A DNA stretch of 64,000 nt from contig CALMRZ010000046.1 of the NCBI GenBank assembly GCA_937872225.1, positions 1 through 64,000 on the forward strand, in the 5' to 3' direction. Positions 1 through 64,000 of the stretch are shown here, piece after piece. The notes under the pieces are model-generated. The model saw nothing but the letters and a program-made list of their open reading frames with translations, did not search any database and had not been told where the DNA came from. The stretch is from an uncultured Spirochaetota bacterium (GTDB taxonomy: Bacteria; Spirochaetota; UBA4802; UBA5550). A program made the position numbers and the translations under genes. The stretch's first letter is position 1. Each line of letters opens with the position of its first letter.

Positions 1-350
1 GGTTTACCCGCTTAATTCAACCCATTAAAATTCCCGTTTGGGTGAAGCGAAACAAGACAATTCACGAAACACTTGAGGATTTACTAAAAGAAAAAGATCA
101 TATTCAATATGTGATTGAAGATCTTGAAATACAAATCAAAACAAGGGAGAGGAGGGGAGAAAGTTTTCAATCGTTGGACAATATCACATTCTATCGCAAG
201 GTAATATTGGAACATATATCGCGCGTGCATATCAGGCAGATTGTGCCCTTGATTTTTTCCCGGATAGTGGTAGGTGACAACAGGATCACTCTTGGCATTA
301 TGGGAGAATCAGGAATTAAAGAATTTGATATCTGCGTTGGAAATGATTAA
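1..350 (+). CDS. C-terminal tail of a probable serine recombinase (partial)
   Basis: The reading frame is open to the left edge of the window, so this is the 3' end of a longer gene; a GTG at 42 is only an internal codon. The visible protein has a charged, probably coiled-coil stretch (ETLEDLLKEKD...IEDLEIQIK) followed by a short beta-rich end (IVPLIFSRIVVGDNRITLGI). That arrangement, a long helical region followed by a hydrophobic strand pair near the C-terminus, is the same as in the large serine recombinase 400 bases downstream, and it is typical of that family. No catalytic domain is in view, so the assignment rests on architecture and context. It is AT-rich compared with the rest of the window, like its neighbours up to 2316. 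An unrelated coiled-coil protein is the alternative. Confidence 0.45.
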   Translation, partial: FTRLIQPIKIPVWVKRNKTIHETLEDLLKEKDHIQYVIEDLEIQIKTRERRGESFQSLDNITFYRKVILEHISRVHIRQIVPLIFSRIVVGDNRITLGIMGESGIKEFDICVGND

Positions 351-446
351 TCTACGCCTTTTAAGTCTAAAAACAAAACCGACATTTATAGCTTTTTGTG
401 CTTAAATATTCATTCATCCAACACCAGATATTTTTTGAAAAAATAG

Positions 447-475
447 TTGCCGCAATTGCGGCATTGCGGTATATT
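447..475 (+). promoter_or_regulatory. Promoter with overlapping palindromic operator
   Basis: A -35-like TTGCCG (447-452) and a -10-like TATATT (470-475) are separated by 17 bases. Between and overlapping them is a perfect 16-base palindrome, TGCCGCAATTGCGGCA (448-463), followed directly by a third half-site copy, TTGCGGTA (464-471). A repressor bound here would block the promoter of the small gene at 493 and the recombinase behind it. The promoter reading is inference from spacing; the palindrome is seen directly. Confidence 0.5.
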
Positions 476-492
476 GTATCTGGGTAGACGAC

Positions 493-681
493 ATGAAATC
501 TAAGGATAACAATAAAACTCAAAAACAAAGACAATGTTCTGTCAAAGATGATGATGGAATGAATACGTGTGACCAGGTCCAACATCTCCTAGAATATTTC
601 TCAAAACTTGATAAGGATACAAGGGAATTCTATATCAAAACGATTTTACGAATCTATTATTTGTTGAATGAAACCAAATAA
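493..681 (+). CDS. Small hypothetical protein, 62 aa, upstream of recombinase
   Basis: I do not recognise this protein. It has a very charged, Lys/Gln/Asp-rich first third with two cysteines, then a helical C-terminal half (HLLEYFSKLDKDTREFYIKTI). The ATG at 493 has no clear ribosome-binding site. It lies 18 bases downstream of a promoter-like sequence with a palindromic operator. Its stop codon TAA overlaps a possible ATG of the recombinase (TAATG at 679-683), so the two are probably one transcript. A helper or regulator of the recombinase would fit the position but nothing in the sequence shows it. Confidence 0.4.
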   Translation: MKSKDNNKTQKQRQCSVKDDDGMNTCDQVQHLLEYFSKLDKDTREFYIKTILRIYYLLNETK

Positions 682-728
682 TGCAGGCAGTAACAGAAAC
701 ATACCTAAAAATAACTCAAGGCATCAAG

Positions 729-2378
729 ATGTCCCAGGAGCTTGGACGCCCGCCGGCTTTCGCCTACGATCGTGTAAGCACCCTGGAGCAGGCAGATGGC
801 CTTAGCCTGGAATATCAGAGCCAGGGTGCGGCGAAATATGCCCGTGAGAAGGACCTTCATGTCGTATATTATTTTACCGTAGCGGAAAGCGCCTCGAAGG
901 AGGGGAGGCGGGTTTTCAATGAAATGATAGATCTAGCGCTTCGGTACGATGTGAAACATCTTATTTTTAAGTCTACTGATCGTATGTCCCGAAATTACCG
1001 GGACCTTGCCCGTATTATCGAGTTAATTGAACACCATGATTTTGTAATACATTTCTATCAAACCAATAAAACTATTACCAAGAATTCAACTCATGATGAA
1101 AAATTCATGATTGGTATTGAACAGGCAGTAGCAAAACACTTATCAGACAAGATCAGCCATGATATTAAGAACGTAAATGCCTATAAAGTAAAAAAGGGTA
1201 TCTATTGCGGTAATGCACCGTATGGCTATATCTACGACAAGGAACACAAGAAGTTTGTCATCGATAAAAACACCGAGCACTCTCTACGATTTATTTTCAA
1301 TGAATTTGATACCGGGAAATTCAGTTTCGCAACATTTCGAGATTTTTTAAATTCAAACAAAATCCCGGCACCCAAAGGAGGGGAGTGGTCGAAGTCGAGC
1401 GTTTCCCAGGTATTGAAGAACCCTTTTTACCATGGAGAATTCATACACAAAAGCCAGCTCTTCAAAGGGAATCATGAAACCTATTATGAACGTGAAAGGT
1501 TTGAAGACCGTCTTAAAAGGATCGATGGCAATTGCGTTACCGATAAGCGTTACAAGGTACAAGCACCACTGAAAAAGTTCATTGTATGTGAATGCGGAAA
1601 GTTCATGTCGCCTGATATCAAAAAGAAGCAGTACCTGTATTATATTCACAAATGTCCTCATTGCGATATGCGCCAGATAACTGTTTCAGAAGAGGATATT
1701 TTTAGCAAAATTGACAAAGAGGTTGAGAGGGTTAGTTTTTCGAATGATCTATCAGTATTACTAAAGTCACTTTTCGGAGGGGCTATCATTCGTCACCAAA
1801 AAGATCGGAATAGGGATATTTCAGTGCTCAGTCGAAGGATAACTAACCTGGAAATCAAGAAGAACAAGCTGTATGACCTATACCTTGAGGATGACTATTT
1901 TACCAGGGATGACCTAAAAAGAAAGCTGGTAGAAATCGACAAGTCAATCCATTCGTTAAAAACACATTATAAGTCTCTATCCTTTGATAAGGAAAAGCTT
2001 CAGATTGAAGTTAATAATGTTATCGATACATTCAACAAGCTGCCGGAGATGTATGAGTCGGCTGATCACGATAAAAAGGCTCGGATATTAAAAGAGATGG
2101 CTGAGTGCATCGTTGTCAATAAAGAGACTGTGGGAATCCAATGGAAAAAGCCGTATATCTTTTTGATGAAAAAGCCTATAATAGCAATGAATGAGCAAAT
2201 AGAAATTCAACCGGGAGCTAAGCTGCCGGATAATGATCCAGCCCTTACCGGAACCACGAAGCGGTCCCATATAAACAAAAAGGACGTTCTCGTGAGTTCG
2301 AAAACGTCCTATCCTGCTCCCCCGGTAGGACTCGAACCTACGACCCAGTGGTTAACAGCCACTTGCTCTACCGACTGA
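729..2378 (+). CDS. Large serine recombinase (site-specific integrase)
   Basis: This enzyme would catalyse integration or excision of the element it sits on. The N-terminal resolvase domain (about residues 8-150) has the family motif YDRVST with the nucleophile Ser at about residue 17. A recombinase domain follows (about 150-265). Next is a zinc beta-ribbon with Cys pairs CEC (288, 290) and CPHC (310, 313), then a coiled coil. I chose ATG 729 because AAGG sits 7 bases upstream; an in-frame ATG at 681 overlaps the preceding stop but has no Shine-Dalgarno. The frame has no stop until 2376-2378, so its last residues are read through a transcription terminator and into the opposite-strand tRNA-Asn gene. 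The true end was therefore either lost at an element/chromosome junction or is created by it. Base use is clearly more AT-rich than the chromosome to the right. Confidence 0.9.
   Translation: MSQELGRPPAFAYDRVSTLEQADGLSLEYQSQGAAKYAREKDLHVVYYFTVAESASKEGRRVFNEMIDLALRYDVKHLIFKSTDRMSRNYRDLARIIELIEHHDFVIHFYQTNKTITKNSTHDEKFMIGIEQAVAKHLSDKISHDIKNVNAYKVKKGIYCGNAPYGYIYDKEHKKFVIDKNTEHSLRFIFNEFDTGKFSFATFRDFLNSNKIPAPKGGEWSKSSVSQVLKNPFYHGEFIHKSQLFKGNHETYYERERFEDRLKRIDGNCVTDKRYKVQAPLKKFIVCECGKFMSPDIKKKQYLYYIHKCPHCDMRQITVSEEDIFSKIDKEVERVSFSNDLSVLLKSLFGGAIIRHQKDRNRDISVLSRRITNLEIKKNKLYDLYLEDDYFTRDDLKRKLVEIDKSIHSLKTHYKSLSFDKEKLQIEVNNVIDTFNKLPEMYESADHDKKARILKEMAECIVVNKETVGIQWKKPYIFLMKKPIIAMNEQIEIQPGAKLPDNDPALTGTTKRSHINKKDVLVSSKTSYPAPPVGLEPTTQWLTATCSTD
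2276..2310 (-). terminator. Rho-independent terminator of tRNA-Asn
   Basis: A 12-base stem with one mismatch (arms 2281-2292 and 2299-2310, six-base loop) is followed on the minus strand by five T. It begins 7 bases past the 3' end of the tRNA. It lies inside the reading frame of the recombinase on the other strand, so at least this stretch is probably native chromosome. Confidence 0.75.
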
Positions 2379-2389
2379 GCTACAGGGGA
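2317..2389 (-). tRNA. tRNA-Asn (GTT)
   Basis: A 73-base cloverleaf read on the minus strand. The 7-bp acceptor stem TCCCCTG/CGGGGGA, a D-arm starting TAGCTCAG, an anticodon loop with GTT and a T-arm GGTTCGAGTCC are all visible. The discriminator is G and CCA is not encoded. Its 3' end faces the mobile element at 1-2316, the usual orientation for a tRNA used as an attachment site. Confidence 0.95.
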
Positions 2390-2396
2390 ATATTCG

Positions 2397-2424
2397 ATTC
2401 TATCACCGATAATTTTACAGACAA
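2397..2424 (-). promoter_or_regulatory. Probable promoter of tRNA-Asn
   Basis: On the minus strand, TTGTCT (-35) and TAGAAT (-10) are separated by 16 bases. The -10 ends about 7 bases before the mature tRNA 5' end. Confidence 0.45.
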
Positions 2425-2635
2425 TCCCGACAGAGTCACCGGTGCTTCAATTCATTGGTTAATAGATTATGTACCATGATAGTGTCAATTATTTTTTAGT
2501 AAAATTTTGAGATTTCATCCATTTTTATCTTGATTAAATATTATGTCCCGACAATTATAAAATTGAATAAATAATAATTACTAAACATAGGTCTTTCTGC
2601 CGGCTGCAGGCGGCGCCTTGTGGTATAAAGGGTAC

Positions 2636-3535
2636 ATGGATATTATCCGGGAAATAAAGAAACTCGCGAAGGAAAAAAACGCCATCATTCTGGCCCATAA
2701 TTACCAGATCGATGAGATCCAGGATATCGCCGATTTCAGCGGCGATTCCCTGGAGCTTTCACAGATCGCGGCTAACAACGACGCTGCCATGATCGTTTTC
2801 TGCGGGGTCCACTTCATGGCTGAATCCGCCTCAATACTGTCCCCCCGGAAGAAAGTCATCATACCTGATCCCTCGGCCGGGTGCCCCATGGCGGACATGG
2901 TGGAGGCGGAGGATGTCATTGCCCTCAAAAAGCAGTACCCCGGAGCCATGGTCATCACCTACATCAATTCCACGGCCGCTGTGAAGGCCCACTCGGATGT
3001 GATCTGCACGTCATCGAACGCCCTCAGGGTTGTCGAGAGGGTCGACGCTGACGAGATAATCTTCCTTCCCGACAGGAATCTCGGCAGCTATGTCCAGCGT
3101 TTCACGAAAAAGAAGATAATCCTCTGGAAGGGCTTTTGCCCGACCCATGAAAAATTCACGGCGGAGGAGCTCAGGGCCGTACGGGAGAAGAATCCCGGGG
3201 CCGTGGTCATGGTGCATCCCGAGTGCAGGCCCGAGGTCATAGATCTGGCGGACGAGGTCCTGTCAACGGGACAGATGGTGAAATTCGTCCAGAAAACCGA
3301 TACAAAAAAAATCATCGTGGGCACGGAAATCGGAATGATACACAAGCTGAAAGGCGTTGCACCCCATATCGAATACATCCCGGCGTCGACTTCATTTATA
3401 TGCCCCAATATGAAAAAAATAAACCTGCAGGTCCTTCTGAAAGGGCTCCAGAAAGAGGAAACGGTGGTTTCAGTCGCTCAGGACATGAGGGACAGGGCGA
3501 AGAAGGCCCTTGACCGGATGCTCGAGCTATCATAG
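2636..3535 (+). CDS. nadA: Quinolinate synthase NadA
   Basis: It condenses iminoaspartate with dihydroxyacetone phosphate to quinolinate in de novo NAD synthesis, using a [4Fe-4S] cluster in the cytosol. The protein starts with the family signature AHNYQ and carries the three expected cluster cysteines: AGCPMAD (about residue 83), GFCPTHE (168) and ICPNMKK (256). That spacing is characteristic of the short, roughly 300-residue NadA type. The PDRNLG and HPEC motifs are also present. I chose the ATG at 2636 over an in-frame TTG at 2618 because the family begins at this point. nadB and nadC are not in the window. Its downstream neighbour follows after 15 bases. Confidence 0.95.
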   Translation: MDIIREIKKLAKEKNAIILAHNYQIDEIQDIADFSGDSLELSQIAANNDAAMIVFCGVHFMAESASILSPRKKVIIPDPSAGCPMADMVEAEDVIALKKQYPGAMVITYINSTAAVKAHSDVICTSSNALRVVERVDADEIIFLPDRNLGSYVQRFTKKKIILWKGFCPTHEKFTAEELRAVREKNPGAVVMVHPECRPEVIDLADEVLSTGQMVKFVQKTDTKKIIVGTEIGMIHKLKGVAPHIEYIPASTSFICPNMKKINLQVLLKGLQKEETVVSVAQDMRDRAKKALDRMLELS

Positions 3536-3550
3536 TGACAGGATGTTTCC

Positions 3551-4813
3551 ATGGCCGATCCCATGCGGCAAGAAAGAAACGATGCGGAAAGCATGATGGA
3601 TGACGGTGCCGGGAGGATCCCCCCTCCCGCCACGGACCTCGGGTCACCGGTTCAATCAGCCGCCCAATCCTTCGAGGAGGACACGAGAAAAGAGCTCAAC
3701 CTCTTGAGGGAACGGACCTTCAACCCGGAGCTCAGACAGCTCGTTGACAGGGTCAGGGACAATGAACCGGCGCCGGACGCTTCCGAGGACGAGCCGGCCC
3801 AGGTTGATTCCCTTTCGGAAGACGATCTGCGGCTCAGGCTCTACCGGCTCTATTACCGGGCCCGGGTTCTCCATGACAACCGCGAGATGAACGTGGCCTT
3901 CAATCCTTTCGAGGCCATGGATTGTTCATCCCCCGTGTCGATCCATGACTCGCTCTCCGTGTATATCATGGACCGCATGATGCAGATGTCCCTGTCCCCC
4001 TTTGCGCTGCTGTCCTACAGCATAGCCGAAAAAGGATACATCCCCTCGGTCCATAATCTGGAGCGCTACCATGTCGAAAATATCGTGATCGGACTGCGGG
4101 ACAGGCTGTTCAGGACCATCCTTGAAAGCGGAGAGGGAGTGATACTTGAGGCTGATGCGTTCCGGGATGATCCGTTCCTGGAGAAGATTTTTTCCCTTCA
4201 AGAGGGCGAAGAACCGCGGGCAATCTATTTCGTCATGGTCAGCTGCCTGGCGTCCGGTATCGCCCGGGAGCTCCAGGATGAAAACAAAGACACCATTACA
4301 CCGTTCCTGCCCTCTGCCATACTCATGATAGAGCTTCCCCTGCAGACTGAACCCCATAACCGGACCTCCATATTCACCTTGCTCAAGAAAAAACTTGCAT
4401 TGCCCTATTTTCTGATCAATGACAACCAGTCGCTGGTGTTCATGACCGAAGGCTATGAGGATATGGAGTATTCGTACCATGTCATGGATTATCTGTTCAC
4501 GGTTTTTTTGCTCACACCGGACAGTATCGGCATGGGCATTAAATTAAAATCAAAGGACGAAACCAGCAGGACTTTTCTCATAAAATATATCATATCTCAG
4601 TTAAGTTACAAGCTTCATGCCGACTCTGCCCTGCTGCATATGATAAAAGGACATCTTATCATTCTGACCAGGGAGGGCTTCGTTGACCTGATACGTTCCC
4701 TGGTCGACGAGTACAACAAGCTTTTCGATGACCAGTTCTCTCTGGTTGAGTTCAGGCCATCGGAATTCAAGGATTCACTGGAAGTTATAAACCGCATTAT
4801 TCTTGGCAATTAA
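3551..4813 (+). CDS. Conserved-looking hypothetical protein, 420 aa
   Basis: I do not recognise a family. The first 90 or so residues are acidic, rich in Pro and Asp/Glu and probably disordered. The remainder looks folded and cytosolic, with alternating helices and strands and no signal peptide or transmembrane segment. One distinct stretch (about 95-140) reads DLRLRLYRLYYRARVLHDNREMN. The overall shape (disordered acidic N-terminus plus a C-terminal sensor-like alpha/beta fold) is compatible with a GAF-like or signalling protein, but that is a guess. ATG 3551 has AGGA 8-11 bases upstream. It probably shares a transcript with nadA (15-base gap). Confidence 0.75.
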   Translation: MADPMRQERNDAESMMDDGAGRIPPPATDLGSPVQSAAQSFEEDTRKELNLLRERTFNPELRQLVDRVRDNEPAPDASEDEPAQVDSLSEDDLRLRLYRLYYRARVLHDNREMNVAFNPFEAMDCSSPVSIHDSLSVYIMDRMMQMSLSPFALLSYSIAEKGYIPSVHNLERYHVENIVIGLRDRLFRTILESGEGVILEADAFRDDPFLEKIFSLQEGEEPRAIYFVMVSCLASGIARELQDENKDTITPFLPSAILMIELPLQTEPHNRTSIFTLLKKKLALPYFLINDNQSLVFMTEGYEDMEYSYHVMDYLFTVFLLTPDSIGMGIKLKSKDETSRTFLIKYIISQLSYKLHADSALLHMIKGHLIILTREGFVDLIRSLVDEYNKLFDDQFSLVEFRPSEFKDSLEVINRIILGN

Positions 4814-4912
4814 TATCGGCCCGGACGGTGTCACTTGTTTCTTGGCGGGTGCGCAGCAGTAAGGCCATGAAGCCTTTCGCCATGTTTCGCGGGTATTGTT
4901 AATAACGGTTAT

Positions 4913-6100
4913 ATGAAAATCGGCCCCCTGATAATTATCATCTGCCTCATCGCGGCGCTGTGCGCAGCTTCCCGGCTGGACGCCGCCGGGACCGTGGGCA
5001 CTTCCGGGGCGACATTTCTGGAGTACGCCATCGGGACCCGCGCCCTCGGCATGGGGGAGGCCTTTACCGCGGAAATCGATGATATCAACTCGCTCTATTT
5101 CAACCCTGCGGGACTCGGGTCCCTGAAGTTTCCCCAGATGGCCCTGTTCCATCACGAGCTGATCATGGAATCGCGCCTTGAGAACATTACTCTCGCGTAC
5201 CCGATAAAAAAATACGGGTATATCGCAGTCGCCAATACCGTGTTCTGGACGCCCGAATTCGATAAAATAGACATTAATGGCATCGATGTCGGCAACGTGC
5301 AGTTCTACAATGGATGCCTCACGGTCGGTTACGGGTATGATTTTACCTACTTATATTTCGGCGCGTCCGCCAAATATATCTACCAGAAGATCGACACGAA
5401 ACTGGTACATGCCTTTGCCATGGATTTCGGCATCATGAAGGGCTTCAAGATGTGGACGCCCTTTGAAGCTCCGCTGAGGAACTTCCACATCGGTCTTTCG
5501 GTGCTGAACCTCGGGACCAGGGTCATGGGCAGTGATCTTCCCCGGCATATCCGCCTCGGTTTTTCGTACAAGCCGCTCCACTGGATGGGGCTGAATGTCG
5601 ATTTGATTGAAAACTGCATAAGGGCTGACGACCTGGTCGATTTCACCCGCGGCTTCAATGAAAGCTTCAGGATGAACATCGGCATCGAGCTGAATTACCT
5701 CGAGCTGCTGTACATCAGGGGCGGATGGCGCTTCAACGATACCGGGACCTATACCGTCGGGCTCGGCTTCAACTATGTCATAAAGAACGTTTCCTTCACC
5801 ATCGATGCCTCCTTCGCCGATGCGGGAGACTTCAATCCGACCTATTCCTTCAATGTCGGCTTCAAGCTTATACCGAAAGTCGTCACCATCGAGGACCGCA
5901 AGAAGGCGGAAGAGCATTATAAAAAGGGCATCAAGGCATACGTCGGGGACGATATCGAGGGGGCCATACGTGAATTCAAGACAACCAAGGATTACAATCC
6001 GTACCACCGGAATATCGAAAAGAAGATCGACGATCTGAATGAGATCCTGGAGCTCAAGAGGCAAAACAAGCTGGAAGAGGAAAAGGAAAATGAGAGATAG
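4913..6100 (+). CDS. UPF0164 / PorV-like outer-membrane beta-barrel protein
   Basis: It has an N-terminal signal peptide (MKIGPLIIIICLIAALCAAS, then a polar stretch ending near AAG). The family opening motif follows: ATFLEYAIGTRALGMGEAFTA, then INSLYFNPAGLG. These are hallmarks of the PorV/UPF0164 group of FadL-like barrels known from spirochaetes and Bacteroidetes. The middle is a run of amphipathic strands rich in Tyr/Phe/Gly. The last 70 residues switch to a helical, TPR-like, highly charged tail (AEEHYKKGIKAYVGDDIEGAIREF), presumably periplasmic. The 3' end overlaps the rph start by 11 bases. Role in hydrophobic ligand uptake or secretion is inferred from the family only. Confidence 0.85.
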   Translation: MKIGPLIIIICLIAALCAASRLDAAGTVGTSGATFLEYAIGTRALGMGEAFTAEIDDINSLYFNPAGLGSLKFPQMALFHHELIMESRLENITLAYPIKKYGYIAVANTVFWTPEFDKIDINGIDVGNVQFYNGCLTVGYGYDFTYLYFGASAKYIYQKIDTKLVHAFAMDFGIMKGFKMWTPFEAPLRNFHIGLSVLNLGTRVMGSDLPRHIRLGFSYKPLHWMGLNVDLIENCIRADDLVDFTRGFNESFRMNIGIELNYLELLYIRGGWRFNDTGTYTVGLGFNYVIKNVSFTIDASFADAGDFNPTYSFNVGFKLIPKVVTIEDRKKAEEHYKKGIKAYVGDDIEGAIREFKTTKDYNPYHRNIEKKIDDLNEILELKRQNKLEEEKENER

Positions 6101-6794
6101 CGGAAGAAACAACAGCCAGCTGCGAGACCTCAAGATCACCGGGGATTTTTGCCCCGCGGCCCACGGGTCCGTGCTGCTTGAAATGGGAAACACCAGGCTG
6201 ATATGCGCGGCCAGCGTGGGCGACAGCGTACCCGACCATGCCGTGAAACGGGGCACCGGGTGGATCACGGCTGAATATTGCCTGCTGCCGTATTCGACGC
6301 CGCGGCGCACGGGGAGGGACCTTTACCGGAGAGACGGGCGTTCCGTGGAAATACAGCGACTGATCGCCCGGGCGCTCCGCAGCGTTGTCGACCTTTCCGC
6401 CATGCAGAACTGCCTTGTGACCGTCGATTGCGATGTCCTGCAGGCGGACGGCGGCACGCGTGCCGCCGCCATTACCGGGGGATACATCGCCCTGGCCCGG
6501 GCGGTCAAGCGCATGCGCGGAGAAGGTCTTCTGGCCGAAAATCCCCTGCGCGACACTGTGGCCGCCGTTTCCGTCGGGTATGTCAGCGGCGAATTGTTCC
6601 TTGACCTGGATTTCAGGGAGGACTCCCGCGCCGAGGTCGACATGAACGTGGTCATGGACGGCGCGTCGAACCTCATCGAAGTTCAGGGAACCGCGGAAAA
6701 AAAATCCTTTACGAAGAACCAGATGGATTCAATGATTGAACTGGCCGAAAAAGGCATCCGTGAGCTCATGGAGATCCAGAAGAAATATATTTAA
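6090..6794 (+). CDS. rph: Ribonuclease PH
   Basis: A phosphate-dependent 3'-to-5' exoribonuclease that trims tRNA 3' ends. The 234-residue length matches the family. Family features include RRTGRDLYRRDGR (phosphate and RNA binding), DCDVLQADGGTRAAAITG and EVDMNVVMDG. I chose ATG 6090, preceded by GAGGAAAAGG, instead of an upstream in-frame ATG at 6039 that would lie deep inside the preceding gene. The tRNA genes in this window lack an encoded CCA, so 3' trimming followed by CCA addition is the expected maturation route. Confidence 0.95.
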   Translation: MRDSGRNNSQLRDLKITGDFCPAAHGSVLLEMGNTRLICAASVGDSVPDHAVKRGTGWITAEYCLLPYSTPRRTGRDLYRRDGRSVEIQRLIARALRSVVDLSAMQNCLVTVDCDVLQADGGTRAAAITGGYIALARAVKRMRGEGLLAENPLRDTVAAVSVGYVSGELFLDLDFREDSRAEVDMNVVMDGASNLIEVQGTAEKKSFTKNQMDSMIELAEKGIRELMEIQKKYI

Positions 6795-6894
6795 AATGAA
6801 GCGGATGCCGAAGGTTTTCCGCTTAGGCCGCCGGAATTGATATTTCACTAAATGAAGCGGGGAGAAATCCATATACGGTTTTAGCAAGGTGGAG

Positions 6895-7350
6895 ATGAAT
6901 AAAGTCAAACTCTTTCTGGCAGCGTTCATCATGGCGGGAGTTGCCGTCATGCCCCTTGAAGGGAACGGCGCTTTTAAAATAATGATTGTCAATGCCCGGG
7001 GAGTCCCGGTGCCGCTCTACGTTGAAATTGCGGACACGGAACCCCTGCGGATGAAGGGCCTCATGGATCGGAAAACCATGGGGGAGAACAGGGGCATGCT
7101 CTTTGTGTTTGACCGTGAGCAGAAGCTTAATTTCTGGATGAAAAACACTTACATCCCGCTGAGCATTGCCTACATAAGCACGAGCGGCATTATCAACGAG
7201 ATCATGGACATGAAGCCGCTGGACACTGCCGTGACCTATCCCTCGGCCATGCCGGCTCTGTACGCCCTCGAGGTCAACCGCGGCTGGTTCGCCAGGAACA
7301 ATATTACGAAAGGCTGCAGAATCGTTCTCGATGGATGCGTCAGTAAATAG
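6895..7350 (+). CDS. Exported DUF192 protein
   Basis: A small exported protein of the DUF192 (COG1430) family, whose function is unknown. It has a signal peptide of about 20 residues (KVKLFLAAFIMAGVAVMPLEG). The family core follows: RMKGLMDRKTMGENRGMLFVFD, then FWMKNTYIPLSIAYIS and ALEVNRGWFARNNI. The ATG at 6895 was chosen because AAGG lies 5 bases upstream; a GTG at 6889 is less likely. Its 3' end overlaps hflX by 20 bases, so the two are translationally linked. Confidence 0.88.
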   Translation: MNKVKLFLAAFIMAGVAVMPLEGNGAFKIMIVNARGVPVPLYVEIADTEPLRMKGLMDRKTMGENRGMLFVFDREQKLNFWMKNTYIPLSIAYISTSGIINEIMDMKPLDTAVTYPSAMPALYALEVNRGWFARNNITKGCRIVLDGCVSK

Positions 7351-8500
7351 GATACCTTCCTCAAAGGATGAACGGGCCCTTATCCTGGGCATCCGCCTCC
7401 ACGGATCAGATGCAGAAGACATCGAAAATTCCCTCGATGAGCTGGAACTTCTGGTCCGCACCGCCGGCGCCATCGTCGTGACCAAGCAGATCGTCAAGCG
7501 GGACCGCATTGACCCGGCCTATATCATCGGCAAGGGCTTCCTCGCCGAGCTGGACGGCATAATCGCCGAACACCGGATACGGCTGGTGGTCTTTGATCTT
7601 AATAATATCCGCCCGGCCCAGGTCAGGAACCTCGAGGACAGGCTGAAATGCCGCGTCATCGGCAGGAATGAAATCATCATGGACATTTTCGCGCGCAGGG
7701 CCCGGAGCGCTGAATCGAAGATACAGGTGGAGCTGGCCCAGCTCAAGTACATCCTGCCGCGCCTCAAGGGCCTCGGCGGGGTGCTGTCCCGGCTGGGCGG
7801 CGGCATCGGCACGCGGGGGCCCGGTGAAAAGATGCTGGAAACCGACCGGCGCCACATACTGCGAAGGATATCGACCCTGAACGCCAAGCTGAAAAAGATA
7901 TCGAGGCACCGCGATACCCTCCGCAAGAGCCGGCGCGGCGAGCTGATCGGCGCCGTGGTGGGCTACACCAACGCCGGAAAGTCCACGGTGATAAATTTCC
8001 TCGCCCGCGACGATCTGTTCGTCGAGGACCGCCTGTTTGCGACCCTTGATTCCTACACCCGCGCCGTGTATCTGGCCGAGGGAAAGAAGTGCCTCCTCAT
8101 CGACACCGTCGGCTTCATCCGGAACCTGCCGGCCGACCTCATAGAGTCGTTTAAATCGACCCTCGAGGAGATCCATAACGCCGATTTCCTGGTGCATGTC
8201 GTCGACATGTCGTCCCATGACATCGGTTCGAACATCCGCACCGTGAACCAGGAGATAGCCGGGCTCGGCTGCGCCGGCAAGGATGTGATCCTGTTCTTCA
8301 ATAAAGCCGACCTCCTGGCGGACGAAGCGCTTTGCAACAGCGTGCTGAACAATTACCCCGGCGCGATCGTCGGTTCAGCGGTGAGCGGCCTCGGCATGGA
8401 GGAACTGAAGGGCAGGATCATCGAGTTGCTTGACGCCGGCGAGTCCAGGAGGCATCGCGGAGCTTCGGCGTCGGCCGCGGCACGCGCTGAAGGAGCGTAG
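7331..8500 (+). CDS. hflX: Ribosome-associated GTPase HflX
   Basis: A GTPase that binds and splits 50S/70S ribosomes, especially under stress. The N-terminal HflX domain carries VKRDRIDPAYIIGKG and the glycine-rich linker LSRLGGGIGTRGPGE (about 152-166). The G domain has G1 GYTNAGKST (211-219), G3 DTVGF, and G4 written NKAD. The C-terminal 20 residues are Ala/Arg-rich and not part of the fold. Start ATG overlaps the end of the preceding DUF192 gene. Confidence 0.95.
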   Translation: MDASVNRIPSSKDERALILGIRLHGSDAEDIENSLDELELLVRTAGAIVVTKQIVKRDRIDPAYIIGKGFLAELDGIIAEHRIRLVVFDLNNIRPAQVRNLEDRLKCRVIGRNEIIMDIFARRARSAESKIQVELAQLKYILPRLKGLGGVLSRLGGGIGTRGPGEKMLETDRRHILRRISTLNAKLKKISRHRDTLRKSRRGELIGAVVGYTNAGKSTVINFLARDDLFVEDRLFATLDSYTRAVYLAEGKKCLLIDTVGFIRNLPADLIESFKSTLEEIHNADFLVHVVDMSSHDIGSNIRTVNQEIAGLGCAGKDVILFFNKADLLADEALCNSVLNNYPGAIVGSAVSGLGMEELKGRIIELLDAGESRRHRGASASAAARAEGA

Positions 8501-8502
8501 GC

Positions 8503-8943
8503 ATGTTCATCATCGAGGAAATTACCGAGAAGGACCTCCCGGGACTGGCCGGGCTCTATGAACAGCTGGCGAACAGGCCGGTGAACATGGCCGCCATGAA
8601 GGAGACCTTCGAGAAAATCCGGCGAAGCGGCGATTATTATCTCCTCGGCGCAAAGTCTGACGGCGGCATCCTGGTGGGTACCGTCAGGGCCGTGGTATGC
8701 CACGACATGGCAAAGGAGTGCAGGCCCTTCATGATATTGGAAAACTTCGTTGTCGACGGTGACTGGCACCGCAGGGGCGCGGGTTCCCTGCTGATGCGGG
8801 AGGCCGAAGCCATAGGCAGGGAGCGGAATTGCCTTTTTGTCCAGTTCTGTTCTTCTTCACACCGGACCGGGGCCCACGCGTTTTAACGGGATGCCGGATA
8901 TGACCCAGGGGAAGTCAAAGGATTCCGGAAGTATTTTAGTTGA
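8503..8943 (+). pseudogene. GNAT acetyltransferase broken by an in-frame TAA
   Basis: The frame opens two bases after hflX and encodes a GNAT N-acetyltransferase: FVVDGDWHRRGAGSLLM is the acetyl-CoA binding motif, and SSSHRTGAHAF is the start of the last conserved block. There the frame meets TAA (8884-8886), exactly where the family has the Tyr of the motif HAFY. The same frame then continues without a shift as RDAGYDPGEVKGFRKYFS to a TGA at 8941-8943, which is the expected end of the family. One base change (TAC or TAT to TAA) therefore explains the break. It may be a true nonsense mutation or a sequencing error. The truncated product of 127 residues would lack the Tyr and the last strand. 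Confidence 0.8.
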
Positions 8944-8965
8944 AATTTTCAAGATAGATTTCTTA

Positions 8966-8994
8966 TTGACGGAAAGGATTCATGTCAGTTAAAT
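8966..8994 (+). promoter_or_regulatory. Candidate sigma-70 promoter for secA
   Basis: TTGACG (8966-8971), a 17-base spacer and TTAAAT (8989-8994) lie in the 139-base gap before secA, leaving a leader of about 80 bases. Confidence 0.45.
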
Positions 8995-9082
8995 ATCCGC
9001 GGAACATGTATCGGTAACTTCACTTCCTTGATTATTACTGACTGATAACGCCTATTCGAGACTTGATCGCAAGGATTAAACC

Positions 9083-11833
<2,751 letters not shown>

Positions 11834-11838
11834 GCGCC

Positions 11839-13206
11839 GTGTCATCGGTATTAATGAAGAGCGTTTCCGGGATCAGGGGCATCGTGGGCGAATCGGTGAC
11901 CCCGGATCTCATAACCAGGGTGGGATCGGCCTTCGCCGGGTATTGCGGATACGGCACGGTGGTCATCGGCAGGGACTCCCGTCCGACTGGGGCCGCCATA
12001 GAGAAGGGGCTGGAATCGGCCCTCATGCTTTCGGGCTGTACCGTCGTGAACATCGGCATTGTGCCGACTCCCACCGTCCAGGTCATGGTTGAACACCTCC
12101 ATGCCTCGGGGGGGATCGTGATATCGGCGTCCCATAATCCCGTGGAATGGAACGCCTTCAAGCTCGTCGGCTCCTCCGGCACGTTTCTTACCGCCCCGGA
12201 GATTGAAAAGTTCTTCGCCATGATGGAGGCCCCTTTCACCTACCGGCGCTGGGACGGCGTGGGATCGGTCGTTGCCGAGGCCGGGGCAAACGAGATCCAC
12301 ATCGGCAAGGTGCTGTCCGTGGTGGACCGGGACAGCATTGTCAAAAAGAACTACAAAGTGGTCCTTGATTCGGTAAACGGGGCAGGATCGGACATAACCA
12401 TAACCATGCTGAAGAAACTCGGCTGCGACGTTGTGCCGCTGCATTGCGAAATGAACGGCATTTTTCCCCGCGGCGCGGAACCGCTGCCGCAAAACCTGGC
12501 GCTGTTATCGAAAAAAGTACTCGAGGTAAAAGCGGATATCGGCTTTGCCCAGGACCCTGACGCTGACCGGCTCGCCATTGTGGATGAAACGGGCAGGCCC
12601 ATAGGGGAAGAAAGCACCATCGCCCTGGTGGTGGAGCACCTTCTGTCCCGGAAGCCGGGGAGGGTTGTCATCAACCTGTCGACGACCAAGGCGGTCGACG
12701 ACATAGCCGCCGCTCACGGCTCGGAGGTCACGAGGGCGAAGGTGGGCGAAATCAACGTCGTCGAGGAAATGATCCGCCGCGGCGCCCGCATCGGCGGCGA
12801 AGGGAACGGCGGGGTCATTTCCCCTGACGTGCACCTTGGCAGGGACAGCCTCGTCGGGATCGGCTACGTGCTGGAGATGATGGCGGATCGCAGCCACTCG
12901 ATCTCGGAGCTTGTCGCGAAACTGCCACGCTACACCATGAAAAAGGGGAGCATCAAACTCGCTGGGGAGGGCATCGATACGTCGATCCTGAAACGGCTCG
13001 AGAAGGAGTATGCAGTCCAGAAAATATCGAATATTGACGGCCTCCGCATCGAATTTGTGGCCCCCCATGAATTCACCGGCGGCTGGGTGCACCTGCGGAC
13101 TTCAAACACCGAGCCCATTTTCAGGATCATCTCCGAAGGAAAGGACGAAGCCCACGCGGAAGCCATCTACAGGCATTTTGAAAATCTTCTTAAGCCCGGT
13201 GTTTAA
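11839..13206 (+). CDS. Phosphohexomutase, GlmM/ManB-like
   Basis: It interconverts hexose or glucosamine 6- and 1-phosphates. The phosphoserine loop SASHNP (Ser98), the metal loop DPDADRLA and the phosphate-binding loop TSNTEPIFRI are in place. The sugar loop GEGNGGVI is the form seen in many phosphoglucosamine or phosphomannomutases outside E. coli, so substrate cannot be fixed. As a second, larger phosphohexomutase of the PgcA type lies at 18801-20549, this one is more likely to be the cell-wall enzyme GlmM. GTG start at 11839 with GAAGG 8 bases upstream; ATG 11854 is the alternative. Confidence 0.88.
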   Translation: MSSVLMKSVSGIRGIVGESVTPDLITRVGSAFAGYCGYGTVVIGRDSRPTGAAIEKGLESALMLSGCTVVNIGIVPTPTVQVMVEHLHASGGIVISASHNPVEWNAFKLVGSSGTFLTAPEIEKFFAMMEAPFTYRRWDGVGSVVAEAGANEIHIGKVLSVVDRDSIVKKNYKVVLDSVNGAGSDITITMLKKLGCDVVPLHCEMNGIFPRGAEPLPQNLALLSKKVLEVKADIGFAQDPDADRLAIVDETGRPIGEESTIALVVEHLLSRKPGRVVINLSTTKAVDDIAAAHGSEVTRAKVGEINVVEEMIRRGARIGGEGNGGVISPDVHLGRDSLVGIGYVLEMMADRSHSISELVAKLPRYTMKKGSIKLAGEGIDTSILKRLEKEYAVQKISNIDGLRIEFVAPHEFTGGWVHLRTSNTEPIFRIISEGKDEAHAEAIYRHFENLLKPGV

Positions 13207-13265
13207 ACCCCAGGCCAGCTTCCCCAATTTCAGCTTGACAAATACCCCGGTCGGCCAGAATTAAC

Positions 13266-13294
13266 TTGTTTTGATGATAAGACGTGATTATTTT
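13266..13294 (+). promoter_or_regulatory. Candidate promoter for aspS
   Basis: TTGTTT (13266-13271), a 17-base spacer and TATTTT (13289-13294) end 22 bases before the aspS start, in a locally AT-rich gap. Weak match. Confidence 0.3.
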
Positions 13295-13316
13295 ATGATT
13301 ACATAGAAGCGTTAAC

Positions 13317-15092
13317 ATGTTCAAAAACAGATCATATTGCGGAGAATTGAAGCAATCGGATGTCGGCCGCCGCGTCGACCTGGCCGGCTGGGTCGAGAGC
13401 AACAGGAACCTCGGCGGGATAGTATTTATCAAGCTCAGGGACGTTTCAGGTACCGTCCAGGTGGTTGTCGATTCCTCATCGGCGCCGGGGCTCCTTGAAG
13501 CCGCAGACCAGGCACGGAGCGAATTCGTCGTTTTCATCACCGGGACCGTTCGGAAGCGTGATGAAAAGAACATAAAACCGGATCTGCCCACCGGGCACAT
13601 AGAAGTTCTCTGCGAATCGCTGGTCATACTGAACGCCTCGCTGGTGCCGCCGATCCCGATCGATTCCAAGGACACGCTGAACGAGGACACCCGGCTGAAA
13701 TACCGCTACCTGGACCTCCGCCGCGAGGAAATGCGCGACGCCATAATCAAGCGCCACCTGGCGGCACAGAGCATCCGCCGTTATCTCAACAACAACCGTT
13801 TCTTCGAGATTGAAACGCCGGTGCTGAACAAATCGACCCCCGAAGGAGCCCGGGACTTCCTGGTCCCGAGCCGCATCAGCAAGGGGGAATTTTACGCGCT
13901 GCCGCAGTCGCCGCAGCTCTTCAAGCAGATATTGATGATATCCGGGTTTGACCGGTACTACCAGATAGTCAAGTGCTTCCGCGACGAGGACCTGAGGGGA
14001 GACCGTCAGCCGGAGTTCACCCAGGTGGACCTGGAGCTTTCGTTTGTCGATATGGACGCCATCATCGGGGTCATCGAGGGCCTGCTGAAGGAGGTGGTGC
14101 GCGACGTCAACGGAATCGACATACCGGTGCCCTTCCCCCGGCTGACCTACCGCGAGGCGATGGACCGGTATGGCTCGGACGCACCGGACACCAGGTTCGG
14201 CCTGGAGATAGCAGACTGCAGCGACGTGTTTAAAAATTCCGAGTTCAGCGTCTTCGCCCAGGCCCTTGCGTCAGGCGGCGTCATCAGGGGCATCGCGGTC
14301 CCCGACGGGGGCAAGCTGTCGCGGAAGATGACCGACCAGTACGGCGAGGACGCCAGGGTCTTCGGCGCCAAGTCCCTTTTCATGTTCAAGTACAGCAACA
14401 ACGCGGCCGAGGGCGGCATTGCCAAGTACCTGAAGCCGGAGGAACTGGAGCAGCTGAAGGCGCGGTTCAATCTTTCCGGACCAGCCACGCTCTTTTTTGC
14501 CGCCGATACCTACGCGACCGTATCGAGCGCGCTGGCAAGCGTCCGCGTGAAAATAGCCCGCGACCTGGGCCTTATAGATGAAAAGAAGCTGAACTTTCTC
14601 TGGGTAACTGATTTCCCTCTCTTCGAATACAGCGAACAGGACAGGCGCTTCTATTCAAAGCACCATCCGTTCACGTCTCCCAAGGCGGAGTTCATCCCGC
14701 AGCTGGATTCCCTGAAGCCGGAACAGGCGGACAAGGTGCTCGCCCAGGCCTATGATGTCGTCCTGAACGGGGTCGAGATCGGCGGCGGGTCGATACGGAT
14801 CAACAACCCGGAGGTGCAGAGCAAGATATTCGCGCTTCTGGGCATCACGAAGGAAGAGGCCGATGAGAAATTCTCGTTCCTGGTCGATGCCCTCAAGTAC
14901 GGAGCGCCTCCCCACGGAGGAATTGCCCTGGGCCTTGACCGCATCATGATGATCCTTCTCGGCAAGAAATCGATACGGGACGTCATGGCGTTCCCTAAAA
15001 CGACGAAGGGTCAGTGCCTCATGAGCAACGCACCATCGCCGGTGTCGCCTGTTCAGCTCCAGGAGCTCAATTTAAAGGTGGTCGGCAAATAA
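13317..15092 (+). CDS. aspS: Aspartyl-tRNA synthetase
   Basis: It charges tRNA-Asp, and possibly also tRNA-Asn if non-discriminating. The 591-residue length is that of bacterial-type AspRS with the GAD insertion. An N-terminal OB fold recognises the anticodon. Class II motifs include YLDLRR (motif 1 region), FTQVDLELSF and a C-terminal GLDRIMMIL (motif 3). Its stop is followed after one base by the phoH start, so the two genes form an operon. A tRNA-Asn lies at 2317, but I cannot tell from sequence alone whether AsnRS exists. Confidence 0.97.
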   Translation: MFKNRSYCGELKQSDVGRRVDLAGWVESNRNLGGIVFIKLRDVSGTVQVVVDSSSAPGLLEAADQARSEFVVFITGTVRKRDEKNIKPDLPTGHIEVLCESLVILNASLVPPIPIDSKDTLNEDTRLKYRYLDLRREEMRDAIIKRHLAAQSIRRYLNNNRFFEIETPVLNKSTPEGARDFLVPSRISKGEFYALPQSPQLFKQILMISGFDRYYQIVKCFRDEDLRGDRQPEFTQVDLELSFVDMDAIIGVIEGLLKEVVRDVNGIDIPVPFPRLTYREAMDRYGSDAPDTRFGLEIADCSDVFKNSEFSVFAQALASGGVIRGIAVPDGGKLSRKMTDQYGEDARVFGAKSLFMFKYSNNAAEGGIAKYLKPEELEQLKARFNLSGPATLFFAADTYATVSSALASVRVKIARDLGLIDEKKLNFLWVTDFPLFEYSEQDRRFYSKHHPFTSPKAEFIPQLDSLKPEQADKVLAQAYDVVLNGVEIGGGSIRINNPEVQSKIFALLGITKEEADEKFSFLVDALKYGAPPHGGIALGLDRIMMILLGKKSIRDVMAFPKTTKGQCLMSNAPSPVSPVQLQELNLKVVGK

Positions 15093-15093
15093 C

Positions 15094-16059
15094 ATGGTCG
15101 AAAACCGATTTGAGATCGATGACACGTCGATATTCAAGCGAATCTGCGGATACAAGGACGTCAATCTCAAAAAAATCGAGGAGCTCGCCGGCGTCGACAT
15201 TATCCCGAGGGGCAACACCCTTATCGTCAAGGCAGTGAAAGAGAAGAACGATCTGGTGATGAAATTGCTCCATGCCATGAGCGATTTCATCTATGCCAAC
15301 GGCAAGGAATACGAGTTCGACGATTTTGACCTTAAATATATCATCACCACGGTGATGTCGGGAAGGAACTTTAAGGCAGCGGACATCGGCAGGCTTAAGA
15401 TATCGTTCCAGGATACCGGCAAAGCCGTGGTGCCCAAGACCCTGAACCAGGCCCACTATATAACCGCCATAAACAGCCATGCCGTCACCATAGCCACCGG
15501 CCCGGCGGGGACCGGCAAGACATATCTCGCCGTGGTGATGGCGCTGAAATATCTCCTTTCCGGGAAAGTCGACCGCATCATACTCACCAGGCCTGCCGTG
15601 GAAGCCGGCGAAAACCTGGGCTATCTTCCCGGCGATCTTGTGCAGAAGATAAATCCCTATCTCCGACCGCTTTATGACGCGCTCTTTGACCTGCAGCCCT
15701 TTGAAAAGATTTCAAAGATGATGGAAAAGAACATCATCGAAGTCGCCCCCCTGGCATACATGCGGGGCAGGACCCTCAACAATTCTTTCGTCATACTGGA
15801 CGAGGCGCAGAATACCACCGTGGCCCAGATGAAGATGTTTCTTACCAGGCTCGGGAACAATTCGAAAATCGTCATATCGGGCGATGATACGCAGATCGAC
15901 ATAGAAAAACCGAAGAAATCGGGGCTCCTCCAGGCGATGAAGATACTCAGGGACATCAACGACATAAGCTTCATACGGTTCACCCGGGAGGACATATCGC
16001 GGCACCCGATAGTTGAAAAAATAGTTGCAGCCTATGAAAAGAGCGGCTATAGTGATTAA
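15094..16059 (+). CDS. PhoH-family ATPase
   Basis: A cytosolic P-loop ATPase of the PhoH (YbeZ) type. Walker A is GPAGTGKT (136-143), and Walker B is VILDEAQNTT (about 234-242). TRPAVEAGENLGYLPGD is the family block. The roughly 110-residue N-terminal region is the usual PhoH N-terminal KH-like domain. It is followed by a 7TM-HD gene and ybeY, the same grouping (phoH, pgpH, ybeY) known in many bacteria, where the set is tied to RNA metabolism. Spacing to the next gene is 15 bases. Confidence 0.93.
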   Translation: MVENRFEIDDTSIFKRICGYKDVNLKKIEELAGVDIIPRGNTLIVKAVKEKNDLVMKLLHAMSDFIYANGKEYEFDDFDLKYIITTVMSGRNFKAADIGRLKISFQDTGKAVVPKTLNQAHYITAINSHAVTIATGPAGTGKTYLAVVMALKYLLSGKVDRIILTRPAVEAGENLGYLPGDLVQKINPYLRPLYDALFDLQPFEKISKMMEKNIIEVAPLAYMRGRTLNNSFVILDEAQNTTVAQMKMFLTRLGNNSKIVISGDDTQIDIEKPKKSGLLQAMKILRDINDISFIRFTREDISRHPIVEKIVAAYEKSGYSD

Positions 16060-16074
16060 TTTAATTTACACGGC

Positions 16075-18351
16075 ATGAAATCATTGTTGGAAATAGCGTC
16101 GCAGTCCGTCAGGCACTTCCTCGGAAGCCAGAATATTAAATTTTCATTAATATCGCTGCTCATCATCGTATGCATCTCGACGATCATGCTTTCCCTTAAT
16201 TTCTTCGGGACGTCCTACCATTACGAGGTCGGCGATATAGCCGACGAAGACATACGGGTTCCCCGAGACATCGAATATGTCAATGAGCCGGAAACGGCGG
16301 TTGAGCGGAAACGGGAAGCAGAAGCCGTTCCCCTCGTGTTCGACAAGGACGCCTCGGTCCTACAGAAAAAGCTCACTATCACCAGCGTCCTCATAAACCA
16401 CGCCGTGGAGACCCTCAAGCAGTTTCCCCCGGCGGGTAACGATTACACCTTCCAGGTATACGCGATGAAGTCGCGCATGCCGCGGTACCTGCAGTTCAAT
16501 GACGGGATACTGCTCGAAATCCTCAAGTTCAAGGACCATGCCAGGCTGAAGAAAATAATTTCAAGGATACTGATCTATGTCTATGATGATTCCCGAATGG
16601 GGATCCTTGACAAGCCCTATGACAACCCCCTGAAAATATACAACAATAACGTGACGGTGAGGACCATCAATCTTCCCGAAACCGTAGACGAGGTTTCGCG
16701 GACACTGGATACCCTCAGAACCCTTGACGAGATCAGAAGCAACATTCCCGGGATATGCGCCTCCATGGCCCCGTACCTTCCGAAACAGACCATAACGGCG
16801 ATCAGCGGCATCGTGTCGGGCATCCTCGAGCCCAACATGTCCTTTAACATGGAGGAATCAAAGCGAAGGATAGCGGAGGTCGTCAAAAAGGTGACCCCCG
16901 TGACAAGCAAGCTGAAAAAGGGAATGACCATCGTGCGGGAGGGAGACACCGTCACCCAGGACGTGCTGAAGAAAATCGACATATACAACAAGCAGACGGC
17001 CACCATAAACATCAGTTTCATCTTCGGCATACTGATGGTACAGGCCGTGTTTTTCTTCATCTTCGGCTTTTTCCTCATGGAGTTCAACAAGGTGTTCATG
17101 CCCGATAAGAAATCGACCATCATCATTTTTTCCCTTATCATCCTGTTCATGGTGTACACGTTTTTCATGTCCCGCATCGAATCGCCCATCAACCCCAGGC
17201 TGACCTTCGCCCTCCTCCTACCCATATCATTCGCGACGATGATATTGTCCATACTGTACAACCGCTACCTCTCAATAATTGCGGGCCTGTACATGATCTT
17301 CTTCACGACCCTGATCAGCGGGAGCAATATTTCGACGGCGATCATTTCCTTCAGCACGGCCCTGGTGGGTGTATTCGTCAATGAGAAAGTAGAGCGGCGG
17401 ACGGACTTCCTGCGGGGCGGCGTCATTGTCGGGGTGATCAACATTTTCATCGTCATATCGGTCGCCCTCATCCAGGAGATACCGGTCATAAGCCTGAATT
17501 TCCTGAAAATACTGGGGATCGCCTTTGCGAGCGGCGTCATCAACTCGATCCTGGTCCTGGGGATCCTTCCCCTGTATGAAAACATTTTCGGTATTACGAC
17601 CAAGTTCAAGCTGCTGGAGCTTTCCGACCTTAACGCCGAGATATTCAAGGAAATGCTCATGAAGGCGCCCGGGACCTATAACCACTCGATGCTTGTTTCG
17701 ACCATTTCGGAGGCGGCGTGCAAGGAGATCGGCGCGAACCACCTTCTGGCGCGGGTCGGCGCCTACTACCACGACATAGGAAAAATAGCCGACGCGGGCA
17801 TGTACATCGAGAACCGGGTCACTGACCCCCGGGCCAGAAGGATGTCGCCCCTTGAATACGCACAGCTCATCATATCCCACGTGGGCAAAGGGGTCGAACT
17901 GGCGGAGAAAAACTTCCTCCCCGAATCGGTCATCGACTTTATCCGGGTCCATCATGGCCAGACGACCATGACCTTCTTTTACCACCAGGCGCTGGAGGCG
18001 GCCGAAAGCCATGAAAAGATAAATAAATCGGACTTCCAGTATCCGGGCCCGCGGCCCCACAGCAAGGAGACCGCCGTCGTCATGCTGGCGGACTCTATAG
18101 AGGCGGCCGCGCGGTCGTTGCAGAACCCATCATATGAAAAGCTTGACGGCCTGGTGCAGAAGATAATTTTCAACAAGCTCAACGAGGGCGAACTGGAGTC
18201 CTCGGACCTGTCCATGACCGAGCTCCGCATGATACAGGAAACGTTCCTCTCGTTGCTGAAGGGTATTTTCCATTCGCGGATAGAATACCCCGAGGATTAT
18301 GACCTCAAAAAGCTTGAAAAGAGGATGCGACAGAACCATGATACGGATTGA
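16075..18351 (+). CDS. 7TM-HD phosphohydrolase (PgpH-like c-di-AMP phosphodiesterase)
   Basis: This integral membrane protein has one N-terminal membrane span (about 22-45), a large extracytoplasmic domain (7TMR-HDED type), about seven spans (roughly 315-490) and a cytosolic HD domain. The HD core is seen as NHSMLVS, then VGAYYHDIGKI and IRVHHGQTTM, with an aspartate on a later helix (LADSIEAAAR). In characterised members this domain hydrolyses cyclic di-AMP. It ends 14 bases inside ybeY, so the two are co-translated. Whether this organism makes c-di-AMP cannot be judged here. Confidence 0.9.
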   Translation: MKSLLEIASQSVRHFLGSQNIKFSLISLLIIVCISTIMLSLNFFGTSYHYEVGDIADEDIRVPRDIEYVNEPETAVERKREAEAVPLVFDKDASVLQKKLTITSVLINHAVETLKQFPPAGNDYTFQVYAMKSRMPRYLQFNDGILLEILKFKDHARLKKIISRILIYVYDDSRMGILDKPYDNPLKIYNNNVTVRTINLPETVDEVSRTLDTLRTLDEIRSNIPGICASMAPYLPKQTITAISGIVSGILEPNMSFNMEESKRRIAEVVKKVTPVTSKLKKGMTIVREGDTVTQDVLKKIDIYNKQTATINISFIFGILMVQAVFFFIFGFFLMEFNKVFMPDKKSTIIIFSLIILFMVYTFFMSRIESPINPRLTFALLLPISFATMILSILYNRYLSIIAGLYMIFFTTLISGSNISTAIISFSTALVGVFVNEKVERRTDFLRGGVIVGVINIFIVISVALIQEIPVISLNFLKILGIAFASGVINSILVLGILPLYENIFGITTKFKLLELSDLNAEIFKEMLMKAPGTYNHSMLVSTISEAACKEIGANHLLARVGAYYHDIGKIADAGMYIENRVTDPRARRMSPLEYAQLIISHVGKGVELAEKNFLPESVIDFIRVHHGQTTMTFFYHQALEAAESHEKINKSDFQYPGPRPHSKETAVVMLADSIEAAARSLQNPSYEKLDGLVQKIIFNKLNEGELESSDLSMTELRMIQETFLSLLKGIFHSRIEYPEDYDLKKLEKRMRQNHDTD

Positions 18352-18793
18352 CGTATTCTGCGAAGACATCACGCTGCCGTACAAGAAGATCGGAAAGAAC
18401 AAGATCAGGGCGGCAGCTTCGGCCGCCGCCGAAATGCTCGACCTGAAGGACGCTTCGATCACCATCGTGATGACCGGCGATCAGTACATGCGTAAGATAA
18501 ACAGGGAATTCAGGGGCCACGATGAACCGACCGATGTCATCTCATTTTCAAACAGGGACAACCCGTTCCCGGCGGTTGACGACACCTGCGAAGAGATCGG
18601 CGATGTATACATTTCCATTGACCGCGCCGACCGCCAGTCCCAGGAATACCGCGTATCCCTCCAGGACGAACTGAAGCGCCTCATAGTCCATGGCATGCTC
18701 CATCTCGTCGGCTACGATCACGAGCGGTCTGACGAGGACGAGGAAATAATGATTAAAAAAGAAGAGGAAATCTGCCGGAGGATAACTTTCTAG
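18338..18793 (+). CDS. ybeY: Endoribonuclease YbeY
   Basis: A metal-dependent RNase needed for 16S rRNA 3'-end maturation and ribosome quality control. The zinc triad is complete in HGMLHLVGYDHE (H-x3-H-x5-H). The motif FRGHDEPTDVISF is also family-typical. ATG 18338 was chosen; it overlaps the preceding gene by 14 bases, and the alternative upstream start at 18299 would add an unconserved 13 residues. The stop lies 7 bases from the stop of the convergent phosphohexomutase gene. Confidence 0.95.
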   Translation: MIRIDVFCEDITLPYKKIGKNKIRAAASAAAEMLDLKDASITIVMTGDQYMRKINREFRGHDEPTDVISFSNRDNPFPAVDDTCEEIGDVYISIDRADRQSQEYRVSLQDELKRLIVHGMLHLVGYDHERSDEDEEIMIKKEEEICRRITF

Positions 18794-18800
18794 GCAGGCC

Positions 18801-20549
18801 CTATGATCCTACCATCCCCATGAGGTCTTTTTTCAGCGCTTCCAGCTTTTCCCGCACCTTCTTTTTTGCTTCGGCAAGGCCCCCGGCGCCGGCTTCACCG
18901 CAGACGCTGAAATAAAATTTTATCTTAGGCTCCGTGCCTGACGGACGCATGGTGATCTTGGACCCGTCGGCCAGGAAGAACTGGATGACGTTTGAGGCGG
19001 GCAGGCCGGTTATCTTTTCTTCGGTTCCGGTCCTGGGTTTTTTTATGATCAGGCTTTTCAGGTCCGCCATGGATTCGACCGCGATCGATGATATGGCCGC
19101 CGGCGGAACCGACCTGAATTTTTCCATGAGGTTCCTGATTTTCTCCGTCCCTTCCTTGCCCTTGAGGGTAAGGGAAATGAGGTCTTCGAGATAAAGGCCG
19201 TGGGCCCGGTAGATTTCGTCCAGGAACCCGTAGAGGGTCTTGTTCCTGCTCTTGAGCCAGTCGGCCATTTCGGCGAAGAAATAGCAGGAGCTGACGGCGT
19301 CCTTGTCGCGCACGAAGCGCACCGGCAGGTACCCGTAACTTTCCTCGCCGCCGAACATGAACGTGGCCGAACCGGTATCGTCAAACTCCTTCATTTTCGA
19401 CGCGATCCACTTGAAGCCGGTCAACACGTCAAAGATTTTGCAATTGAAGCTTTCAGCGATTTTACGCTGGAGCTCGGTCGTGACAACCGTCTTGATCACC
19501 GCAGCGTCGGCCGGCAGGGTCCCGTTCTCCTTGGAGCGGGTAAGTATGTAGTATTCGAGCATGGTGCCGATCTGGTTGCCGTTAATAAGGATATACCCGC
19601 CGTCGGGACCTTTGAAACCCACGCCCATGCGGTCAGCGTCGGGGTCTGTGGCAAGAATTATGTCGGCGTTCCCGGCGCGGGCCAGGGCGGTGACCAGTTC
19701 CATGGCCTCTTTTTCCTCGGGGTTAGGATATGTAACGGTGGGGAAGTTCCCGTCCGGACGAGACTGTTCTTCCTGGACCAGCACATCGGTGAAGCCGAAA
19801 TGGTTCAGAATGCGGGGAATGATACGATAGCCGGTGCCGTGAATCGGTGTGTATGCTATCCTGACCGTTGAAGTTCCCTTTGGCCTGAGGGCGGCTTTTT
19901 CGAGTTCCGCCACATAGGCTTCTGTGACTTCGTCGGTGATCAGCCTGATAGTTCCGGACGAGACGCCTTCCCTGAAGGGCGTTTTTTTTATCTTTGAGAC
20001 CGAATCGACCCTGTTGACCTCGGCTATTATGAGATCGTCATGGGGCGGGGTGATCTGCCCGCCGTCATCCCAGTAGACCTTGTAGCCGTTGTATTCCGGG
20101 GGGTTGTGGCTCGCCGTGATGACGACCCCGGCAACGGCCTTGAGGTGCCGTATGGCGAAGGAAGCCAGGGGGGTCGGCATGATATCCTCGAAAAGGTATA
20201 CCGGGATGCCGTTAGCGGCGAGGATCGAAGCGGTTTCCCAGGCAAAGGTATCGGAGAGGTGCCGGGAGTCCCTGGCAATGACAACGCCGGTGCCGGCCGA
20301 GCGGGTCTTCCCGATGTAATTGGCAAGGCCCTGGGTCGCCATGCCGACAGTGTATATGTTCATGCGATTGGTGCCGGCCCCGATGACGCCGCGGAGTCCG
20401 CCGGTGCCGAATTCAAGGGTCCGGTAGAACCGGTCCTCGAGTTCCCTGTCATCCCCCTTCTCAACCAGGGCCTGTAGTTCCCGTATTGTCCCGATGTCGA
20501 AGGGGGGCCGGGTCCATTCTTCAATGCGCTTTTGTATGGTTGGATCCAT
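18801..20549 (-). CDS. Phosphoglucomutase/phosphomannomutase, PgcA type
   Basis: It interconverts glucose (or mannose) 1- and 6-phosphate. The family blocks are TASHNPPEYNGYKVYWDDGG with the catalytic Ser, ATDPDADRMGVG for the metal, GGEESYGYLP for the sugar and RPSGTEPKIKFY for the phosphate. At 582 residues it belongs to the long alpha-phosphohexomutase group (Bacillus PgcA), distinct from the shorter enzyme at 11839. ATG 20549 is preceded by AGGA at an 8-base distance; an upstream frame to 20639 adds an unconserved leader. It is the only minus-strand gene in the plus-strand block and is divergent from tilS across 80 bases. Confidence 0.93.
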   Translation of the reverse strand: MDPTIQKRIEEWTRPPFDIGTIRELQALVEKGDDRELEDRFYRTLEFGTGGLRGVIGAGTNRMNIYTVGMATQGLANYIGKTRSAGTGVVIARDSRHLSDTFAWETASILAANGIPVYLFEDIMPTPLASFAIRHLKAVAGVVITASHNPPEYNGYKVYWDDGGQITPPHDDLIIAEVNRVDSVSKIKKTPFREGVSSGTIRLITDEVTEAYVAELEKAALRPKGTSTVRIAYTPIHGTGYRIIPRILNHFGFTDVLVQEEQSRPDGNFPTVTYPNPEEKEAMELVTALARAGNADIILATDPDADRMGVGFKGPDGGYILINGNQIGTMLEYYILTRSKENGTLPADAAVIKTVVTTELQRKIAESFNCKIFDVLTGFKWIASKMKEFDDTGSATFMFGGEESYGYLPVRFVRDKDAVSSCYFFAEMADWLKSRNKTLYGFLDEIYRAHGLYLEDLISLTLKGKEGTEKIRNLMEKFRSVPPAAISSIAVESMADLKSLIIKKPRTGTEEKITGLPASNVIQFFLADGSKITMRPSGTEPKIKFYFSVCGEAGAGGLAEAKKKVREKLEALKKDLMGMVGS

Positions 20550-20629
20550 AATGATGTCCTGTGAGTAAAATTGGCAACAATACGTTGTAGTGCGGCGGGC
20601 GGCATGAGTCAAGAAAATTAATAGACACC

Positions 20630-22072
20630 ATGCCGCCATCGGGATATGATGATAACATGGATGCGATAATCACCAGGATACGGGATTACATCCGTCTGCA
20701 CGGGCTTTTCGCTGAAGGGGACCGGCTGCTGCTTTCGCTGTCGGCCGGTAAAGACTCCATGTTCCTGCTTCATGTGATTTCGCTGTTGCGCGATGAGATG
20801 GGGATTGAAGCCGCTATTTTTCACCTCAACCACGGGATGCGCGGAGAGGAATCTGACCGTGATGAGGCTTTCGTGCGCGCCATCGGTGAGCGGCACGGTA
20901 TGGAAACCCACATATGCAGCCACGATTTCAAGGGCGGGCGCCGTGCCGGCATATCCTTCGAAGAAGATGCGCGCAACGTCAGGTACGGGCTTCTTCATGG
21001 AATTGCCGGGAAGAACGGTTATACCGTCATAGCGACGGCCCATTCGAGGGATGACCAGATAGAGACTGTTTTGATGCGGATAGTGACGGGGACCGGGATA
21101 CACGGCCTGCAGGGGATCCTTCCCCGTCGGGGCGCCATCGTCAGGCCCCTCCTGGCGGTTTCCGCCGGGGAGATATACGCGTACCTGCACGGTCACGGAA
21201 TTGAATGGAGGGAAGACGCCAGCAATGAAGACCCCTCATACTTGAGAAACCACGTCAGGAACCGGATACTGCCGGTTATCAGGGAAAAGTTTCCCATGGC
21301 GGACGGGGCGATACTGTCGCTCGGTGAGGTTGCCGGCGAGAGCATATCGCTGATTGACGGGCTGATCCACGAACGCTATGCCCAGGTGGTTGCTGAAGAA
21401 GATAAAGAGGCGTATATAGATGCTGAAACACTTCGCCACAGCTTCCCACTTTTTGCCCATGTGCTGTCATCGGTGATACGGCGGAAGTTCAACCACCATG
21501 TGAACAGGAACATGCTGCGGGAGATCTTTTCTAAGTATCTGGTTGAACGGGCCAATGTCGATATATACGTCGATAAAAGTATCCGGGTCGAGAAACGATA
21601 CCGGAATAATAAAAGTTGGCTCAGATTGCGCGCGTCGGACGCGGAGGGTGGGGCAGCACCGAAGTGGGTCTACCCCATAGAACCGGAAGCGGCGACGGAG
21701 CAGGTAATTGAGATCGAAGAGATCGGCATATCGGTCACGGTTAAGGCCGTTGACCATGGTTTTTTTGAAAAATTCCGTAAAAATACCGGTTATATTTTTG
21801 TAACACTGGAAAATAACAATGAATCCTTATATATTAGAAACAGGAGGGAGGGTGATTGTATAAAGACGGAAAAAGGCAGTAAAAAAGTAAAAGATTTATT
21901 CATCGAAAAGAAGCTTGATAATGCCAGTAAGGATCGGATACCGCTATTGCTGGCAGGAAATACGGTCATCGCATGCATGACCGGTTTTTTGTTCGATATT
22001 CCCAACAGGATTGCCGCGGATTTTCTGGTGGACAAAAATTCAAAAAAAGTGATAGCTGTCATTAAAAATTAA
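20630..22072 (+). CDS. tilS: tRNA(Ile)-lysidine synthase TilS
   Basis: It modifies C34 of the CAT-anticodon isoleucine tRNA to lysidine, so that it reads AUA. The PP-loop reads SLSAGKDSM (about 38-43 for SAGKDS); most TilS have SGGKDS, so the second residue is changed. [15 protein letters not shown] and [11 protein letters not shown] are further catalytic blocks. The C-terminal domain ([26 protein letters not shown]) is present. ATG 20657 (Met10) is an equally plausible start because homologues begin near there; neither start has a good Shine-Dalgarno. The last 300 bases are noticeably more AT-rich than the first part. A tRNA with anticodon CAT is encoded at 56803. Confidence 0.93.
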
Positions 22073-22104
22073 CAGTACAAGGATTGATTTCCCGGGAGAT
22101 GTAC

Positions 22105-24036
22105 ATGAATAAGACTGCGAAACAAATCGCCCTGCTGCTTCTTATAGGGCTTATTCTCATAGCAATATTCCAGCTGAACCAGACCGATAAGGACAAGAAG
22201 CTCCTCAGTTACAGCGAGTTCATGGTCAAGGTCGCGAACAAGGATGTTTCGCGCGTTACCATTGAAAACAACAAAAAAATCATCGGCTATTACAAAGTCA
22301 GCAAGATCGATGAGGCCAGGAAACCGGAGTCGAAGGGATTCTCCAAAAAGGAAAATCCCGACTTTGAAACGGTCATTCCCTATGAAGACCCCGAGCTCAT
22401 AAAGACCCTCATCGCCAATGAGGTAAAGGTCGAAGGCAAGGAGGATGACGACAATATTTTTCTGAAGGGACTGCTCAACTTCCTGCCATGGCTCCTGTTT
22501 TTCGGCTTTATCTGGTTCATCATGATCAGGCAGATCCAGTCGACGGGAAACAAGGCGCTTTCTTTCGGGAAGAGCAGGGCGAAGTTGAACCCCGAAACGA
22601 AGAGGAAGGTGACCTTTGCCGATGTTGCCGGCGTTGACGAGGCGAAGGAAGAACTCAGGGAAATCGTTGAATTTCTCAAAGAACCGAAGAAATTCATCAA
22701 TATCGGCGCCAAGATCCCGACCGGCGTGCTCCTTATGGGCCCTCCGGGGACCGGCAAGACCCTCCTTGCCCGCGCCATTGCCGGTGAAGCCGGCGTGCCC
22801 TTCTTCTCCATCAGCGGTTCAGATTTCGTGGAAATGTTCGTGGGCGTCGGCGCTTCACGGGTGAGGGACCTCTTCGACCAGGGCAAGAAAAACGCCCCCT
22901 GCATCATATTCATTGATGAAATCGACGCCGTGGGACGTCTCCGCGGCGCGGGCCTCGGAGGCGGGCATGACGAAAGGGAGCAGACGCTGAACCAGCTCCT
23001 GGTGGAAATGGACGGTTTCGAGACCAACGAGGGGGTCATCATTATCGCGGCAACCAACAGGCCCGACGTCCTCGACCCCGCGCTGCTCAGACCGGGACGC
23101 TTTGACCGCGAGGTCGTGGTGGACATACCCGACGTGAAGGGGAGGGAAAAGATCCTTGCCGTTCATTCAAAGAAGATCCCCCTGTCGCGGGAAGTTGACC
23201 TTAAAATAATTGCCCGCGGGACGCCCGGTTTTACCGGCGCCGACCTGGCAAACCTCATTAACGAATCGGCCCTTCTCGCCGCCAGGAGAGGGCGGAAGCG
23301 GGTTACCATGGAGGACATGGAAGACGCCAAGGACAAGGTCCTGATGGGACCGGAACGACGCTCGATCCTCATCTCGGATAAAGAAAAAGAAATAACCGCC
23401 TACCATGAAGGCGGGCATGCCATCTTGGGGGTGCTGACCGGTTCTGACCCGGTCCACAAGGTGACCATCATACCGCGGGGGAGGGCGCTTGGCGTGACCA
23501 TGCAGCTGCCCAAGGAAGACCGGCGGCTCTATTCCAAGAAGCACTGGCTTGACCAGATCACGGTGCTGTTCGGCGGGCACCTGGCGGAAGAGATGAAATT
23601 CAAGGAGGTGACTACCGGTTCGAGCAGCGACCTGGAACGGGCCTCGGACATCGCCCGCAAAATGGTGTGCGAATGGGGAATGAGCGAAAAACTGGGACCG
23701 ATAACGTTCGGGAAGAGGAACGAGCAGATATTCCTCGGAAGGGAAATATCCCAGCACCGCGATTACAGCGAAATGACGGCGCAGCTCATAGATGAGGAAG
23801 TGAACGCCATTATTTATTCCTGCAAGAACAACGCCATGAAGCTGCTGAAGAGGAACATGACCAAGCTTGACCGGCTTGCCCAGAACCTTATCGAGCGTGA
23901 GACCCTGACCGGGGAGGAAATCAACGCCATCATGGCCGGTCAGAAACTGCCTCCTGTCCAAAACCATGAGGAAAAATCCAGGCCGGCAGCCGCTGAAAAA
24001 GAAACCGCGGAGAAGGCGGAAACAGGCGAAAATTAA
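22105..24036 (+). CDS. ftsH: ATP-dependent zinc metalloprotease FtsH
   Basis: A membrane-anchored AAA+ protease that degrades membrane and short-lived cytosolic proteins. Two membrane spans flank a periplasmic loop (about 8-25 and 130-150). Walker A is GPPGTGKT, the AAA pore/loop region [20 protein letters not shown] and the second region of homology [17 protein letters not shown]. The zinc site is HEGGH. The C-terminus ends in a Lys/Glu/Ala-rich tail. ATG 22105 was chosen because GGGAG ends 6 bases upstream; a TTG at 22084 and ATG 22099 lie further upstream. It follows tilS after 32 bases, a conserved bacterial order. Confidence 0.97.
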
Positions 24037-24050
24037 ATCCGGGTGCGGCC

Positions 24051-25037
24051 ATGAACGAAATCGATCAAATTCTTCTGAATATCGATAAGGATGATGACGA
24101 TAAATTTTTTCATGGTAATGAATCGGAAGCCAAGCGTAACGATGAATTATCGCAATTAATAGAATCGCTTGACGACAAGATAGCCAGGAACGAAACAGGC
24201 CAGGACGGAGAGCCGGCGGAGACCAAGGAACCGGTGAAGCCCGGACCGGGCCATGCCGAACCCCACGATACCGTTCCTGAGGCGGAAGAAGAGACGGACG
24301 CCAAAGCCTATGAGGCGGTTGCCGGCGTGAAGTTCACCCTCAGGGGAACAAAAAACTGGAACAGAAGGGAGCCCTATATCATCGCAGTTGATGCCGCCGG
24401 GTACAGGAATGACCTCGACAGCCTCCAGAAGTCGTTTTTTTTCGTTGAAGCCTTTTCTGAACAGGAGGCCATGAAGCAGAGGATCAAGCAGGAAATAGTC
24501 GCTTTTTTGAGAAAACCCTCAGGTCATGTCACGGAGCAATATGCCGGTTTTATATTCAAGAAAATATCGGTTGCGGCCGGGACGCTGTCGGAGAATTTCA
24601 AGCTGGATCCCGAATCTGAAAAACTTTTCATCTATCACATCGGACCCCTCACGGTTTACAAGTATTTAAAAGATGATTTTTATCAGAACAAGTACGGTTA
24701 CTGCTACAAGTATCTTCCCGGCAACAAGGCGGCCAGGTTTTTCCCCGATGAGTTCATCAAGACCACGGTACTGAAGTGGTTCGAGGAGAACATCAACACC
24801 CTCAACCTGCCTTTTGACAGCATTCAGCGATACGAGGAAATGAAAAAAATAGCTTCGCGGAAGTATTATAACGACCTGCGTACCTTCAACACCCGCCTTG
24901 AACAGCTTAACTCCAAACTGGGCCCGGAAAAATCTATCAGCAGGATAAAACTGTTCCAGATAAAGGGCATCCAGTGGTTCGGTCATCTTAATATCGAGGT
25001 ATACCGCCGGTTTATCGGCGGCACCATCTTCATGTAA
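24051..25037 (+). CDS. Hypothetical protein, 328 aa, acidic N-terminus
   Basis: I do not recognise this protein. Residues 1-90 are acidic and rich in Pro/Glu (QDGEPAETKEPVKPGPG), probably disordered. A compact domain follows (about 95-325), rich in Tyr, Phe and Lys, with no signal peptide or membrane span. It lies 14 bases after ftsH and is therefore probably in its transcript. The composition and layout (disordered acidic head, folded tail) echo those of the 420-residue unknown at 3551, but I see no shared motif. No catalytic motif is visible. Confidence 0.75.
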   Translation: MNEIDQILLNIDKDDDDKFFHGNESEAKRNDELSQLIESLDDKIARNETGQDGEPAETKEPVKPGPGHAEPHDTVPEAEEETDAKAYEAVAGVKFTLRGTKNWNRREPYIIAVDAAGYRNDLDSLQKSFFFVEAFSEQEAMKQRIKQEIVAFLRKPSGHVTEQYAGFIFKKISVAAGTLSENFKLDPESEKLFIYHIGPLTVYKYLKDDFYQNKYGYCYKYLPGNKAARFFPDEFIKTTVLKWFEENINTLNLPFDSIQRYEEMKKIASRKYYNDLRTFNTRLEQLNSKLGPEKSISRIKLFQIKGIQWFGHLNIEVYRRFIGGTIFM

Positions 25038-25062
25038 TGTAGAAGGTTTTCCCGGGTTACCG

Positions 25063-27162
25063 TCAGGACAGTATGGTCAGCAGTTTTTTGTTGCGGATGC
25101 CGTTGAGGAGCGGGCTGTATTTCCTGTTTCTGAATTGGTCCCAGAGAACCCGTATGTCATCGATGCCGGATACCAACCGCTCGGCAACCTCGCGTGAGTA
25201 CAGTATAAGGTCGATGTCAAGTGACAGGTCGGCGAATTCGAAAGTGCCTCCATGGCCGTGCTGCCGGAACCCTATCAACTCGCCGGCGCCCCGCTGTTTG
25301 AGGTCCTCCTCGGAGATGGCGAACCCGTCATTGGTGGAAACAATAGTGTCAATCCTCGTCCTGCTTTCATCTGATATGTCATCGGGGCTTATGAGTACGC
25401 AGAAGGACTGATGCCCTCCCCTTCCGACGCGGCCCCTGAGCTGATGGAGCTGGGAAAGGCCGAACCGTTCAGCGTGCTCGATGACGATTACCGTGGCATT
25501 GGGGACGTCAATCCCCACCTCTATGACCGTCGTGCACACCAGGATGTCTATGGCGCCGTTCTTGAAATGGTCCATGACGGCATCGCGTTCAGGCTGTCTC
25601 ATGCGGCCGTGGAGAAGCTCTACCCGGCGGCCGGGGAACACGTCGTTCTTCAGGTGTTCGAATACCTGTATGGCCGATTTGAGGTCGATTTTATCCGAAT
25701 CTTCGATGATGGGCAGGACGTAGTAAACCTGCCGGCCCTGCGCCATGTATTTTTCTAGCGAGTTGTAAACGCCCTGGAGGCGGGATTCCGGAAAAGACAT
25801 CGTCTTGACGGGGAGCCTGTTGACGGGCATGGTACGTATGGAAGTCAGGTCCAGGTCGCCATAGAGCGTGAGTGAGAGGGAGCGGGGGATTGGTGTCGCG
25901 GTCATGACGAGGAGATCTGCGGTTTCGCCTTTTTCGCGGAGGGCGGAACGCTGCTCTACTCCGAAGCGGTGCTGTTCATCAATTATGATGAGACCGAGAT
26001 CCCTGAAAGAGACTTCCTCCTGGATGATCGCGTGGGTGCCTATGACAAGGTCGATGCCGCCTGATCTTACGGATTCGTAAATTATTTTCTTTTCATTTTT
26101 GGGCGTGCTGCCGGTAAGGAGGGTGAACCTCAGGGATGCGCCCATCAGCCTGCGGGCATTGTCATAATGCTGGTTTGCAAGTATTTCGGTCGGGGCCATG
26201 AGGGCCGCCTGCCGTCCCTGCTCGATCACCATGGTTATTGCGGCCATGGCGACAACGGTTTTCCCGGAGCCCACATCGCCCTGGAGAAGGCGGTTCATCG
26301 GGTGGGGAGACGTGATGTCGCGGTACAGGGCGTCAACTGCCGCCTTCTGGTCTGCGGTCAGTTCGAACGGAAGCGATGAAATGAAGGCGCGGTATTTTGC
26401 ACCGTCAATGGGCTTTGCCTTTTTACGGTTCGACTCCCGGAGGTACCTTCTGGAAAGGGAAAGATAGTATTGATGGAAGAACATTTCATTGAAAGCAAGC
26501 CGTCTTCTCGCCTGCTCGGCCTGTTCGAAGGAGTCGGGGAAATGTATCGCGAACACGGCATCGCCGATCCCCATGAGACTGTGCCGCCGGAGGATGTCAG
26601 CATCGATAGTCTCCCTGATCCCGGGGCGGTATGAATCCAGCGCGGTTTTTATTACGCGGCGGAAACCGCGAGAGTCGAAGCCCAGGGACTTGAGCTTTTC
26701 CGTCGAACGGTAGAGGGGGATTATCCTGCCGGTATTGATCGCCTGTATGCCGGTCCCGGATGTGTCGTCGATGAAGTCAAAATCGGGATGGACCATCTGC
26801 TTTTTCCGGTAGAAATTTATTTTACCGGAAAAAATAACGTTATCGCCAATCGAGAAGAGCCTGGCGAAATACTGAACGGCTCCGAAAAAAACACCTGTCA
26901 GGGTGTCTGTTCCGTCGCTGATTTCCACTTCCAGGAACTTCTTTCTGTTCCCGGCCGTTGCCACGTTCCTGATGGTGCCGGAAACGGTGATCACGTCATT
27001 CAGGAAACAGTCTTTCAGCAGTTTGAAGGAGGAACGGTCTATGTACCTGCGGGGGATGTAGTAGAGAAGGTCCTCGACGGTCTCAATGCCGGCTTCCTCC
27101 TTCAGGACGAGTGCTTTTTTTGGTCCGATTCCCTGGATCGCCGTGACGCTGTCCGAGAGCAC
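25063..27162 (-). CDS. recG: ATP-dependent DNA helicase RecG
   Basis: A branched-DNA helicase that regresses forks and processes recombination intermediates. It has an N-terminal wedge/OB domain with the HhH-like GIGPKKALVL opening. The superfamily 2 motifs are QGDVGSGKTVVA (about 295), IIDEQHRFG, TATPIPRS and the RecG-typical QLRGRVGRG. Length 699 matches the family. The start is GTG at 27162, just past the stop of the preceding small gene. Confidence 0.96.
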   Translation of the reverse strand: MLSDSVTAIQGIGPKKALVLKEEAGIETVEDLLYYIPRRYIDRSSFKLLKDCFLNDVITVSGTIRNVATAGNRKKFLEVEISDGTDTLTGVFFGAVQYFARLFSIGDNVIFSGKINFYRKKQMVHPDFDFIDDTSGTGIQAINTGRIIPLYRSTEKLKSLGFDSRGFRRVIKTALDSYRPGIRETIDADILRRHSLMGIGDAVFAIHFPDSFEQAEQARRRLAFNEMFFHQYYLSLSRRYLRESNRKKAKPIDGAKYRAFISSLPFELTADQKAAVDALYRDITSPHPMNRLLQGDVGSGKTVVAMAAITMVIEQGRQAALMAPTEILANQHYDNARRLMGASLRFTLLTGSTPKNEKKIIYESVRSGGIDLVIGTHAIIQEEVSFRDLGLIIIDEQHRFGVEQRSALREKGETADLLVMTATPIPRSLSLTLYGDLDLTSIRTMPVNRLPVKTMSFPESRLQGVYNSLEKYMAQGRQVYYVLPIIEDSDKIDLKSAIQVFEHLKNDVFPGRRVELLHGRMRQPERDAVMDHFKNGAIDILVCTTVIEVGIDVPNATVIVIEHAERFGLSQLHQLRGRVGRGGHQSFCVLISPDDISDESRTRIDTIVSTNDGFAISEEDLKQRGAGELIGFRQHGHGGTFEFADLSLDIDLILYSREVAERLVSGIDDIRVLWDQFRNRKYSPLLNGIRNKKLLTILS

Positions 27163-27163
27163 G

Positions 27164-27493
27164 CTATTCCTCTTCGGCTATGTACCAGACCGAGTCGGGG
27201 ATCTGGACATATTTCCCTTCTTTGGTGTAGAAGAATGTGTAATTGCGCTCGCCGGAACCGCCTCTGGCGTAACCGGATGTTATTTTTTCAATGCCGACCC
27301 AGCGCTTGATGATCCTCCCGTCAAAGCCGAAAACCGTAACGGTCATATTCTGTCCTGTCACCGTGTCGATATTTCTTCTGAACTGCTGTCGCTGCTCATA
27401 GGTGAAAAAGTACCTGAAAAAAACCACGCCACCGAGGACCAGGACAACGAGAAGCAAAACGCCCATTACTTTAATTTTTATTGATCCGGCCAT
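27164..27493 (-). CDS. Small single-span membrane protein
   Basis: A 109-residue protein with one N-terminal hydrophobic segment (VMGVLLLVVLVLGGVVFFRYF) and an extracytoplasmic domain of about 75 residues (TGQNMTVTVFGFDGRIIKRW). I do not recognise a family. ATG 27493 has AGGAG 6 bases upstream, which decides against the longer frame to 27523. It is adjacent to recG (gap of one base), so the two are co-transcribed. The strand-rich second half, with many aromatic residues, suggests a small beta domain. Confidence 0.75.
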   Translation of the reverse strand: MAGSIKIKVMGVLLLVVLVLGGVVFFRYFFTYEQRQQFRRNIDTVTGQNMTVTVFGFDGRIIKRWVGIEKITSGYARGGSGERNYTFFYTKEGKYVQIPDSVWYIAEEE

Positions 27494-27597
27494 ATAAATC
27501 TCCTCTAGTTGAAAATTTGGCAATTCGAAGCTTGCATTAATTATTAATTCTATACTATTGGGTCATAGCGTGAATATGATGGCATCATACATCTTCT

Positions 27598-28329
27598 TCA
27601 AAAATTTTTACAAACCTTGCAGCGGGTGTTCCGTTTAATGCTTATGGACTCAAATTTCATAGCCAGCCCGTCCCAGAAAAGCAGCCTGTTCTTTAACGAC
27701 GGGGCAAAGCCGGCGAGATGCTTGATCGCTTCAACGGCCTGGAGCGAGCCGATGACGCCGGCGGTGGCCCCGAGTACCTGCGGTTTCTTTTTGGGTGATT
27801 TGTGGTCCAGGAAACATGCCAGGCACGGTGTTTCGGGCGGATGCATAAAGGTGATCTGGCCCCTTAACTCGGCGACACCCGCGTGCACCAGGGGGATGCT
27901 CTTTTCTACGGAAATTCGGTTGATGATATGACGCGCTTCAAAATTGTCCAGACAGTCGATGATTATATCCGGATCTCCGATAATCGATCCCGCATTTTTA
28001 GCCGTCAGTTTTTCCTTCACCGGTGTAACGGTAATAAATGGATTGAGTTCGTTCAAGGCTTCACGGGCCGAATCAACTTTAAGGTAGCCTATTTTCCCGT
28101 ATCGATGGAGTATCTGCCTGTTCAAATTGGTTATTTCTATCGTGTCATAATCGCAGATGATAATAGTACCCACGCCGGCAGCGGCAAGATAATAGAGCAC
28201 CGGACTGCCGAGACCGCCGGTGCCGGCCACGAACACCCGGGAATTCTTTAATTTTTCCTGGGCCGGAGCCCCCCATGATGGAATGCCCAGCTGGCGCGAA
28301 TAGAACAGCAGTTCTTCTTTTAATAGCAT
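27598..28329 (-). CDS. ThiF/MoeB/HesA-family adenylyltransferase
   Basis: An E1-like enzyme that adenylates the C-terminus of a ubiquitin-like sulfur carrier (ThiS or MoaD). The nucleotide-binding motif is GTGGLGSPV. The DNLNRQ-type motif is seen as EITNLNRQILH, and DCLDNFEARHIINR is the metal/adenylate region. Four cysteines form two CxxC pairs, PCLAC and RCKVC at the extreme C-terminus, the usual zinc site. No rhodanese domain is attached. No thi or moa gene is adjacent, so the partner protein is open. ATG 28329 was chosen; the frame extends to 28383 but that leader is not conserved. Confidence 0.9.
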   Translation of the reverse strand: MLLKEELLFYSRQLGIPSWGAPAQEKLKNSRVFVAGTGGLGSPVLYYLAAAGVGTIIICDYDTIEITNLNRQILHRYGKIGYLKVDSAREALNELNPFITVTPVKEKLTAKNAGSIIGDPDIIIDCLDNFEARHIINRISVEKSIPLVHAGVAELRGQITFMHPPETPCLACFLDHKSPKKKPQVLGATAGVIGSLQAVEAIKHLAGFAPSLKNRLLFWDGLAMKFESISIKRNTRCKVCKNF

Positions 28330-28385
28330 GGATATAAACCTGAACAGGTAACTATTAAAGCGGGAGATCAATAAAAATAACAAGC

Positions 28386-28411
28386 AAAAAAAAACGGCGT
28401 CTTAAACGCCG
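28386..28411 (-). terminator. Terminator of the tRNA-Thr/tRNA-Tyr unit
   Basis: On the minus strand, CGGCGT and ACGCCG form a 6-bp stem with a 5-base loop (28395-28411), followed by a run of nine T (28386-28394). Confidence 0.8.
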
Positions 28412-28426
28412 CGTTTCATGCCGCTG

Positions 28427-28508
28427 TGGTGAGGGATGGATTCGAACCATCGAAGGCTACGCCGGCAGATTTACAGTCTGCTCCCTTTGGCCGCTCGGGA
28501 ACCTCACC
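28427..28508 (-). tRNA. tRNA-Tyr (GTA)
   Basis: Read on the minus strand: acceptor stem GGTGAGG/CCTCACC, anticodon loop CTGTAAA with GTA, and the long variable arm expected of tRNA-Tyr. CCA is not encoded. Confidence 0.95.
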
Positions 28509-28521
28509 ATAAGTGCTGCTG

Positions 28522-28594
28522 AGCTGGCGAGAGGAATTGAACCCCCAACAAGTTGATTACAAATCAACTGCTCTACCGATTGAGCTACGCCAGC
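28522..28594 (-). tRNA. tRNA-Thr (TGT)
   Basis: Read on the minus strand: acceptor stem GCTGGCG/CGCCAGC, D-arm with TAGCTCAAT, anticodon stem GTTGA/TCAAC around the loop TTTGTAA (anticodon TGT). CCA is not encoded. It is 13 bases from tRNA-Tyr and shares its promoter. Confidence 0.95.
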
Positions 28595-28608
28595 AATACT
28601 GGAAGTCC

Positions 28609-28637
28609 TTTATTTATTCAGGGATGACAACTGTCAA
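28609..28637 (-). promoter_or_regulatory. Promoter of the tRNA-Thr/tRNA-Tyr unit
   Basis: On the minus strand a perfect -35 TTGACA (28637-28632) is followed after 17 bases by AATAAA, about 14 bases before the mature tRNA-Thr 5' end. Confidence 0.55.
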
Positions 28638-28971
28638 ATATTTTTTTATTTTATTGTATATAAATGAAGATTCTATCAAATAAAAAATGAGGTTGTGATA
28701 CAATAGGGATTGGATGCTTCATGTCGACAGACCCGGATACTCTAACAAACCAGTCATGCCTGATGATAGATAACGATCGGGATTTGAAACAAAACTGCGG
28801 CCCTGGTACACTAATTTAGACAACGTATGAAATTCCGTGAAGGCATGCCTGCGCAGACCATGGGGAACTTGTTAAGCGTCAAGGAAATGCTCACCGTGCT
28901 GGTTATTCCATGCTTGTTCTTGTGTCAAAATAATTGATATGTATGACGAATAATTAACTAAATTTAATTTC
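28638..28971. other. Gene-free stretch between tRNA-Thr and the tolC promoter
   Basis: No convincing gene, RNA or repeat. The centre (28700-28920) is less AT-rich than its flanks and gives short broken frames on the plus strand that include two similar pieces (RPWYTN and RRPWGT). That could be the relic of a decayed gene, but nothing recognisable remains. Confidence 0.5.
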
Positions 28972-29000
28972 TTGACAGTATTTGGTGTAAATAATTAAAT
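28972..29000 (+). promoter_or_regulatory. Candidate promoter for the tolC-hlyD-ABC operon
   Basis: TTGACA (28972-28977), a 17-base spacer and TTAAAT (28995-29000). A second AT box, TATAAT, follows at 29003-29008. The leader to the tolC start would be about 115 bases and is very AT-rich. Confidence 0.5.
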
Positions 29001-29124
29001 GATATAATTTAACTACATTAATTTTAACACTGCATTGTCCATTGTCGTTGTTGTATTATTATGCCAGATGTAAAATAATACATTATTAGTATTATTATTA
29101 CGGTACCATGAAATGGGAAATTTG

Positions 29125-30567
29125 ATGAAACAGATAGGTTTACTATTAATTGCCATGTTCCTGGCCGGACTGAACGTTTATGCCGATGAAACTGCGCCCA
29201 AAAGAGTATTGACTCTGAAAGAATGCATCAACATCGCGGTTGAGAACAATACATCGATAAAAGCCGCGGAAGAAGACAAGAAGAAGGCCCTTGCCGATTA
29301 CCGGGTTGCCACTGCGCAGCGGCTTTTGATGATTGATATGAATATTAAAACTGACGGATATCCGAAAACAAATATCCCGACCCGTTATGTTGACGCTTAT
29401 CAATGGCTGCCATACATCCCGGATTCCATTGACAGGGCCATGGCCAAATATCTTCTAGACCAGGCGCAGCCCCAGCCGAGCCCATTTGTGAAAGCTTTGA
29501 CCAGGGATTACGATCTTGGTATTACTTTGGGAGTCACCGCCTCAATCAGTCTCTACAGCGAAAAAAAGACACGAAACCAGGAGTTTGCCAAAAAGAACCT
29601 GGATATGTTCAGGCTGCAGAATAAAAAAGCCATCGGGGACGTTATTTACAATGTCAAAAACGCCTATTGCATGTACCTGATGGCCGGGGAAACGGTTGTT
29701 CTTAAGGAAAAAATGCTTAAAAACAACAAGGACAAGCTCAGGATGACGGAAATACTGTATAAAAACGCGCAACGTTCGATCCTTGACCTGAGCAGGGCCC
29801 AATACGACTTTCAGAACTCCCAGCTGGAATTGCAGAAGGCCAAAAACGGCGAGCGGGCTGCCCGGGCCGAGCTGTTCCGGAACATGGGCCTCGATGATCC
29901 CGGGACCGAATTCTCCCTCGAGGATTTCAATGATCTTCCGCGGGTGTCCTGTTCGCTTGAACAGCTTCAGAAGATGGCGGAGGTATATTCACCCGATTTG
30001 CAGCTGGCAAGGATGCAGACCCAGATTTACCGGGTGCGCGTTGATATGGAGAGGGCCAATCATTATCCGGACGTGGATCTGCAGGTGCTGGGAGGTCTGA
30101 GAAATTCGAGGCTTGATTTCACTTCGTTCAAAAACAACTTTACGTCTGATGCGTGGAAACCATCCATAGGCGTTAATTTCCTCGCGCGGATGAACCTGTT
30201 CTCGAGCGGAATGATTACGTCGCGGATTGCATCGGCGAATGCCGATTACAATAAATCACTTTACAAGGAAACTGACATCATCAATGCGACGAGGACGCTG
30301 GTTATCGCTCAATACCAGTCGCTCCAGGAATTGAGCACGATGATGGATCTGTCAAAAAAGTTGATGCAGGACGCAGAAAAGAACATGCTGCTCGCCAAGA
30401 AATCATATGAAAGCGGAGCAGGAACACAGCTTGAGATCAATGAAGCTATCATGTCGTATGAGAATGCCGCCCTGGGCTATCAAAAATCCAAGAATGACTA
30501 CCTGATGGCAGTGGCGAAAATATCAAGCATTGTCGGCCTGGGAGAGGATTCCTTATGCAAAAAATGA
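29125..30567 (+). CDS. TolC-family outer-membrane efflux protein
   Basis: The outer-membrane channel of a tripartite exporter. A signal peptide (KQIGLLLIAMFLAGLNVYA) is followed by the family repeat pattern: TLKECINIAVENNTSIKAAEE and a long alternation of helical hairpin and strands, with LARMNLFSSG and KKSYESGAGTQLEINEA in the second half. Length about 480 is typical. ATG 29125 was chosen (GGGA 7 bases upstream) over ATG 29113. The gene overlaps the adaptor gene by 13 bases. Confidence 0.93.
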   Translation: MKQIGLLLIAMFLAGLNVYADETAPKRVLTLKECINIAVENNTSIKAAEEDKKKALADYRVATAQRLLMIDMNIKTDGYPKTNIPTRYVDAYQWLPYIPDSIDRAMAKYLLDQAQPQPSPFVKALTRDYDLGITLGVTASISLYSEKKTRNQEFAKKNLDMFRLQNKKAIGDVIYNVKNAYCMYLMAGETVVLKEKMLKNNKDKLRMTEILYKNAQRSILDLSRAQYDFQNSQLELQKAKNGERAARAELFRNMGLDDPGTEFSLEDFNDLPRVSCSLEQLQKMAEVYSPDLQLARMQTQIYRVRVDMERANHYPDVDLQVLGGLRNSRLDFTSFKNNFTSDAWKPSIGVNFLARMNLFSSGMITSRIASANADYNKSLYKETDIINATRTLVIAQYQSLQELSTMMDLSKKLMQDAEKNMLLAKKSYESGAGTQLEINEAIMSYENAALGYQKSKNDYLMAVAKISSIVGLGEDSLCKK

Positions 30568-31661
30568 CCAAGAAGAAAGTTATAGTTGTTGGCGCGGTGG
30601 TAATCGCGATATTACTGGTTTTTACCATTATCAGGAGTTGCGGCAAAAATTCGGGAGATAAGTTCGAGTTCCAGGACGTCACCGTCGGCAAAGTGGAAAA
30701 GACGATTTCAGTGACCGGCATTCTTGATGTATCGGGCAAGAAAACAATATTGAGCAAGGCCAACGGCGTAGTTGCGGAGGTGAAGGTTGACTTCAACCAG
30801 GAGGTGAGGAAAGGGCAGGTTCTTGCCGAAATTGACACCGTGGACCTCAACCAGATGTTGAAAAAAATGGGAGCCCAGCTGGAAAGCGCCAAGCTTGAGC
30901 TGGCCATAGCAGAAGAGGACCTTGAAGCGAAGAAAAGCATGTTCAAGGATAACCTGATATCCGACAAGGGATTGGAACGGGCCCAGTTCAACTACAAGTC
31001 AGTCCTCCTCAAGTACAGGCAGTTCATGGTCGATTATGAAAATGCAAGGACTCAAAAGGCCAATGCCCGGATCGTTTCCCCGATCGACGGCATCGTCCTG
31101 AACATATCGGCTACCGAGGGTGCGCCGATAGGCATAAACACACCGGCGTTTGTTATCGTCCCGAGTCTCAAAAAAATGAACCTGACCATAAGCGTTGACG
31201 AATCGGATATCGGCATCGTCAGGAAAGGACAGGGCGTCGTGTTTTCCGTAAGCGCCTTTCCGGAAAAGACATTCAACGGCAAAATCGAAAAAGTGCGGAT
31301 AAACCCGGTGGTCAAGGGCGGTCTGGTCACCTACGATTCCACGGTCGTCTGCGATAATGATGAGCAGCTGCTGAAGCCGGGGATGACCGCCACGGCGACG
31401 ATTGAAATCAGCAGGCTGGAAAAAGTTATACGTGTGCCGAACCAGGCTTTGCTGGTAAACCCACTCGAGGGTCAGGAAGAACTGGAGAAGAACACGGTAT
31501 GGCGTAAAAGTGGTAAGTTGACGGGGACAATACCGGCAGAGAGGGTCAAAGTCGAAGTCGGTCTGCGCGGCGATACTTTTACGGAGATAAAGAAGAACCT
31601 GAAAAAGGGCGACAAGGTCCTTATTAAATATATTCGCGGCACGAAAACATCCGGCAAATAG
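30555..31661 (+). CDS. HlyD/MacA-type periplasmic adaptor protein
   Basis: The membrane-fusion subunit that links the inner-membrane pump to TolC. It has an N-terminal membrane anchor (VIVVGAVVIAILLVFTIIRS). The first biotinyl-lipoyl half reads GVVAEVKVDFNQEVRKGQVL, followed by an alpha-helical hairpin (QLESAKLELAIAEEDLEAK). The second lipoyl half is ARIVSPIDGIVLN, and the beta-barrel and membrane-proximal domains follow. It overlaps tolC and is one base from the ATPase gene, so all three are one operon. Confidence 0.93.
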   Translation: MQKMTKKKVIVVGAVVIAILLVFTIIRSCGKNSGDKFEFQDVTVGKVEKTISVTGILDVSGKKTILSKANGVVAEVKVDFNQEVRKGQVLAEIDTVDLNQMLKKMGAQLESAKLELAIAEEDLEAKKSMFKDNLISDKGLERAQFNYKSVLLKYRQFMVDYENARTQKANARIVSPIDGIVLNISATEGAPIGINTPAFVIVPSLKKMNLTISVDESDIGIVRKGQGVVFSVSAFPEKTFNGKIEKVRINPVVKGGLVTYDSTVVCDNDEQLLKPGMTATATIEISRLEKVIRVPNQALLVNPLEGQEELEKNTVWRKSGKLTGTIPAERVKVEVGLRGDTFTEIKKNLKKGDKVLIKYIRGTKTSGK

Positions 31662-31662
31662 C

Positions 31663-32403
31663 ATGGAAGATAAGGTAATTGAAATTATCGGAATAGAGAA
31701 GACCTTTATCTTGAGCGAGGAAGTTCAGGTGCGGGCGCTGAAGGGCGTTTCTTTCGATGTCAGACGGGGCGAGTATATTGCGATCATGGGCGCTTCCGGT
31801 TCCGGGAAATCGACCCTGATGAATATTCTGGGATTCCTGGATACGCCGACCGGCGGGAAATACGTCCTAGACGGAATAGACGGCAGCAGGCTGGACAACG
31901 ACGAAAAGGCGGAAATAAGAAACACCAAGATAGGATTTGTTTTCCAGGGTTTTAACCTGCTTGCCCGTACAAGCGCCCTTGAAAACGTCGAACTGCCGCT
32001 GTTCTACAAGGGCGGGGTAACCCCCCGGGATTTATCTTCCAAGGCAAAACATCTTCTTGCACGGGTGGGCCTTTCCGGCAGGGAGGACCACTATCCCAAC
32101 AAGCTGTCGGGAGGCGAGCAGCAGCGGGTTGCTATTGCGCGGGCTCTTGTCAATGACCCGGCGATAATACTGGCCGATGAACCGACCGGGAACCTTGACT
32201 CGCACAATACGAAAGAAATCATGGAGCTTTTTACCAGGCTTAACAAGGATATCGGCATAACCATAATCATGGTCACCCATGAAGCGGATGTTGCCGCCTA
32301 TACCGACAGAAAGGTGGTCTTCAGGGACGGCATGATCATTGAAGACGCCCCTATCAAAAAAACAAAAATTAAAACCGCCGCATCAAAACACAAACTTTCC
32401 TGA
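31663..32403 (+). CDS. ABC transporter ATP-binding protein, MacB/LolD type
   Basis: The energy-coupling subunit of a MacB/LolCDE-like exporter. Walker A is GASGSGKST (43-51), Q-loop FVFQGFNLLARTSA, signature LSGGEQQRVAIARAL and Walker B/D-loop ILADEPTGNLDS. The LolD/MacB hallmark LMNILGFLDTPTGG is present. A 30-residue Lys/Thr/Ala-rich tail follows the fold. The expected permease (MacB or FtsX-like) does not follow: the next 300 bases are gene-free and then a Xer recombinase begins. The permease must lie elsewhere or has been lost. Confidence 0.95.
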   Translation: MEDKVIEIIGIEKTFILSEEVQVRALKGVSFDVRRGEYIAIMGASGSGKSTLMNILGFLDTPTGGKYVLDGIDGSRLDNDEKAEIRNTKIGFVFQGFNLLARTSALENVELPLFYKGGVTPRDLSSKAKHLLARVGLSGREDHYPNKLSGGEQQRVAIARALVNDPAIILADEPTGNLDSHNTKEIMELFTRLNKDIGITIIMVTHEADVAAYTDRKVVFRDGMIIEDAPIKKTKIKTAASKHKLS

Positions 32404-32704
32404 TTTGCCCTCTTTAAGATGATTCAAATGCCTGGTTATGCGACATAACCGAAGTTTCTTGATCAAAAGAGCCTTTCGGCACAATCAAAGTTGAATATAT
32501 AAAAAAATATTTTAAAAAAATTTAAATTTTTTATATAAAATTAAAAAAAGCCCGCAATAAATAAAGACATAATCTCGTATGGCCGATAATTAATTTGTAA
32601 TTATAGAAAATACGAATACATTAATTAATATAACATACCTGGTGAATTTTTTTCATAGAAAGAGAGTAGGAGTGGAAAAAAAATAACCACTCAGGAGATC
32701 AGAC
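32404..32704. other. AT-rich gene-free stretch before the Xer gene
   Basis: No gene is visible. At 32434-32450 there is a perfect palindrome (GGTTATG-CGA-CATAACC) shortly after the ABC gene, followed by gaagtttctt. It may be a weak terminator. The middle (32500-32640) is almost entirely A and T, with many TTAATT-type runs. Confidence 0.5.
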
Positions 32705-33598
32705 GTGAAAGAAGTTCAAGCAATCAATCGGTTCAAAAGGTTTCTTCAAGTTGAAAAGGGGCTGTCGGAAAATTCGATTTATTCTTATACCTATGATTTG
32801 AAAAAATTCAGCGATTTTCTGTCATCCAATAACAAGGATATCCTGTCAGCGACGCAGGAGGATGTGCAGCAATTCCTGAATTTTGAAAAAACAAAGAAAA
32901 AAAATTCGACACGCACCCTTGCGCGATCTCTTGCCGCCATCCGGCAGTTCTATAATTTCATCTCTGATAAATTCGATGAAATCGACAACCCGACGACCAA
33001 GATCGAGTCGCCCCATGTCGAGAAGACATTGCCTGATTTCCTGAACATACAGGAGGTGAACACTCTTTTCAGCTCGATTTCTGAAAACGACGTGTACGAA
33101 CTGCGCGACAAGACCATATTCGAGCTTCTTTATTCATGCGGTCTCCGCATAAGCGAGGCCATCGAGATACTCCATGACCATGTGGATTTCGAGAACTCTC
33201 TCATACGCGTAATAGGGAAGGGGAGCAAGGAGCGCCTTGCCCCGATAGGCGATGAGGCCAAGCGTCTTTTAAAGAAGTATCTCCAGGAATCCCGCCCCGA
33301 TATATGCGGTAAAAGGGAAAGCGAATACCTCTTCATTAGCAAAAAGGGCTCCAAGCTCAACAGGAAAAGCGTATGGCGCCTCCTGAAAAACTACGTGACC
33401 CGGACCAAAATAAAGAAAAACATTACGCCTCACACCCTCCGTCACTCCTTTGCCACTCATCTCATCGAGAACGGCGCGGACCTCAGGTCGGTGCAGGAGC
33501 TGCTGGGCCACATGGACATATCCACCACGCAGGTGTATACGCACCTTGCAAAGAGAAAACTGCAGGATATACACAAAAAGCATCATCCCAAAGGCTGA
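32705..33598 (+). CDS. Tyrosine recombinase XerC/XerD
   Basis: A chromosome-dimer resolvase. The N-terminal SAM-like domain (about 1-90) is followed by the catalytic domain with LYSCGLRISEA (first Arg), HTLRHSFATHL (His-x-x-Arg) and MDISTTQVYTH (nucleophile Tyr). Length 297 is standard for Xer proteins. It starts at GTG 32705 with AGGAG 8 bases upstream. Its chromosomal setting, between an exporter and a run of housekeeping genes, suggests the cellular Xer rather than a phage integrase. XerC and XerD cannot be told apart here. Confidence 0.92.
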   Translation: MKEVQAINRFKRFLQVEKGLSENSIYSYTYDLKKFSDFLSSNNKDILSATQEDVQQFLNFEKTKKKNSTRTLARSLAAIRQFYNFISDKFDEIDNPTTKIESPHVEKTLPDFLNIQEVNTLFSSISENDVYELRDKTIFELLYSCGLRISEAIEILHDHVDFENSLIRVIGKGSKERLAPIGDEAKRLLKKYLQESRPDICGKRESEYLFISKKGSKLNRKSVWRLLKNYVTRTKIKKNITPHTLRHSFATHLIENGADLRSVQELLGHMDISTTQVYTHLAKRKLQDIHKKHHPKG

Positions 33599-33606
33599 CC
33601 CCCCTG

Positions 33607-34782
33607 ATGCTTGTACAATTTCGCACATACTGCGTTGGGCTGGTCATGATAACCGCATTCATGATCGGCTCATGCGCTCCTTTGATGCTCAGGGATTACC
33701 GCGGCGACGCGGACAATTATCCCGTCAGGATACAGATTGTCAGGGCAGCAACCGTAACAATATCATCGAGTAGTCCGATGAAAATATACAGAAATGGCGA
33801 GCCGGTGAACCCCTCGGCAGCGAACGACATGTCGTATACGTATACTTCCGGCATGATCAGCGGCACGCTGAAGATAGAACCCGGCGATGGTCCCCTCCAT
33901 GTCAACGGAAAGCCATACCGCGGCTCAATAATAATACGGCGGCAGAATGAAGCGCTGCAGGTCATTAATGTGGCGTCCATAGGCGAATACCTGTTGAGCG
34001 TCGTGCCGGGGGAAATCCCCGCCAACTGGGACAGGGAATCTCTCAAAGCGCAGGCCGTTGCGGCACGGACCTTCACCTACTACCATCTGAAATCGGAGAA
34101 TGATCCCGACCAGGCCTATGACCTGGATGCGACAGCCGCAACTCAGGTTTACCGCGGGATGGCTGATGAGAAACCTCAGACAACAGAGGCGGTGCGCGCA
34201 ACCGCAGGTCAGGTCATGGTCTTTGACGGCAGGCCGATACTGTCGTATTTTCATTCCACCTGCGGCGGGAAGACCGTTGATGACAGGTACGTATGGGAAA
34301 AAAGCAATCTGCCGTATCTCCAGGGCGTCAAATGCGGTTTCTGCAATGATTCGACGAAGTACAGATGGGAATCGACTCTCAGCCTTGCCGAGATCCGTTC
34401 TAATCTGATAAAAAAACACCCTCAGGTGGGGACTATCCGCGGCATTTCATTCAGAAAAAAGGATGACCGGGTTGTGGAAGTAGTGATAACCCATACCCTC
34501 GGGACGATCCGCATGAATGGCAACAATTTCCGCCTTCTATTTCAACCGGAAAAAATACGGAGCCTCTACTTTAACTCAAGGAAAGAGACTGGGGGGCTCG
34601 TTCTGAAGGGCCACGGATGGGGCCATGGTGTCGGACTGTGCCAGTGGGGCGCCCGGGGCATGGCTATGCGCGGATACGACTATAAGGATATTCTGCGCCA
34701 TTATTATGCGGGCGTGAGCATACAAAACATCAAGACCGCATATATCGCCGCAAAACAAAAAAATCTTTCACACTACCAGTAG
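33607..34782 (+). CDS. SpoIID/LytB-domain lipoprotein
   Basis: A likely exported peptidoglycan-processing protein. The SpoIID domain has the blocks INVASIGEYLLSVVPGEIPANW, LKAQAVAARTF and STCGGKTVDD. The C-terminal GHGWGHGVGLCQWGARGMA is the most conserved. In spore formers this domain is a lytic transglycosylase; here the role is in wall remodelling by inference. The N-terminal segment ends in MIGSC, a relaxed lipobox of the spirochaetal kind, so the mature protein may be lipid-anchored. ATG 33607 was chosen; the frame runs back over the end of the Xer gene, but that overlap is not coding. Confidence 0.88.
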   Translation: MLVQFRTYCVGLVMITAFMIGSCAPLMLRDYRGDADNYPVRIQIVRAATVTISSSSPMKIYRNGEPVNPSAANDMSYTYTSGMISGTLKIEPGDGPLHVNGKPYRGSIIIRRQNEALQVINVASIGEYLLSVVPGEIPANWDRESLKAQAVAARTFTYYHLKSENDPDQAYDLDATAATQVYRGMADEKPQTTEAVRATAGQVMVFDGRPILSYFHSTCGGKTVDDRYVWEKSNLPYLQGVKCGFCNDSTKYRWESTLSLAEIRSNLIKKHPQVGTIRGISFRKKDDRVVEVVITHTLGTIRMNGNNFRLLFQPEKIRSLYFNSRKETGGLVLKGHGWGHGVGLCQWGARGMAMRGYDYKDILRHYYAGVSIQNIKTAYIAAKQKNLSHYQ

Positions 34783-34785
34783 ACC

Positions 34786-35823
34786 ATGCCATCGGATCAT
34801 TTTACGCTGGATGATTTTGATTTCAGCCTCCCGGCGGAACTTATAGCGCAGTATCCGGCTGAAAAGCGCGATGAATCGCGCCTGTTTGTCCTTGACAGAA
34901 ATTCTGGCGCATATGTCCACAGCGGGTTTTCATCGCTCCCTGCTTTTTTGCGGCAGGGCGACCTGCTGGTTTACAATGACGCGAAAGTAATTAACGCACG
35001 AATCCCCTCCAAGAGAAAAAGCGGCGGAGCGATAGAATTGCTTTTAACCGGACGGATCAATCAACGGAGATGGACGGCGATTACCAACAGGACAAGCCGT
35101 ATTGCCGCCGGCGACCTCATGTCAGCCGAAAAAAATCCGGAGATAGAATTCATGATAATTGACAAAACGGACCAGGTGATCGAAATTGAAGCCAACGTCG
35201 ATCTGGACGATGAGGTTCTTGCCGAAATCGGACAGCTCGCCCTGCCTCCGTATATCAAACGTGACATGACGGATGAGGACAGGGACCGGTACCAGACGGT
35301 TTTCGCCAGGGAGAGCGGGGCAGTGGCGGCGCCCACGGCCGGGCTGCATTTTACGCCGGAGCTGGCGGATGCGGTCTCCGCAATGGGCGTCCGCATGGTC
35401 CCTCTCACGCTGTTCGTTTCCTGGGGGACGTTTCAGCCGGTGAGGGACCGGAATATCGCGGCGCACCGCATGCACAGCGAGAGGTTTATGCTCGGCAGCG
35501 ACAGCGCTGAAACCATTAATAACGCACGGAGAAACGGTGACCGCATCATTGCCGTGGGTACAACATCGGTCAGGGTGCTCGAATCCACCTACCGGGACGG
35601 AATGAACATGCCCGGAGAAGGGGAAACCGATATTTTCATATATCCTCCTCGGAAAGTGACCGCAATTGATTCTTTGATCACAAATTTCCACACCCCCAGG
35701 TCGACGCTTCTCATGCTGGTGGCCGCTTTTGCGGGATATGATGTCATCATGGATGCATACCGCGAAGCTATCAGGCAGCGGTACCGTTTTTTCTCCTATG
35801 GAGACTCGATGCTTATACTCTGA
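34786..35823 (+). CDS. queA: S-adenosylmethionine:tRNA ribosyltransferase-isomerase QueA
   Basis: It makes epoxyqueuosine in tRNA from 7-aminomethyl-7-deazaguanine and the ribosyl group of SAM. The protein shows DFDFSLPAELIAQYPAE at the N-terminus, SGGAIELLLT, APTAGLHFTPEL and the C-terminal LITNFHTPRSTLLMLVAAFAG, which are the canonical QueA blocks. Length 345 is normal. It starts 4 bases after the spoIID-like gene. tgt and the other queuosine genes are not in the window. Confidence 0.96.
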   Translation: MPSDHFTLDDFDFSLPAELIAQYPAEKRDESRLFVLDRNSGAYVHSGFSSLPAFLRQGDLLVYNDAKVINARIPSKRKSGGAIELLLTGRINQRRWTAITNRTSRIAAGDLMSAEKNPEIEFMIIDKTDQVIEIEANVDLDDEVLAEIGQLALPPYIKRDMTDEDRDRYQTVFARESGAVAAPTAGLHFTPELADAVSAMGVRMVPLTLFVSWGTFQPVRDRNIAAHRMHSERFMLGSDSAETINNARRNGDRIIAVGTTSVRVLESTYRDGMNMPGEGETDIFIYPPRKVTAIDSLITNFHTPRSTLLMLVAAFAGYDVIMDAYREAIRQRYRFFSYGDSMLIL

Positions 35824-35968
35824 AACGTCCGCTTTTTTATTGACATGTCGCCGGTTATAATCCTTTATTAAATTGATAAAAAGGTTCCAGAAGCTTCTGG
35901 CGGGGAGCTCTTTTTGCAATTTCCAGAAAAAATTTTTAATAATTCATCGTATAAATCGTTTACTGAAC

Positions 35969-36790
35969 ATGAACATCGACACAATCATAAAAATTCTTGA
36001 CGCGTGCCTGTATCCCGAAATCCAGGAGGGGTATGACAATTCGGGACCCCAGATCGTTTTTCGAGAAAGAGATATTACTTCAATGCTTATATCACTGGAC
36101 ATGGATTCATGTGTCTTTGAAGAAGCGGTAAATAAAAAATGCAACCTCGTCGTTACGCACCACCCGTTACTTTTCAATACCATTCGCAGGATTGACACCG
36201 GTGAACAAGGTTCATCGTTGCTCGTCAAGCTGATAGATAACAGAGTAAGCGTATATTCAGCCCATACCAACCTTGATAAGCTTTTCTATGATAAACTGGC
36301 AATGGTTATCGGATTCGGGACTGCACGTCTCATATATCCCCATGAACAGGCCCCCGATGGCATTACGGCGGGTTTCGGCGCCATGGTTGACCTGGAAGAG
36401 GAGGTGCAATTACAAGAAATACTCGCCAGGATCAAAAAGTCTCTGGGGCTTGAATTTGTTGTTTATACCGGCGACTACGGGAAAAGGGTAAAACATATAG
36501 CACTGGTAAACGGGGCAGGGGGCAGATCCATACAAAAAATTATTCGTGATACAGCCGTTGACTGCATCATCACCGGCGATGTGAGCTACCATCATGCCAA
36601 ATACGCCTCAGATTGCGGCACGGCCGTTATCGATGCAGGGCATTTCGGCACCGAGAGAATAATGCTCAGTTTTTTGCGTGACCGTGTAATCGACTGCTTG
36701 ACAAACGGCGAGGTTACCGCAGATATACCCATATATATTTCGGAGTCAGAACGGAATCCATTCAGGATATACGGCGCGGCCAATGAATAG
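35969..36790 (+). CDS. Nif3-like dinuclear metal-centre protein
   Basis: A protein of the NIF3/YbgI family (GTP cyclohydrolase 1 type 2 fold). Typical blocks are EGYDNSGPQIV, VTHHPLLF with the first metal histidines, and VYSAHTNLDK. ITGDVSYHHA and DAGHFGTE lie near the C-terminus. The molecular role of the family is not settled. ATG 35969 was chosen because the family begins at NIDTIIKILD; the open frame to 35873 adds an unconserved leader. Its 3' end overlaps the next gene by 8 bases. Confidence 0.9.
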   Translation: MNIDTIIKILDACLYPEIQEGYDNSGPQIVFRERDITSMLISLDMDSCVFEEAVNKKCNLVVTHHPLLFNTIRRIDTGEQGSSLLVKLIDNRVSVYSAHTNLDKLFYDKLAMVIGFGTARLIYPHEQAPDGITAGFGAMVDLEEEVQLQEILARIKKSLGLEFVVYTGDYGKRVKHIALVNGAGGRSIQKIIRDTAVDCIITGDVSYHHAKYASDCGTAVIDAGHFGTERIMLSFLRDRVIDCLTNGEVTADIPIYISESERNPFRIYGAANE

Positions 36791-37481
36791 CAATGTAAAA
36801 ATTATGGTTGAATTGCAGCAGCACTGGGACAGGGTACTGCATGCCCGGGCATCCATTGATAAAATCAAGGCTTCAGTGAAGGCCACCGAAAAGGACCTGT
36901 CAGCTTCCAGGTCAAGCGTCGAGTCCTTGTCTAAAAAAGTAAAAGAGCTGAAAAACTCGATAAAGCAGGATGAGCTATCGCTGTCCGAGATGGGCGCCAG
37001 GATCGCGAAACTTGAGGACCGGAAGAAAATAATCCATACAGAGAAGGAACTCCATGCCCTTGAGAAGGAAATCGATAGCATAAGGTTCGAAACCGGCAAG
37101 CTTGAGGAAAAGACCCTCTCCTTGATAGATGATCTTGACTTGAAGGAAAAAGAATTATCGCGCCTCCAGGCCGAAGTTGCTGAACAGGCGCGTATATTTG
37201 AAGATGAAAAGGCGAAATCTATCTCGGATATTGCGGCCCACGAAGATACTATTAAAGAACACAATGACAAGTTCGACGCAATCATTGATCAGCTGTCGGC
37301 GTTATATAAATCGAAATTTTTAAAGATGATAAACTCCCGTGACGGGAAGGGTATTGCCAGGGTGGATGGCGAAATATGCGGGTTCTGCAATTTCAAGATA
37401 CCTTCTTTTCTGGCCATTGACGCATCAAAAGACGACCATGTCGTCAATTGCACCAACTGCGGTAAGTATATTTACAAGTGA
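36783..37481 (+). CDS. Coiled-coil protein with C-terminal C4 zinc ribbon (COG1579)
   Basis: A long antiparallel coiled coil (about 1-190, heptads rich in Lys/Glu) is followed by a zinc ribbon with two CxxC pairs, ICGFCNFK and NCTNCGKY. This is the COG1579 family, widespread and often found beside nif3 and RNase H genes as here. Function is not established. It overlaps nif3 by 8 bases and is 18 bases from the RNase HI gene. Confidence 0.9.
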   Translation: MNSNVKIMVELQQHWDRVLHARASIDKIKASVKATEKDLSASRSSVESLSKKVKELKNSIKQDELSLSEMGARIAKLEDRKKIIHTEKELHALEKEIDSIRFETGKLEEKTLSLIDDLDLKEKELSRLQAEVAEQARIFEDEKAKSISDIAAHEDTIKEHNDKFDAIIDQLSALYKSKFLKMINSRDGKGIARVDGEICGFCNFKIPSFLAIDASKDDHVVNCTNCGKYIYK

Positions 37482-37499
37482 AACGGCACGGGTGGCGAC

Positions 37500-38240
37500 A
37501 TGGCATTCGTGCTGAAGAGAACATCACCGGTTGACCGGTTGCCATGTTCTATAAAGGATGGGCATATGTTATTAAGCATTGACAGGGTCCTCAAGCTGCT
37601 GGCGGAAGGAAAGAGCCTCGAGAAGATCGCCGAGCTGGCCCACTGCGAACAAAAAGACGTGGTCGAAGTTATCAAGGAGGCGATCTCAATAATTAACAAG
37701 CATGAGAAACAGTTCGCGAGGAAAAAGATAATAATAAAAAAGGGGGCCGACGGCCATGACGAAAATGAGACCGGCGATAGCGGTGACAGGCAGTCCCTTG
37801 AAAGCCTGCTCTTCGAAGGAGCCGAACTGTCGACCGTGCCGCTCAACTCATCCCTGACCATGTATATTGACGGGGCTTCAAGCGGCAATCCGGGTCCTGC
37901 CGGGATAGGCATTGTCATCCTGGATCATGACGGCAGGCAGGTTGGTAAAATATCGTCGTACATCGGTACAAGAACGAATAATTATGCGGAATATACCGCG
38001 CTGATACGGGCCCTCAAGATAGCCATATACTTCAAGACCAGGGTGCTCAAGGTGCGTACCGATTCCGAACTGGTGGTTAAGCAGTTGTCCGGCGAATACA
38101 AGGTGAAGAACGACCAGATAAAGAAGCTCTATGACCAGGCTGTTTCGCTGCTTAAATCGATAAGCAATTGCAAGATTGAGCATGTTCCTCGGAGCCAGAA
38201 TGACAAGGCCGACTACCTGGCCAAAAAGGCGACGCAGTAG
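37500..38240 (+). CDS. Ribonuclease HI family protein with N-terminal helical domain
   Basis: It would cleave RNA in RNA:DNA hybrids. The RNase H catalytic acidic residues are in YIDGASSGNPGPAG (Asp), NYAEYTAL (Glu), VRTDSELVV (Asp) and NDKADYLA (Asp), the order of the RnhA/YpdQ-type reverse-transcriptase-like family. About 110 residues precede it: a helical segment with a DNA-binding-like helix-turn-helix look (LLAEGKSLEKIAELAHCEQKDV) and a charged linker. A shorter start at ATG 37566, with AAAGGA 9 bases upstream, is equally plausible. It is followed by recJ after 3 bases. Confidence 0.88.
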   Translation: MAFVLKRTSPVDRLPCSIKDGHMLLSIDRVLKLLAEGKSLEKIAELAHCEQKDVVEVIKEAISIINKHEKQFARKKIIIKKGADGHDENETGDSGDRQSLESLLFEGAELSTVPLNSSLTMYIDGASSGNPGPAGIGIVILDHDGRQVGKISSYIGTRTNNYAEYTALIRALKIAIYFKTRVLKVRTDSELVVKQLSGEYKVKNDQIKKLYDQAVSLLKSISNCKIEHVPRSQNDKADYLAKKATQ

Positions 38241-38243
38241 ACC

Positions 38244-40292
38244 ATGGGCACCGTAAAAACTCCCGCCGTATATCGCGACCTGAACATCAATGGCCACGCG
38301 GCATTCTTTGGAATGCATCCAGTCGTCATGGGCATACTGCATTACCGGGGCTATGATGAGCCTGAAAGCATCGATGCTTTCCTGCACGGATCACTTGCGG
38401 ATTTGCACAGCCCCTTTTTGTTCGAAGGGATGAGGAAGGCGGTTGAGAGGATACGGAAGGCGATTGATGACCGGGAACGCATCGGCATTTTCGCTGATTC
38501 AGACCTGGACGGCATAACATCACTTGCGCTCATGTATAATCTTTTTAGCAGGATGAAAATTGAGCCGTTTCTCCGTTACCTCAAGGATGATGAGAATTAC
38601 GGCATTACGACGGATATTATCGATGAATTCAAAGATAACGGCATAACCCTGATCATCACCGTTGATTCCGGCACCCGGGATGTGGCTGAAATAGCCTACG
38701 CGCGGTCTTTCGGCATAGACGTTATCGTGACCGATCATCACGAACAGGACAGGGAACTGCCCGACGCGATCGTAATCAACCCGAAGATCGCAGGGTCAAC
38801 ATATCCCTTTAAAAATCTTGCCGGTGTGGGAGTGGCCTTCAAACTGGCCCACGCGATCCTGATGAGTTATCTCCCTTCATATAACAGGGCATTTCTGATA
38901 CTATACGGGGATGGAGAGAAATACGCGGTTTCGTTCATACGCGACTGCATCATTGAAAAAGTGGAATGCGGCATAGATCCCGGACGGATAAAACAAGTAG
39001 TCTGTTCGGCGGGACCCGATGATTTCATCCTGGTCCATGACGAAAAAGCTGCCAGGGCGATAAGGTCTGAATGTACCGGCAGGAACATTCATGATTATGC
39101 AGGATTTATAGCGCGGATTGCCTGCCGCAAGGCGTCCAATATTGAAGAAATTCAGAGGACGATGTCAATTAAGAGAAAGGTATATCCTGATCCCATCGAT
39201 CTTCTCAACAAGATATTCATGGAGACCTATCTGGCCGGTTCTGAAAAAGTCAGGGATTATATCGATTCAGTCATAGGCCTCGTCGCTATCGGCAGCATAG
39301 CCGATGTCATCAGCCTTACCGGTGAAAACCGTATACTGGTCAGGGCCGGCCTCGAAAATCTGGGCAGGACGCGGCATCAGGCCCTTGCAATGCTAATAAA
39401 CGGGGAAAAGATCGATTCCCGTTTTATCGGCTGGACCATCGCGCCGCTTCTCAATACCCCCGGCAGGCTCGGAAAAACCGAACTGGCGGTAAAGTTCTTT
39501 GTGGAAAAGGACGCCGCTGTTCTGAGAAATATCATCTCTGAAATAAGGGGGTTGAACGAGGAACGGAGAATGTTCGTGAAGGAGTTCTGCAAAACGGTGA
39601 TGGATAACATGGATTCCGGATCGCAGAAATCAAATGAGAGACTGATACACATCAAGACGGACCGGATACCTGACGGCTATGCCGGCCTGATCGCCAACCG
39701 CATTGCCGATGTTACCGGTAAGCCCGTCATAGTTACCGTCCTGCCCGGAAAGAACGGCGTCGTCAAGGGCTCCGGCCGTTCCCGTGGCGGCTCCCTGTTT
39801 TTCAGCCATTTCGGCAAATTTTCGGAAAGGTTTGAACGTATCGGCGGCCATGAGAATGCCTTCGGTTTCACGGTGCAGGCTGAACAGGTGGATGAAATTG
39901 TGAGCCTTGTCACTCGGGAGATGGGAGAACATCCGACGCGGCATGACGATGGATTTGAAATAGATTGCGAAATTGACATTTCCTGCATAACCCCCGGGTT
40001 CATCAAAGACCTGCAGCTGCTTGAGCCCTATGGAAACGGCAACAGGGAACCGGTTTTCATGGTGCGTTCTGTTGTCTTTGAGGCATTCCAGCAGTTCGGA
40101 AATAATCACGGGAAATATCTGCTTTCGGATTATAATTCTCTTGTTGCCATAGGCTGGGGGATGGGGCAGAAAATGAAGGATTTATTCGAAACAGGAAGGC
40201 CGATCGATCTGAAGTTCAGACTTGAAAATAATTATTTTAACGGCAAAGTATCGCCCCGTATGATTATCATTGACATGAACAAAACCGGATAA
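38244..40292 (+). CDS. recJ: Single-stranded-DNA exonuclease RecJ with a large insertion
   Basis: A 5'-to-3' single-strand-specific exonuclease in recombination and mismatch repair. DHH-family motifs: FADSDLDGITS (83-93, motif I), TVDSGT (139-144), TDHHE (163-167, motif III) and AIGSIADV (motif IV). The DHHA1 block is GSGRSRGGSLFF and GGHENAFGF; a C-terminal OB domain follows. Between LAGVGVAFKL (about 192-201) and the VAIGSIADV motif lie about 145 residues, where typical RecJ has 20-30. The extra part (about 212-335) has its own folded look (SFIRDCIIEKVECGIDPGRIK). Motif I has Ser-Asp in place of the usual Asp-Tyr, but the metal aspartates are kept. Confidence 0.93.
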   Translation: MGTVKTPAVYRDLNINGHAAFFGMHPVVMGILHYRGYDEPESIDAFLHGSLADLHSPFLFEGMRKAVERIRKAIDDRERIGIFADSDLDGITSLALMYNLFSRMKIEPFLRYLKDDENYGITTDIIDEFKDNGITLIITVDSGTRDVAEIAYARSFGIDVIVTDHHEQDRELPDAIVINPKIAGSTYPFKNLAGVGVAFKLAHAILMSYLPSYNRAFLILYGDGEKYAVSFIRDCIIEKVECGIDPGRIKQVVCSAGPDDFILVHDEKAARAIRSECTGRNIHDYAGFIARIACRKASNIEEIQRTMSIKRKVYPDPIDLLNKIFMETYLAGSEKVRDYIDSVIGLVAIGSIADVISLTGENRILVRAGLENLGRTRHQALAMLINGEKIDSRFIGWTIAPLLNTPGRLGKTELAVKFFVEKDAAVLRNIISEIRGLNEERRMFVKEFCKTVMDNMDSGSQKSNERLIHIKTDRIPDGYAGLIANRIADVTGKPVIVTVLPGKNGVVKGSGRSRGGSLFFSHFGKFSERFERIGGHENAFGFTVQAEQVDEIVSLVTREMGEHPTRHDDGFEIDCEIDISCITPGFIKDLQLLEPYGNGNREPVFMVRSVVFEAFQQFGNNHGKYLLSDYNSLVAIGWGMGQKMKDLFETGRPIDLKFRLENNYFNGKVSPRMIIIDMNKTG

Positions 40293-40347
40293 TCATCTCT
40301 ATTCCCCTAAAAAGCAATTATTTATCATAATTTAAATAAATTTATGT

Positions 40348-40376
40348 TTGACTTGATATTAATACTAAAATATAAT
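40348..40376 (+). promoter_or_regulatory. Strong sigma-70-type promoter for STAS gene and ispF
   Basis: TTGACT (40348-40353), exactly 17 bases and TATAAT (40371-40376), with a further 29 bases to the STAS start that include GGGAG. The best promoter match in the window. Confidence 0.75.
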
Positions 40377-40405
40377 AATGCAAAATCTGCTGGGAGACTA
40401 TCATA

Positions 40406-40705
40406 ATGGATATTGAAATCAGAGAAGAACCCGATATCGTACATGTGATTGTCAACGGTGATATTGAAATGATGACCATAAAGAATTTCAAGGAAAAGCT
40501 CTTTGAAATAGGTCATACCATTGACAAGGACATAGAGATAGATCTCTCCCATGTTGATTATATCGATTCATCCGGCGTCGGTGTACTCATAAGCCTCTTG
40601 AAACTTCAGAAGAAAAAAGAGAAGAACCTCCGTATAAGCAAGGTAAGCGCAAAAGTCCTCAATGTCCTCAAGCTGAGTTCTCTTTCAGACGTCTTCGAGA
40701 TGTAG
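40406..40705 (+). CDS. STAS-domain anti-sigma factor antagonist
   Basis: A small SpoIIAA/RsbV-like protein. The STAS fold is complete in 99 residues, and the phosphorylatable Ser lies in the signature VDYIDSSGVGVLISL. Such proteins bind a Ser-kinase anti-sigma or anti-regulator partner; none is encoded nearby. It has its own strong promoter and a GGGAG Shine-Dalgarno, and it ends 6 bases before ispF. Confidence 0.92.
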   Translation: MDIEIREEPDIVHVIVNGDIEMMTIKNFKEKLFEIGHTIDKDIEIDLSHVDYIDSSGVGVLISLLKLQKKKEKNLRISKVSAKVLNVLKLSSLSDVFEM

Positions 40706-40711
40706 CTGTCC

Positions 40712-41200
40712 ATGGCCAATCTGCGTATCGGCAACGGCTTCGATGTGCACCAGTTTGTGACAGGCCGTGACCTTGTTCTGGGCGGGAAAAAAATCGAATT
40801 CCGGTTCGGCCTCCAGGGCCATTCTGACGCTGACGTGTTGATCCACGCGGTGATTGATTCTCTCTTGGGAGCTGCGGGGCTCATGGATATTGGCAGAATG
40901 TTTCCTGACACTGACAGATCATATAAGGATATCAGCAGCATGGTCCTTCTCGGCAAGGTGCGGGAATCCCTCGAAGCGATATCGGCGGACATAGTCAATA
41001 TTGATGCAATCGTGATATGCCAGGAGCCGAAAATATCGCCGCATATCGACGAAATGAGAAACAACATTTCGGCCGAACTGCATATCGAGTCAACGCGCGT
41101 CAATATCAAAGGTAAAACGACGGAAGGCCTCGGGTTTACCGGTAGGGGGGAAGGAATTGCCTGTTACTCGGTTGCCCTGTTGCAGATGGGAGGCTTATGA
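40712..41200 (+). CDS. ispF: 2-C-methyl-D-erythritol 2,4-cyclodiphosphate synthase
   Basis: The fifth enzyme of the MEP isoprenoid pathway, making the cyclic diphosphate from CDP-ME-2-phosphate. The zinc ligands are in GFDVHQF and HSDADVLIHAVIDSLLGA. Later blocks are the GDIG-like MDIGRMFPDTD and the C-terminal KGKTTEGLGFTGRGEG. Length 162 is standard. It is co-transcribed with the STAS gene. ispD is not in the window, although the eno-ftsB pair that precedes ispD in E. coli is present at 63507. Confidence 0.96.
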   Translation: MANLRIGNGFDVHQFVTGRDLVLGGKKIEFRFGLQGHSDADVLIHAVIDSLLGAAGLMDIGRMFPDTDRSYKDISSMVLLGKVRESLEAISADIVNIDAIVICQEPKISPHIDEMRNNISAELHIESTRVNIKGKTTEGLGFTGRGEGIACYSVALLQMGGL

Positions 41201-41375
41201 TAGATACGTGAAATCTGCACAAATCCCAATGAGACATAATATATCTTATCGGAAGTAATGTATCATTCGCAATTGATACCGCGAGACGACATTGAGGATG
41301 CCTGGCCCGTATGATTTGATTTGGATGTATTGCAACACGCCGGGCCTGCTTTCAGGGGCGGCGCATGGATGGGCT

Positions 41376-41690
41376 TCACCCGCGACGCATTTTGCCGAAA
41401 AAGCCATTTACCACATTCGCGAGTCCCACCAGCATGAGGGCGCTGATGGCAGTATCAAGATACTTGTGCAGATGGATACCGGTTCCGGTGAAAAGACTCA
41501 AGAGTTCAACCTTGTAGCACAGGAGAAGAGCGAGGATGACGACGAAGGTATCTCGTGCAACCTGCACCGGCCTGTTTTCGGAGATATCTTTTAAAGCGGT
41601 TAAGGAAAATAACGCCATCGCACAGGATTCGATAATAATGGCGATGACGAACAGAATGAAAACATTTTGGATCAGGATGTCAAATTTCAT
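41376..41690 (-). CDS. Small integral membrane protein, three spans
   Basis: About 104 residues with three hydrophobic segments: LIQNVFILFVIAIIIESCAMALF, FVVILALLLCYKVELLSLF and the short AISALMLVGLANVVNGFF. It ends in a basic GKMRRG. The shape recalls phage holins, but I see no phage context and do not assign a family. ATG 41690 was chosen because GGAG lies 6 bases upstream. The competing plus-strand frame has no such support. Confidence 0.6.
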   Translation of the reverse strand: MKFDILIQNVFILFVIAIIIESCAMALFSLTALKDISENRPVQVARDTFVVILALLLCYKVELLSLFTGTGIHLHKYLDTAISALMLVGLANVVNGFFGKMRRG

Positions 41691-41888
41691 ATCACACTCC
41701 ACATCAATATTTGTAAGATGCTCCCTCCCGGACCATTACTTCACTGCGCTATAGTTATATTAATAATAATACTTATAAAGGCCAAAAAAACATAGAATAT
41801 TTTTGAAAAATATGTATTAATTATTGAATATAAAACTATACCATTAAAAATCAAGCCCATTTTTACTTTAATTAAAAAACTATTATGA

Positions 41889-42287
41889 TTATATGTCGCC
41901 TCCTCTTTCAAGGTGGGCATTATATTCATCTTCATGCATGAGTTCGTCAAATTCCCGCGGTTCTTTCACGTCTATTTTATAAATCCACCCTTCTCCATAG
42001 GGATCGTCATTGATAAGGCCGGGCTGGTTCTCAAGTTTTTGATTTATATCTGTAACACGTCCTGACACGGGTGACCTGTATTTGTAATAATCGATGCCTG
42101 ATTCCAGCAGGGCCACTTCGGCACCTTTTTTTATCTCATCGTCGATATCGGGAAATGCGATAAATTCAACAATATCCAGTTTTGCCAGGTACTGCGCGGA
42201 GATGCCGCACCGGCCGATGAATTCGTCCTCCATCTCTATCCATCCATGGCTTCGGTCAAACATTCTTTCTTCGGGAACAGTTTTCAT
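41889..42287 (-). CDS. GcvH-like protein lacking the lipoyl lysine
   Basis: It aligns along its whole length with the glycine cleavage H protein: FDRSHGWI for the N-terminal region, GISAQYLAKL, SPVSGRVTDIN, and DPYGEGWIYKI near the end. In GcvH the lipoate is attached to Lys in ESVKAASD-type motifs; here the motif reads ESGIDYYKYRSPVSG, with Ile at the Lys position (residue 65) and no gap. The only nearby Lys is four residues later. It therefore probably cannot be lipoylated at the usual site. No gcvT or gcvP is nearby. ATG 42287 was chosen; there is a second ATG two codons upstream. Confidence 0.85.
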   Translation of the reverse strand: MKTVPEERMFDRSHGWIEMEDEFIGRCGISAQYLAKLDIVEFIAFPDIDDEIKKGAEVALLESGIDYYKYRSPVSGRVTDINQKLENQPGLINDDPYGEGWIYKIDVKEPREFDELMHEDEYNAHLERGGDI

Positions 42288-42744
42288 GGGCATAGCACCG
42301 GGTTATATGACATTTCCATAATGACAGATTAGACATGGAACGCAACCCATTTTGTCCACTGTTGACGGCAAGGTCTGCATTTATAAAAAAAGATTCTTGA
42401 CTAATTAATTGTGATAGTTTATTGTTAACAACGTTTCCATTTTGTTCTTTACATGGCGATTTTTATTAGACGAATGAAAATTTGCGTTTAATCCTCCCGG
42501 TTCAAAATGTATAAGGGGTTATGCAGGGGGATTGGGGATTTAATGCATTCTGAGTCCGAATGGATTACATACGACTTCCGGCCGCTTGATAATGAATAGT
42601 TAAGGCAGATTCCCCCCCGTTTTATCAGCCAATTATCCTTGGTTATGCATATATATCATATTTCACTAGCGTATATTAATTATACCGTCCTCTGGCAGGG
42701 CGCCGGTATAATTTGTATATATCTTTGTTTGCTTGAGGTGAGGT
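42288..42744. other. Gene-free stretch: long leader of the RRM gene
   Basis: No gene is visible in these 457 bases. A promoter-like pair TTGACT (42397-42402) and TATTGT (42420-42425), 17 bases apart, points toward the RRM gene and would give a leader of about 310 bases. A second, closer promoter may lie near TATAAT at 42707-42712. That sequence is one arm of a perfect 10-base inverted repeat (42678-42713). Long structured leaders are known for cold-induced RRM genes. Confidence 0.45.
42678..42713. repeat. Perfect 10-base inverted repeat before the RRM gene
   Basis: AATTATACCG (42678-42687) and CGGTATAATT (42704-42713) are separated by 16 bases. The right arm contains TATAAT and ends 31 bases before the start codon. 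As RNA it would form a hairpin; as DNA it would be an operator over a promoter. Confidence 0.6.
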
Positions 42745-43005
42745 ATGTCTAAACAAATCTACGCGGGTAATCTGTCATATCAGATGTCTGATGAGACCCT
42801 GAGGGACTTGTTCCAGCAGCATGGAGAGGTCACATCAGTAAAAATCATCCGGTATCCAGACTCCGGGAAGTCAAAGGGATTCGGTTTCATCGAAATGGCC
42901 AATGATTCTGAAGCCGACGCCGCTATCCAGAAACTGAACGGGTCTGAAGTACAGGGTCGGAATATCCGTGTAAATGTTGCCAGGCCGAAAAAGAATGGGG
43001 AGTGA
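42745..43005 (+). CDS. RNA-binding protein with one RRM domain
   Basis: An 86-residue protein that is a single RRM. RNP2 reads IYAGNLSY and RNP1 KGFGFIEM, with AAIQKLNGSEVQGRNIRVNVARP at the end. It resembles the small Rbp proteins of cyanobacteria and other bacteria, which bind RNA and are often cold-induced. The start ATG follows a GAGGTGAGG Shine-Dalgarno directly. It is preceded by an unusually long gene-free leader with an inverted repeat. Confidence 0.93.
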   Translation: MSKQIYAGNLSYQMSDETLRDLFQQHGEVTSVKIIRYPDSGKSKGFGFIEMANDSEADAAIQKLNGSEVQGRNIRVNVARPKKNGE

Positions 43006-43012
43006 GAGTGTC

Positions 43013-43032
43013 CGGCGAAACGTCTTTCGCGG
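43013..43032. terminator. Possible terminator between RRM gene and met8-like gene
   Basis: GCGAAA-cgtc-TTTCGC (43015-43030) forms a short stable stem between two convergent genes. The T-run is poor (ttgttttggg on the plus strand further on), so a terminator is only likely. Confidence 0.35.
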
Positions 43033-43061
43033 ATCCTTGCGGGTTGTTTTGGGTTTATGCA

Positions 43062-43715
43062 TTAGCAGTTTTTATGTTTTAACAGCATCTTTTTCACTGA
43101 ATCATTCTTGTAAGAATCGACTAGTTCTCCAAGCAGATCGTCATCATGGACGATGTGTTTGAGAATTTTTCCGCGCCTGTCCGATGAAAGATCGGCAAAA
43201 TCTCTGTCTTCACGCAACAGGACGCGGGCCTGCTTGAGCGCGGAAAGGGCGCCTTCAATGTATGCGGGGATGCTTTTTTCTATGTCCCGTCTAATGCGCG
43301 CCGACAAGGACGGAGATATACCGCTGGTTGATACCGAAACAACCAGCCCGTTCCGCTCAAACCATGACGGCATAAAAAAGGAGCAGTTGGGCGGATCGTC
43401 GACAGCATTGACGAGGATGTTTTTCTCCACAGCTTCCGTGTAGACTTCCCTGTTGATGCGTTCGTTATCCGTTGCAGAAAAAACCATCAGGGAACCGTCG
43501 CAATCGCCTGCCCGGTAATGCCTCCTGATGATAGTAAGAGCGCCTCCGCTTGCTGCGGCAAGAGCGTCGATTTCAGGATGCAACTCTGGGGCAATTACCG
43601 TCACCAGGGCGCCGCATTCAAGAAGGTCCCTGACTTTACGGAGGGCAACGGTGCCGCCGCCCACGACAACTGCCTTCCTGCCTTCAAGGTTAATCATCAC
43701 CGGATACAGTTTCAT
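43062..43715 (-). CDS. Precorrin-2 dehydrogenase/sirohydrochlorin ferrochelatase (Met8/CysG-N type)
   Basis: It oxidises precorrin-2 to sirohydrochlorin with NAD and, in bifunctional members, inserts iron to give siroheme. The protein has the NAD-binding VVVGGGTVALRKVRDLL and VNAVDDPPNCSFFMPSWFERNGLVVSV-type blocks of the CysG N-terminal/Met8 family, with STSGISPSLSARIR. It stands alone, unfused to a methyltransferase. Its ATG overlaps the ahbC stop in an ATGA, so it is the last gene of the heme operon. As the window holds no separate chelatase, it probably also does the iron insertion; this is inference. Confidence 0.93.
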   Translation of the reverse strand: MKLYPVMINLEGRKAVVVGGGTVALRKVRDLLECGALVTVIAPELHPEIDALAAASGGALTIIRRHYRAGDCDGSLMVFSATDNERINREVYTEAVEKNILVNAVDDPPNCSFFMPSWFERNGLVVSVSTSGISPSLSARIRRDIEKSIPAYIEGALSALKQARVLLREDRDFADLSSDRRGKILKHIVHDDDLLGELVDSYKNDSVKKMLLKHKNC

Positions 43716-44986
43716 TTGCATGACAACTCCATGGGTATCGGAAAAACCTCGCCGGATTTTACGAGCTCTTTTTTCTTGTTTTCATCAATCCCGATCTCTT
43801 CATCGGACAGGTAGCATTGCGGGTCCGGTGCCCATGGATCGTTGTAGGTCCTGAAGGCGCGAACCCTCATGGCGCCGGTGCACAGGGAACGGTATCGACA
43901 GAGCCTGCATCGGCCCTTGATATAATCAGACTTGTGCTTGAGACCCTTCATGAGTGGATCGCTCTCATCCATCCATATATCGCCGAAATTGCGTTCGCGC
44001 ACATTGCCGAAGGTATAATCCTGCCAGAACTGGTCAGGGTGTACATTGCCGAAGAAATCGATATTTGCTATGCCGACGCCGGTCGAATTGGCTCCGCCGC
44101 CGTTCCAGGCGAGAAGCCGGCGGACATCCTCGGCCCGGCCAGTGTCTTTTTCCTTGAGCTTCATGTAGAGGTATACGCCGTCGACATGGTTGTCGACCGT
44201 GAGGATGTTGATGTCAAGACCGCGGCGGAAGTAATCCTCGGTGCGGGCGATTATGGTGTCAAGGGCGGAGCGCGACTCCCGGTGGGTCAGGTCATCCTTG
44301 TACATATCGCTGCCGCGGCCGGAATAGACAAGGTGATAGAAACACGCCCTGTTAATCCCCTCCTTCTCGATGAAGTCGAAAATCCGGTCCAGGTCTTCAT
44401 AGTTGCGCTTTGTGAGGGTGAGACGGAGCCCTACCCGCTGGCCCACGGCCGTGCAGTTCTCAAAACCCTTCATGGCCCTGGAAAAGGCACCCTGCACTCC
44501 CCTGAATTTGTCGTTGGTGTCCTCCATGCCGTCTAGGCTTATGCCCACGTAGACGACCCCGGCGTCCTTGATGTTCTGGGCGTTCTGACGGTCGATCATG
44601 GTGCCGTTGGTGGAAATGACGGGACGGATGTTCCTGTTGGCAGCATATTCAATGAGGGTGAAGAGGTCCTTCCTCATGAGGGGTTCGCCGCCGGAAAAGA
44701 GGAGCGACGGTATCCCGAAGCCTGCAAGGTCATTGATGAGGGAGCGGCCCTCGTCGGTCGTGAGCTCACCGTCGTATTTAACATTAGTTGAGTCGGTATA
44801 GCAGTGGACGCAGTTGAGGTTGCAGGTCCGGGTGGTGCTCCACACCACGATGGGCCTCCGCTCGCTGGCAAGCAGCACGGGGTCATGGGGCCTGTTGCCG
44901 TGGCAGTCCGGGCCGGCCTCGGTTCCGTACCTGAGGGAATCGCCGGTTGATTTCCCGCCGCAGTATAATTTGCCAATATCAATCAT
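43712..44986 (-). CDS. ahbC: 12,18-didecarboxysiroheme deacetylase AhbC
   Basis: A radical SAM enzyme that removes the two acetate side chains of didecarboxysiroheme to give Fe-coproporphyrin III, in the siroheme-dependent heme route. The N-terminus reads MIDIGKLYCGG, as in AhbC. The [4Fe-4S] motif TCNLNCVHC has Cys 55, 59 and 62, then SGGEPLMR. A second cluster region follows at the C-terminus (GRCRLCRYRSLC and PQCYLSDEE), with PDQFWQDYTFGNVRER before it. The related NirJ of heme d1 synthesis is the alternative, but ahbD next door and the absence of other nir genes favour AhbC. Start and preceding stop overlap as ATGA. Confidence 0.92.
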   Translation of the reverse strand: MIDIGKLYCGGKSTGDSLRYGTEAGPDCHGNRPHDPVLLASERRPIVVWSTTRTCNLNCVHCYTDSTNVKYDGELTTDEGRSLINDLAGFGIPSLLFSGGEPLMRKDLFTLIEYAANRNIRPVISTNGTMIDRQNAQNIKDAGVVYVGISLDGMEDTNDKFRGVQGAFSRAMKGFENCTAVGQRVGLRLTLTKRNYEDLDRIFDFIEKEGINRACFYHLVYSGRGSDMYKDDLTHRESRSALDTIIARTEDYFRRGLDINILTVDNHVDGVYLYMKLKEKDTGRAEDVRRLLAWNGGGANSTGVGIANIDFFGNVHPDQFWQDYTFGNVRERNFGDIWMDESDPLMKGLKHKSDYIKGRCRLCRYRSLCTGAMRVRAFRTYNDPWAPDPQCYLSDEEIGIDENKKKELVKSGEVFPIPMELSCK

Positions 44987-46017
44987 AGTCCAGCCTGTCT
45001 CTCCCATTCGTCGAAGCGCGGCGAATAATACACAACGCGCTCTTTCTTGAATTCTTTCAGGGACCGAAGTACCTGGTAGTCGTCTATTCCGGACTTGCCG
45101 GATAAATCCTTAATGATGGCATCAAGATCATCATCGGTGCGGGCGTGGATCATCGCGAAGAGCGGATACTCCCACCTGCCGGGAAGCAGCGTCCGCAGGT
45201 AAAGATGGGATATCTGGTGGGAATCATGGAAGATCCTCGCTATCCGGTCTATGTCCGAGCCGCTGCGGGGCTTCCAGACCGTCATGGCGTTGGCCCTGTA
45301 GCCTGCTTCCCTGTGTCGAAGCACGGCAGCGTACCGCCTCAGGATGTGGTCCTCCTTGAGTCGTTTGAAACAGGTCATAAACGCATCCAGCTTGATGGAA
45401 CTGCTGCGAGTCTCGATAAGGACCCCGAAGGGGTTATTTTCCAGGGGAAGGTCCGTCTGCAGGATCCGGATGGATTCCCGTTCTTCAGCGGACAGCGGTC
45501 TCGGGACAGAAGTTCTTCCGCGACCTTTCCCGCGGGAGGGACCGTGCCCCTGCTGCACCTCTTCGCCGATGCTGAGCATGAGGCCGATTTTCAAAAGCTT
45601 CTCATTGCGGAGAATGATATAATCGGAGGCATGGGCCTGTTCAGCAAGCTTTTTGACCGTCTCTTCGAGGCGGGGATTGGATTCCGCCGCAAGGGTGAAC
45701 CAGATGTTATACCGGTGGTCCCTCAGGTAATTGTGACTTACGCCGGGGTGTGCGTTTATGGCGGCGGCGGCACTTTCAAGATCATGGTCTTCAACGCTGA
45801 ATGCGACCAGGGTCGTGACGAAGCCGAGCCGGTCGGCGTTGAATATGCCGGAAATATTCCTGACGATCCCGCGCTGCTTAAGGTCGCGGACAGCGTCGAG
45901 GAAGTCATGTTCCGGGATGGATAGTTCTTCAGCCATGGCGTGGAACGGATCGGTAACCACGGGAAAGTCCTTCTGGACCCTGTTGAGGACCTTTGTTTCA
46001 ACGGGCGTGAAGTTCAT
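44983..46017 (-). CDS. ahbAB: Siroheme decarboxylase, AhbA-AhbB fusion
   Basis: It removes two propionate-side carboxyls from siroheme to give 12,18-didecarboxysiroheme. In known systems AhbA and AhbB are separate Lrp/AsnC-like proteins forming a heterodimer. Here one 344-residue chain holds both. The first unit (about 1-150) has VRNISGIFNADRLGF and NYLRDHRYNIWFTLA. A Gly/Arg/Ser linker (about 152-172) follows. The second unit (about 175-330) has ILRRYAAVLRHREAGY and RWEYPLFAMIHARTDDD. NirDL fusions of this type are known in heme d1 clusters. It overlaps ahbD by one base and ahbC by four. Confidence 0.9.
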   Translation of the reverse strand: MNFTPVETKVLNRVQKDFPVVTDPFHAMAEELSIPEHDFLDAVRDLKQRGIVRNISGIFNADRLGFVTTLVAFSVEDHDLESAAAAINAHPGVSHNYLRDHRYNIWFTLAAESNPRLEETVKKLAEQAHASDYIILRNEKLLKIGLMLSIGEEVQQGHGPSRGKGRGRTSVPRPLSAEERESIRILQTDLPLENNPFGVLIETRSSSIKLDAFMTCFKRLKEDHILRRYAAVLRHREAGYRANAMTVWKPRSGSDIDRIARIFHDSHQISHLYLRTLLPGRWEYPLFAMIHARTDDDLDAIIKDLSGKSGIDDYQVLRSLKEFKKERVVYYSPRFDEWERQAGL

Positions 46018-47078
46018 CAGCGCCTCGCCCTTGAGGGAATGTAGGCGCAGTAAGGCTCGTCGGACATGTAGTCTCCGTTTTCATAATAGGCGCGGGCCCG
46101 GCACCCGGCGCAGAAGGTTTTGTACTCGCACTGTCCGCACTTGCCGGTAAGGTTTTCCAGCTCCCTGAGGGACCGGAATACCGGAGCGTCCTCCCATATT
46201 TCATGGAACGTCTGCTCTTTAACGTTGCCGACAGCCACCGGCAGGTAGCCGCAGGGCTGCACGTCGCCGCGATGGGATATGAAGCAGACGCCGGTGCCGG
46301 CAAGGCACCCCCGCGTAACCGCGGCCATGCCGTCGCTTTCAAAGGTGAGTTTCCTCCCTTCGGCCTTGGCCCGCTGCCGGATGATACGGTAGTAATGGGG
46401 CGCGCAGGTCGCCTTGAGCTCCATCCCGGTTTCCTTCGACTTGTCATAAAACCAGTTGAGCACGCTTTCGTATTTTTCCTTGGATATCATTTCGGATTCT
46501 GCAATCTCGACGCCGCATCCCACGGGGACCAGCATGAAAATGTGCAGCGCCCTGGCACCGATCCCTTCGGCCAGTTTCATGATGTCTTCAATTTCATCGA
46601 CGTTGCGGCGGGATATGGTCGTATTGATCTGGAATTCGACTCCCGCGGATTTGAGATGATCTATGCCGGCAAGGGCCTGCCCGAAAGAACCGGATATGCC
46701 GCGGAACCCGTCATGGGAGGCCGCACTGCTGCCGTCCAGGGAGATGCTGACGCGACGAATCCCGGACTCCCTGATGCTGCGCGCGATCGTTTCGTCGATC
46801 ATGGTGCCGTTGCTGGCAAGGGCCGTGTTGAGTCCTCTGCTTCGGGCATGGGAGGCGATCTGGAAAATATCCCCGCGATACAGCGGTTCTCCGCCGGTAA
46901 GCACCAGGATGGGCTTGTAATGGGAGGCTATGTCGTCGATCACGGCGGTGATCTCGTTCAGGGTCAACTCGCCCGTGAACCGCACGTTTTCCGCTTCGGC
47001 CCGGCAATGGATGCAGTTAAGGTTGCATTCCTTGGTTAGTTCCCAGAAAATAAGCCTCGGGACATGGTCCATTTTCAT
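46017..47078 (-). CDS. ahbD: Heme synthase AhbD (Fe-coproporphyrin III decarboxylase)
   Basis: The last enzyme of the siroheme-dependent route: a radical SAM protein that turns two propionates of Fe-coproporphyrin III into vinyl groups. The first cluster motif is ECNLNCIHC (Cys 18, 22, 25), followed by LTGGEPLYR. The middle has HIFMLVPVGCG and ATCAPHYYRIIRQR. The C-terminal auxiliary cluster region is GCLAGTGVCFISH, QPCGYLP and GKCGQCEYKTFCAGC, the pattern of AhbD. Start ATG overlaps the hemA stop in an ATGA. Confidence 0.93.
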   Translation of the reverse strand: MKMDHVPRLIFWELTKECNLNCIHCRAEAENVRFTGELTLNEITAVIDDIASHYKPILVLTGGEPLYRGDIFQIASHARSRGLNTALASNGTMIDETIARSIRESGIRRVSISLDGSSAASHDGFRGISGSFGQALAGIDHLKSAGVEFQINTTISRRNVDEIEDIMKLAEGIGARALHIFMLVPVGCGVEIAESEMISKEKYESVLNWFYDKSKETGMELKATCAPHYYRIIRQRAKAEGRKLTFESDGMAAVTRGCLAGTGVCFISHRGDVQPCGYLPVAVGNVKEQTFHEIWEDAPVFRSLRELENLTGKCGQCEYKTFCAGCRARAYYENGDYMSDEPYCAYIPSRARR

Positions 47079-48388
47079 ATTTTGAACAGTTCCTCGATAA
47101 TCTTGATTTTCTGTTTGATTTCATCCTTATCGTGATAGCCGTTCAGGTGCTGGGCCTTGTTCTGCTTGATAGCCATTATCGGGTTGTGAAGTATTTTGGA
47201 TATAATCTGCCTCGTGAGGTCGTCGATATGCTGCATGTCCTCTTCGGAAAGATGCTTGAGCTGACGCCTGCGGTATTTTGATACTTCGGCGTCGCGGATT
47301 TTGTCAAAGCTCTCCTGCATGTGTACTATCATGGGCACCAGTTCAAGGCCTTCGTACCAATCGATAAGTTCATTGGCATCGGCGTTTACAATGTCAAGGG
47401 CGCATTCAACTTCTTTCATGCGGTTTTTAAGGTTTTTGTCAGCGATTCCCTTCAGGTCGTCGATGTTGTACAGGGTAACATTGGGAAGATTAACCACTGA
47501 CGGGTCGACGTTCCTGGGCACTGCAATATCGATAATGAAAAGCGGCTGTCCGCTCCTCTTGCTGATTACCGATTCTATCAGTTTATGAGTAAGAAGATAG
47601 TCGTGGCAGGTTACAGAAGTTATGATGATGTCAACCTGTTCCGCGGCGGCGGCTATGTCGCCCAGTGAAATTATATGGGCTTTCTTGTTTATGCGTTCAA
47701 CAATGGCTTCCGCGTTATGGAACGACCGGTTGGCGATGGTTATGTCCCTGATGTTGTTCTTTGTCAGGTACTTGAGTATAAGCTCGCCCATTTCCCCCGC
47801 CCCGATGAGAAGGGCACTGCGGTTTGAAATGTCTCCGCTGAATTTTGAAAGGGCCAGTTCGACGGCTATATATGCAATTGATAAAGGGTTTTGCGAAATT
47901 CCGGTGCAGGTACGCACTTTCTTGGCGGTGTTAAAGGCCTGGTGAAAGAGGCGGTTCAGCAGTATTCCGCTGTTTTTATGGAGCACGGAGTCGCGGTATG
48001 CCTGCTTGATCTGGCCCAGGATTTCATTTTCACCGATCACCATCGAGTCAAGGGACGACGCGACGGAAAGAAGATGAGTCACCACTTCGCGGGAGTATTT
48101 CTTGTAGATGTGCTGGGAAAATATTTCCCGGGAAAGGCCGGTGAATTCCTCCAGCAGGGCGGTCAGCTTGTCTATGGTGCGGTGAATCTCACGCGCTGAA
48201 AAATAGATTTCGACGCGGTTGCAGGTGGCCAGGTAGACCATTTCGTCAATACCGCACTTTTTTGCCCGCTCATGAAACTTCAATAAAACTGATTCTTCAA
48301 AGGTGAACTTTTCCCGTATTTCAAGAGGAGCGGTCTTGTGACTCAGCCCCAGCATTATAATCTCTGATATTTCGTCGCGTTTGTTCAT
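47075..48388 (-). CDS. hemA: Glutamyl-tRNA reductase
   Basis: It reduces glutamyl-tRNA to glutamate-1-semialdehyde, the first step of C5-type heme synthesis. The catalytic Cys56 is in YLATCNRVEIY, and the NADPH site is LIGAGEMGELIL. NRSFHNAEAI and IDIAVPRNVDP are family blocks. The C-terminal dimerisation domain is complete. Length 437 is normal. Its 3' end overlaps ahbD by four bases. It is preceded by a 44-base gap after hemL. Confidence 0.96.
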   Translation of the reverse strand: MNKRDEISEIIMLGLSHKTAPLEIREKFTFEESVLLKFHERAKKCGIDEMVYLATCNRVEIYFSAREIHRTIDKLTALLEEFTGLSREIFSQHIYKKYSREVVTHLLSVASSLDSMVIGENEILGQIKQAYRDSVLHKNSGILLNRLFHQAFNTAKKVRTCTGISQNPLSIAYIAVELALSKFSGDISNRSALLIGAGEMGELILKYLTKNNIRDITIANRSFHNAEAIVERINKKAHIISLGDIAAAAEQVDIIITSVTCHDYLLTHKLIESVISKRSGQPLFIIDIAVPRNVDPSVVNLPNVTLYNIDDLKGIADKNLKNRMKEVECALDIVNADANELIDWYEGLELVPMIVHMQESFDKIRDAEVSKYRRRQLKHLSEEDMQHIDDLTRQIISKILHNPIMAIKQNKAQHLNGYHDKDEIKQKIKIIEELFKI

Positions 48389-48432
48389 TATGGTAATTTG
48401 CTACATTGTCTGTTTTTAACTCGGTGATTTCA

Positions 48433-49722
48433 TTATAAAATCGCGTTAAGGCTTTCTGAAACGGCATCGGCAGTCTGCTCGATGTCTGCGTCAGTATGCG
48501 CAGTGGACAGAAAGCCAACTTCATAACCTGATGGGGCAAGGTATACGCCCCTGCGGAGCATTTCGCCGTGGAACTTCGCGAAAGCCCCCATGTCGCAGGC
48601 TTTCACGCCTGCAAGGGTATCAATGCTTTTTGCACTCGTGAAATTGAAGGCAAAGATGGATTCAATGCGCGTGAAGAGGACCTTCCCGGCATGCCTGGAC
48701 AGTGCCGGCTTGAGCAGCTGATCAAGCTTTTCTCCCTTGCGTTTTAATTCATCATGGGCGTTAATCTTTTCGAGCTTTTTGAGGGTCTGGATACCGGCGG
48801 TCATGGCAAGGGGGTTGCCTGACAGCGTCCCCGCCTGGTACACCGGTCCGAGGGGAGAAATATGCCGCATTATTTTCCGTGAAGCACCGTAGGCCCCGAC
48901 AGGCAGTCCGCCTCCGATAATTTTACCCAGCGTGGTAATGTCCGCTTTCACGCCGTAGTACTCCTGGGCGCCGCCGGGAGCGATGCGGAATCCAGTTATA
49001 ACTTCATCGAATATGAGAAGTATTCCGTAACGATCGCACAGGGCGCGTATCTGCGGCAGGAAATTGACGGCTGGCAGTATGAGCCCGTAATTGCACGGCA
49101 CCGGCTCCAGAATCAATGCTGCTATCGAGCCGTGCTCTTGTTCGAAAACCTTGCCAACGGCATCCAGATCGTTGAAGGGGACCACGATCGTGTCCCGCGC
49201 CGCGCCGGTTGTGACGCCGTCGGAATCAGGCGTTCCGAAGGTAGCGAGTCCAGAACCCGCGGCCACCAGCATCTGGTCCGCATGGCCATGGTAGCACCCG
49301 TCGAACTTGACGATTTTTTCTTTCCCGGTATAGCCCCGGGCAAGGCGGATGGCGCTCATCACGGCCTCGGTCCCGGAATTGACAAAGCGTACCATTTCTA
49401 TGGATTTGAAGCGCCTGACGATGAGCTGGGCGAGCTGGACTTCGTGTTTATTTGAGGTGCCGAAACTGGTTCCGTTTTTGGCGGTTTTGCGGATCGCCTG
49501 TATGACGGAGCGATCGGCATGGCCGAGGATGAGCGGTCCCCACGACATGCAGTAATCGATGAAAACGTTGCCGTCTTCATCGACCATGTGCGCCCCCTCC
49601 CCTTTTTTCATGTACAGAGGGTCTCCGCCGACGGCCTTGAACGCCCGCACCGGGGAATTGACCCCGCCCGGCATCAGACGCGATGCTTTTTTCTGCAGCT
49701 TTTTAGATTTCTCAATATTCAT
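48433..49722 (-). CDS. hemL: Glutamate-1-semialdehyde 2,1-aminomutase
   Basis: It converts glutamate-1-semialdehyde to 5-aminolevulinate with PLP. The PLP lysine is in TLGKIIGGGLPVGAYG (about Lys267), and FVNSGTEAVMSAIR and IFDEVITGFR are further conserved blocks. The N-terminus has the typical MPGGVNSPVRAF. ATG 49722 was chosen; it lies 2 bases after the hemB stop, and a TTG two codons upstream would overlap that stop. Confidence 0.97.
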   Translation of the reverse strand: MNIEKSKKLQKKASRLMPGGVNSPVRAFKAVGGDPLYMKKGEGAHMVDEDGNVFIDYCMSWGPLILGHADRSVIQAIRKTAKNGTSFGTSNKHEVQLAQLIVRRFKSIEMVRFVNSGTEAVMSAIRLARGYTGKEKIVKFDGCYHGHADQMLVAAGSGLATFGTPDSDGVTTGAARDTIVVPFNDLDAVGKVFEQEHGSIAALILEPVPCNYGLILPAVNFLPQIRALCDRYGILLIFDEVITGFRIAPGGAQEYYGVKADITTLGKIIGGGLPVGAYGASRKIMRHISPLGPVYQAGTLSGNPLAMTAGIQTLKKLEKINAHDELKRKGEKLDQLLKPALSRHAGKVLFTRIESIFAFNFTSAKSIDTLAGVKACDMGAFAKFHGEMLRRGVYLAPSGYEVGFLSTAHTDADIEQTADAVSESLNAIL

Positions 49723-49724
49723 TG

Positions 49725-50696
49725 TCAAAACCAGTTGTTCCTGAATATGTCGCGGGTATGATACGATATGATCATGTCTGCGCCGGCCCGGAATATAGAG
49801 GTGATGATCTCTTTCGCGAGACGGACTTCGTCGCTGTACCCGAGTTTCGCCATCGCTTTCACCATCGAATATTCGCCGCTTACGTTGTAGGCGCAGACCG
49901 GCACGTTGACCAGCTTCCGGGCGCGGTAAATGACGTCCAGATAGGATAGCGCCGGCTTGACCATGACGATGTCGGCTCCCTCGGCGATGTCAAGGAGGAT
50001 CTCCTTTTCGGCTTCCAGGCCGTTACGGCAGTCCATCTGGTAGCTGCTCCGGTCGCCGAATTGGGGAGCGCTCCCGGCGGCTTCCCGGAATGGTCCGTAA
50101 AACGCCGAGGAGTATTTTGCGGAATACGCGAGGATGGGGATGTCATCGAAGCCCCCCGCGTCGAGGGCCGTCCGAATCGCGCCGACGCGGCCGTCCATCA
50201 TGTCTGATGGAGCGATCATGTCAGACCCTGATTCGGCGTGGGAAAGCGCGACCCGGGAGAGGATCTCCAGGGTAGGATCGTTAAGGATGTTCCCGCCGTC
50301 CACCATACCGCAGTGGCCGTGGCTGGTGTATTCGCAGAGACACACGTCGGTAATGACCAGTATACCGGGCAGGTGCTTTTTTATCTCGCGGAGGGCCTTC
50401 TGCACGATGCCGTTCCGGTCATAGGCGCCGCTGCCTTCTTCATCTTTCTTATCGGGGATCCCGAAGAGGAGTATCTTGTCTATGCCTGTTTTGTGGTCGG
50501 CCTCAATGTCCTTCAGAAGGTTCTCAATGGAAACCCTGCTGATGCCCGGCATGGAAACGATCGGTTCCCTGAGATTTTTACCCTCCAGGACAAAATGGGG
50601 CATGATTAGCTTGCGCCGGTCAACAAAGGTTTCCGCAACAAGGTCCCGGATAAGATAGGAGGCCCTGTTTCTCCTGGGGCGCTGGTTATGTGTCAT
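49725..50696 (-). CDS. hemB: Porphobilinogen synthase (ALA dehydratase)
   Basis: It condenses two 5-aminolevulinates to porphobilinogen. The catalytic lysines are in AYSAKYSSAFYGPFREAAGS and VMVKPALSYLD. The CLCEYTSHGHCG motif has three cysteines, which marks the zinc-dependent type. ATG 50696 was chosen because AGGA lies 7 bases upstream; the frame is open further to 50717. It is the first gene of the minus-strand heme operon, and its promoter region has an FNR-like site. Confidence 0.97.
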   Translation of the reverse strand: MTHNQRPRRNRASYLIRDLVAETFVDRRKLIMPHFVLEGKNLREPIVSMPGISRVSIENLLKDIEADHKTGIDKILLFGIPDKKDEEGSGAYDRNGIVQKALREIKKHLPGILVITDVCLCEYTSHGHCGMVDGGNILNDPTLEILSRVALSHAESGSDMIAPSDMMDGRVGAIRTALDAGGFDDIPILAYSAKYSSAFYGPFREAAGSAPQFGDRSSYQMDCRNGLEAEKEILLDIAEGADIVMVKPALSYLDVIYRARKLVNVPVCAYNVSGEYSMVKAMAKLGYSDEVRLAKEIITSIFRAGADMIISYHTRDIFRNNWF

Positions 50697-50741
50697 TGGC
50701 GGTTCCTGCATATTCACCTGGTGGTACTATCCTATAATAAT

Positions 50742-50781
50742 AGTATATTTGGCAAGAAAATATTTGTTTGATCCAGGTCAA
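50742..50781 (-). promoter_or_regulatory. FNR/DNR-type box and -10 of the heme operon
   Basis: TTGATCCAGGTCAA (50768-50781) matches the FNR/CRP-family consensus TTGAT-N4-ATCAA at 9 of 10 defined bases. On the minus strand a -10-like TATACT lies at 50747-50742. The box centre would be near -40 from the implied start, which is the class II activator position. It sits between the divergent hemB and hemC operons. Which FNR-family protein binds is unknown. Confidence 0.55.
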
Positions 50782-50945
50782 TTATGGTCAAGAATGATCC
50801 CGGACACGGCCTGATTTTTCCCTGGCTGTCGATGGCGGACGGTTAGATCGCAAAGTGATTGCGTTCCGGGGAATAATGCTTGATTTGTATCGTCGGGTTT
50901 ATTTATCTGAACAATGTTTCAAAGGACGGGAAAAGGCAGGGGTTT

Positions 50946-51878
50946 ATGACTACGATCAGGATCGGAACCCGCGGAAGCAAGCTTGCCCTGGTGCAGAGCG
51001 CACAGGTGCGCGACATGCTGCTCCGCAGCCACCCCCAATACACATTTGAGCTGGTCCCCATCAAGACGACCGGCGACAAAATTCTGGATGCCCCCCTTTC
51101 AAAAATCGGGGACAAGGGGCTGTTTACCAAGGAGATTGAAAAGGAACTTCTGGCGGGCACGATTGACCTTGCGGTCCACTCCATGAAGGACATGCCCACG
51201 AGCCTCCCGGAAGGGCTTGTCATAGGGTCGGTGACAAGGAGGCTGGATCCCCGCGACGTGTTCATATCGCGCGACGGCAGAAGGCTCGGCGACCTGGCCG
51301 CATCCGAGACCATTGCCACCGGGAGCCTGCGGCGCAGGGCCCAGCTTCTTGCCTGGAAACCAGGGTTGAACATCGTCGATATCCGGGGGAATGTGCAGTC
51401 GCGGCTGAAAAAGATGCAGGACAATCCCGACGTGGCAGGGATCATCCTTGCCTATGCCGGCCTGGAACGCCTTGGCATGCTGGACATCGTGACTGACATC
51501 ATCCCCGGAGACATCATCATTCCCGCCGTCGGCCAGGCGGCCCTAGCCATAGAAATCCGTGCGAATGATCCCCGCGCGGAGGAAGTCGCGGCCGCCCTTG
51601 ATGATGAAGACTCCCGGCGGGCCATAGAATGCGAACGGGCTTTCCTCTCCCGCCTCGGCGGCGGCTGCCAGGTCCCCATCGCGGGCCTGGCCTTGGTTTC
51701 GGGGGACCGCATCACCCTCAGCGGCATGGTCGCCGGTCTGGACGGCGGAGAAGTCTTTCGTGGCAATCTTGAAGGGGCGGCGTCTGATTATGAAACAATA
51801 GGAAGGGAACTCGCCCTCAGGCTTCTCGAAAAGGGCGCGAAAAAAATCCTTGAAGAAATATACGGACATCCGATGTAA
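50946..51878 (+). CDS. hemC: Hydroxymethylbilane synthase (porphobilinogen deaminase)
   Basis: It polymerises four porphobilinogens to hydroxymethylbilane. Blocks include RIGTRGSKLALVQ, HSMKDMPTSLPEGL and ATGSLRRRAQLL. The dipyrromethane-cofactor cysteine is in LGGGCQVPIAG. ATG 50946 was chosen because the family begins at TIRIGTRGS; the longer frame to 50880 has no conserved residues. It begins the plus-strand heme operon and is followed by the cobA-hemD fusion after 45 bases. Confidence 0.97.
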   Translation: MTTIRIGTRGSKLALVQSAQVRDMLLRSHPQYTFELVPIKTTGDKILDAPLSKIGDKGLFTKEIEKELLAGTIDLAVHSMKDMPTSLPEGLVIGSVTRRLDPRDVFISRDGRRLGDLAASETIATGSLRRRAQLLAWKPGLNIVDIRGNVQSRLKKMQDNPDVAGIILAYAGLERLGMLDIVTDIIPGDIIIPAVGQAALAIEIRANDPRAEEVAAALDDEDSRRAIECERAFLSRLGGGCQVPIAGLALVSGDRITLSGMVAGLDGGEVFRGNLEGAASDYETIGRELALRLLEKGAKKILEEIYGHPM

Positions 51879-51923
51879 TACGGTCAACCGGCGGGCCCGG
51901 GTCCCGCTGCAATGGAGCAGATC

Positions 51924-53453
51924 ATGAACAGGAAGGGGAAAGCATACCTGGTGGGGGCCGGTCCTGGCGATTTCGGCCTCCTGACGATTCGCGCAAAGGA
52001 ATTGATCGAGCAATGCGACGTGCTTATCTACGACAACCTCGTCGGCGAGCGCGTCGTGGATTCCCTGGCATCGCCGGGATGCGAAAAAATCTATGTCGGG
52101 AAGAGCGGCGCGTCCCACACCATGGAGCAGGAAGACATAAACAATCTCATCGTGGAAAAGGCGAAGGCCGGAAACATGGTCGTCCGCCTCAAGGGCGGAG
52201 ACCCATACATTTTCGGCCGCGGCGGAGAGGAAGCCCTCTTCTGCGTCGAGCGCGGAGTCGATTTCGAAGTGGTCAACGGAATCTCCTCGGCCTACGCGGT
52301 GCCGAATTACGCCGGCATACCGGTCACCAACCGAGGATACAGCGCGTCGGTGGCCTTCATCACCGGCCACGAGGATCCGACCAAGCTTGAAAGCGATATC
52401 AGGTGGGACAAGCTGGCCACCGGTGTGCAGACGCTGGTCTTCCTGATGGGGGTCAAGAACCTTCCCCTGATCATTGAAAAGCTCGTTGCCAACGGCCTCG
52501 ACCGATCGACACCGGCGGCGGTAATACAAAACGGCTGTCAGCCGACCCAGCGCTCCGTGTCAGGGACCCTGGCGGACATCGGGCAGAAAGTGAAAGACGC
52601 GGGGATACGGCCGCCCTCGATCATCATCGTGGGCAATGTCGTTGCCCTTAGGGAGAAGATCAACTGGTTCGAGAAGCGTCCCCTTTTCGGGAAAACCATT
52701 GTCGTGACCAGGTCGCGGGACCAGGCATCGGAGCTTACCGCACGCCTCCTGGATCTGGGGGCAGGCGTCATAGAAACACCGGTGATAAAGATTCTCCCGG
52801 CAACCGACGGGGACGTCATGGCCGGGGCCATTAAAAAAATCAACGCTTACGACTGGATCATAATGACGTCGGTTAATGGCGTAGACCAGTTCTTCAGACA
52901 TCTCGATGCCGCCGGCCTTGACTCGAGGGCCCTGTCATCGTCGAGGGTGTGCGCCATAGGGCCGGCCACGGCGGAAAGGCTGTCAGCGCACGGCATAAAA
53001 GCCGACCTGGTGCCTAAGCGGTTCGTAAGCGGCGAGATAGCACGGGAACTCTCCGGCCGCGGCGAGATATCCGGGAAATCCTTTCTCCTCCCGCGGGCTG
53101 ACATAGCTCCCCGGGAACTTTCCGATACCCTCCTCCGGGAGGGGGCCAGGCTCGTGGACGACATTGCCGTCTACCGCACCGTCGAGGAGGACCTGTCGTC
53201 AAACCCGGCACAGCTGGAGATGCTGCGGCAGATGCAGTTTGACCTGGTTACCTTTACCAGTTCCTCCACGGTGCGGAATTTTGACCGGCTGATGAAGAAA
53301 GCCGGAATCGAAGTTAAGTCGGACATAAAGTGCGCGGCCATAGGGCCCGTTACCGCCGATACGGCGAGGGAGCTGGGCTATCGGGTCGAGGTTTCGGCCG
53401 GAGTGCATACCATCGATGGCCTGGTGGAAGCGATCCTGGGATATTATCAGTAG
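51924..53453 (+). CDS. cobA-hemD: Uroporphyrinogen-III C-methyltransferase/uroporphyrinogen-III synthase fusion
   Basis: The N-terminal half (about 1-245) is the SAM-dependent CobA/SUMT: LVGAGPGDFGLLT, LKGGDPYIFGRGGEE and NGISSAYAVPNYAGIPVTNRG. It makes precorrin-2. The C-terminal half (about 250-505) is HemD, which closes hydroxymethylbilane to uroporphyrinogen III: KTIVVTRSRDQASEL, MTSVNGVDQFF and VTFTSSSTVRNF. Fusing them passes uroporphyrinogen III straight to methylation, consistent with a siroheme-based route. ATG 51924 was chosen because GGAG ends 6 bases upstream. Confidence 0.96.
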   Translation: MNRKGKAYLVGAGPGDFGLLTIRAKELIEQCDVLIYDNLVGERVVDSLASPGCEKIYVGKSGASHTMEQEDINNLIVEKAKAGNMVVRLKGGDPYIFGRGGEEALFCVERGVDFEVVNGISSAYAVPNYAGIPVTNRGYSASVAFITGHEDPTKLESDIRWDKLATGVQTLVFLMGVKNLPLIIEKLVANGLDRSTPAAVIQNGCQPTQRSVSGTLADIGQKVKDAGIRPPSIIIVGNVVALREKINWFEKRPLFGKTIVVTRSRDQASELTARLLDLGAGVIETPVIKILPATDGDVMAGAIKKINAYDWIIMTSVNGVDQFFRHLDAAGLDSRALSSSRVCAIGPATAERLSAHGIKADLVPKRFVSGEIARELSGRGEISGKSFLLPRADIAPRELSDTLLREGARLVDDIAVYRTVEEDLSSNPAQLEMLRQMQFDLVTFTSSSTVRNFDRLMKKAGIEVKSDIKCAAIGPVTADTARELGYRVEVSAGVHTIDGLVEAILGYYQ

Positions 53454-53510
53454 ATCGGGTCATTATGGATGATTGATCTGTCGAAGACTGACTGATGAAC
53501 CGTTGATTTT

Positions 53511-54617
53511 TCAATATACGATAAGGTCGTCCCTGTTAATGACTTCCGGGAAAACATTGTCGCCGAGGATCTTTTTTATTTCGCCGGTCTTTTTACCCTT
53601 GATCAAGGTCAGCTCGTCGCTGCTGTAATTGACAATACCCTTCCCCACCCTTTTTTTTGAACTTTCGGTTATCTCCACAACGTCTCCCATTCTGAAATTG
53701 CCGGTTATCCCGGTAATCCCGGAAGCCAGAAGGGATTTTTTGCCCACCTTTATAGCTTTGACCGCCCCATCATCAATGACCAGGGAGCCGGTGGTCCTCC
53801 GCAGGGCGAGCCATTTCTTTTTGCCCGGGAGCGGCTTGTCCTTGCCGATGAAGATCGTTCCTATTTTTTCTCCGGACATGATGCGGCTCAGGACGCCCTT
53901 TGTCCCGGCGTTCGCGATTATCATCTTTTCACCAAAGCGAATGATGATCTCTGCGGCTCGGATTTTGGACAACATGCCCCCCGTGCCGTAATCCGATCCA
54001 GAGCCGCCTGCCCGCTCGTATATCTGATCATTGATGGCGTACAGCTCCTCGACGGGCTCGGGGTCGTTCATGTTCATGTAGAAGCCATCGACATCCGAGA
54101 GCAGTATGAGGAGGTCGGCGTTGATAAGGCCGGCCACGTGGGCGGAAAGCATGTCATTGTCACCGAACTTTATCTCGGTGACGGCGACTGAGTCGTTCTC
54201 GTTGACGATGGGAATTATGCCCAGGTGGAGCAGCGTTTCCAGGGTGTGACGGGCGTTCAGGAACCTGGTGCGGTGCTTGACATCGTCCTCGGTAAGCAGT
54301 ATCTGTCCCACGTGGAGGCCGTGCCTGCTGAACCTGTTCCGGTACTCGTTCATCAGGATGGTCTGGCCGACCGCGGCAAAGGCCTGCTTTTCCGGTATGG
54401 TCAGGTTTTTGACGCTCCGGTCGAGGGAGCCGGCGCCTGAAGTGATGGCTCCGGAAGTGACGATGACCACCTGGTATCCGCGCCGTCTCAGCTCGGCGAC
54501 ATCAGCCACGATCGAGGAAATCTTCTTTCCCGATATAATGCCGTTGTCGGTCACCGAAGACGAGCCGATTTTGACGACGATACGCCTGACATTCCGTATG
54601 AGGTTCTTACGTGGCAC
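53511..54617 (-). CDS. proB: Glutamate 5-kinase
   Basis: The first step of proline synthesis: phosphorylation of glutamate. The amino-acid kinase domain has KIGSSSVTDNG, SGAITSGAGSL and FGDNDMLSAHVAGLINADLL. A C-terminal PUA domain follows (GDVVEITESSKKRVGKGIVNYSS). It lies on the same strand as obgE, overlaps it by 11 bases, and follows the obg-proB order seen in other bacteria. proA is not in the window; the next gene on this side is the convergent cobA-hemD. Confidence 0.95.
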   Translation of the reverse strand: MPRKNLIRNVRRIVVKIGSSSVTDNGIISGKKISSIVADVAELRRRGYQVVIVTSGAITSGAGSLDRSVKNLTIPEKQAFAAVGQTILMNEYRNRFSRHGLHVGQILLTEDDVKHRTRFLNARHTLETLLHLGIIPIVNENDSVAVTEIKFGDNDMLSAHVAGLINADLLILLSDVDGFYMNMNDPEPVEELYAINDQIYERAGGSGSDYGTGGMLSKIRAAEIIIRFGEKMIIANAGTKGVLSRIMSGEKIGTIFIGKDKPLPGKKKWLALRRTTGSLVIDDGAVKAIKVGKKSLLASGITGITGNFRMGDVVEITESSKKRVGKGIVNYSSDELTLIKGKKTGEIKKILGDNVFPEVINRDDLIVY

Positions 54618-55602
54618 TGTTCAACTCCATGAGTCCTTCAATGATGGTCAGAAGTTCCTGGATATTCCTTCCGGTTGCCGCCGATATCGGAAGGACATGC
54701 CTGTCTTTCAAGCTCTTGATTTCCTCTTCCAGATGATCATCGTCGACCAGGTCTATCTTGTTAAGGAGAATGTAATACGGTTTTTCTGTCAATTCACTAT
54801 TGTAGGTATTAAGCTCGGACCGGAGAAGATCCAGGGTGTACTGGAGGTCGGCGCCGGTGATATCGAGAATGAACAGTATGGCCTTGACCCTCTCGATATG
54901 CTGGAGAAACGAGAGACCCAGACCATGGCCCCGGTGTGCGCCTTCGATGATGCCCGGGATATCGGCGATCTTGCAGATGGTACCATCGTCATACTGGATA
55001 ACCCCCAGGTTGGGGACCAGCGTGGTGAAGGGATAATCGGCTATTTTGGGCCTGGCATTGGTGATCGCCGCAAGAAGTGTTGATTTGCCGGCGTTGGGAA
55101 GACCCACGAGGCCTATGTCGGCAATCAGTTTCAGGTTCAAGGTGATCCGCTTTTCTTCGCCGGGCATTCCCGGCTGGGAAAAGCGGGGGGTCTGGAACGT
55201 TGATGATTTGAAAAACGCGTTTCCCTTGCCGCCAATGCCGCCTGAAACGGCGCAATACCGCTGCCCGTCATCGAGAAGGTCCGCCAGTACTTCACCGGTC
55301 TCATAATCAATGACCTGGGTTCCGGCGGGGACCTTGACAATGCAGTCGGCGCCGTCCTTGCCGTGACGGTTGCCGCTCATGCCGGGGTGACCGTTTTCAG
55401 CCTTGTATATCCGGTCCTTGAAAAGATGGGAAAGGTTATGGAGCATTGTTTCGGCCTGGATATACACATCGCCGCCTTTACCGCCGTCGCCGCCGTCAGG
55501 CCCGCCCCAGGCAATGAATTTCTCCCGGTGAAATGAGACCGCTCCCTTGCCCCCATTGCCGGCCTTGACCCGTATGAATGTTGTATCTGTGAATTTAGGC
55601 AC
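54607..55602 (-). CDS. obgE: GTPase Obg
   Basis: A ribosome-associated GTPase involved in 50S maturation and the stringent response. The glycine-rich Obg fold (about 1-155) has GGDGGKGGDVYI and GVSFHREKF-type blocks. The G domain has GLPNAGKSTLL, and DIPGIIEGAHRGHGLGL. It ends at 331 residues without the C-terminal OCT domain of Gram-positive Obg. It is the third gene of the rplU-prp-rpmA-obgE-proB series, separated from rpmA by 153 bases that include a strong hairpin. Confidence 0.96.
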   Translation of the reverse strand: MPKFTDTTFIRVKAGNGGKGAVSFHREKFIAWGGPDGGDGGKGGDVYIQAETMLHNLSHLFKDRIYKAENGHPGMSGNRHGKDGADCIVKVPAGTQVIDYETGEVLADLLDDGQRYCAVSGGIGGKGNAFFKSSTFQTPRFSQPGMPGEEKRITLNLKLIADIGLVGLPNAGKSTLLAAITNARPKIADYPFTTLVPNLGVIQYDDGTICKIADIPGIIEGAHRGHGLGLSFLQHIERVKAILFILDITGADLQYTLDLLRSELNTYNSELTEKPYYILLNKIDLVDDDHLEEEIKSLKDRHVLPISAATGRNIQELLTIIEGLMELNSAT

Positions 55603-55698
55603 CTGAAGTTTCCTTGTTGGGATAGTCCGTAGTTTTCCCGATAGTCATGAAAACTTGTCCGCGGCCGCGAATTTTCCGATAGAACGGGCACAAACAAG

Positions 55699-55727
55699 AA
55701 ATCGCGTATCATTATAATACGCGATTT
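55699..55727. terminator. Terminator-like hairpin between rpmA and obgE
   Basis: A perfect 11-bp stem (AAATCGCGTAT and ATACGCGATTT, 7-base loop). On the minus strand it is followed by CTTGTTT. It would attenuate or end transcription after rpmA, leaving obgE to readthrough or another promoter. Confidence 0.65.
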
Positions 55728-55755
55728 ATAATACGACAAGTAGTTTAACGAACAA

Positions 55756-56013
55756 TTACGCCTGGGGGTAAACGGATACCTGCGTTCTTTTTTTATCCTT
55801 TCGTTCGAACGTTACCACACCGTCTATAAGTGCGAACAGCGTGAAATCCTTGCCGCATCCCACGTTATTGCCCGGATGGATGCGGGTCCCGCGCTGGCGG
55901 ACGATTATGGTGCCGCCCTTGATGAGCTGGCCGCCGTAACGCTTGACGCCGAGCCGTTTTGAATTGGAATCGCGGCCGTTACGTGTAGAACCGCCTCCTT
56001 TCTTGTGTGCCAT
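55756..56013 (-). CDS. rpmA: 50S ribosomal protein L27
   Basis: The 85-residue L27 begins [16 protein letters not shown], has [20 protein letters not shown] and ends VSVYPQA. Its N-terminus reaches the peptidyl transferase centre. It starts directly with the mature sequence and has no extra leader of the kind removed by Prp in Firmicutes (LRLDLQFFA type), although a prp gene lies just upstream. Confidence 0.97.
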
Positions 56014-56033
56014 GACTTGCTCCTCTATAATCG

Positions 56034-56444
56034 TTACTTGTTTTCTGCAACAGTCTGTATTGCGATTTCATCAGGGTACTTCTTCTGCATGTCCAGCATG
56101 CCGATTAAGAATGATTCAAGAAGCACCCGCGTAATGGTCTTCTGTTCGGCGCCCAGGGCATCAAAATGCATCCGGATACTCATGATGCCTTCCTTGATGG
56201 TATAATCCGGGTTGGTGCCGGCTATTATCGTTATCGAACGCAATAGCGTAAGGGCTGAAAATGACACTGCCGCGCATATCAGGTTGTATCCCTTGGAACC
56301 TTCCTTTCTGGCGGCTGGGCTTTTTGCGCCTTCGGCGCTGAAAAGGGCGTGACCCTCCACAGTCACCCTTATGATTCCGCTGCCGTCTACATCGCAGCGC
56401 AGTTCGTTGTCATACTGGATGTTATGATACGTTACCGTTATCAA
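56034..56444 (-). CDS. prp: Ribosomal-processing cysteine protease Prp family
   Basis: It sits between rplU and rpmA like YsxB/Prp. The catalytic His is in [10 protein letters not shown], and the Cys in [12 protein letters not shown], the two family signatures. Between them is an insertion rich in Lys/Ser/Ala ([15 protein letters not shown]), longer than in Firmicutes Prp. In S. aureus Prp removes the N-terminal leader of L27. Here L27 has no leader, so its target is open. The 21-base gap to rpmA and 8-base gap to rplU indicate co-transcription. Confidence 0.85.
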
Positions 56445-56452
56445 TTCAGCCG

Positions 56453-56767
56453 TTAACTGACCGTCAGTTCACTGATTTGTATCTGCGAATAATTTTGCCT
56501 GTGGCCTATGGTGCGCTCATGGCGTTTGCGCTTCTGGAACTTGATGCCCCTGACCTTTTCGCCCTTGAACTCGCCCAGAACTTTTGCCGTGATCTTCACG
56601 TTCTTCAGATACGGCTGACCGATCATGACCTTGTCGTCACCGGACACCATGAGGATTTTGTCTATGATCAATTCATCATTCGCTTTTTTTTCGAGCAGGT
56701 CTACGCTGATCGTAGAATCTTTTTCAACTTTGTACTGCTTTCCTGAAATTTCAACTATTGCATACAT
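56453..56767 (-). CDS. rplU: 50S ribosomal protein L21
   Basis: L21, 104 residues: MYAIVEISGKQYKVEKD at the N-terminus and KVRGIKFQKRKRHERTIGHRQ at the RNA-binding end. It follows the CAT tRNA by 35 bases on the same strand and probably shares its promoter. The ribosomal operon rplU-prp-rpmA continues downstream. Confidence 0.97.
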   Translation of the reverse strand: MYAIVEISGKQYKVEKDSTISVDLLEKKANDELIIDKILMVSGDDKVMIGQPYLKNVKITAKVLGEFKGEKVRGIKFQKRKRHERTIGHRQNYSQIQISELTVS

Positions 56768-56802
56768 ACCGTAATTATCCTTCCACTGATTCTGTAAGTA
56801 AA

Positions 56803-56876
56803 TGGGCCCAGAAGGAATCGAACCTTCGACCCCCTGATTATGAGTCAGATGCTCTAACCGACTGAGCTATGGGCCC
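56803..56876 (-). tRNA. tRNA with anticodon CAT (elongator Met or Ile2)
   Basis: Read on the minus strand: acceptor stem GGGCCCA/TGGGCCC, anticodon stem TCTGA/TCAGG around the loop CTCATAA, T-arm GGTTCGATTCC. The CAT anticodon serves Met, or Ile2 after lysidine modification by TilS; I cannot decide from sequence alone. CCA is not encoded. Confidence 0.9.
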
Positions 56877-56889
56877 TGTTTAGAGTGTC

Positions 56890-56918
56890 AATAGACACAA
56901 CTAGTCAAATTATGTCAA
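56890..56918 (-). promoter_or_regulatory. Promoter of the CAT tRNA and rplU operon
   Basis: On the minus strand, TTGACA (56918-56913), a 17-base spacer and TCTATT (56895-56890). Transcription would start about 7 bases before the mature tRNA. Confidence 0.55.
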
Positions 56919-57017
56919 GAAAATATTTTAAAAGAGCGATTCCATCTATCTTAAATTGAATGAACATATAGCATAGATGTCATTTTATCAGGCGCGGATA
57001 TGCATGGGGTTCCGACA

Positions 57018-58079
57018 TTACAAGAAAGAAACAAGGTTGCGGCCGTTCCGCTTTGACATATACAGGGCCTTGTCCGCCCTTTCAATAAGGGTGTTTTTGG
57101 ATTTATCCAGATCGATATCGTACTGGGTGACGCCGATGGAAATGGTGGCCCTGAGCTCCTTGTTGTCGTACACGACACAGGACTTTTCGATATTCTGGCG
57201 TATGCGCTCTGCCACGACCAGCGCTTCATGGATCTCGGTCCCTGGCAGGATCACCGAGAATTCCTCGCCGCCGTACCGGGACGGGACATCGTTCTGACGT
57301 ATGCTTTCCCTGATGATCTTTGCGACGTTGATGAGCACCATGTCACCGGCCTGGTGGCCGTGGGCGTCGTTCAGCTTCTTGAAGTGGTCAATGTCGGCCA
57401 TGATGACCGACAGGGGCCGGCTGAGCCTGTTGGCGCGGTTGATCTCCTCGATAAGCATCGTGTGAAAATAGTGATGGATCTTCAGCTTGGTCATCATGTC
57501 GGTGGTGGCCATTTCATAGAGGGACGCGTTGTGGATGGCGATCCCGGCGAGGGAGGCTATGTCGAGGAGATATTCCTTCTCGGTTTCGGTGAATTCCTTG
57601 GCGTTGATACGGTCACCGAGGATAATGAGGCCGTTGAGGATGCCCTTGCACATGAGGGGAACGATGAGGTTCGGCTTGAGCATCTTCAGTATGGCAAGGG
57701 ACTTCTCGCTGTCCACGCCCTCTTCGAGCTCGGTAAGGGTGTAGCACTTGAAGTTCTTTTCCATGTAGTGGATAACGTCAGAATCGGGCTCGAGCTCGTA
57801 ATCAATGGAATGGTCCACCTCGAATCCCTTGTAATTGCGGTGGAGGGCGAAATTCTCGTGGCCGATGCCCTTTTTGAGGAAAATCCCAGCCATGAGGAGC
57901 TGCATCTGGCCCATGCAGGTAAGAAGTATCGAATTGATAAGGATGTTGTATTCGAGTGTGGAATTCAGCCCCTTGCTGATCTCGATAAGCTGCTTGAGGT
58001 CGTATATCTTGCGCTCGTACTGTTCGATTTCCACCGGGAACTGTATGACAAAATTTGAATCGTCGTTATGTGCCATCAT
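57018..58079 (-). CDS. Diguanylate cyclase with N-terminal GAF domain
   Basis: It makes cyclic di-GMP from two GTP. A GAF-like sensor (about 45-190) is followed by a GGDEF domain (about 195-353). The active site is GGEEF (270-274), and DIDHFKKLNDAHGHQAGD is the metal and base site. An RxxD inhibitory site, RQND (261-264), lies exactly five residues before it, so product feedback inhibition is expected. It is the last gene of the operon that starts at the right edge of the window and follows hisA by 6 bases. Confidence 0.93.
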   Translation of the reverse strand: MMAHNDDSNFVIQFPVEIEQYERKIYDLKQLIEISKGLNSTLEYNILINSILLTCMGQMQLLMAGIFLKKGIGHENFALHRNYKGFEVDHSIDYELEPDSDVIHYMEKNFKCYTLTELEEGVDSEKSLAILKMLKPNLIVPLMCKGILNGLIILGDRINAKEFTETEKEYLLDIASLAGIAIHNASLYEMATTDMMTKLKIHHYFHTMLIEEINRANRLSRPLSVIMADIDHFKKLNDAHGHQAGDMVLINVAKIIRESIRQNDVPSRYGGEEFSVILPGTEIHEALVVAERIRQNIEKSCVVYDNKELRATISIGVTQYDIDLDKSKNTLIERADKALYMSKRNGRNLVSFL

Positions 58080-58085
58080 GTAACC

Positions 58086-58805
58086 TTACATGAAGCGGGC
58101 AATGGCTTCATGGAGATTTATCCTGCCGTCATAGACTGCCTTGCCGGTAATGCACCCCTTCAGGCCGGAGCCTTCGAATCGTGAAAGGGCCTCTATGTCC
58201 CTGAGCGAAGAGATCCCGCCTGATGCTATGAGACTGATATTCTTTATGTTTTCAAGTATTTCTCCAATGGCGACAAGGTTGGGCCCTGTCATCATGCCGT
58301 CCGTGGCAATATCGGTATAAATGATCTCCGATATGCCGCAGCCGGCAATTTCCCCGATGAGGTCCATGGCCTTCATGGACGAGGCCTTTTTCCACCCGTG
58401 GGTCGCCACCAATGAATTCTTCGCGTCTATGCCGGCGACCAGCATGTCGGGGAATTTGCCGATCATGGACTTGAAGGATTCTTCGAGTATGACCGTGCCC
58501 ACGATTATGCGCCGTATGCCCATGTCCGCGTACATCGTTACGGCTTCGGCGGTGCGGATGCCTCCGCCGATTTCAATCGGTATTGAAACCGATGACGCGA
58601 CGGCCGAAACGATGGCATGGTTCACCGGCTTGCCCTCGAAGGCGCCGTCCAGGTCAACCACGTGGATGAGCTGTGCGCCTGCCTCTTCAAAGCGCTTCGC
58701 GACATCGACCGGGCTGCTGGAGTATACGGTCTCCCTGTCGGGATCGCCCTGCAGGAGCCGTACGCAATTGCCGTTTTTTATGTCTATGGCCGGGATGATC
58801 AGCAC
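58086..58805 (-). CDS. hisA: HisA, phosphoribosylformimino-AICAR-P isomerase
   Basis: The fourth step of histidine synthesis, an Amadori isomerisation. A TIM barrel with MLIIPAIDIKNGNCVRLLQGD at the N-terminus, HVVDLDGAF and EIGGGIRTAE, and phosphate site blocks near IASGGISSLRDI. Length 239 is normal. Its start overlaps hisH by 7 bases. hisF and hisI are not in the window. Confidence 0.96.
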   Translation of the reverse strand: MLIIPAIDIKNGNCVRLLQGDPDRETVYSSSPVDVAKRFEEAGAQLIHVVDLDGAFEGKPVNHAIVSAVASSVSIPIEIGGGIRTAEAVTMYADMGIRRIIVGTVILEESFKSMIGKFPDMLVAGIDAKNSLVATHGWKKASSMKAMDLIGEIAGCGISEIIYTDIATDGMMTGPNLVAIGEILENIKNISLIASGGISSLRDIEALSRFEGSGLKGCITGKAVYDGRINLHEAIARFM

Positions 58806-59407
58806 ACGGCCCTCACGAAATTCTCGATTATCTTTAAACCCACGGTATGGCTTTTTTCAGGGTGGAACTGGGTGGCGATGATGTTCCCCTTTCCCACTAC
58901 GCAGGGAAAGCTCTTACCGTATTCCACTTCCCCGATGACCCAGCTGCGGTCCCTGACCTCGGGATAGTAGGAATGTATGAAATAAAAATAGCTCCCCGAC
59001 GGTATACCGTCAAGGGCCGTCGATTCATGAAGCAGGTCCACGGTGTTCCATCCCATGTGCGGCACCTTCAGGTCTTCGTCGTTAAACCGTACGACATCGC
59101 CCGGAATGATGTCCAGCCCCCGGTGCGATCCGAATTCCTCGCTCGTGGAGAAAAGCAGCTGGAACCCGAGGCATATGCCGAAAAAGTGACCGCCTTTTTC
59201 GATAAAGTCGTTGATGGGACCGATCCATCCCCGGGCCGACAGGTTATCCATGGCCATCCCGAAGGCGCCGTCGCCCGGCATTATGAGGGCGTCTGATTTT
59301 TCCACCGAGGACGGGTCGTCGGAGACCGCCACGCGGTCGGTGTATTTTTCAACGGCCTTGACGACAGACCTGAGGTTTCCCATACCGTAATCTATAACCG
59401 TGATCAT
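58799..59407 (-). CDS. hisH: HisH, imidazole glycerol phosphate synthase glutaminase subunit
   Basis: The class I glutamine amidotransferase that feeds ammonia to HisF. The nucleophile elbow is FGICLGFQLL. The His and Glu of the triad are in TQFHPEKS. It starts VIDYGMGNLRSV, as in the family. It overlaps both hisB (4 bases) and hisA (7 bases). Confidence 0.95.
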   Translation of the reverse strand: MITVIDYGMGNLRSVVKAVEKYTDRVAVSDDPSSVEKSDALIMPGDGAFGMAMDNLSARGWIGPINDFIEKGGHFFGICLGFQLLFSTSEEFGSHRGLDIIPGDVVRFNDEDLKVPHMGWNTVDLLHESTALDGIPSGSYFYFIHSYYPEVRDRSWVIGEVEYGKSFPCVVGKGNIIATQFHPEKSHTVGLKIIENFVRAVC

Positions 59408-59994
59408 AGCGTTCCCTTCGTGGAAGGGACCTTCCCTTTCAAAGAGTCGTCCCTGCTGGAGGCCCTGTACATGGCAATCCCCAGGGCCTTGAATATCGTT
59501 TCGTGAACATGGTGCTTGTTCTGTCCGTAATAGACCATGACATGGAGATTCACACCGGCATGGACGGCAAAGGCCCGGAGGAATTCATCGGTCAATTCTT
59601 CGCTGTAGGCGGCAATGGAACCGTTGAGCAGGGGCCCGGTATACTTGTAAAAGGGCCTCCCGGACAAGTCGACGGCCACCATCGTAAGGGCGTCGTCCAT
59701 CGGGATGGTGGCATCCCCAAAACGAATGATGCCCGCCTTGTCGCCCAGGGCCTGTTTGAAGGCCTGGCCGATGCAGATCCCGATGTCTTCAACGGAGTGG
59801 TGGTCATCGATCTGATTGTCGCCCCTGCAGGTCAGGTCCAGGCGGAACCTGCCGTGCCGGGACATCGAATCGAGCATATGATCAAAGAAAGGGACGCCGC
59901 TGTTGATGGATGATTGTTGGTTGCTGTCCAGGAACAGATCCGCCGTTATGTCAGTTTCTTTTGTTTTTCTTGCTACCGATCCTTTCCTTTCCAT
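59404..59994 (-). CDS. hisB: HisB, imidazoleglycerol-phosphate dehydratase
   Basis: The single-domain IGPD (196 aa) without the fused HisN phosphatase of E. coli. Manganese sites are in FFDHMLDSMSRHG, DDHHSVEDIGI and NKHHVHETIFKALG. The start ATG is 11 bases after the outer-membrane protein gene. It begins the histidine part of the operon. Confidence 0.96.
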   Translation of the reverse strand: MERKGSVARKTKETDITADLFLDSNQQSSINSGVPFFDHMLDSMSRHGRFRLDLTCRGDNQIDDHHSVEDIGICIGQAFKQALGDKAGIIRFGDATIPMDDALTMVAVDLSGRPFYKYTGPLLNGSIAAYSEELTDEFLRAFAVHAGVNLHVMVYYGQNKHHVHETIFKALGIAMYRASSRDDSLKGKVPSTKGTL

Positions 59995-60005
59995 GATGGA
60001 ACCGC

Positions 60006-62828
60006 CTAAAAATCAAATCCGATGCCCAATAACATGTTCGTCTGTTTTATTGACTTATTATCAAAAGCCCAGGCAAAGTCAAGTTTTAAAATTATTAGGG
60101 GGCCGACGGCCATGCGTAAGCCGGCGCCGAAATCCATTTTTAAATCATCAAGGCGCCCTGTTTTTTTGTCAACAAATCTATACATTCCATTCCACGCTGA
60201 GCCGGCGTCAAAAAACAGCACGAAGGCGGTGTTTCCCAGGCCGCCCCGCAGTGGCAATCCAAAGGTGGCCCAGTCTGTCGGCGTGATCCTCAATTCGGTA
60301 TTGAACAGAAACATGTTCCTGCCGGATATACTGTTCAGCCCATAACCCCGGAGGCTGCCGAACCCGCCCAGATAATGCCGGAATGTGCCGTTGTTGGTGC
60401 CAAGAAGGGTCCCTCCGGCGCCGTGAAAAAACAGGATGAAGTGTCTGCCCAGGAGAAAATGCCGCCGGAGGTCAATCCCGAGGCGGGTGAAGTGCTTATT
60501 TCCCGTAAAATCGAAGGCATGCTCAGCTATGATGCTAAGCCTTGTCCCCCTGAACGGGGCCATGAGGCCCCGGCGTTCGGAGCTGTATTCGCCATGGAAG
60601 GACAGCTTTGAGAAGGTCATGCGAAGGTCATGGGTCAAGTCTGGATAATGATAGTTCTTCTCATACCGGCCCGAGGAGAAGGTAACGGTACAATCTAACG
60701 ATTGGGCGGCGTGTATGCCGGCCGATATATAACCGCCATAATGTTCAATGCCGTGCAGTCCGAACGACTGATCCAGCAACAGGCCGGATACTGCCTCGCG
60801 TGAATGTACATCCAGGGGGCTGCTCCGGCGAAAGATGCCTGCGCCAAGGTCCGCACGGGATATCCGATAGTTATATGCAAGGCCCGCATTGATGTCATTG
60901 TGGCGGGGCCCCCGCAGATAACTGGCATCAATGACCAGTCGGTGACGACCCAGGTAATCGTTCAGGCCTGCCCGCAGATAGCAGAGATAACCGCTGTCCA
61001 TGGTCCCGGCCGCCCCGAGATTGAGATGTCCCGGTTGTAATGCCGGCTGATACGCATGGAATACATACTCGCGGGGATCTACGTAGGATTCTCCGAATAC
61101 GGCCGGCGCGAGGACCGGTACAACCGTTGACTGGTCGTAAGGCTGCGCGGCGCTGATACTCCCTGAAGAGAGACCGTCCCCGTTGTCCCCGGGCGTCGTG
61201 AAAATTAAGGATGAAGATCCTTCGCGCCACCGGGGATGGTCGCCTTTTGCGGGAATATCCTTCAGCCGTGACAGGGTCCTGGCGGTGAAATCGTAGACGC
61301 ATATTCCACGAGACCCCTTCCCTTCTGAAATAAAGAGCAGCTTTTTGCCGTCCGGCGAAATATCACCCTCAATGTTGTTGTCCCCCGCGGATATCAGTTC
61401 GGACCGTTTGCCGGATTTGATGTCGATCCGGTGAATCCGGTAGCCACGGGATGCGTAGTTTCCCCTGGCGTTCCAGTTGGTTGAAAAAATGACACTGCCG
61501 TCGGCGGTAACAGCGGGATAGCGGTCGCTGAAATCGTCATCCGTTATCCTGCTTATGGTGTTCCTGCCGCGGTCCAAGAGGTAAATGTTTTCAGCGCTTC
61601 CGGCAACGGCGGAAAAGACGATATGTTTGCCGCTGGGTGAGAGTGCCGGGTCCCTGACCAGGGCAAAGGGAAGCGGAATTATTTCGATGATTTTTCCCGA
61701 TTCTGCGTCGAGGAACAGAAGGCTGGGACGTCCCTGCTGTGTCACGGCAAGCATGATGGACCTGCCATCGGTGCCCCAGGATATCCTGTTGTCATCGGGG
61801 CCGATGGGGGCTATGCCGACGCAGCTGCCGGTCCTCAGGAATGTCCTGCCGTGCTTCATGGTGATGGACGGTCCCCCCGCGGCGTCCGCGACCAGCAGCT
61901 CAACACCGCCGCTGACAACGCGTAAAGCTGCGATTTTTTTCCCGTCCGGTGAAACAGCGGGAATCATGATGCTCGCGGAAGGGCCGACCGGGGCGTCAAC
62001 TTCCCGCGTCTTCTGCACCGGAGCGTCCTGACGGTAGCGTTTCTTCAGCAACGATAACCATTCGCTTTCCAGATCATCAATGGATTTCCCGGTCGCGGCC
62101 CTGATTGCGTCGTCAGGAGATGACGTGTCCAGAAACTCCCGCACCAGTTCGCCGAGTGCCGTTTTCCCATGGGCGGTTTCTATAAAATAACAGAACGCCT
62201 GGCCTTCAACAGATGCTTCATCGGCTTGGTCCGCTGTCAGGTCGTTCATCTCCCTGATCCCGGGAAAGCGGTTCTCTTCAATGATGTTCCTGAGCGCCCT
62301 GTCGGCCGGTCCGTCAAACCCGTCGGCGAAGTACCGGGCCATGCCCTCCGAGAGCCAGTAGGGCAGCCTCTGTTTCCGCAGAGCAGCGTAATGAAACGGC
62401 CTCTCCCCGGCCATCGAATACAGGAATGTTCGGGTCATGGCGGCAACAATCGAACGCTGCAGGTCTGCATAGGACCCGTTGAAGGAGACACGGATGCCTT
62501 GCCCGATCATGTCAGGGAACGGGGATCGGATGCCTGCTGGGGCAGTGTCGAGATGAACGGGGCCGGCGGGATATACGGCCAGGGGGATTATCCCGGTAAT
62601 TTCATGGCAGAGGCCGTCGGCAACGCGGATGTAACCGCTTTCGGCGATCTCGGCTGTCCTGATGGCCGCGGATTCCATGCCGGCAGGATAGTGAACGTCG
62701 AAATGCCTGGTGGAAAGGGTGTTCCATGAGAGGAATGTCGCGTCAGGAACGCCGGTTTCCAAGGGAACGGCCGGACTTCGCAGGAACAGAATGGACAGAA
62801 TTACAATGGTTGACGGCCTGAAGTTCAA
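60006..62828 (-). CDS. Exported protein: degenerate peptidase-MA domain, TolB-like propeller, outer-membrane beta-barrel
   Basis: A 940-residue protein with a signal peptide (STIVILSILFLRSPAVPL). The N-terminal domain resembles gluzincin/peptidase MA proteins: STRHFDVHYP and the conserved PYWLSEGMARYF (156-167). The HExxH zinc motif expected near 127-135 reads IVAAMTRTF, so it is probably inactive. A TolB/WD40-type propeller follows (about 285-600): SPDGKKIAALR, SPSGKHIVFSA, SPDGKKLLFISEG. The last 330 or so residues are a beta-barrel of the surface-antigen/BamA kind (YLGGFGSLRGYGLNSISG near the end). It starts at TTG 62828, overlapping the previous stop as TTGA. Confidence 0.85.
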   Translation of the reverse strand: MNFRPSTIVILSILFLRSPAVPLETGVPDATFLSWNTLSTRHFDVHYPAGMESAAIRTAEIAESGYIRVADGLCHEITGIIPLAVYPAGPVHLDTAPAGIRSPFPDMIGQGIRVSFNGSYADLQRSIVAAMTRTFLYSMAGERPFHYAALRKQRLPYWLSEGMARYFADGFDGPADRALRNIIEENRFPGIREMNDLTADQADEASVEGQAFCYFIETAHGKTALGELVREFLDTSSPDDAIRAATGKSIDDLESEWLSLLKKRYRQDAPVQKTREVDAPVGPSASIMIPAVSPDGKKIAALRVVSGGVELLVADAAGGPSITMKHGRTFLRTGSCVGIAPIGPDDNRISWGTDGRSIMLAVTQQGRPSLLFLDAESGKIIEIIPLPFALVRDPALSPSGKHIVFSAVAGSAENIYLLDRGRNTISRITDDDFSDRYPAVTADGSVIFSTNWNARGNYASRGYRIHRIDIKSGKRSELISAGDNNIEGDISPDGKKLLFISEGKGSRGICVYDFTARTLSRLKDIPAKGDHPRWREGSSSLIFTTPGDNGDGLSSGSISAAQPYDQSTVVPVLAPAVFGESYVDPREYVFHAYQPALQPGHLNLGAAGTMDSGYLCYLRAGLNDYLGRHRLVIDASYLRGPRHNDINAGLAYNYRISRADLGAGIFRRSSPLDVHSREAVSGLLLDQSFGLHGIEHYGGYISAGIHAAQSLDCTVTFSSGRYEKNYHYPDLTHDLRMTFSKLSFHGEYSSERRGLMAPFRGTRLSIIAEHAFDFTGNKHFTRLGIDLRRHFLLGRHFILFFHGAGGTLLGTNNGTFRHYLGGFGSLRGYGLNSISGRNMFLFNTELRITPTDWATFGLPLRGGLGNTAFVLFFDAGSAWNGMYRFVDKKTGRLDDLKMDFGAGLRMAVGPLIILKLDFAWAFDNKSIKQTNMLLGIGFDF

Positions 62829-63514
62829 AGAACCGAATCATCCTTGCCCAGGAAATATAATGATTTGATTTCTTCGGTTGAGACCCTGCCCTCGTTGATT
62901 ATGGTAAGGGTCCCCTTGCTGATGTCCACGACGGAGGGAAGCGTATGTTCCTTGCAGAATTCATCGATCAGGAGCAGACAGTCGATTTTACCATCCAGCG
63001 CGGCGATGATATCCTTTTTACGGAAAATGGGTTTTTTCTCCTTGTCGAGAAGCGCGGCATAGAGGCACGGTTTGCCGACATGCTCGATGATGTCCTGCTG
63101 GTATTTGCTCCGGGGCATGCGCACGGGGATGGATGTTCCCCTGGAGCCGATATCTTCCACGTAAACAATAAGCTCGCCGGGCCATATCCGGTGCATGAAA
63201 TCGAATTCCAGCTTGTCGATGTTTGCTATCTCGTTGAGCATTTTAAAAGAAGATATCATGCGGACCATGTGCTCGTCGGTGTCTCCGGTCAGCTTTTTAA
63301 TATGTTCGCGTTTTGCGGGCTCATTGATGCATACAAGACCGTAGATCGCGTCCACCGGCATCAGCACAGTATTGCCGTTTTTGATCATGGCGGACAGGGA
63401 CCGGGTTATGGACGGATCAATGGTGCCGTCTTTTTTCAGTTTCTTGATCGAAATGATATCAGTCTTCATTGTAGGCGTCACACCATCTTTGTCAGTAATA
63501 TAGCAATCAAACAT
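62825..63514 (-). CDS. YrdC/Sua5-domain protein, divergent
   Basis: A YrdC-like dsRNA-binding fold; family members make threonylcarbamoyl-AMP for the t6A base of tRNA. The block GNTVLMPVDAIYGLVC corresponds to the family PTDTVYGL, with Val-Asp-Ala replacing Thr-Asp-Thr. VRMPRSKYQQDIIEHVGKPCL corresponds to the later VRxP block. The usual KxR/SxN motifs are not clear, so it could be a YciO-type paralogue rather than TsaC. ATG 63514 was chosen since it overlaps the previous stop by 8 bases; 63469 is also possible, and the frame is open to 63544. Confidence 0.8.
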   Translation of the reverse strand: MFDCYITDKDGVTPTMKTDIISIKKLKKDGTIDPSITRSLSAMIKNGNTVLMPVDAIYGLVCINEPAKREHIKKLTGDTDEHMVRMISSFKMLNEIANIDKLEFDFMHRIWPGELIVYVEDIGSRGTSIPVRMPRSKYQQDIIEHVGKPCLYAALLDKEKKPIFRKKDIIAALDGKIDCLLLIDEFCKEHTLPSVVDISKGTLTIINEGRVSTEEIKSLYFLGKDDSVL

Positions 63515-63935
63515 TTTCTGAATATTTTCTTCTGATGAATGCAACCAGACCGGCTATGATAAGCGCTGATAGCGAAATCCATAGTATCCTCAAATAAGGC
63601 AACGGAACGGGAAGGTCTTCCTGTTTCTTTTCAGGTTTCCTGACGATGTTCATCTTCCCGCCGTCCCTGAAATACAGGACACTGCTGCCGCTTCTAACAT
63701 AGCCGGAATCGGCGATCTCGCCGTCGGAATACTCCCCGTTCCGGTATTTTTTTAAAAGGCGCTGTAAATTGTTGTTTTCTGATTTCAGCGCCTCGATGCT
63801 GGCCGCGATACTGTTCTTTTCCCTGTCCAGCGCGATACGTTCCAGCAGCCCGCTTTCGCTGAAGACAAAGAAATAGACAGAAGCAAGCAGAAAAACAATT
63901 ATGAATAAGGCCCAGCGGTAATGCTGTCTATCCAA
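63507..63935 (-). CDS. FtsB/DivIC-like septum-formation protein with an extra C-terminal membrane span
   Basis: A 142-residue protein directly after enolase, the same gene order as eno-ftsB in E. coli. It has an N-terminal membrane span (about 8-27) and a coiled coil (IALDREKNSIAASIEALKSENNNLQRLL). A short beta segment SGSSVLYFRDGGK follows, as in DivIC proteins. Unlike those, it has a second hydrophobic segment near the C-terminus (LWISLSALIIAGLVAFI, about 118-134). It starts at TTG 63935, which overlaps the eno stop. Assignment rests on architecture and neighbours. Confidence 0.75.
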   Translation of the reverse strand: MDRQHYRWALFIIVFLLASVYFFVFSESGLLERIALDREKNSIAASIEALKSENNNLQRLLKKYRNGEYSDGEIADSGYVRSGSSVLYFRDGGKMNIVRKPEKKQEDLPVPLPYLRILWISLSALIIAGLVAFIRRKYSENV

Positions 63936-64000
63936 TGTTGTAAAATACCCCCGTGCCCGAAAATGTAGCCATTACGCCGAGCTCTTCCTCAATGCGGATC
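63928..64000 (-). CDS. eno: Enolase, C-terminal end (partial)
   Basis: The minus-strand frame from the right edge reads IRIEEELGVMATFSGTGVFY, then NIG and TAG (63930-63928). RIEEELG is the usual C-terminal block of bacterial enolase. The gene continues beyond the window. Its stop overlaps the TTG start of the FtsB-like gene. Confidence 0.75.
   Translation of the reverse strand, partial: IRIEEELGVMATFSGTGVFYNIG

Follow-up and report, generated by a model that had tools for sequence, protein, structure and literature searches.

In the streptococcal rumA ICEs, integration exchanges the 3' part of the serine integrase gene and so changes the C-terminus of the enzyme, according to the accessible part of the report (PMC4701971), and the principle of an integration-dependent serine integrase C-terminus is thus already published. 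Archaeal SSV-type "suicidal" integrases carry the att site inside an integrase gene that integration splits and that relatives may rescue, and a 2021 review, in the portion available to us, states that self-disrupting recombinases are exclusive to archaea (PMC8371274). In mycobacteriophage BPs, attP likewise lies inside an ORF, and the C-terminus of a regulatory protein is set by integration, although the ORF in question encodes the repressor and not the integrase (PMC4557955, available sections). In the tDNA genomic islands catalogued as Islander, the target tDNA is restored while a displaced tDNA fragment remains far away at the opposite end, and the 2014 account of these islands, as far as its accessible text goes, gives tRNA targeting by serine integrases as not known (PMC4383910). 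The locus analyzed here, taken together with its relatives, resembles each of these systems in the respect just mentioned, including the direct repeat that the rumA ICEs carry inside the serine integrase gene at one end of the element (PMC4701971, same portion). It lies in the window, which is the stretch of 64,000 nucleotides that forms the start of contig C46 in Spirochaetota genome G000 (4.69 Mb, 95 contigs). We hold with high confidence that the window contains the tRNA-side end of an integrative element inserted in tRNA-Asn, with attP inside the element's own large serine recombinase (LSR) gene, which is split by integration.

A recombinase frame that ends inside tRNA-Asn

The window protein contains the Pfam Resolvase and Recombinase domains in that order (PF00239, then PF07508), each above its gathering cut-off, and is therefore an LSR (Table 1). 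The serine of the motif YDRVST in its Resolvase domain is presumably the nucleophile. Its best NCBIfam matches are XisF (NF041201; 78 bits over residues 28-481) and CcrB (60.7 bits), yet these are far below the curated cut-offs of 375 and 900, and the protein is a member of neither group. A CEC...HKCPHC pattern can be seen in the protein, and Pfam gave no zinc-ribbon match at 1e-3. In a weak AlphaFold model (pTM 0.35), long helices span residues 355-402, 409-433, and 437-460, while residues 498-565 have pLDDT values below 50.

The original prediction held that this frame has no stop until it is inside the opposite-strand tRNA-Asn gene and that the terminator hairpin of the tRNA also lies within the frame. 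Both statements were upheld: the first in-frame stop is the TGA inside the tRNA, and the hairpin (2310-2281 on the minus strand, followed by TTTTTG) has a minus-strand RNA fold of -20.1 kcal/mol with a z of -4.89. The start that had been assigned at 729 is not required, as an earlier in-frame ATG lies upstream at 681. Rfam recognizes the tRNA at 2317-2389 with 70.7 bits, in agreement with ARAGORN. Within ~110 bases at the element end, LSR codons, the tRNA terminator, a probable att half-site, and the tRNA 3' end are all overlaid.

Two further observations concern the sequence to the left of the LSR. A 62-aa ORF ends at the LSR start and shares a motif like TRE-YIKA-L-YYLL with ORFs in G003 and G031 (by eye); searches of Pfam and PHROGs yielded no match for it, and its product is a candidate LSR partner, accessory factor, or directionality factor. 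In addition, the first 54-55 bases of the window are common to the starts of contigs C16 and C1, so the left part of the element was lost from the contig at a repeat; window bases 1-54 are the end of a repeated sequence, perhaps an IS, at an assembly break.

Table 1. Positions of the features at the tRNA-side end of the element, in window coordinates.
Feature	Position	Strand	Remarks
62-aa ORF directly upstream of the LSR	493..681	+	G003 and G031 each have a similar ORF at this position (similarity by eye)
LSR ORF, 565 aa	681..2378	+	ATG 681; TGA 2376-2378 inside antisense tRNA-Asn; Pfam Resolvase and Recombinase; PHROG 95 integrase
Resolvase catalytic domain, residues 26-173	756..1199	+	Pfam
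Recombinase domain, residues 202-282	1284..1526	+	Pfam
WKKPY, last family-wide conserved motif	2142..2156	+	Downstream linker to tDNA varies in sequence and length
tRNA-Asn terminator-like stem-loop, part of the element	2281..2310	-	Also LSR codons; together with GAGTTCGAA at 2294-2302, a probable attP half-site
att core GCTCCC (probable)	2316..2321	.	Homology of the C65 LSR remnant ends here
Antisense-tRNA stretch of the LSR frame	2322..2378	+	PVGLEPTTQWLTATCSTD and stop; supplied by the junction
tRNA-Asn(gtt), target gene, intact	2316..2389	-	ARAGORN; Rfam

Recurrence of the layout at tRNA and tmRNA genes

In 46 genomes of the order, a profile search at E <= 1e-40 identified 16 LSRs, and ARAGORN placed an antisense tRNA next to 15 of them (Asn 6, His 7, Trp 1, and Arg 1). 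Five further LSRs from outside the order came from 392 genomes drawn from the phylum (E <= 1e-60) and adjoin tRNA-Leu (2), tRNA-Val, tRNA-His, and a tmRNA. An LSR of Candidatus Kerfeldbacteria (L100 739-2235, 25% identity) also stops inside an antisense tRNA-Gln (its other frames were not part of the test described below), and the layout is therefore not confined to Spirochaetota. Altogether, 21 of 22 LSR homologues adjoin a tRNA or tmRNA gene, and every one of these 21 frames stops inside that gene. The sole homologue away from tDNA (G002:C12) has no tRNA on its 9.9-kb contig; close homologues with the same C-terminus away from any tRNA would have contradicted the original prediction, and this exception ends differently, as judged by eye. 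The 22 homologues include no LSRs weaker than the two thresholds and exclude both G019:C5, where an N-terminal piece of an LSR sits on a 3-kb contig that has no tRNA, and short matches to tRNA-Asn only. It should be noted that the tDNA-linked LSRs used to make the profile (A1) retained their antisense tails, a possible bias toward tDNA-linked matches, and that only three candidates per genome were scored in the phylum draw. A second LSR of this family is present in the window genome itself (G000:C49 69063-70613, L015), where it stops inside an antisense tRNA-Trp.

All of the first 15 tDNA-linked homologues keep the LSR frame open from the WKxPY motif to the tDNA, versus 8 of 30 cases for the other two frames; the product of the shuffle probabilities is 4.6e-13, with the caveat that these rows are related rather than independent. 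Five further homologues gave a similar result (5/5 open in the LSR frame versus 4/10 in the others). The linker between the motif and the tDNA ranges from 11 to 53 codons and is conserved in neither sequence nor length. Since the frames enter the tDNA in differing phases, there is no common antisense peptide under conservation; together with stops that fall anywhere from tDNA position 4 to 68, this ruled out a conserved antisense-tRNA peptide as a functional tail.

The layout was also found in five public contigs, four of which have the same lengths as contigs already in our set. A scan of viral contigs with the window LSR returned 37 pattern matches and no relatives, while phage and plasmid LSRs (261 and 46 records, respectively) were all <60% identical to it, their C-termini being outside of this comparison.

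Severed arms, joined remnants, and the far end of the element

At their distal ends, related elements have a short sequence, here called the arm, which encodes a conserved terminal peptide in the LSR frame (LIDDILLDFMIWMV, ILEEVKMDFRLWLM). We found three arms in G003 and two, perhaps three, in G004, as well as arms in G005:C18 (two, one with an internal stop), G031:C3 (two), G002:C73, G012:C12, G136, and G215, plus one in G017 that adjoins an LSR remnant with a broken frame. Where a matching LSR is known, the arm follows the LSR frame at the core, judged by eye for the window type (GCT CCC), G004, G017, G031, and G136; G004 uses another frame, its LSR entering CTG CTC CCC and its arm leaving ATG CTC CCA. 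Arm and tDNA-linked LSR are present on one contig in G004, 16.5 kb apart, and in G003, 6.7 kb apart. The G004 element of 16.5 kb carries type I restriction-modification genes.

Variation among the arms resembles that of coding sequence. Pairwise differences in 11 aligned arms are distributed 216/90/345 over codon positions 1/2/3, and for the most diverged pair (G004a and G031a), none of 5000 simulations preserved the peptide as well. In comparisons with G003a (n=10), six arms gave P < 0.03, and four close ones with only 2-3 differences gave P values of 0.04 to 0.56, which are weak or uninformative. Stops interrupt both the +1 and the +2 frame in all 11 arms, and the one reverse frame examined is open in 7 of them. 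This test left out G004's own arm, the second arms of G005 and G031, and those of G017, G136, and G215, all of which were gapped, broken, or found later. No arm was detected in the fetched stretches of the Trp, Arg, Val, and Leu elements or of tDNA-His elements other than G017, which include 120 kb of G012:C10; the arm search was empty in the stretches from G012:C10, G018, G016, G007, G005:C4, C49, G021, G039, G045, G191, G199, G201, and G088, several of which are short (upstream of the LSR, ~0.3 kb for G005:C4 and ~2.4 kb for G007). In G215:C36 (L170, L182), two arms lie behind a tRNA-like core (GGAGAGGGCGGGATT) and encode peptides like MEE(I/L)(K/R)MDFRLW, the matching LSR not having been located.

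Conservation of the peptide bears upon a simpler explanation, in which the LSR merely ends at its att site owing to dense packing of coding and att DNA, with a tail that is free to vary and a swap that has no effect upon the enzyme. Such tight packing would suit both the unconserved linkers after WKxPY and the low pLDDT of the last 68 residues, albeit in a weak model, but the peptide encoded past the core shows conservation at the protein level in several lineages and families, unlike an unimportant tail. We therefore consider this explanation possible, though rather improbable.

The original prediction had pointed to a repeat of the tRNA-side sequence at the distal end. Such repeats are present in relatives. 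An intact tDNA together with a displaced 3' fragment was found in G136 (17 bp) and in G004, where TGCTCCC follows a hairpin recognized by eye, and GAGTTCGAA at the element end is mirrored by TTCGAACC in the arm, from which we infer that the former, at 2294-2302, is a probable attP half-site. A clear outer-side core is absent for the second and third G003 arms and for those of G002:C73 and G012:C12. Local alignment for displaced tDNA ends in nine contigs and the window gave mostly chance-like matches, but it did reveal the G017 remnant.

Two LSR remnants are joined to an arm, and their match to tDNA-linked copies ends at the common core. In G000:C65, a 265-bp remnant matches window positions 2057-2321 with 91% likeness, ending directly after GCTCCC, and its frame then runs into SAPKGVQLSNQLLDDILLDFIIWAVEV and a stop, not into a tRNA; nearby are two more arm copies, each preceded by GCTCCC and, as judged by eye, a hairpin. 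In G136:C3, an LSR ends in tmRNA, and a reversed, 5'-truncated copy nearly 8 kb away is 92.4% alike over 768 bp. The match ends at TGGAGACGGCGGGAG in the tmRNA 3' end, after which one copy continues into the tmRNA and the other into KSKTKSSSADSVPAQIRAILEEVKMDFRLWLMRSAG and a stop. A displaced tmRNA end of 17 bp (TGTGGAGACGGCGGGAG) is joined to the same arm on G136:C2, such that this genome contains all three expected joints: LSR-tmRNA, displaced tmRNA end-arm, and LSR-arm. A scoring matrix built without the G136 arm gave it 17.6, compared to at most 15.0 for the non-arm matches listed. A separate, older LSR C-terminal remnant lies just upstream of the live LSR in G031:C64 (L088 96-785) and has neither the GCTCCC core nor an arm after its hairpin.

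The original prediction had offered two alternatives, namely that the junction cut off the recombinase's original end or that it supplied a changed one. From the in-frame, coding-like arms at the distal ends of relatives, we find that a single event does both. Its further suggestion, that the C-terminus differs between integrated and excised states, is supported in part by the LSR-arm DNA of two genomes; no circular or attP-only copy containing the LSR at full length came to light, the two LSR-arm copies being 5'-truncated remnants, and any difference in behavior between the two forms is only inferred. An LSR-arm joint could alternatively arise from a second element landing on the first, with identical sequence.

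The original prediction also placed the other end of the element to the left of the window. G003 carries, in contig order, an MqsA-like cassette, a HigBA-like cassette, the arm, ~6.7 kb of sequence, the LSR, and tRNA-Asn (the cassette family names being taken from the G000 copies). In G000:C65, both cassettes and the stretch that follows them are arranged likewise, with identities of 88.6, 84.3, and 66.8%, so the most likely start of the window element is C65 near 12880. This far end is thus inferred by synteny and sits on a separate contig that is not joined to the window.

Inter-arm cassettes of 0.8-1.0 kb contain HigBA-like genes, an MqsA-like antitoxin, or MazEF-like genes without an LSR, and arrays of such cassettes occur in the same order in two genomes (L009 12800-14860 in G000:C65, and G003:C40). 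It is possible that they are non-autonomous and mobilized by the LSR. Coding constraint is not expected in the arms that flank such LSR-less cassettes, and their presence there counts against the gene-splitting reading. At cassette borders, units of ~105 bp lie between two half-arm copies (L009 12880-13010 and 13790-13910, and the end of G005:C18) and hold an inverted repeat (CCGACCATT...AATGGTCGG) and a hairpin, which the simple model does not explain. The C65 repeats were also considered as integron attC sites, which was ruled out, since the units consist of a hairpin, GCTCCC, and an arm, with an in-frame peptide common to LSR remnants.

Proposed mechanism and relation to known systems

The frames, the arms and their coding-like variation, the break points at the junctions, and LSR-arm DNA from two lineages were all directly seen, and with these in hand we have very high confidence in the gene-splitting anatomy. 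To judge from sequence, the most probable location of attP is within the LSR gene, whose last 19-36 codons would be replaced with antisense tDNA upon integration. In the free form, the LSR gene would read across the core GCTCCC into the other end of the element, which supplies the conserved C-terminal peptide (type GRQYSNQLIDDILLDFMIWMVEV), and the circle is inferred to express this joined LSR-arm form. Integration at the tRNA 3' end would then strand the peptide codons at the far end of the element, and the LSR would continue into the antisense tRNA and stop there, an arrangement seen as DNA in relatives. We further infer that loss of the peptide may silence the enzyme or alter its directionality, making integration self-limiting, and that excision may need an intact LSR copy from a related element or another factor. 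Whether integration causes such a loss or change of LSR activity is about evenly balanced on present evidence, and a functional switch, whose effect on activity is untested, is no more than an even proposition. If it occurs, it would explain the arrays, remnants, and decayed copies, because re-mobilization would need a newcomer's intact enzyme, in parallel to the proposal made for archaeal suicidal integrases in the available portion of PMC8371274.

Integration might instead switch direction without silencing the enzyme, with the full-length form integrating and the tDNA-tailed form excising in the absence of a separate directionality factor. Two forms of one enzyme would then differ precisely by state, and continued use after integration would suit the finding that, of the 20 tDNA-linked LSRs measured, 14 have frames that run for 500 aa or more from stop to stop (the 21st, from Kerfeldbacteria, has 498). 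However, internal stops or frameshifts occur in 4 of the 20 (G003, G016, G088, and G136) and two others are partial (G028, at a contig edge, and G045), the tandem arrays and remnants at one tRNA suggest that elements often remain, and the small upstream ORF of three genomes could itself be the directionality factor. For these reasons we regard this reading as unlikely. Accidental decay, in which a deletion or assembly error joined the LSR to the tRNA and removed its stop, might be suspected from the contig ends and repeats at some sites (the window start and the G005:C4 end), but it is scarcely credible for one layout found at 21 loci with various tDNAs and frames, with 14 of 20 at 500 aa or more and five public contigs among its occurrences.

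We tentatively suggest, at somewhat under even chances, that the peptide is a cis-encoded license for joining attP to the tRNA attB, one that is removed from the gene by the joining itself. If true, the LSR sequence would record the integration state, direction could be controlled without a separate factor, and the antisense tRNA would give merely a neutral or an active replacement tail. Serine integrases are widely used genome-engineering enzymes for which control of direction is a central question, and this family offers natural enzyme pairs with and without a short C-terminal peptide, as set by integration state. It also calls for caution in annotation, as the genomic 3' ends of such integrase genes are junction products.

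In a literature search that left most subscription journals outside its scope, we found no report of tRNA-targeting, self-splitting serine recombinases. As far as that search extends, the new elements are the tRNA and tmRNA targets, the recurrence across the phylum and once beyond it, the conserved severed tail, and the toxin-antitoxin cassettes bounded by the same arms. The rumA ICEs, within the accessible part of PMC4701971, differ in that their target is a protein gene, rumA, which is also altered, whereas the window family targets tRNA or tmRNA genes (21 of 22 homologues) and leaves them intact; its new tail of antisense tDNA and its conserved severed peptide are further differences, and homology between the two families has not been established. 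The Islander islands, in the sections of PMC4383910 available to us, involve tyrosine integrases. SSV-type integrases, as presented in the same portion of PMC8371274, are tyrosine recombinases that are split into two fragments, whereas the window family has serine recombinase domains and loses just its last 19-36 codons; the splitting of a gene at an internal att site is common to both, with break points at the core in two lineages. Thus, the window LSR works like an SSV-type suicidal integrase without being a member of that group, and the family extends tRNA targeting and self-splitting integrases to bacterial serine recombinases, with the rumA ICEs as the precedent for C-terminal exchange.
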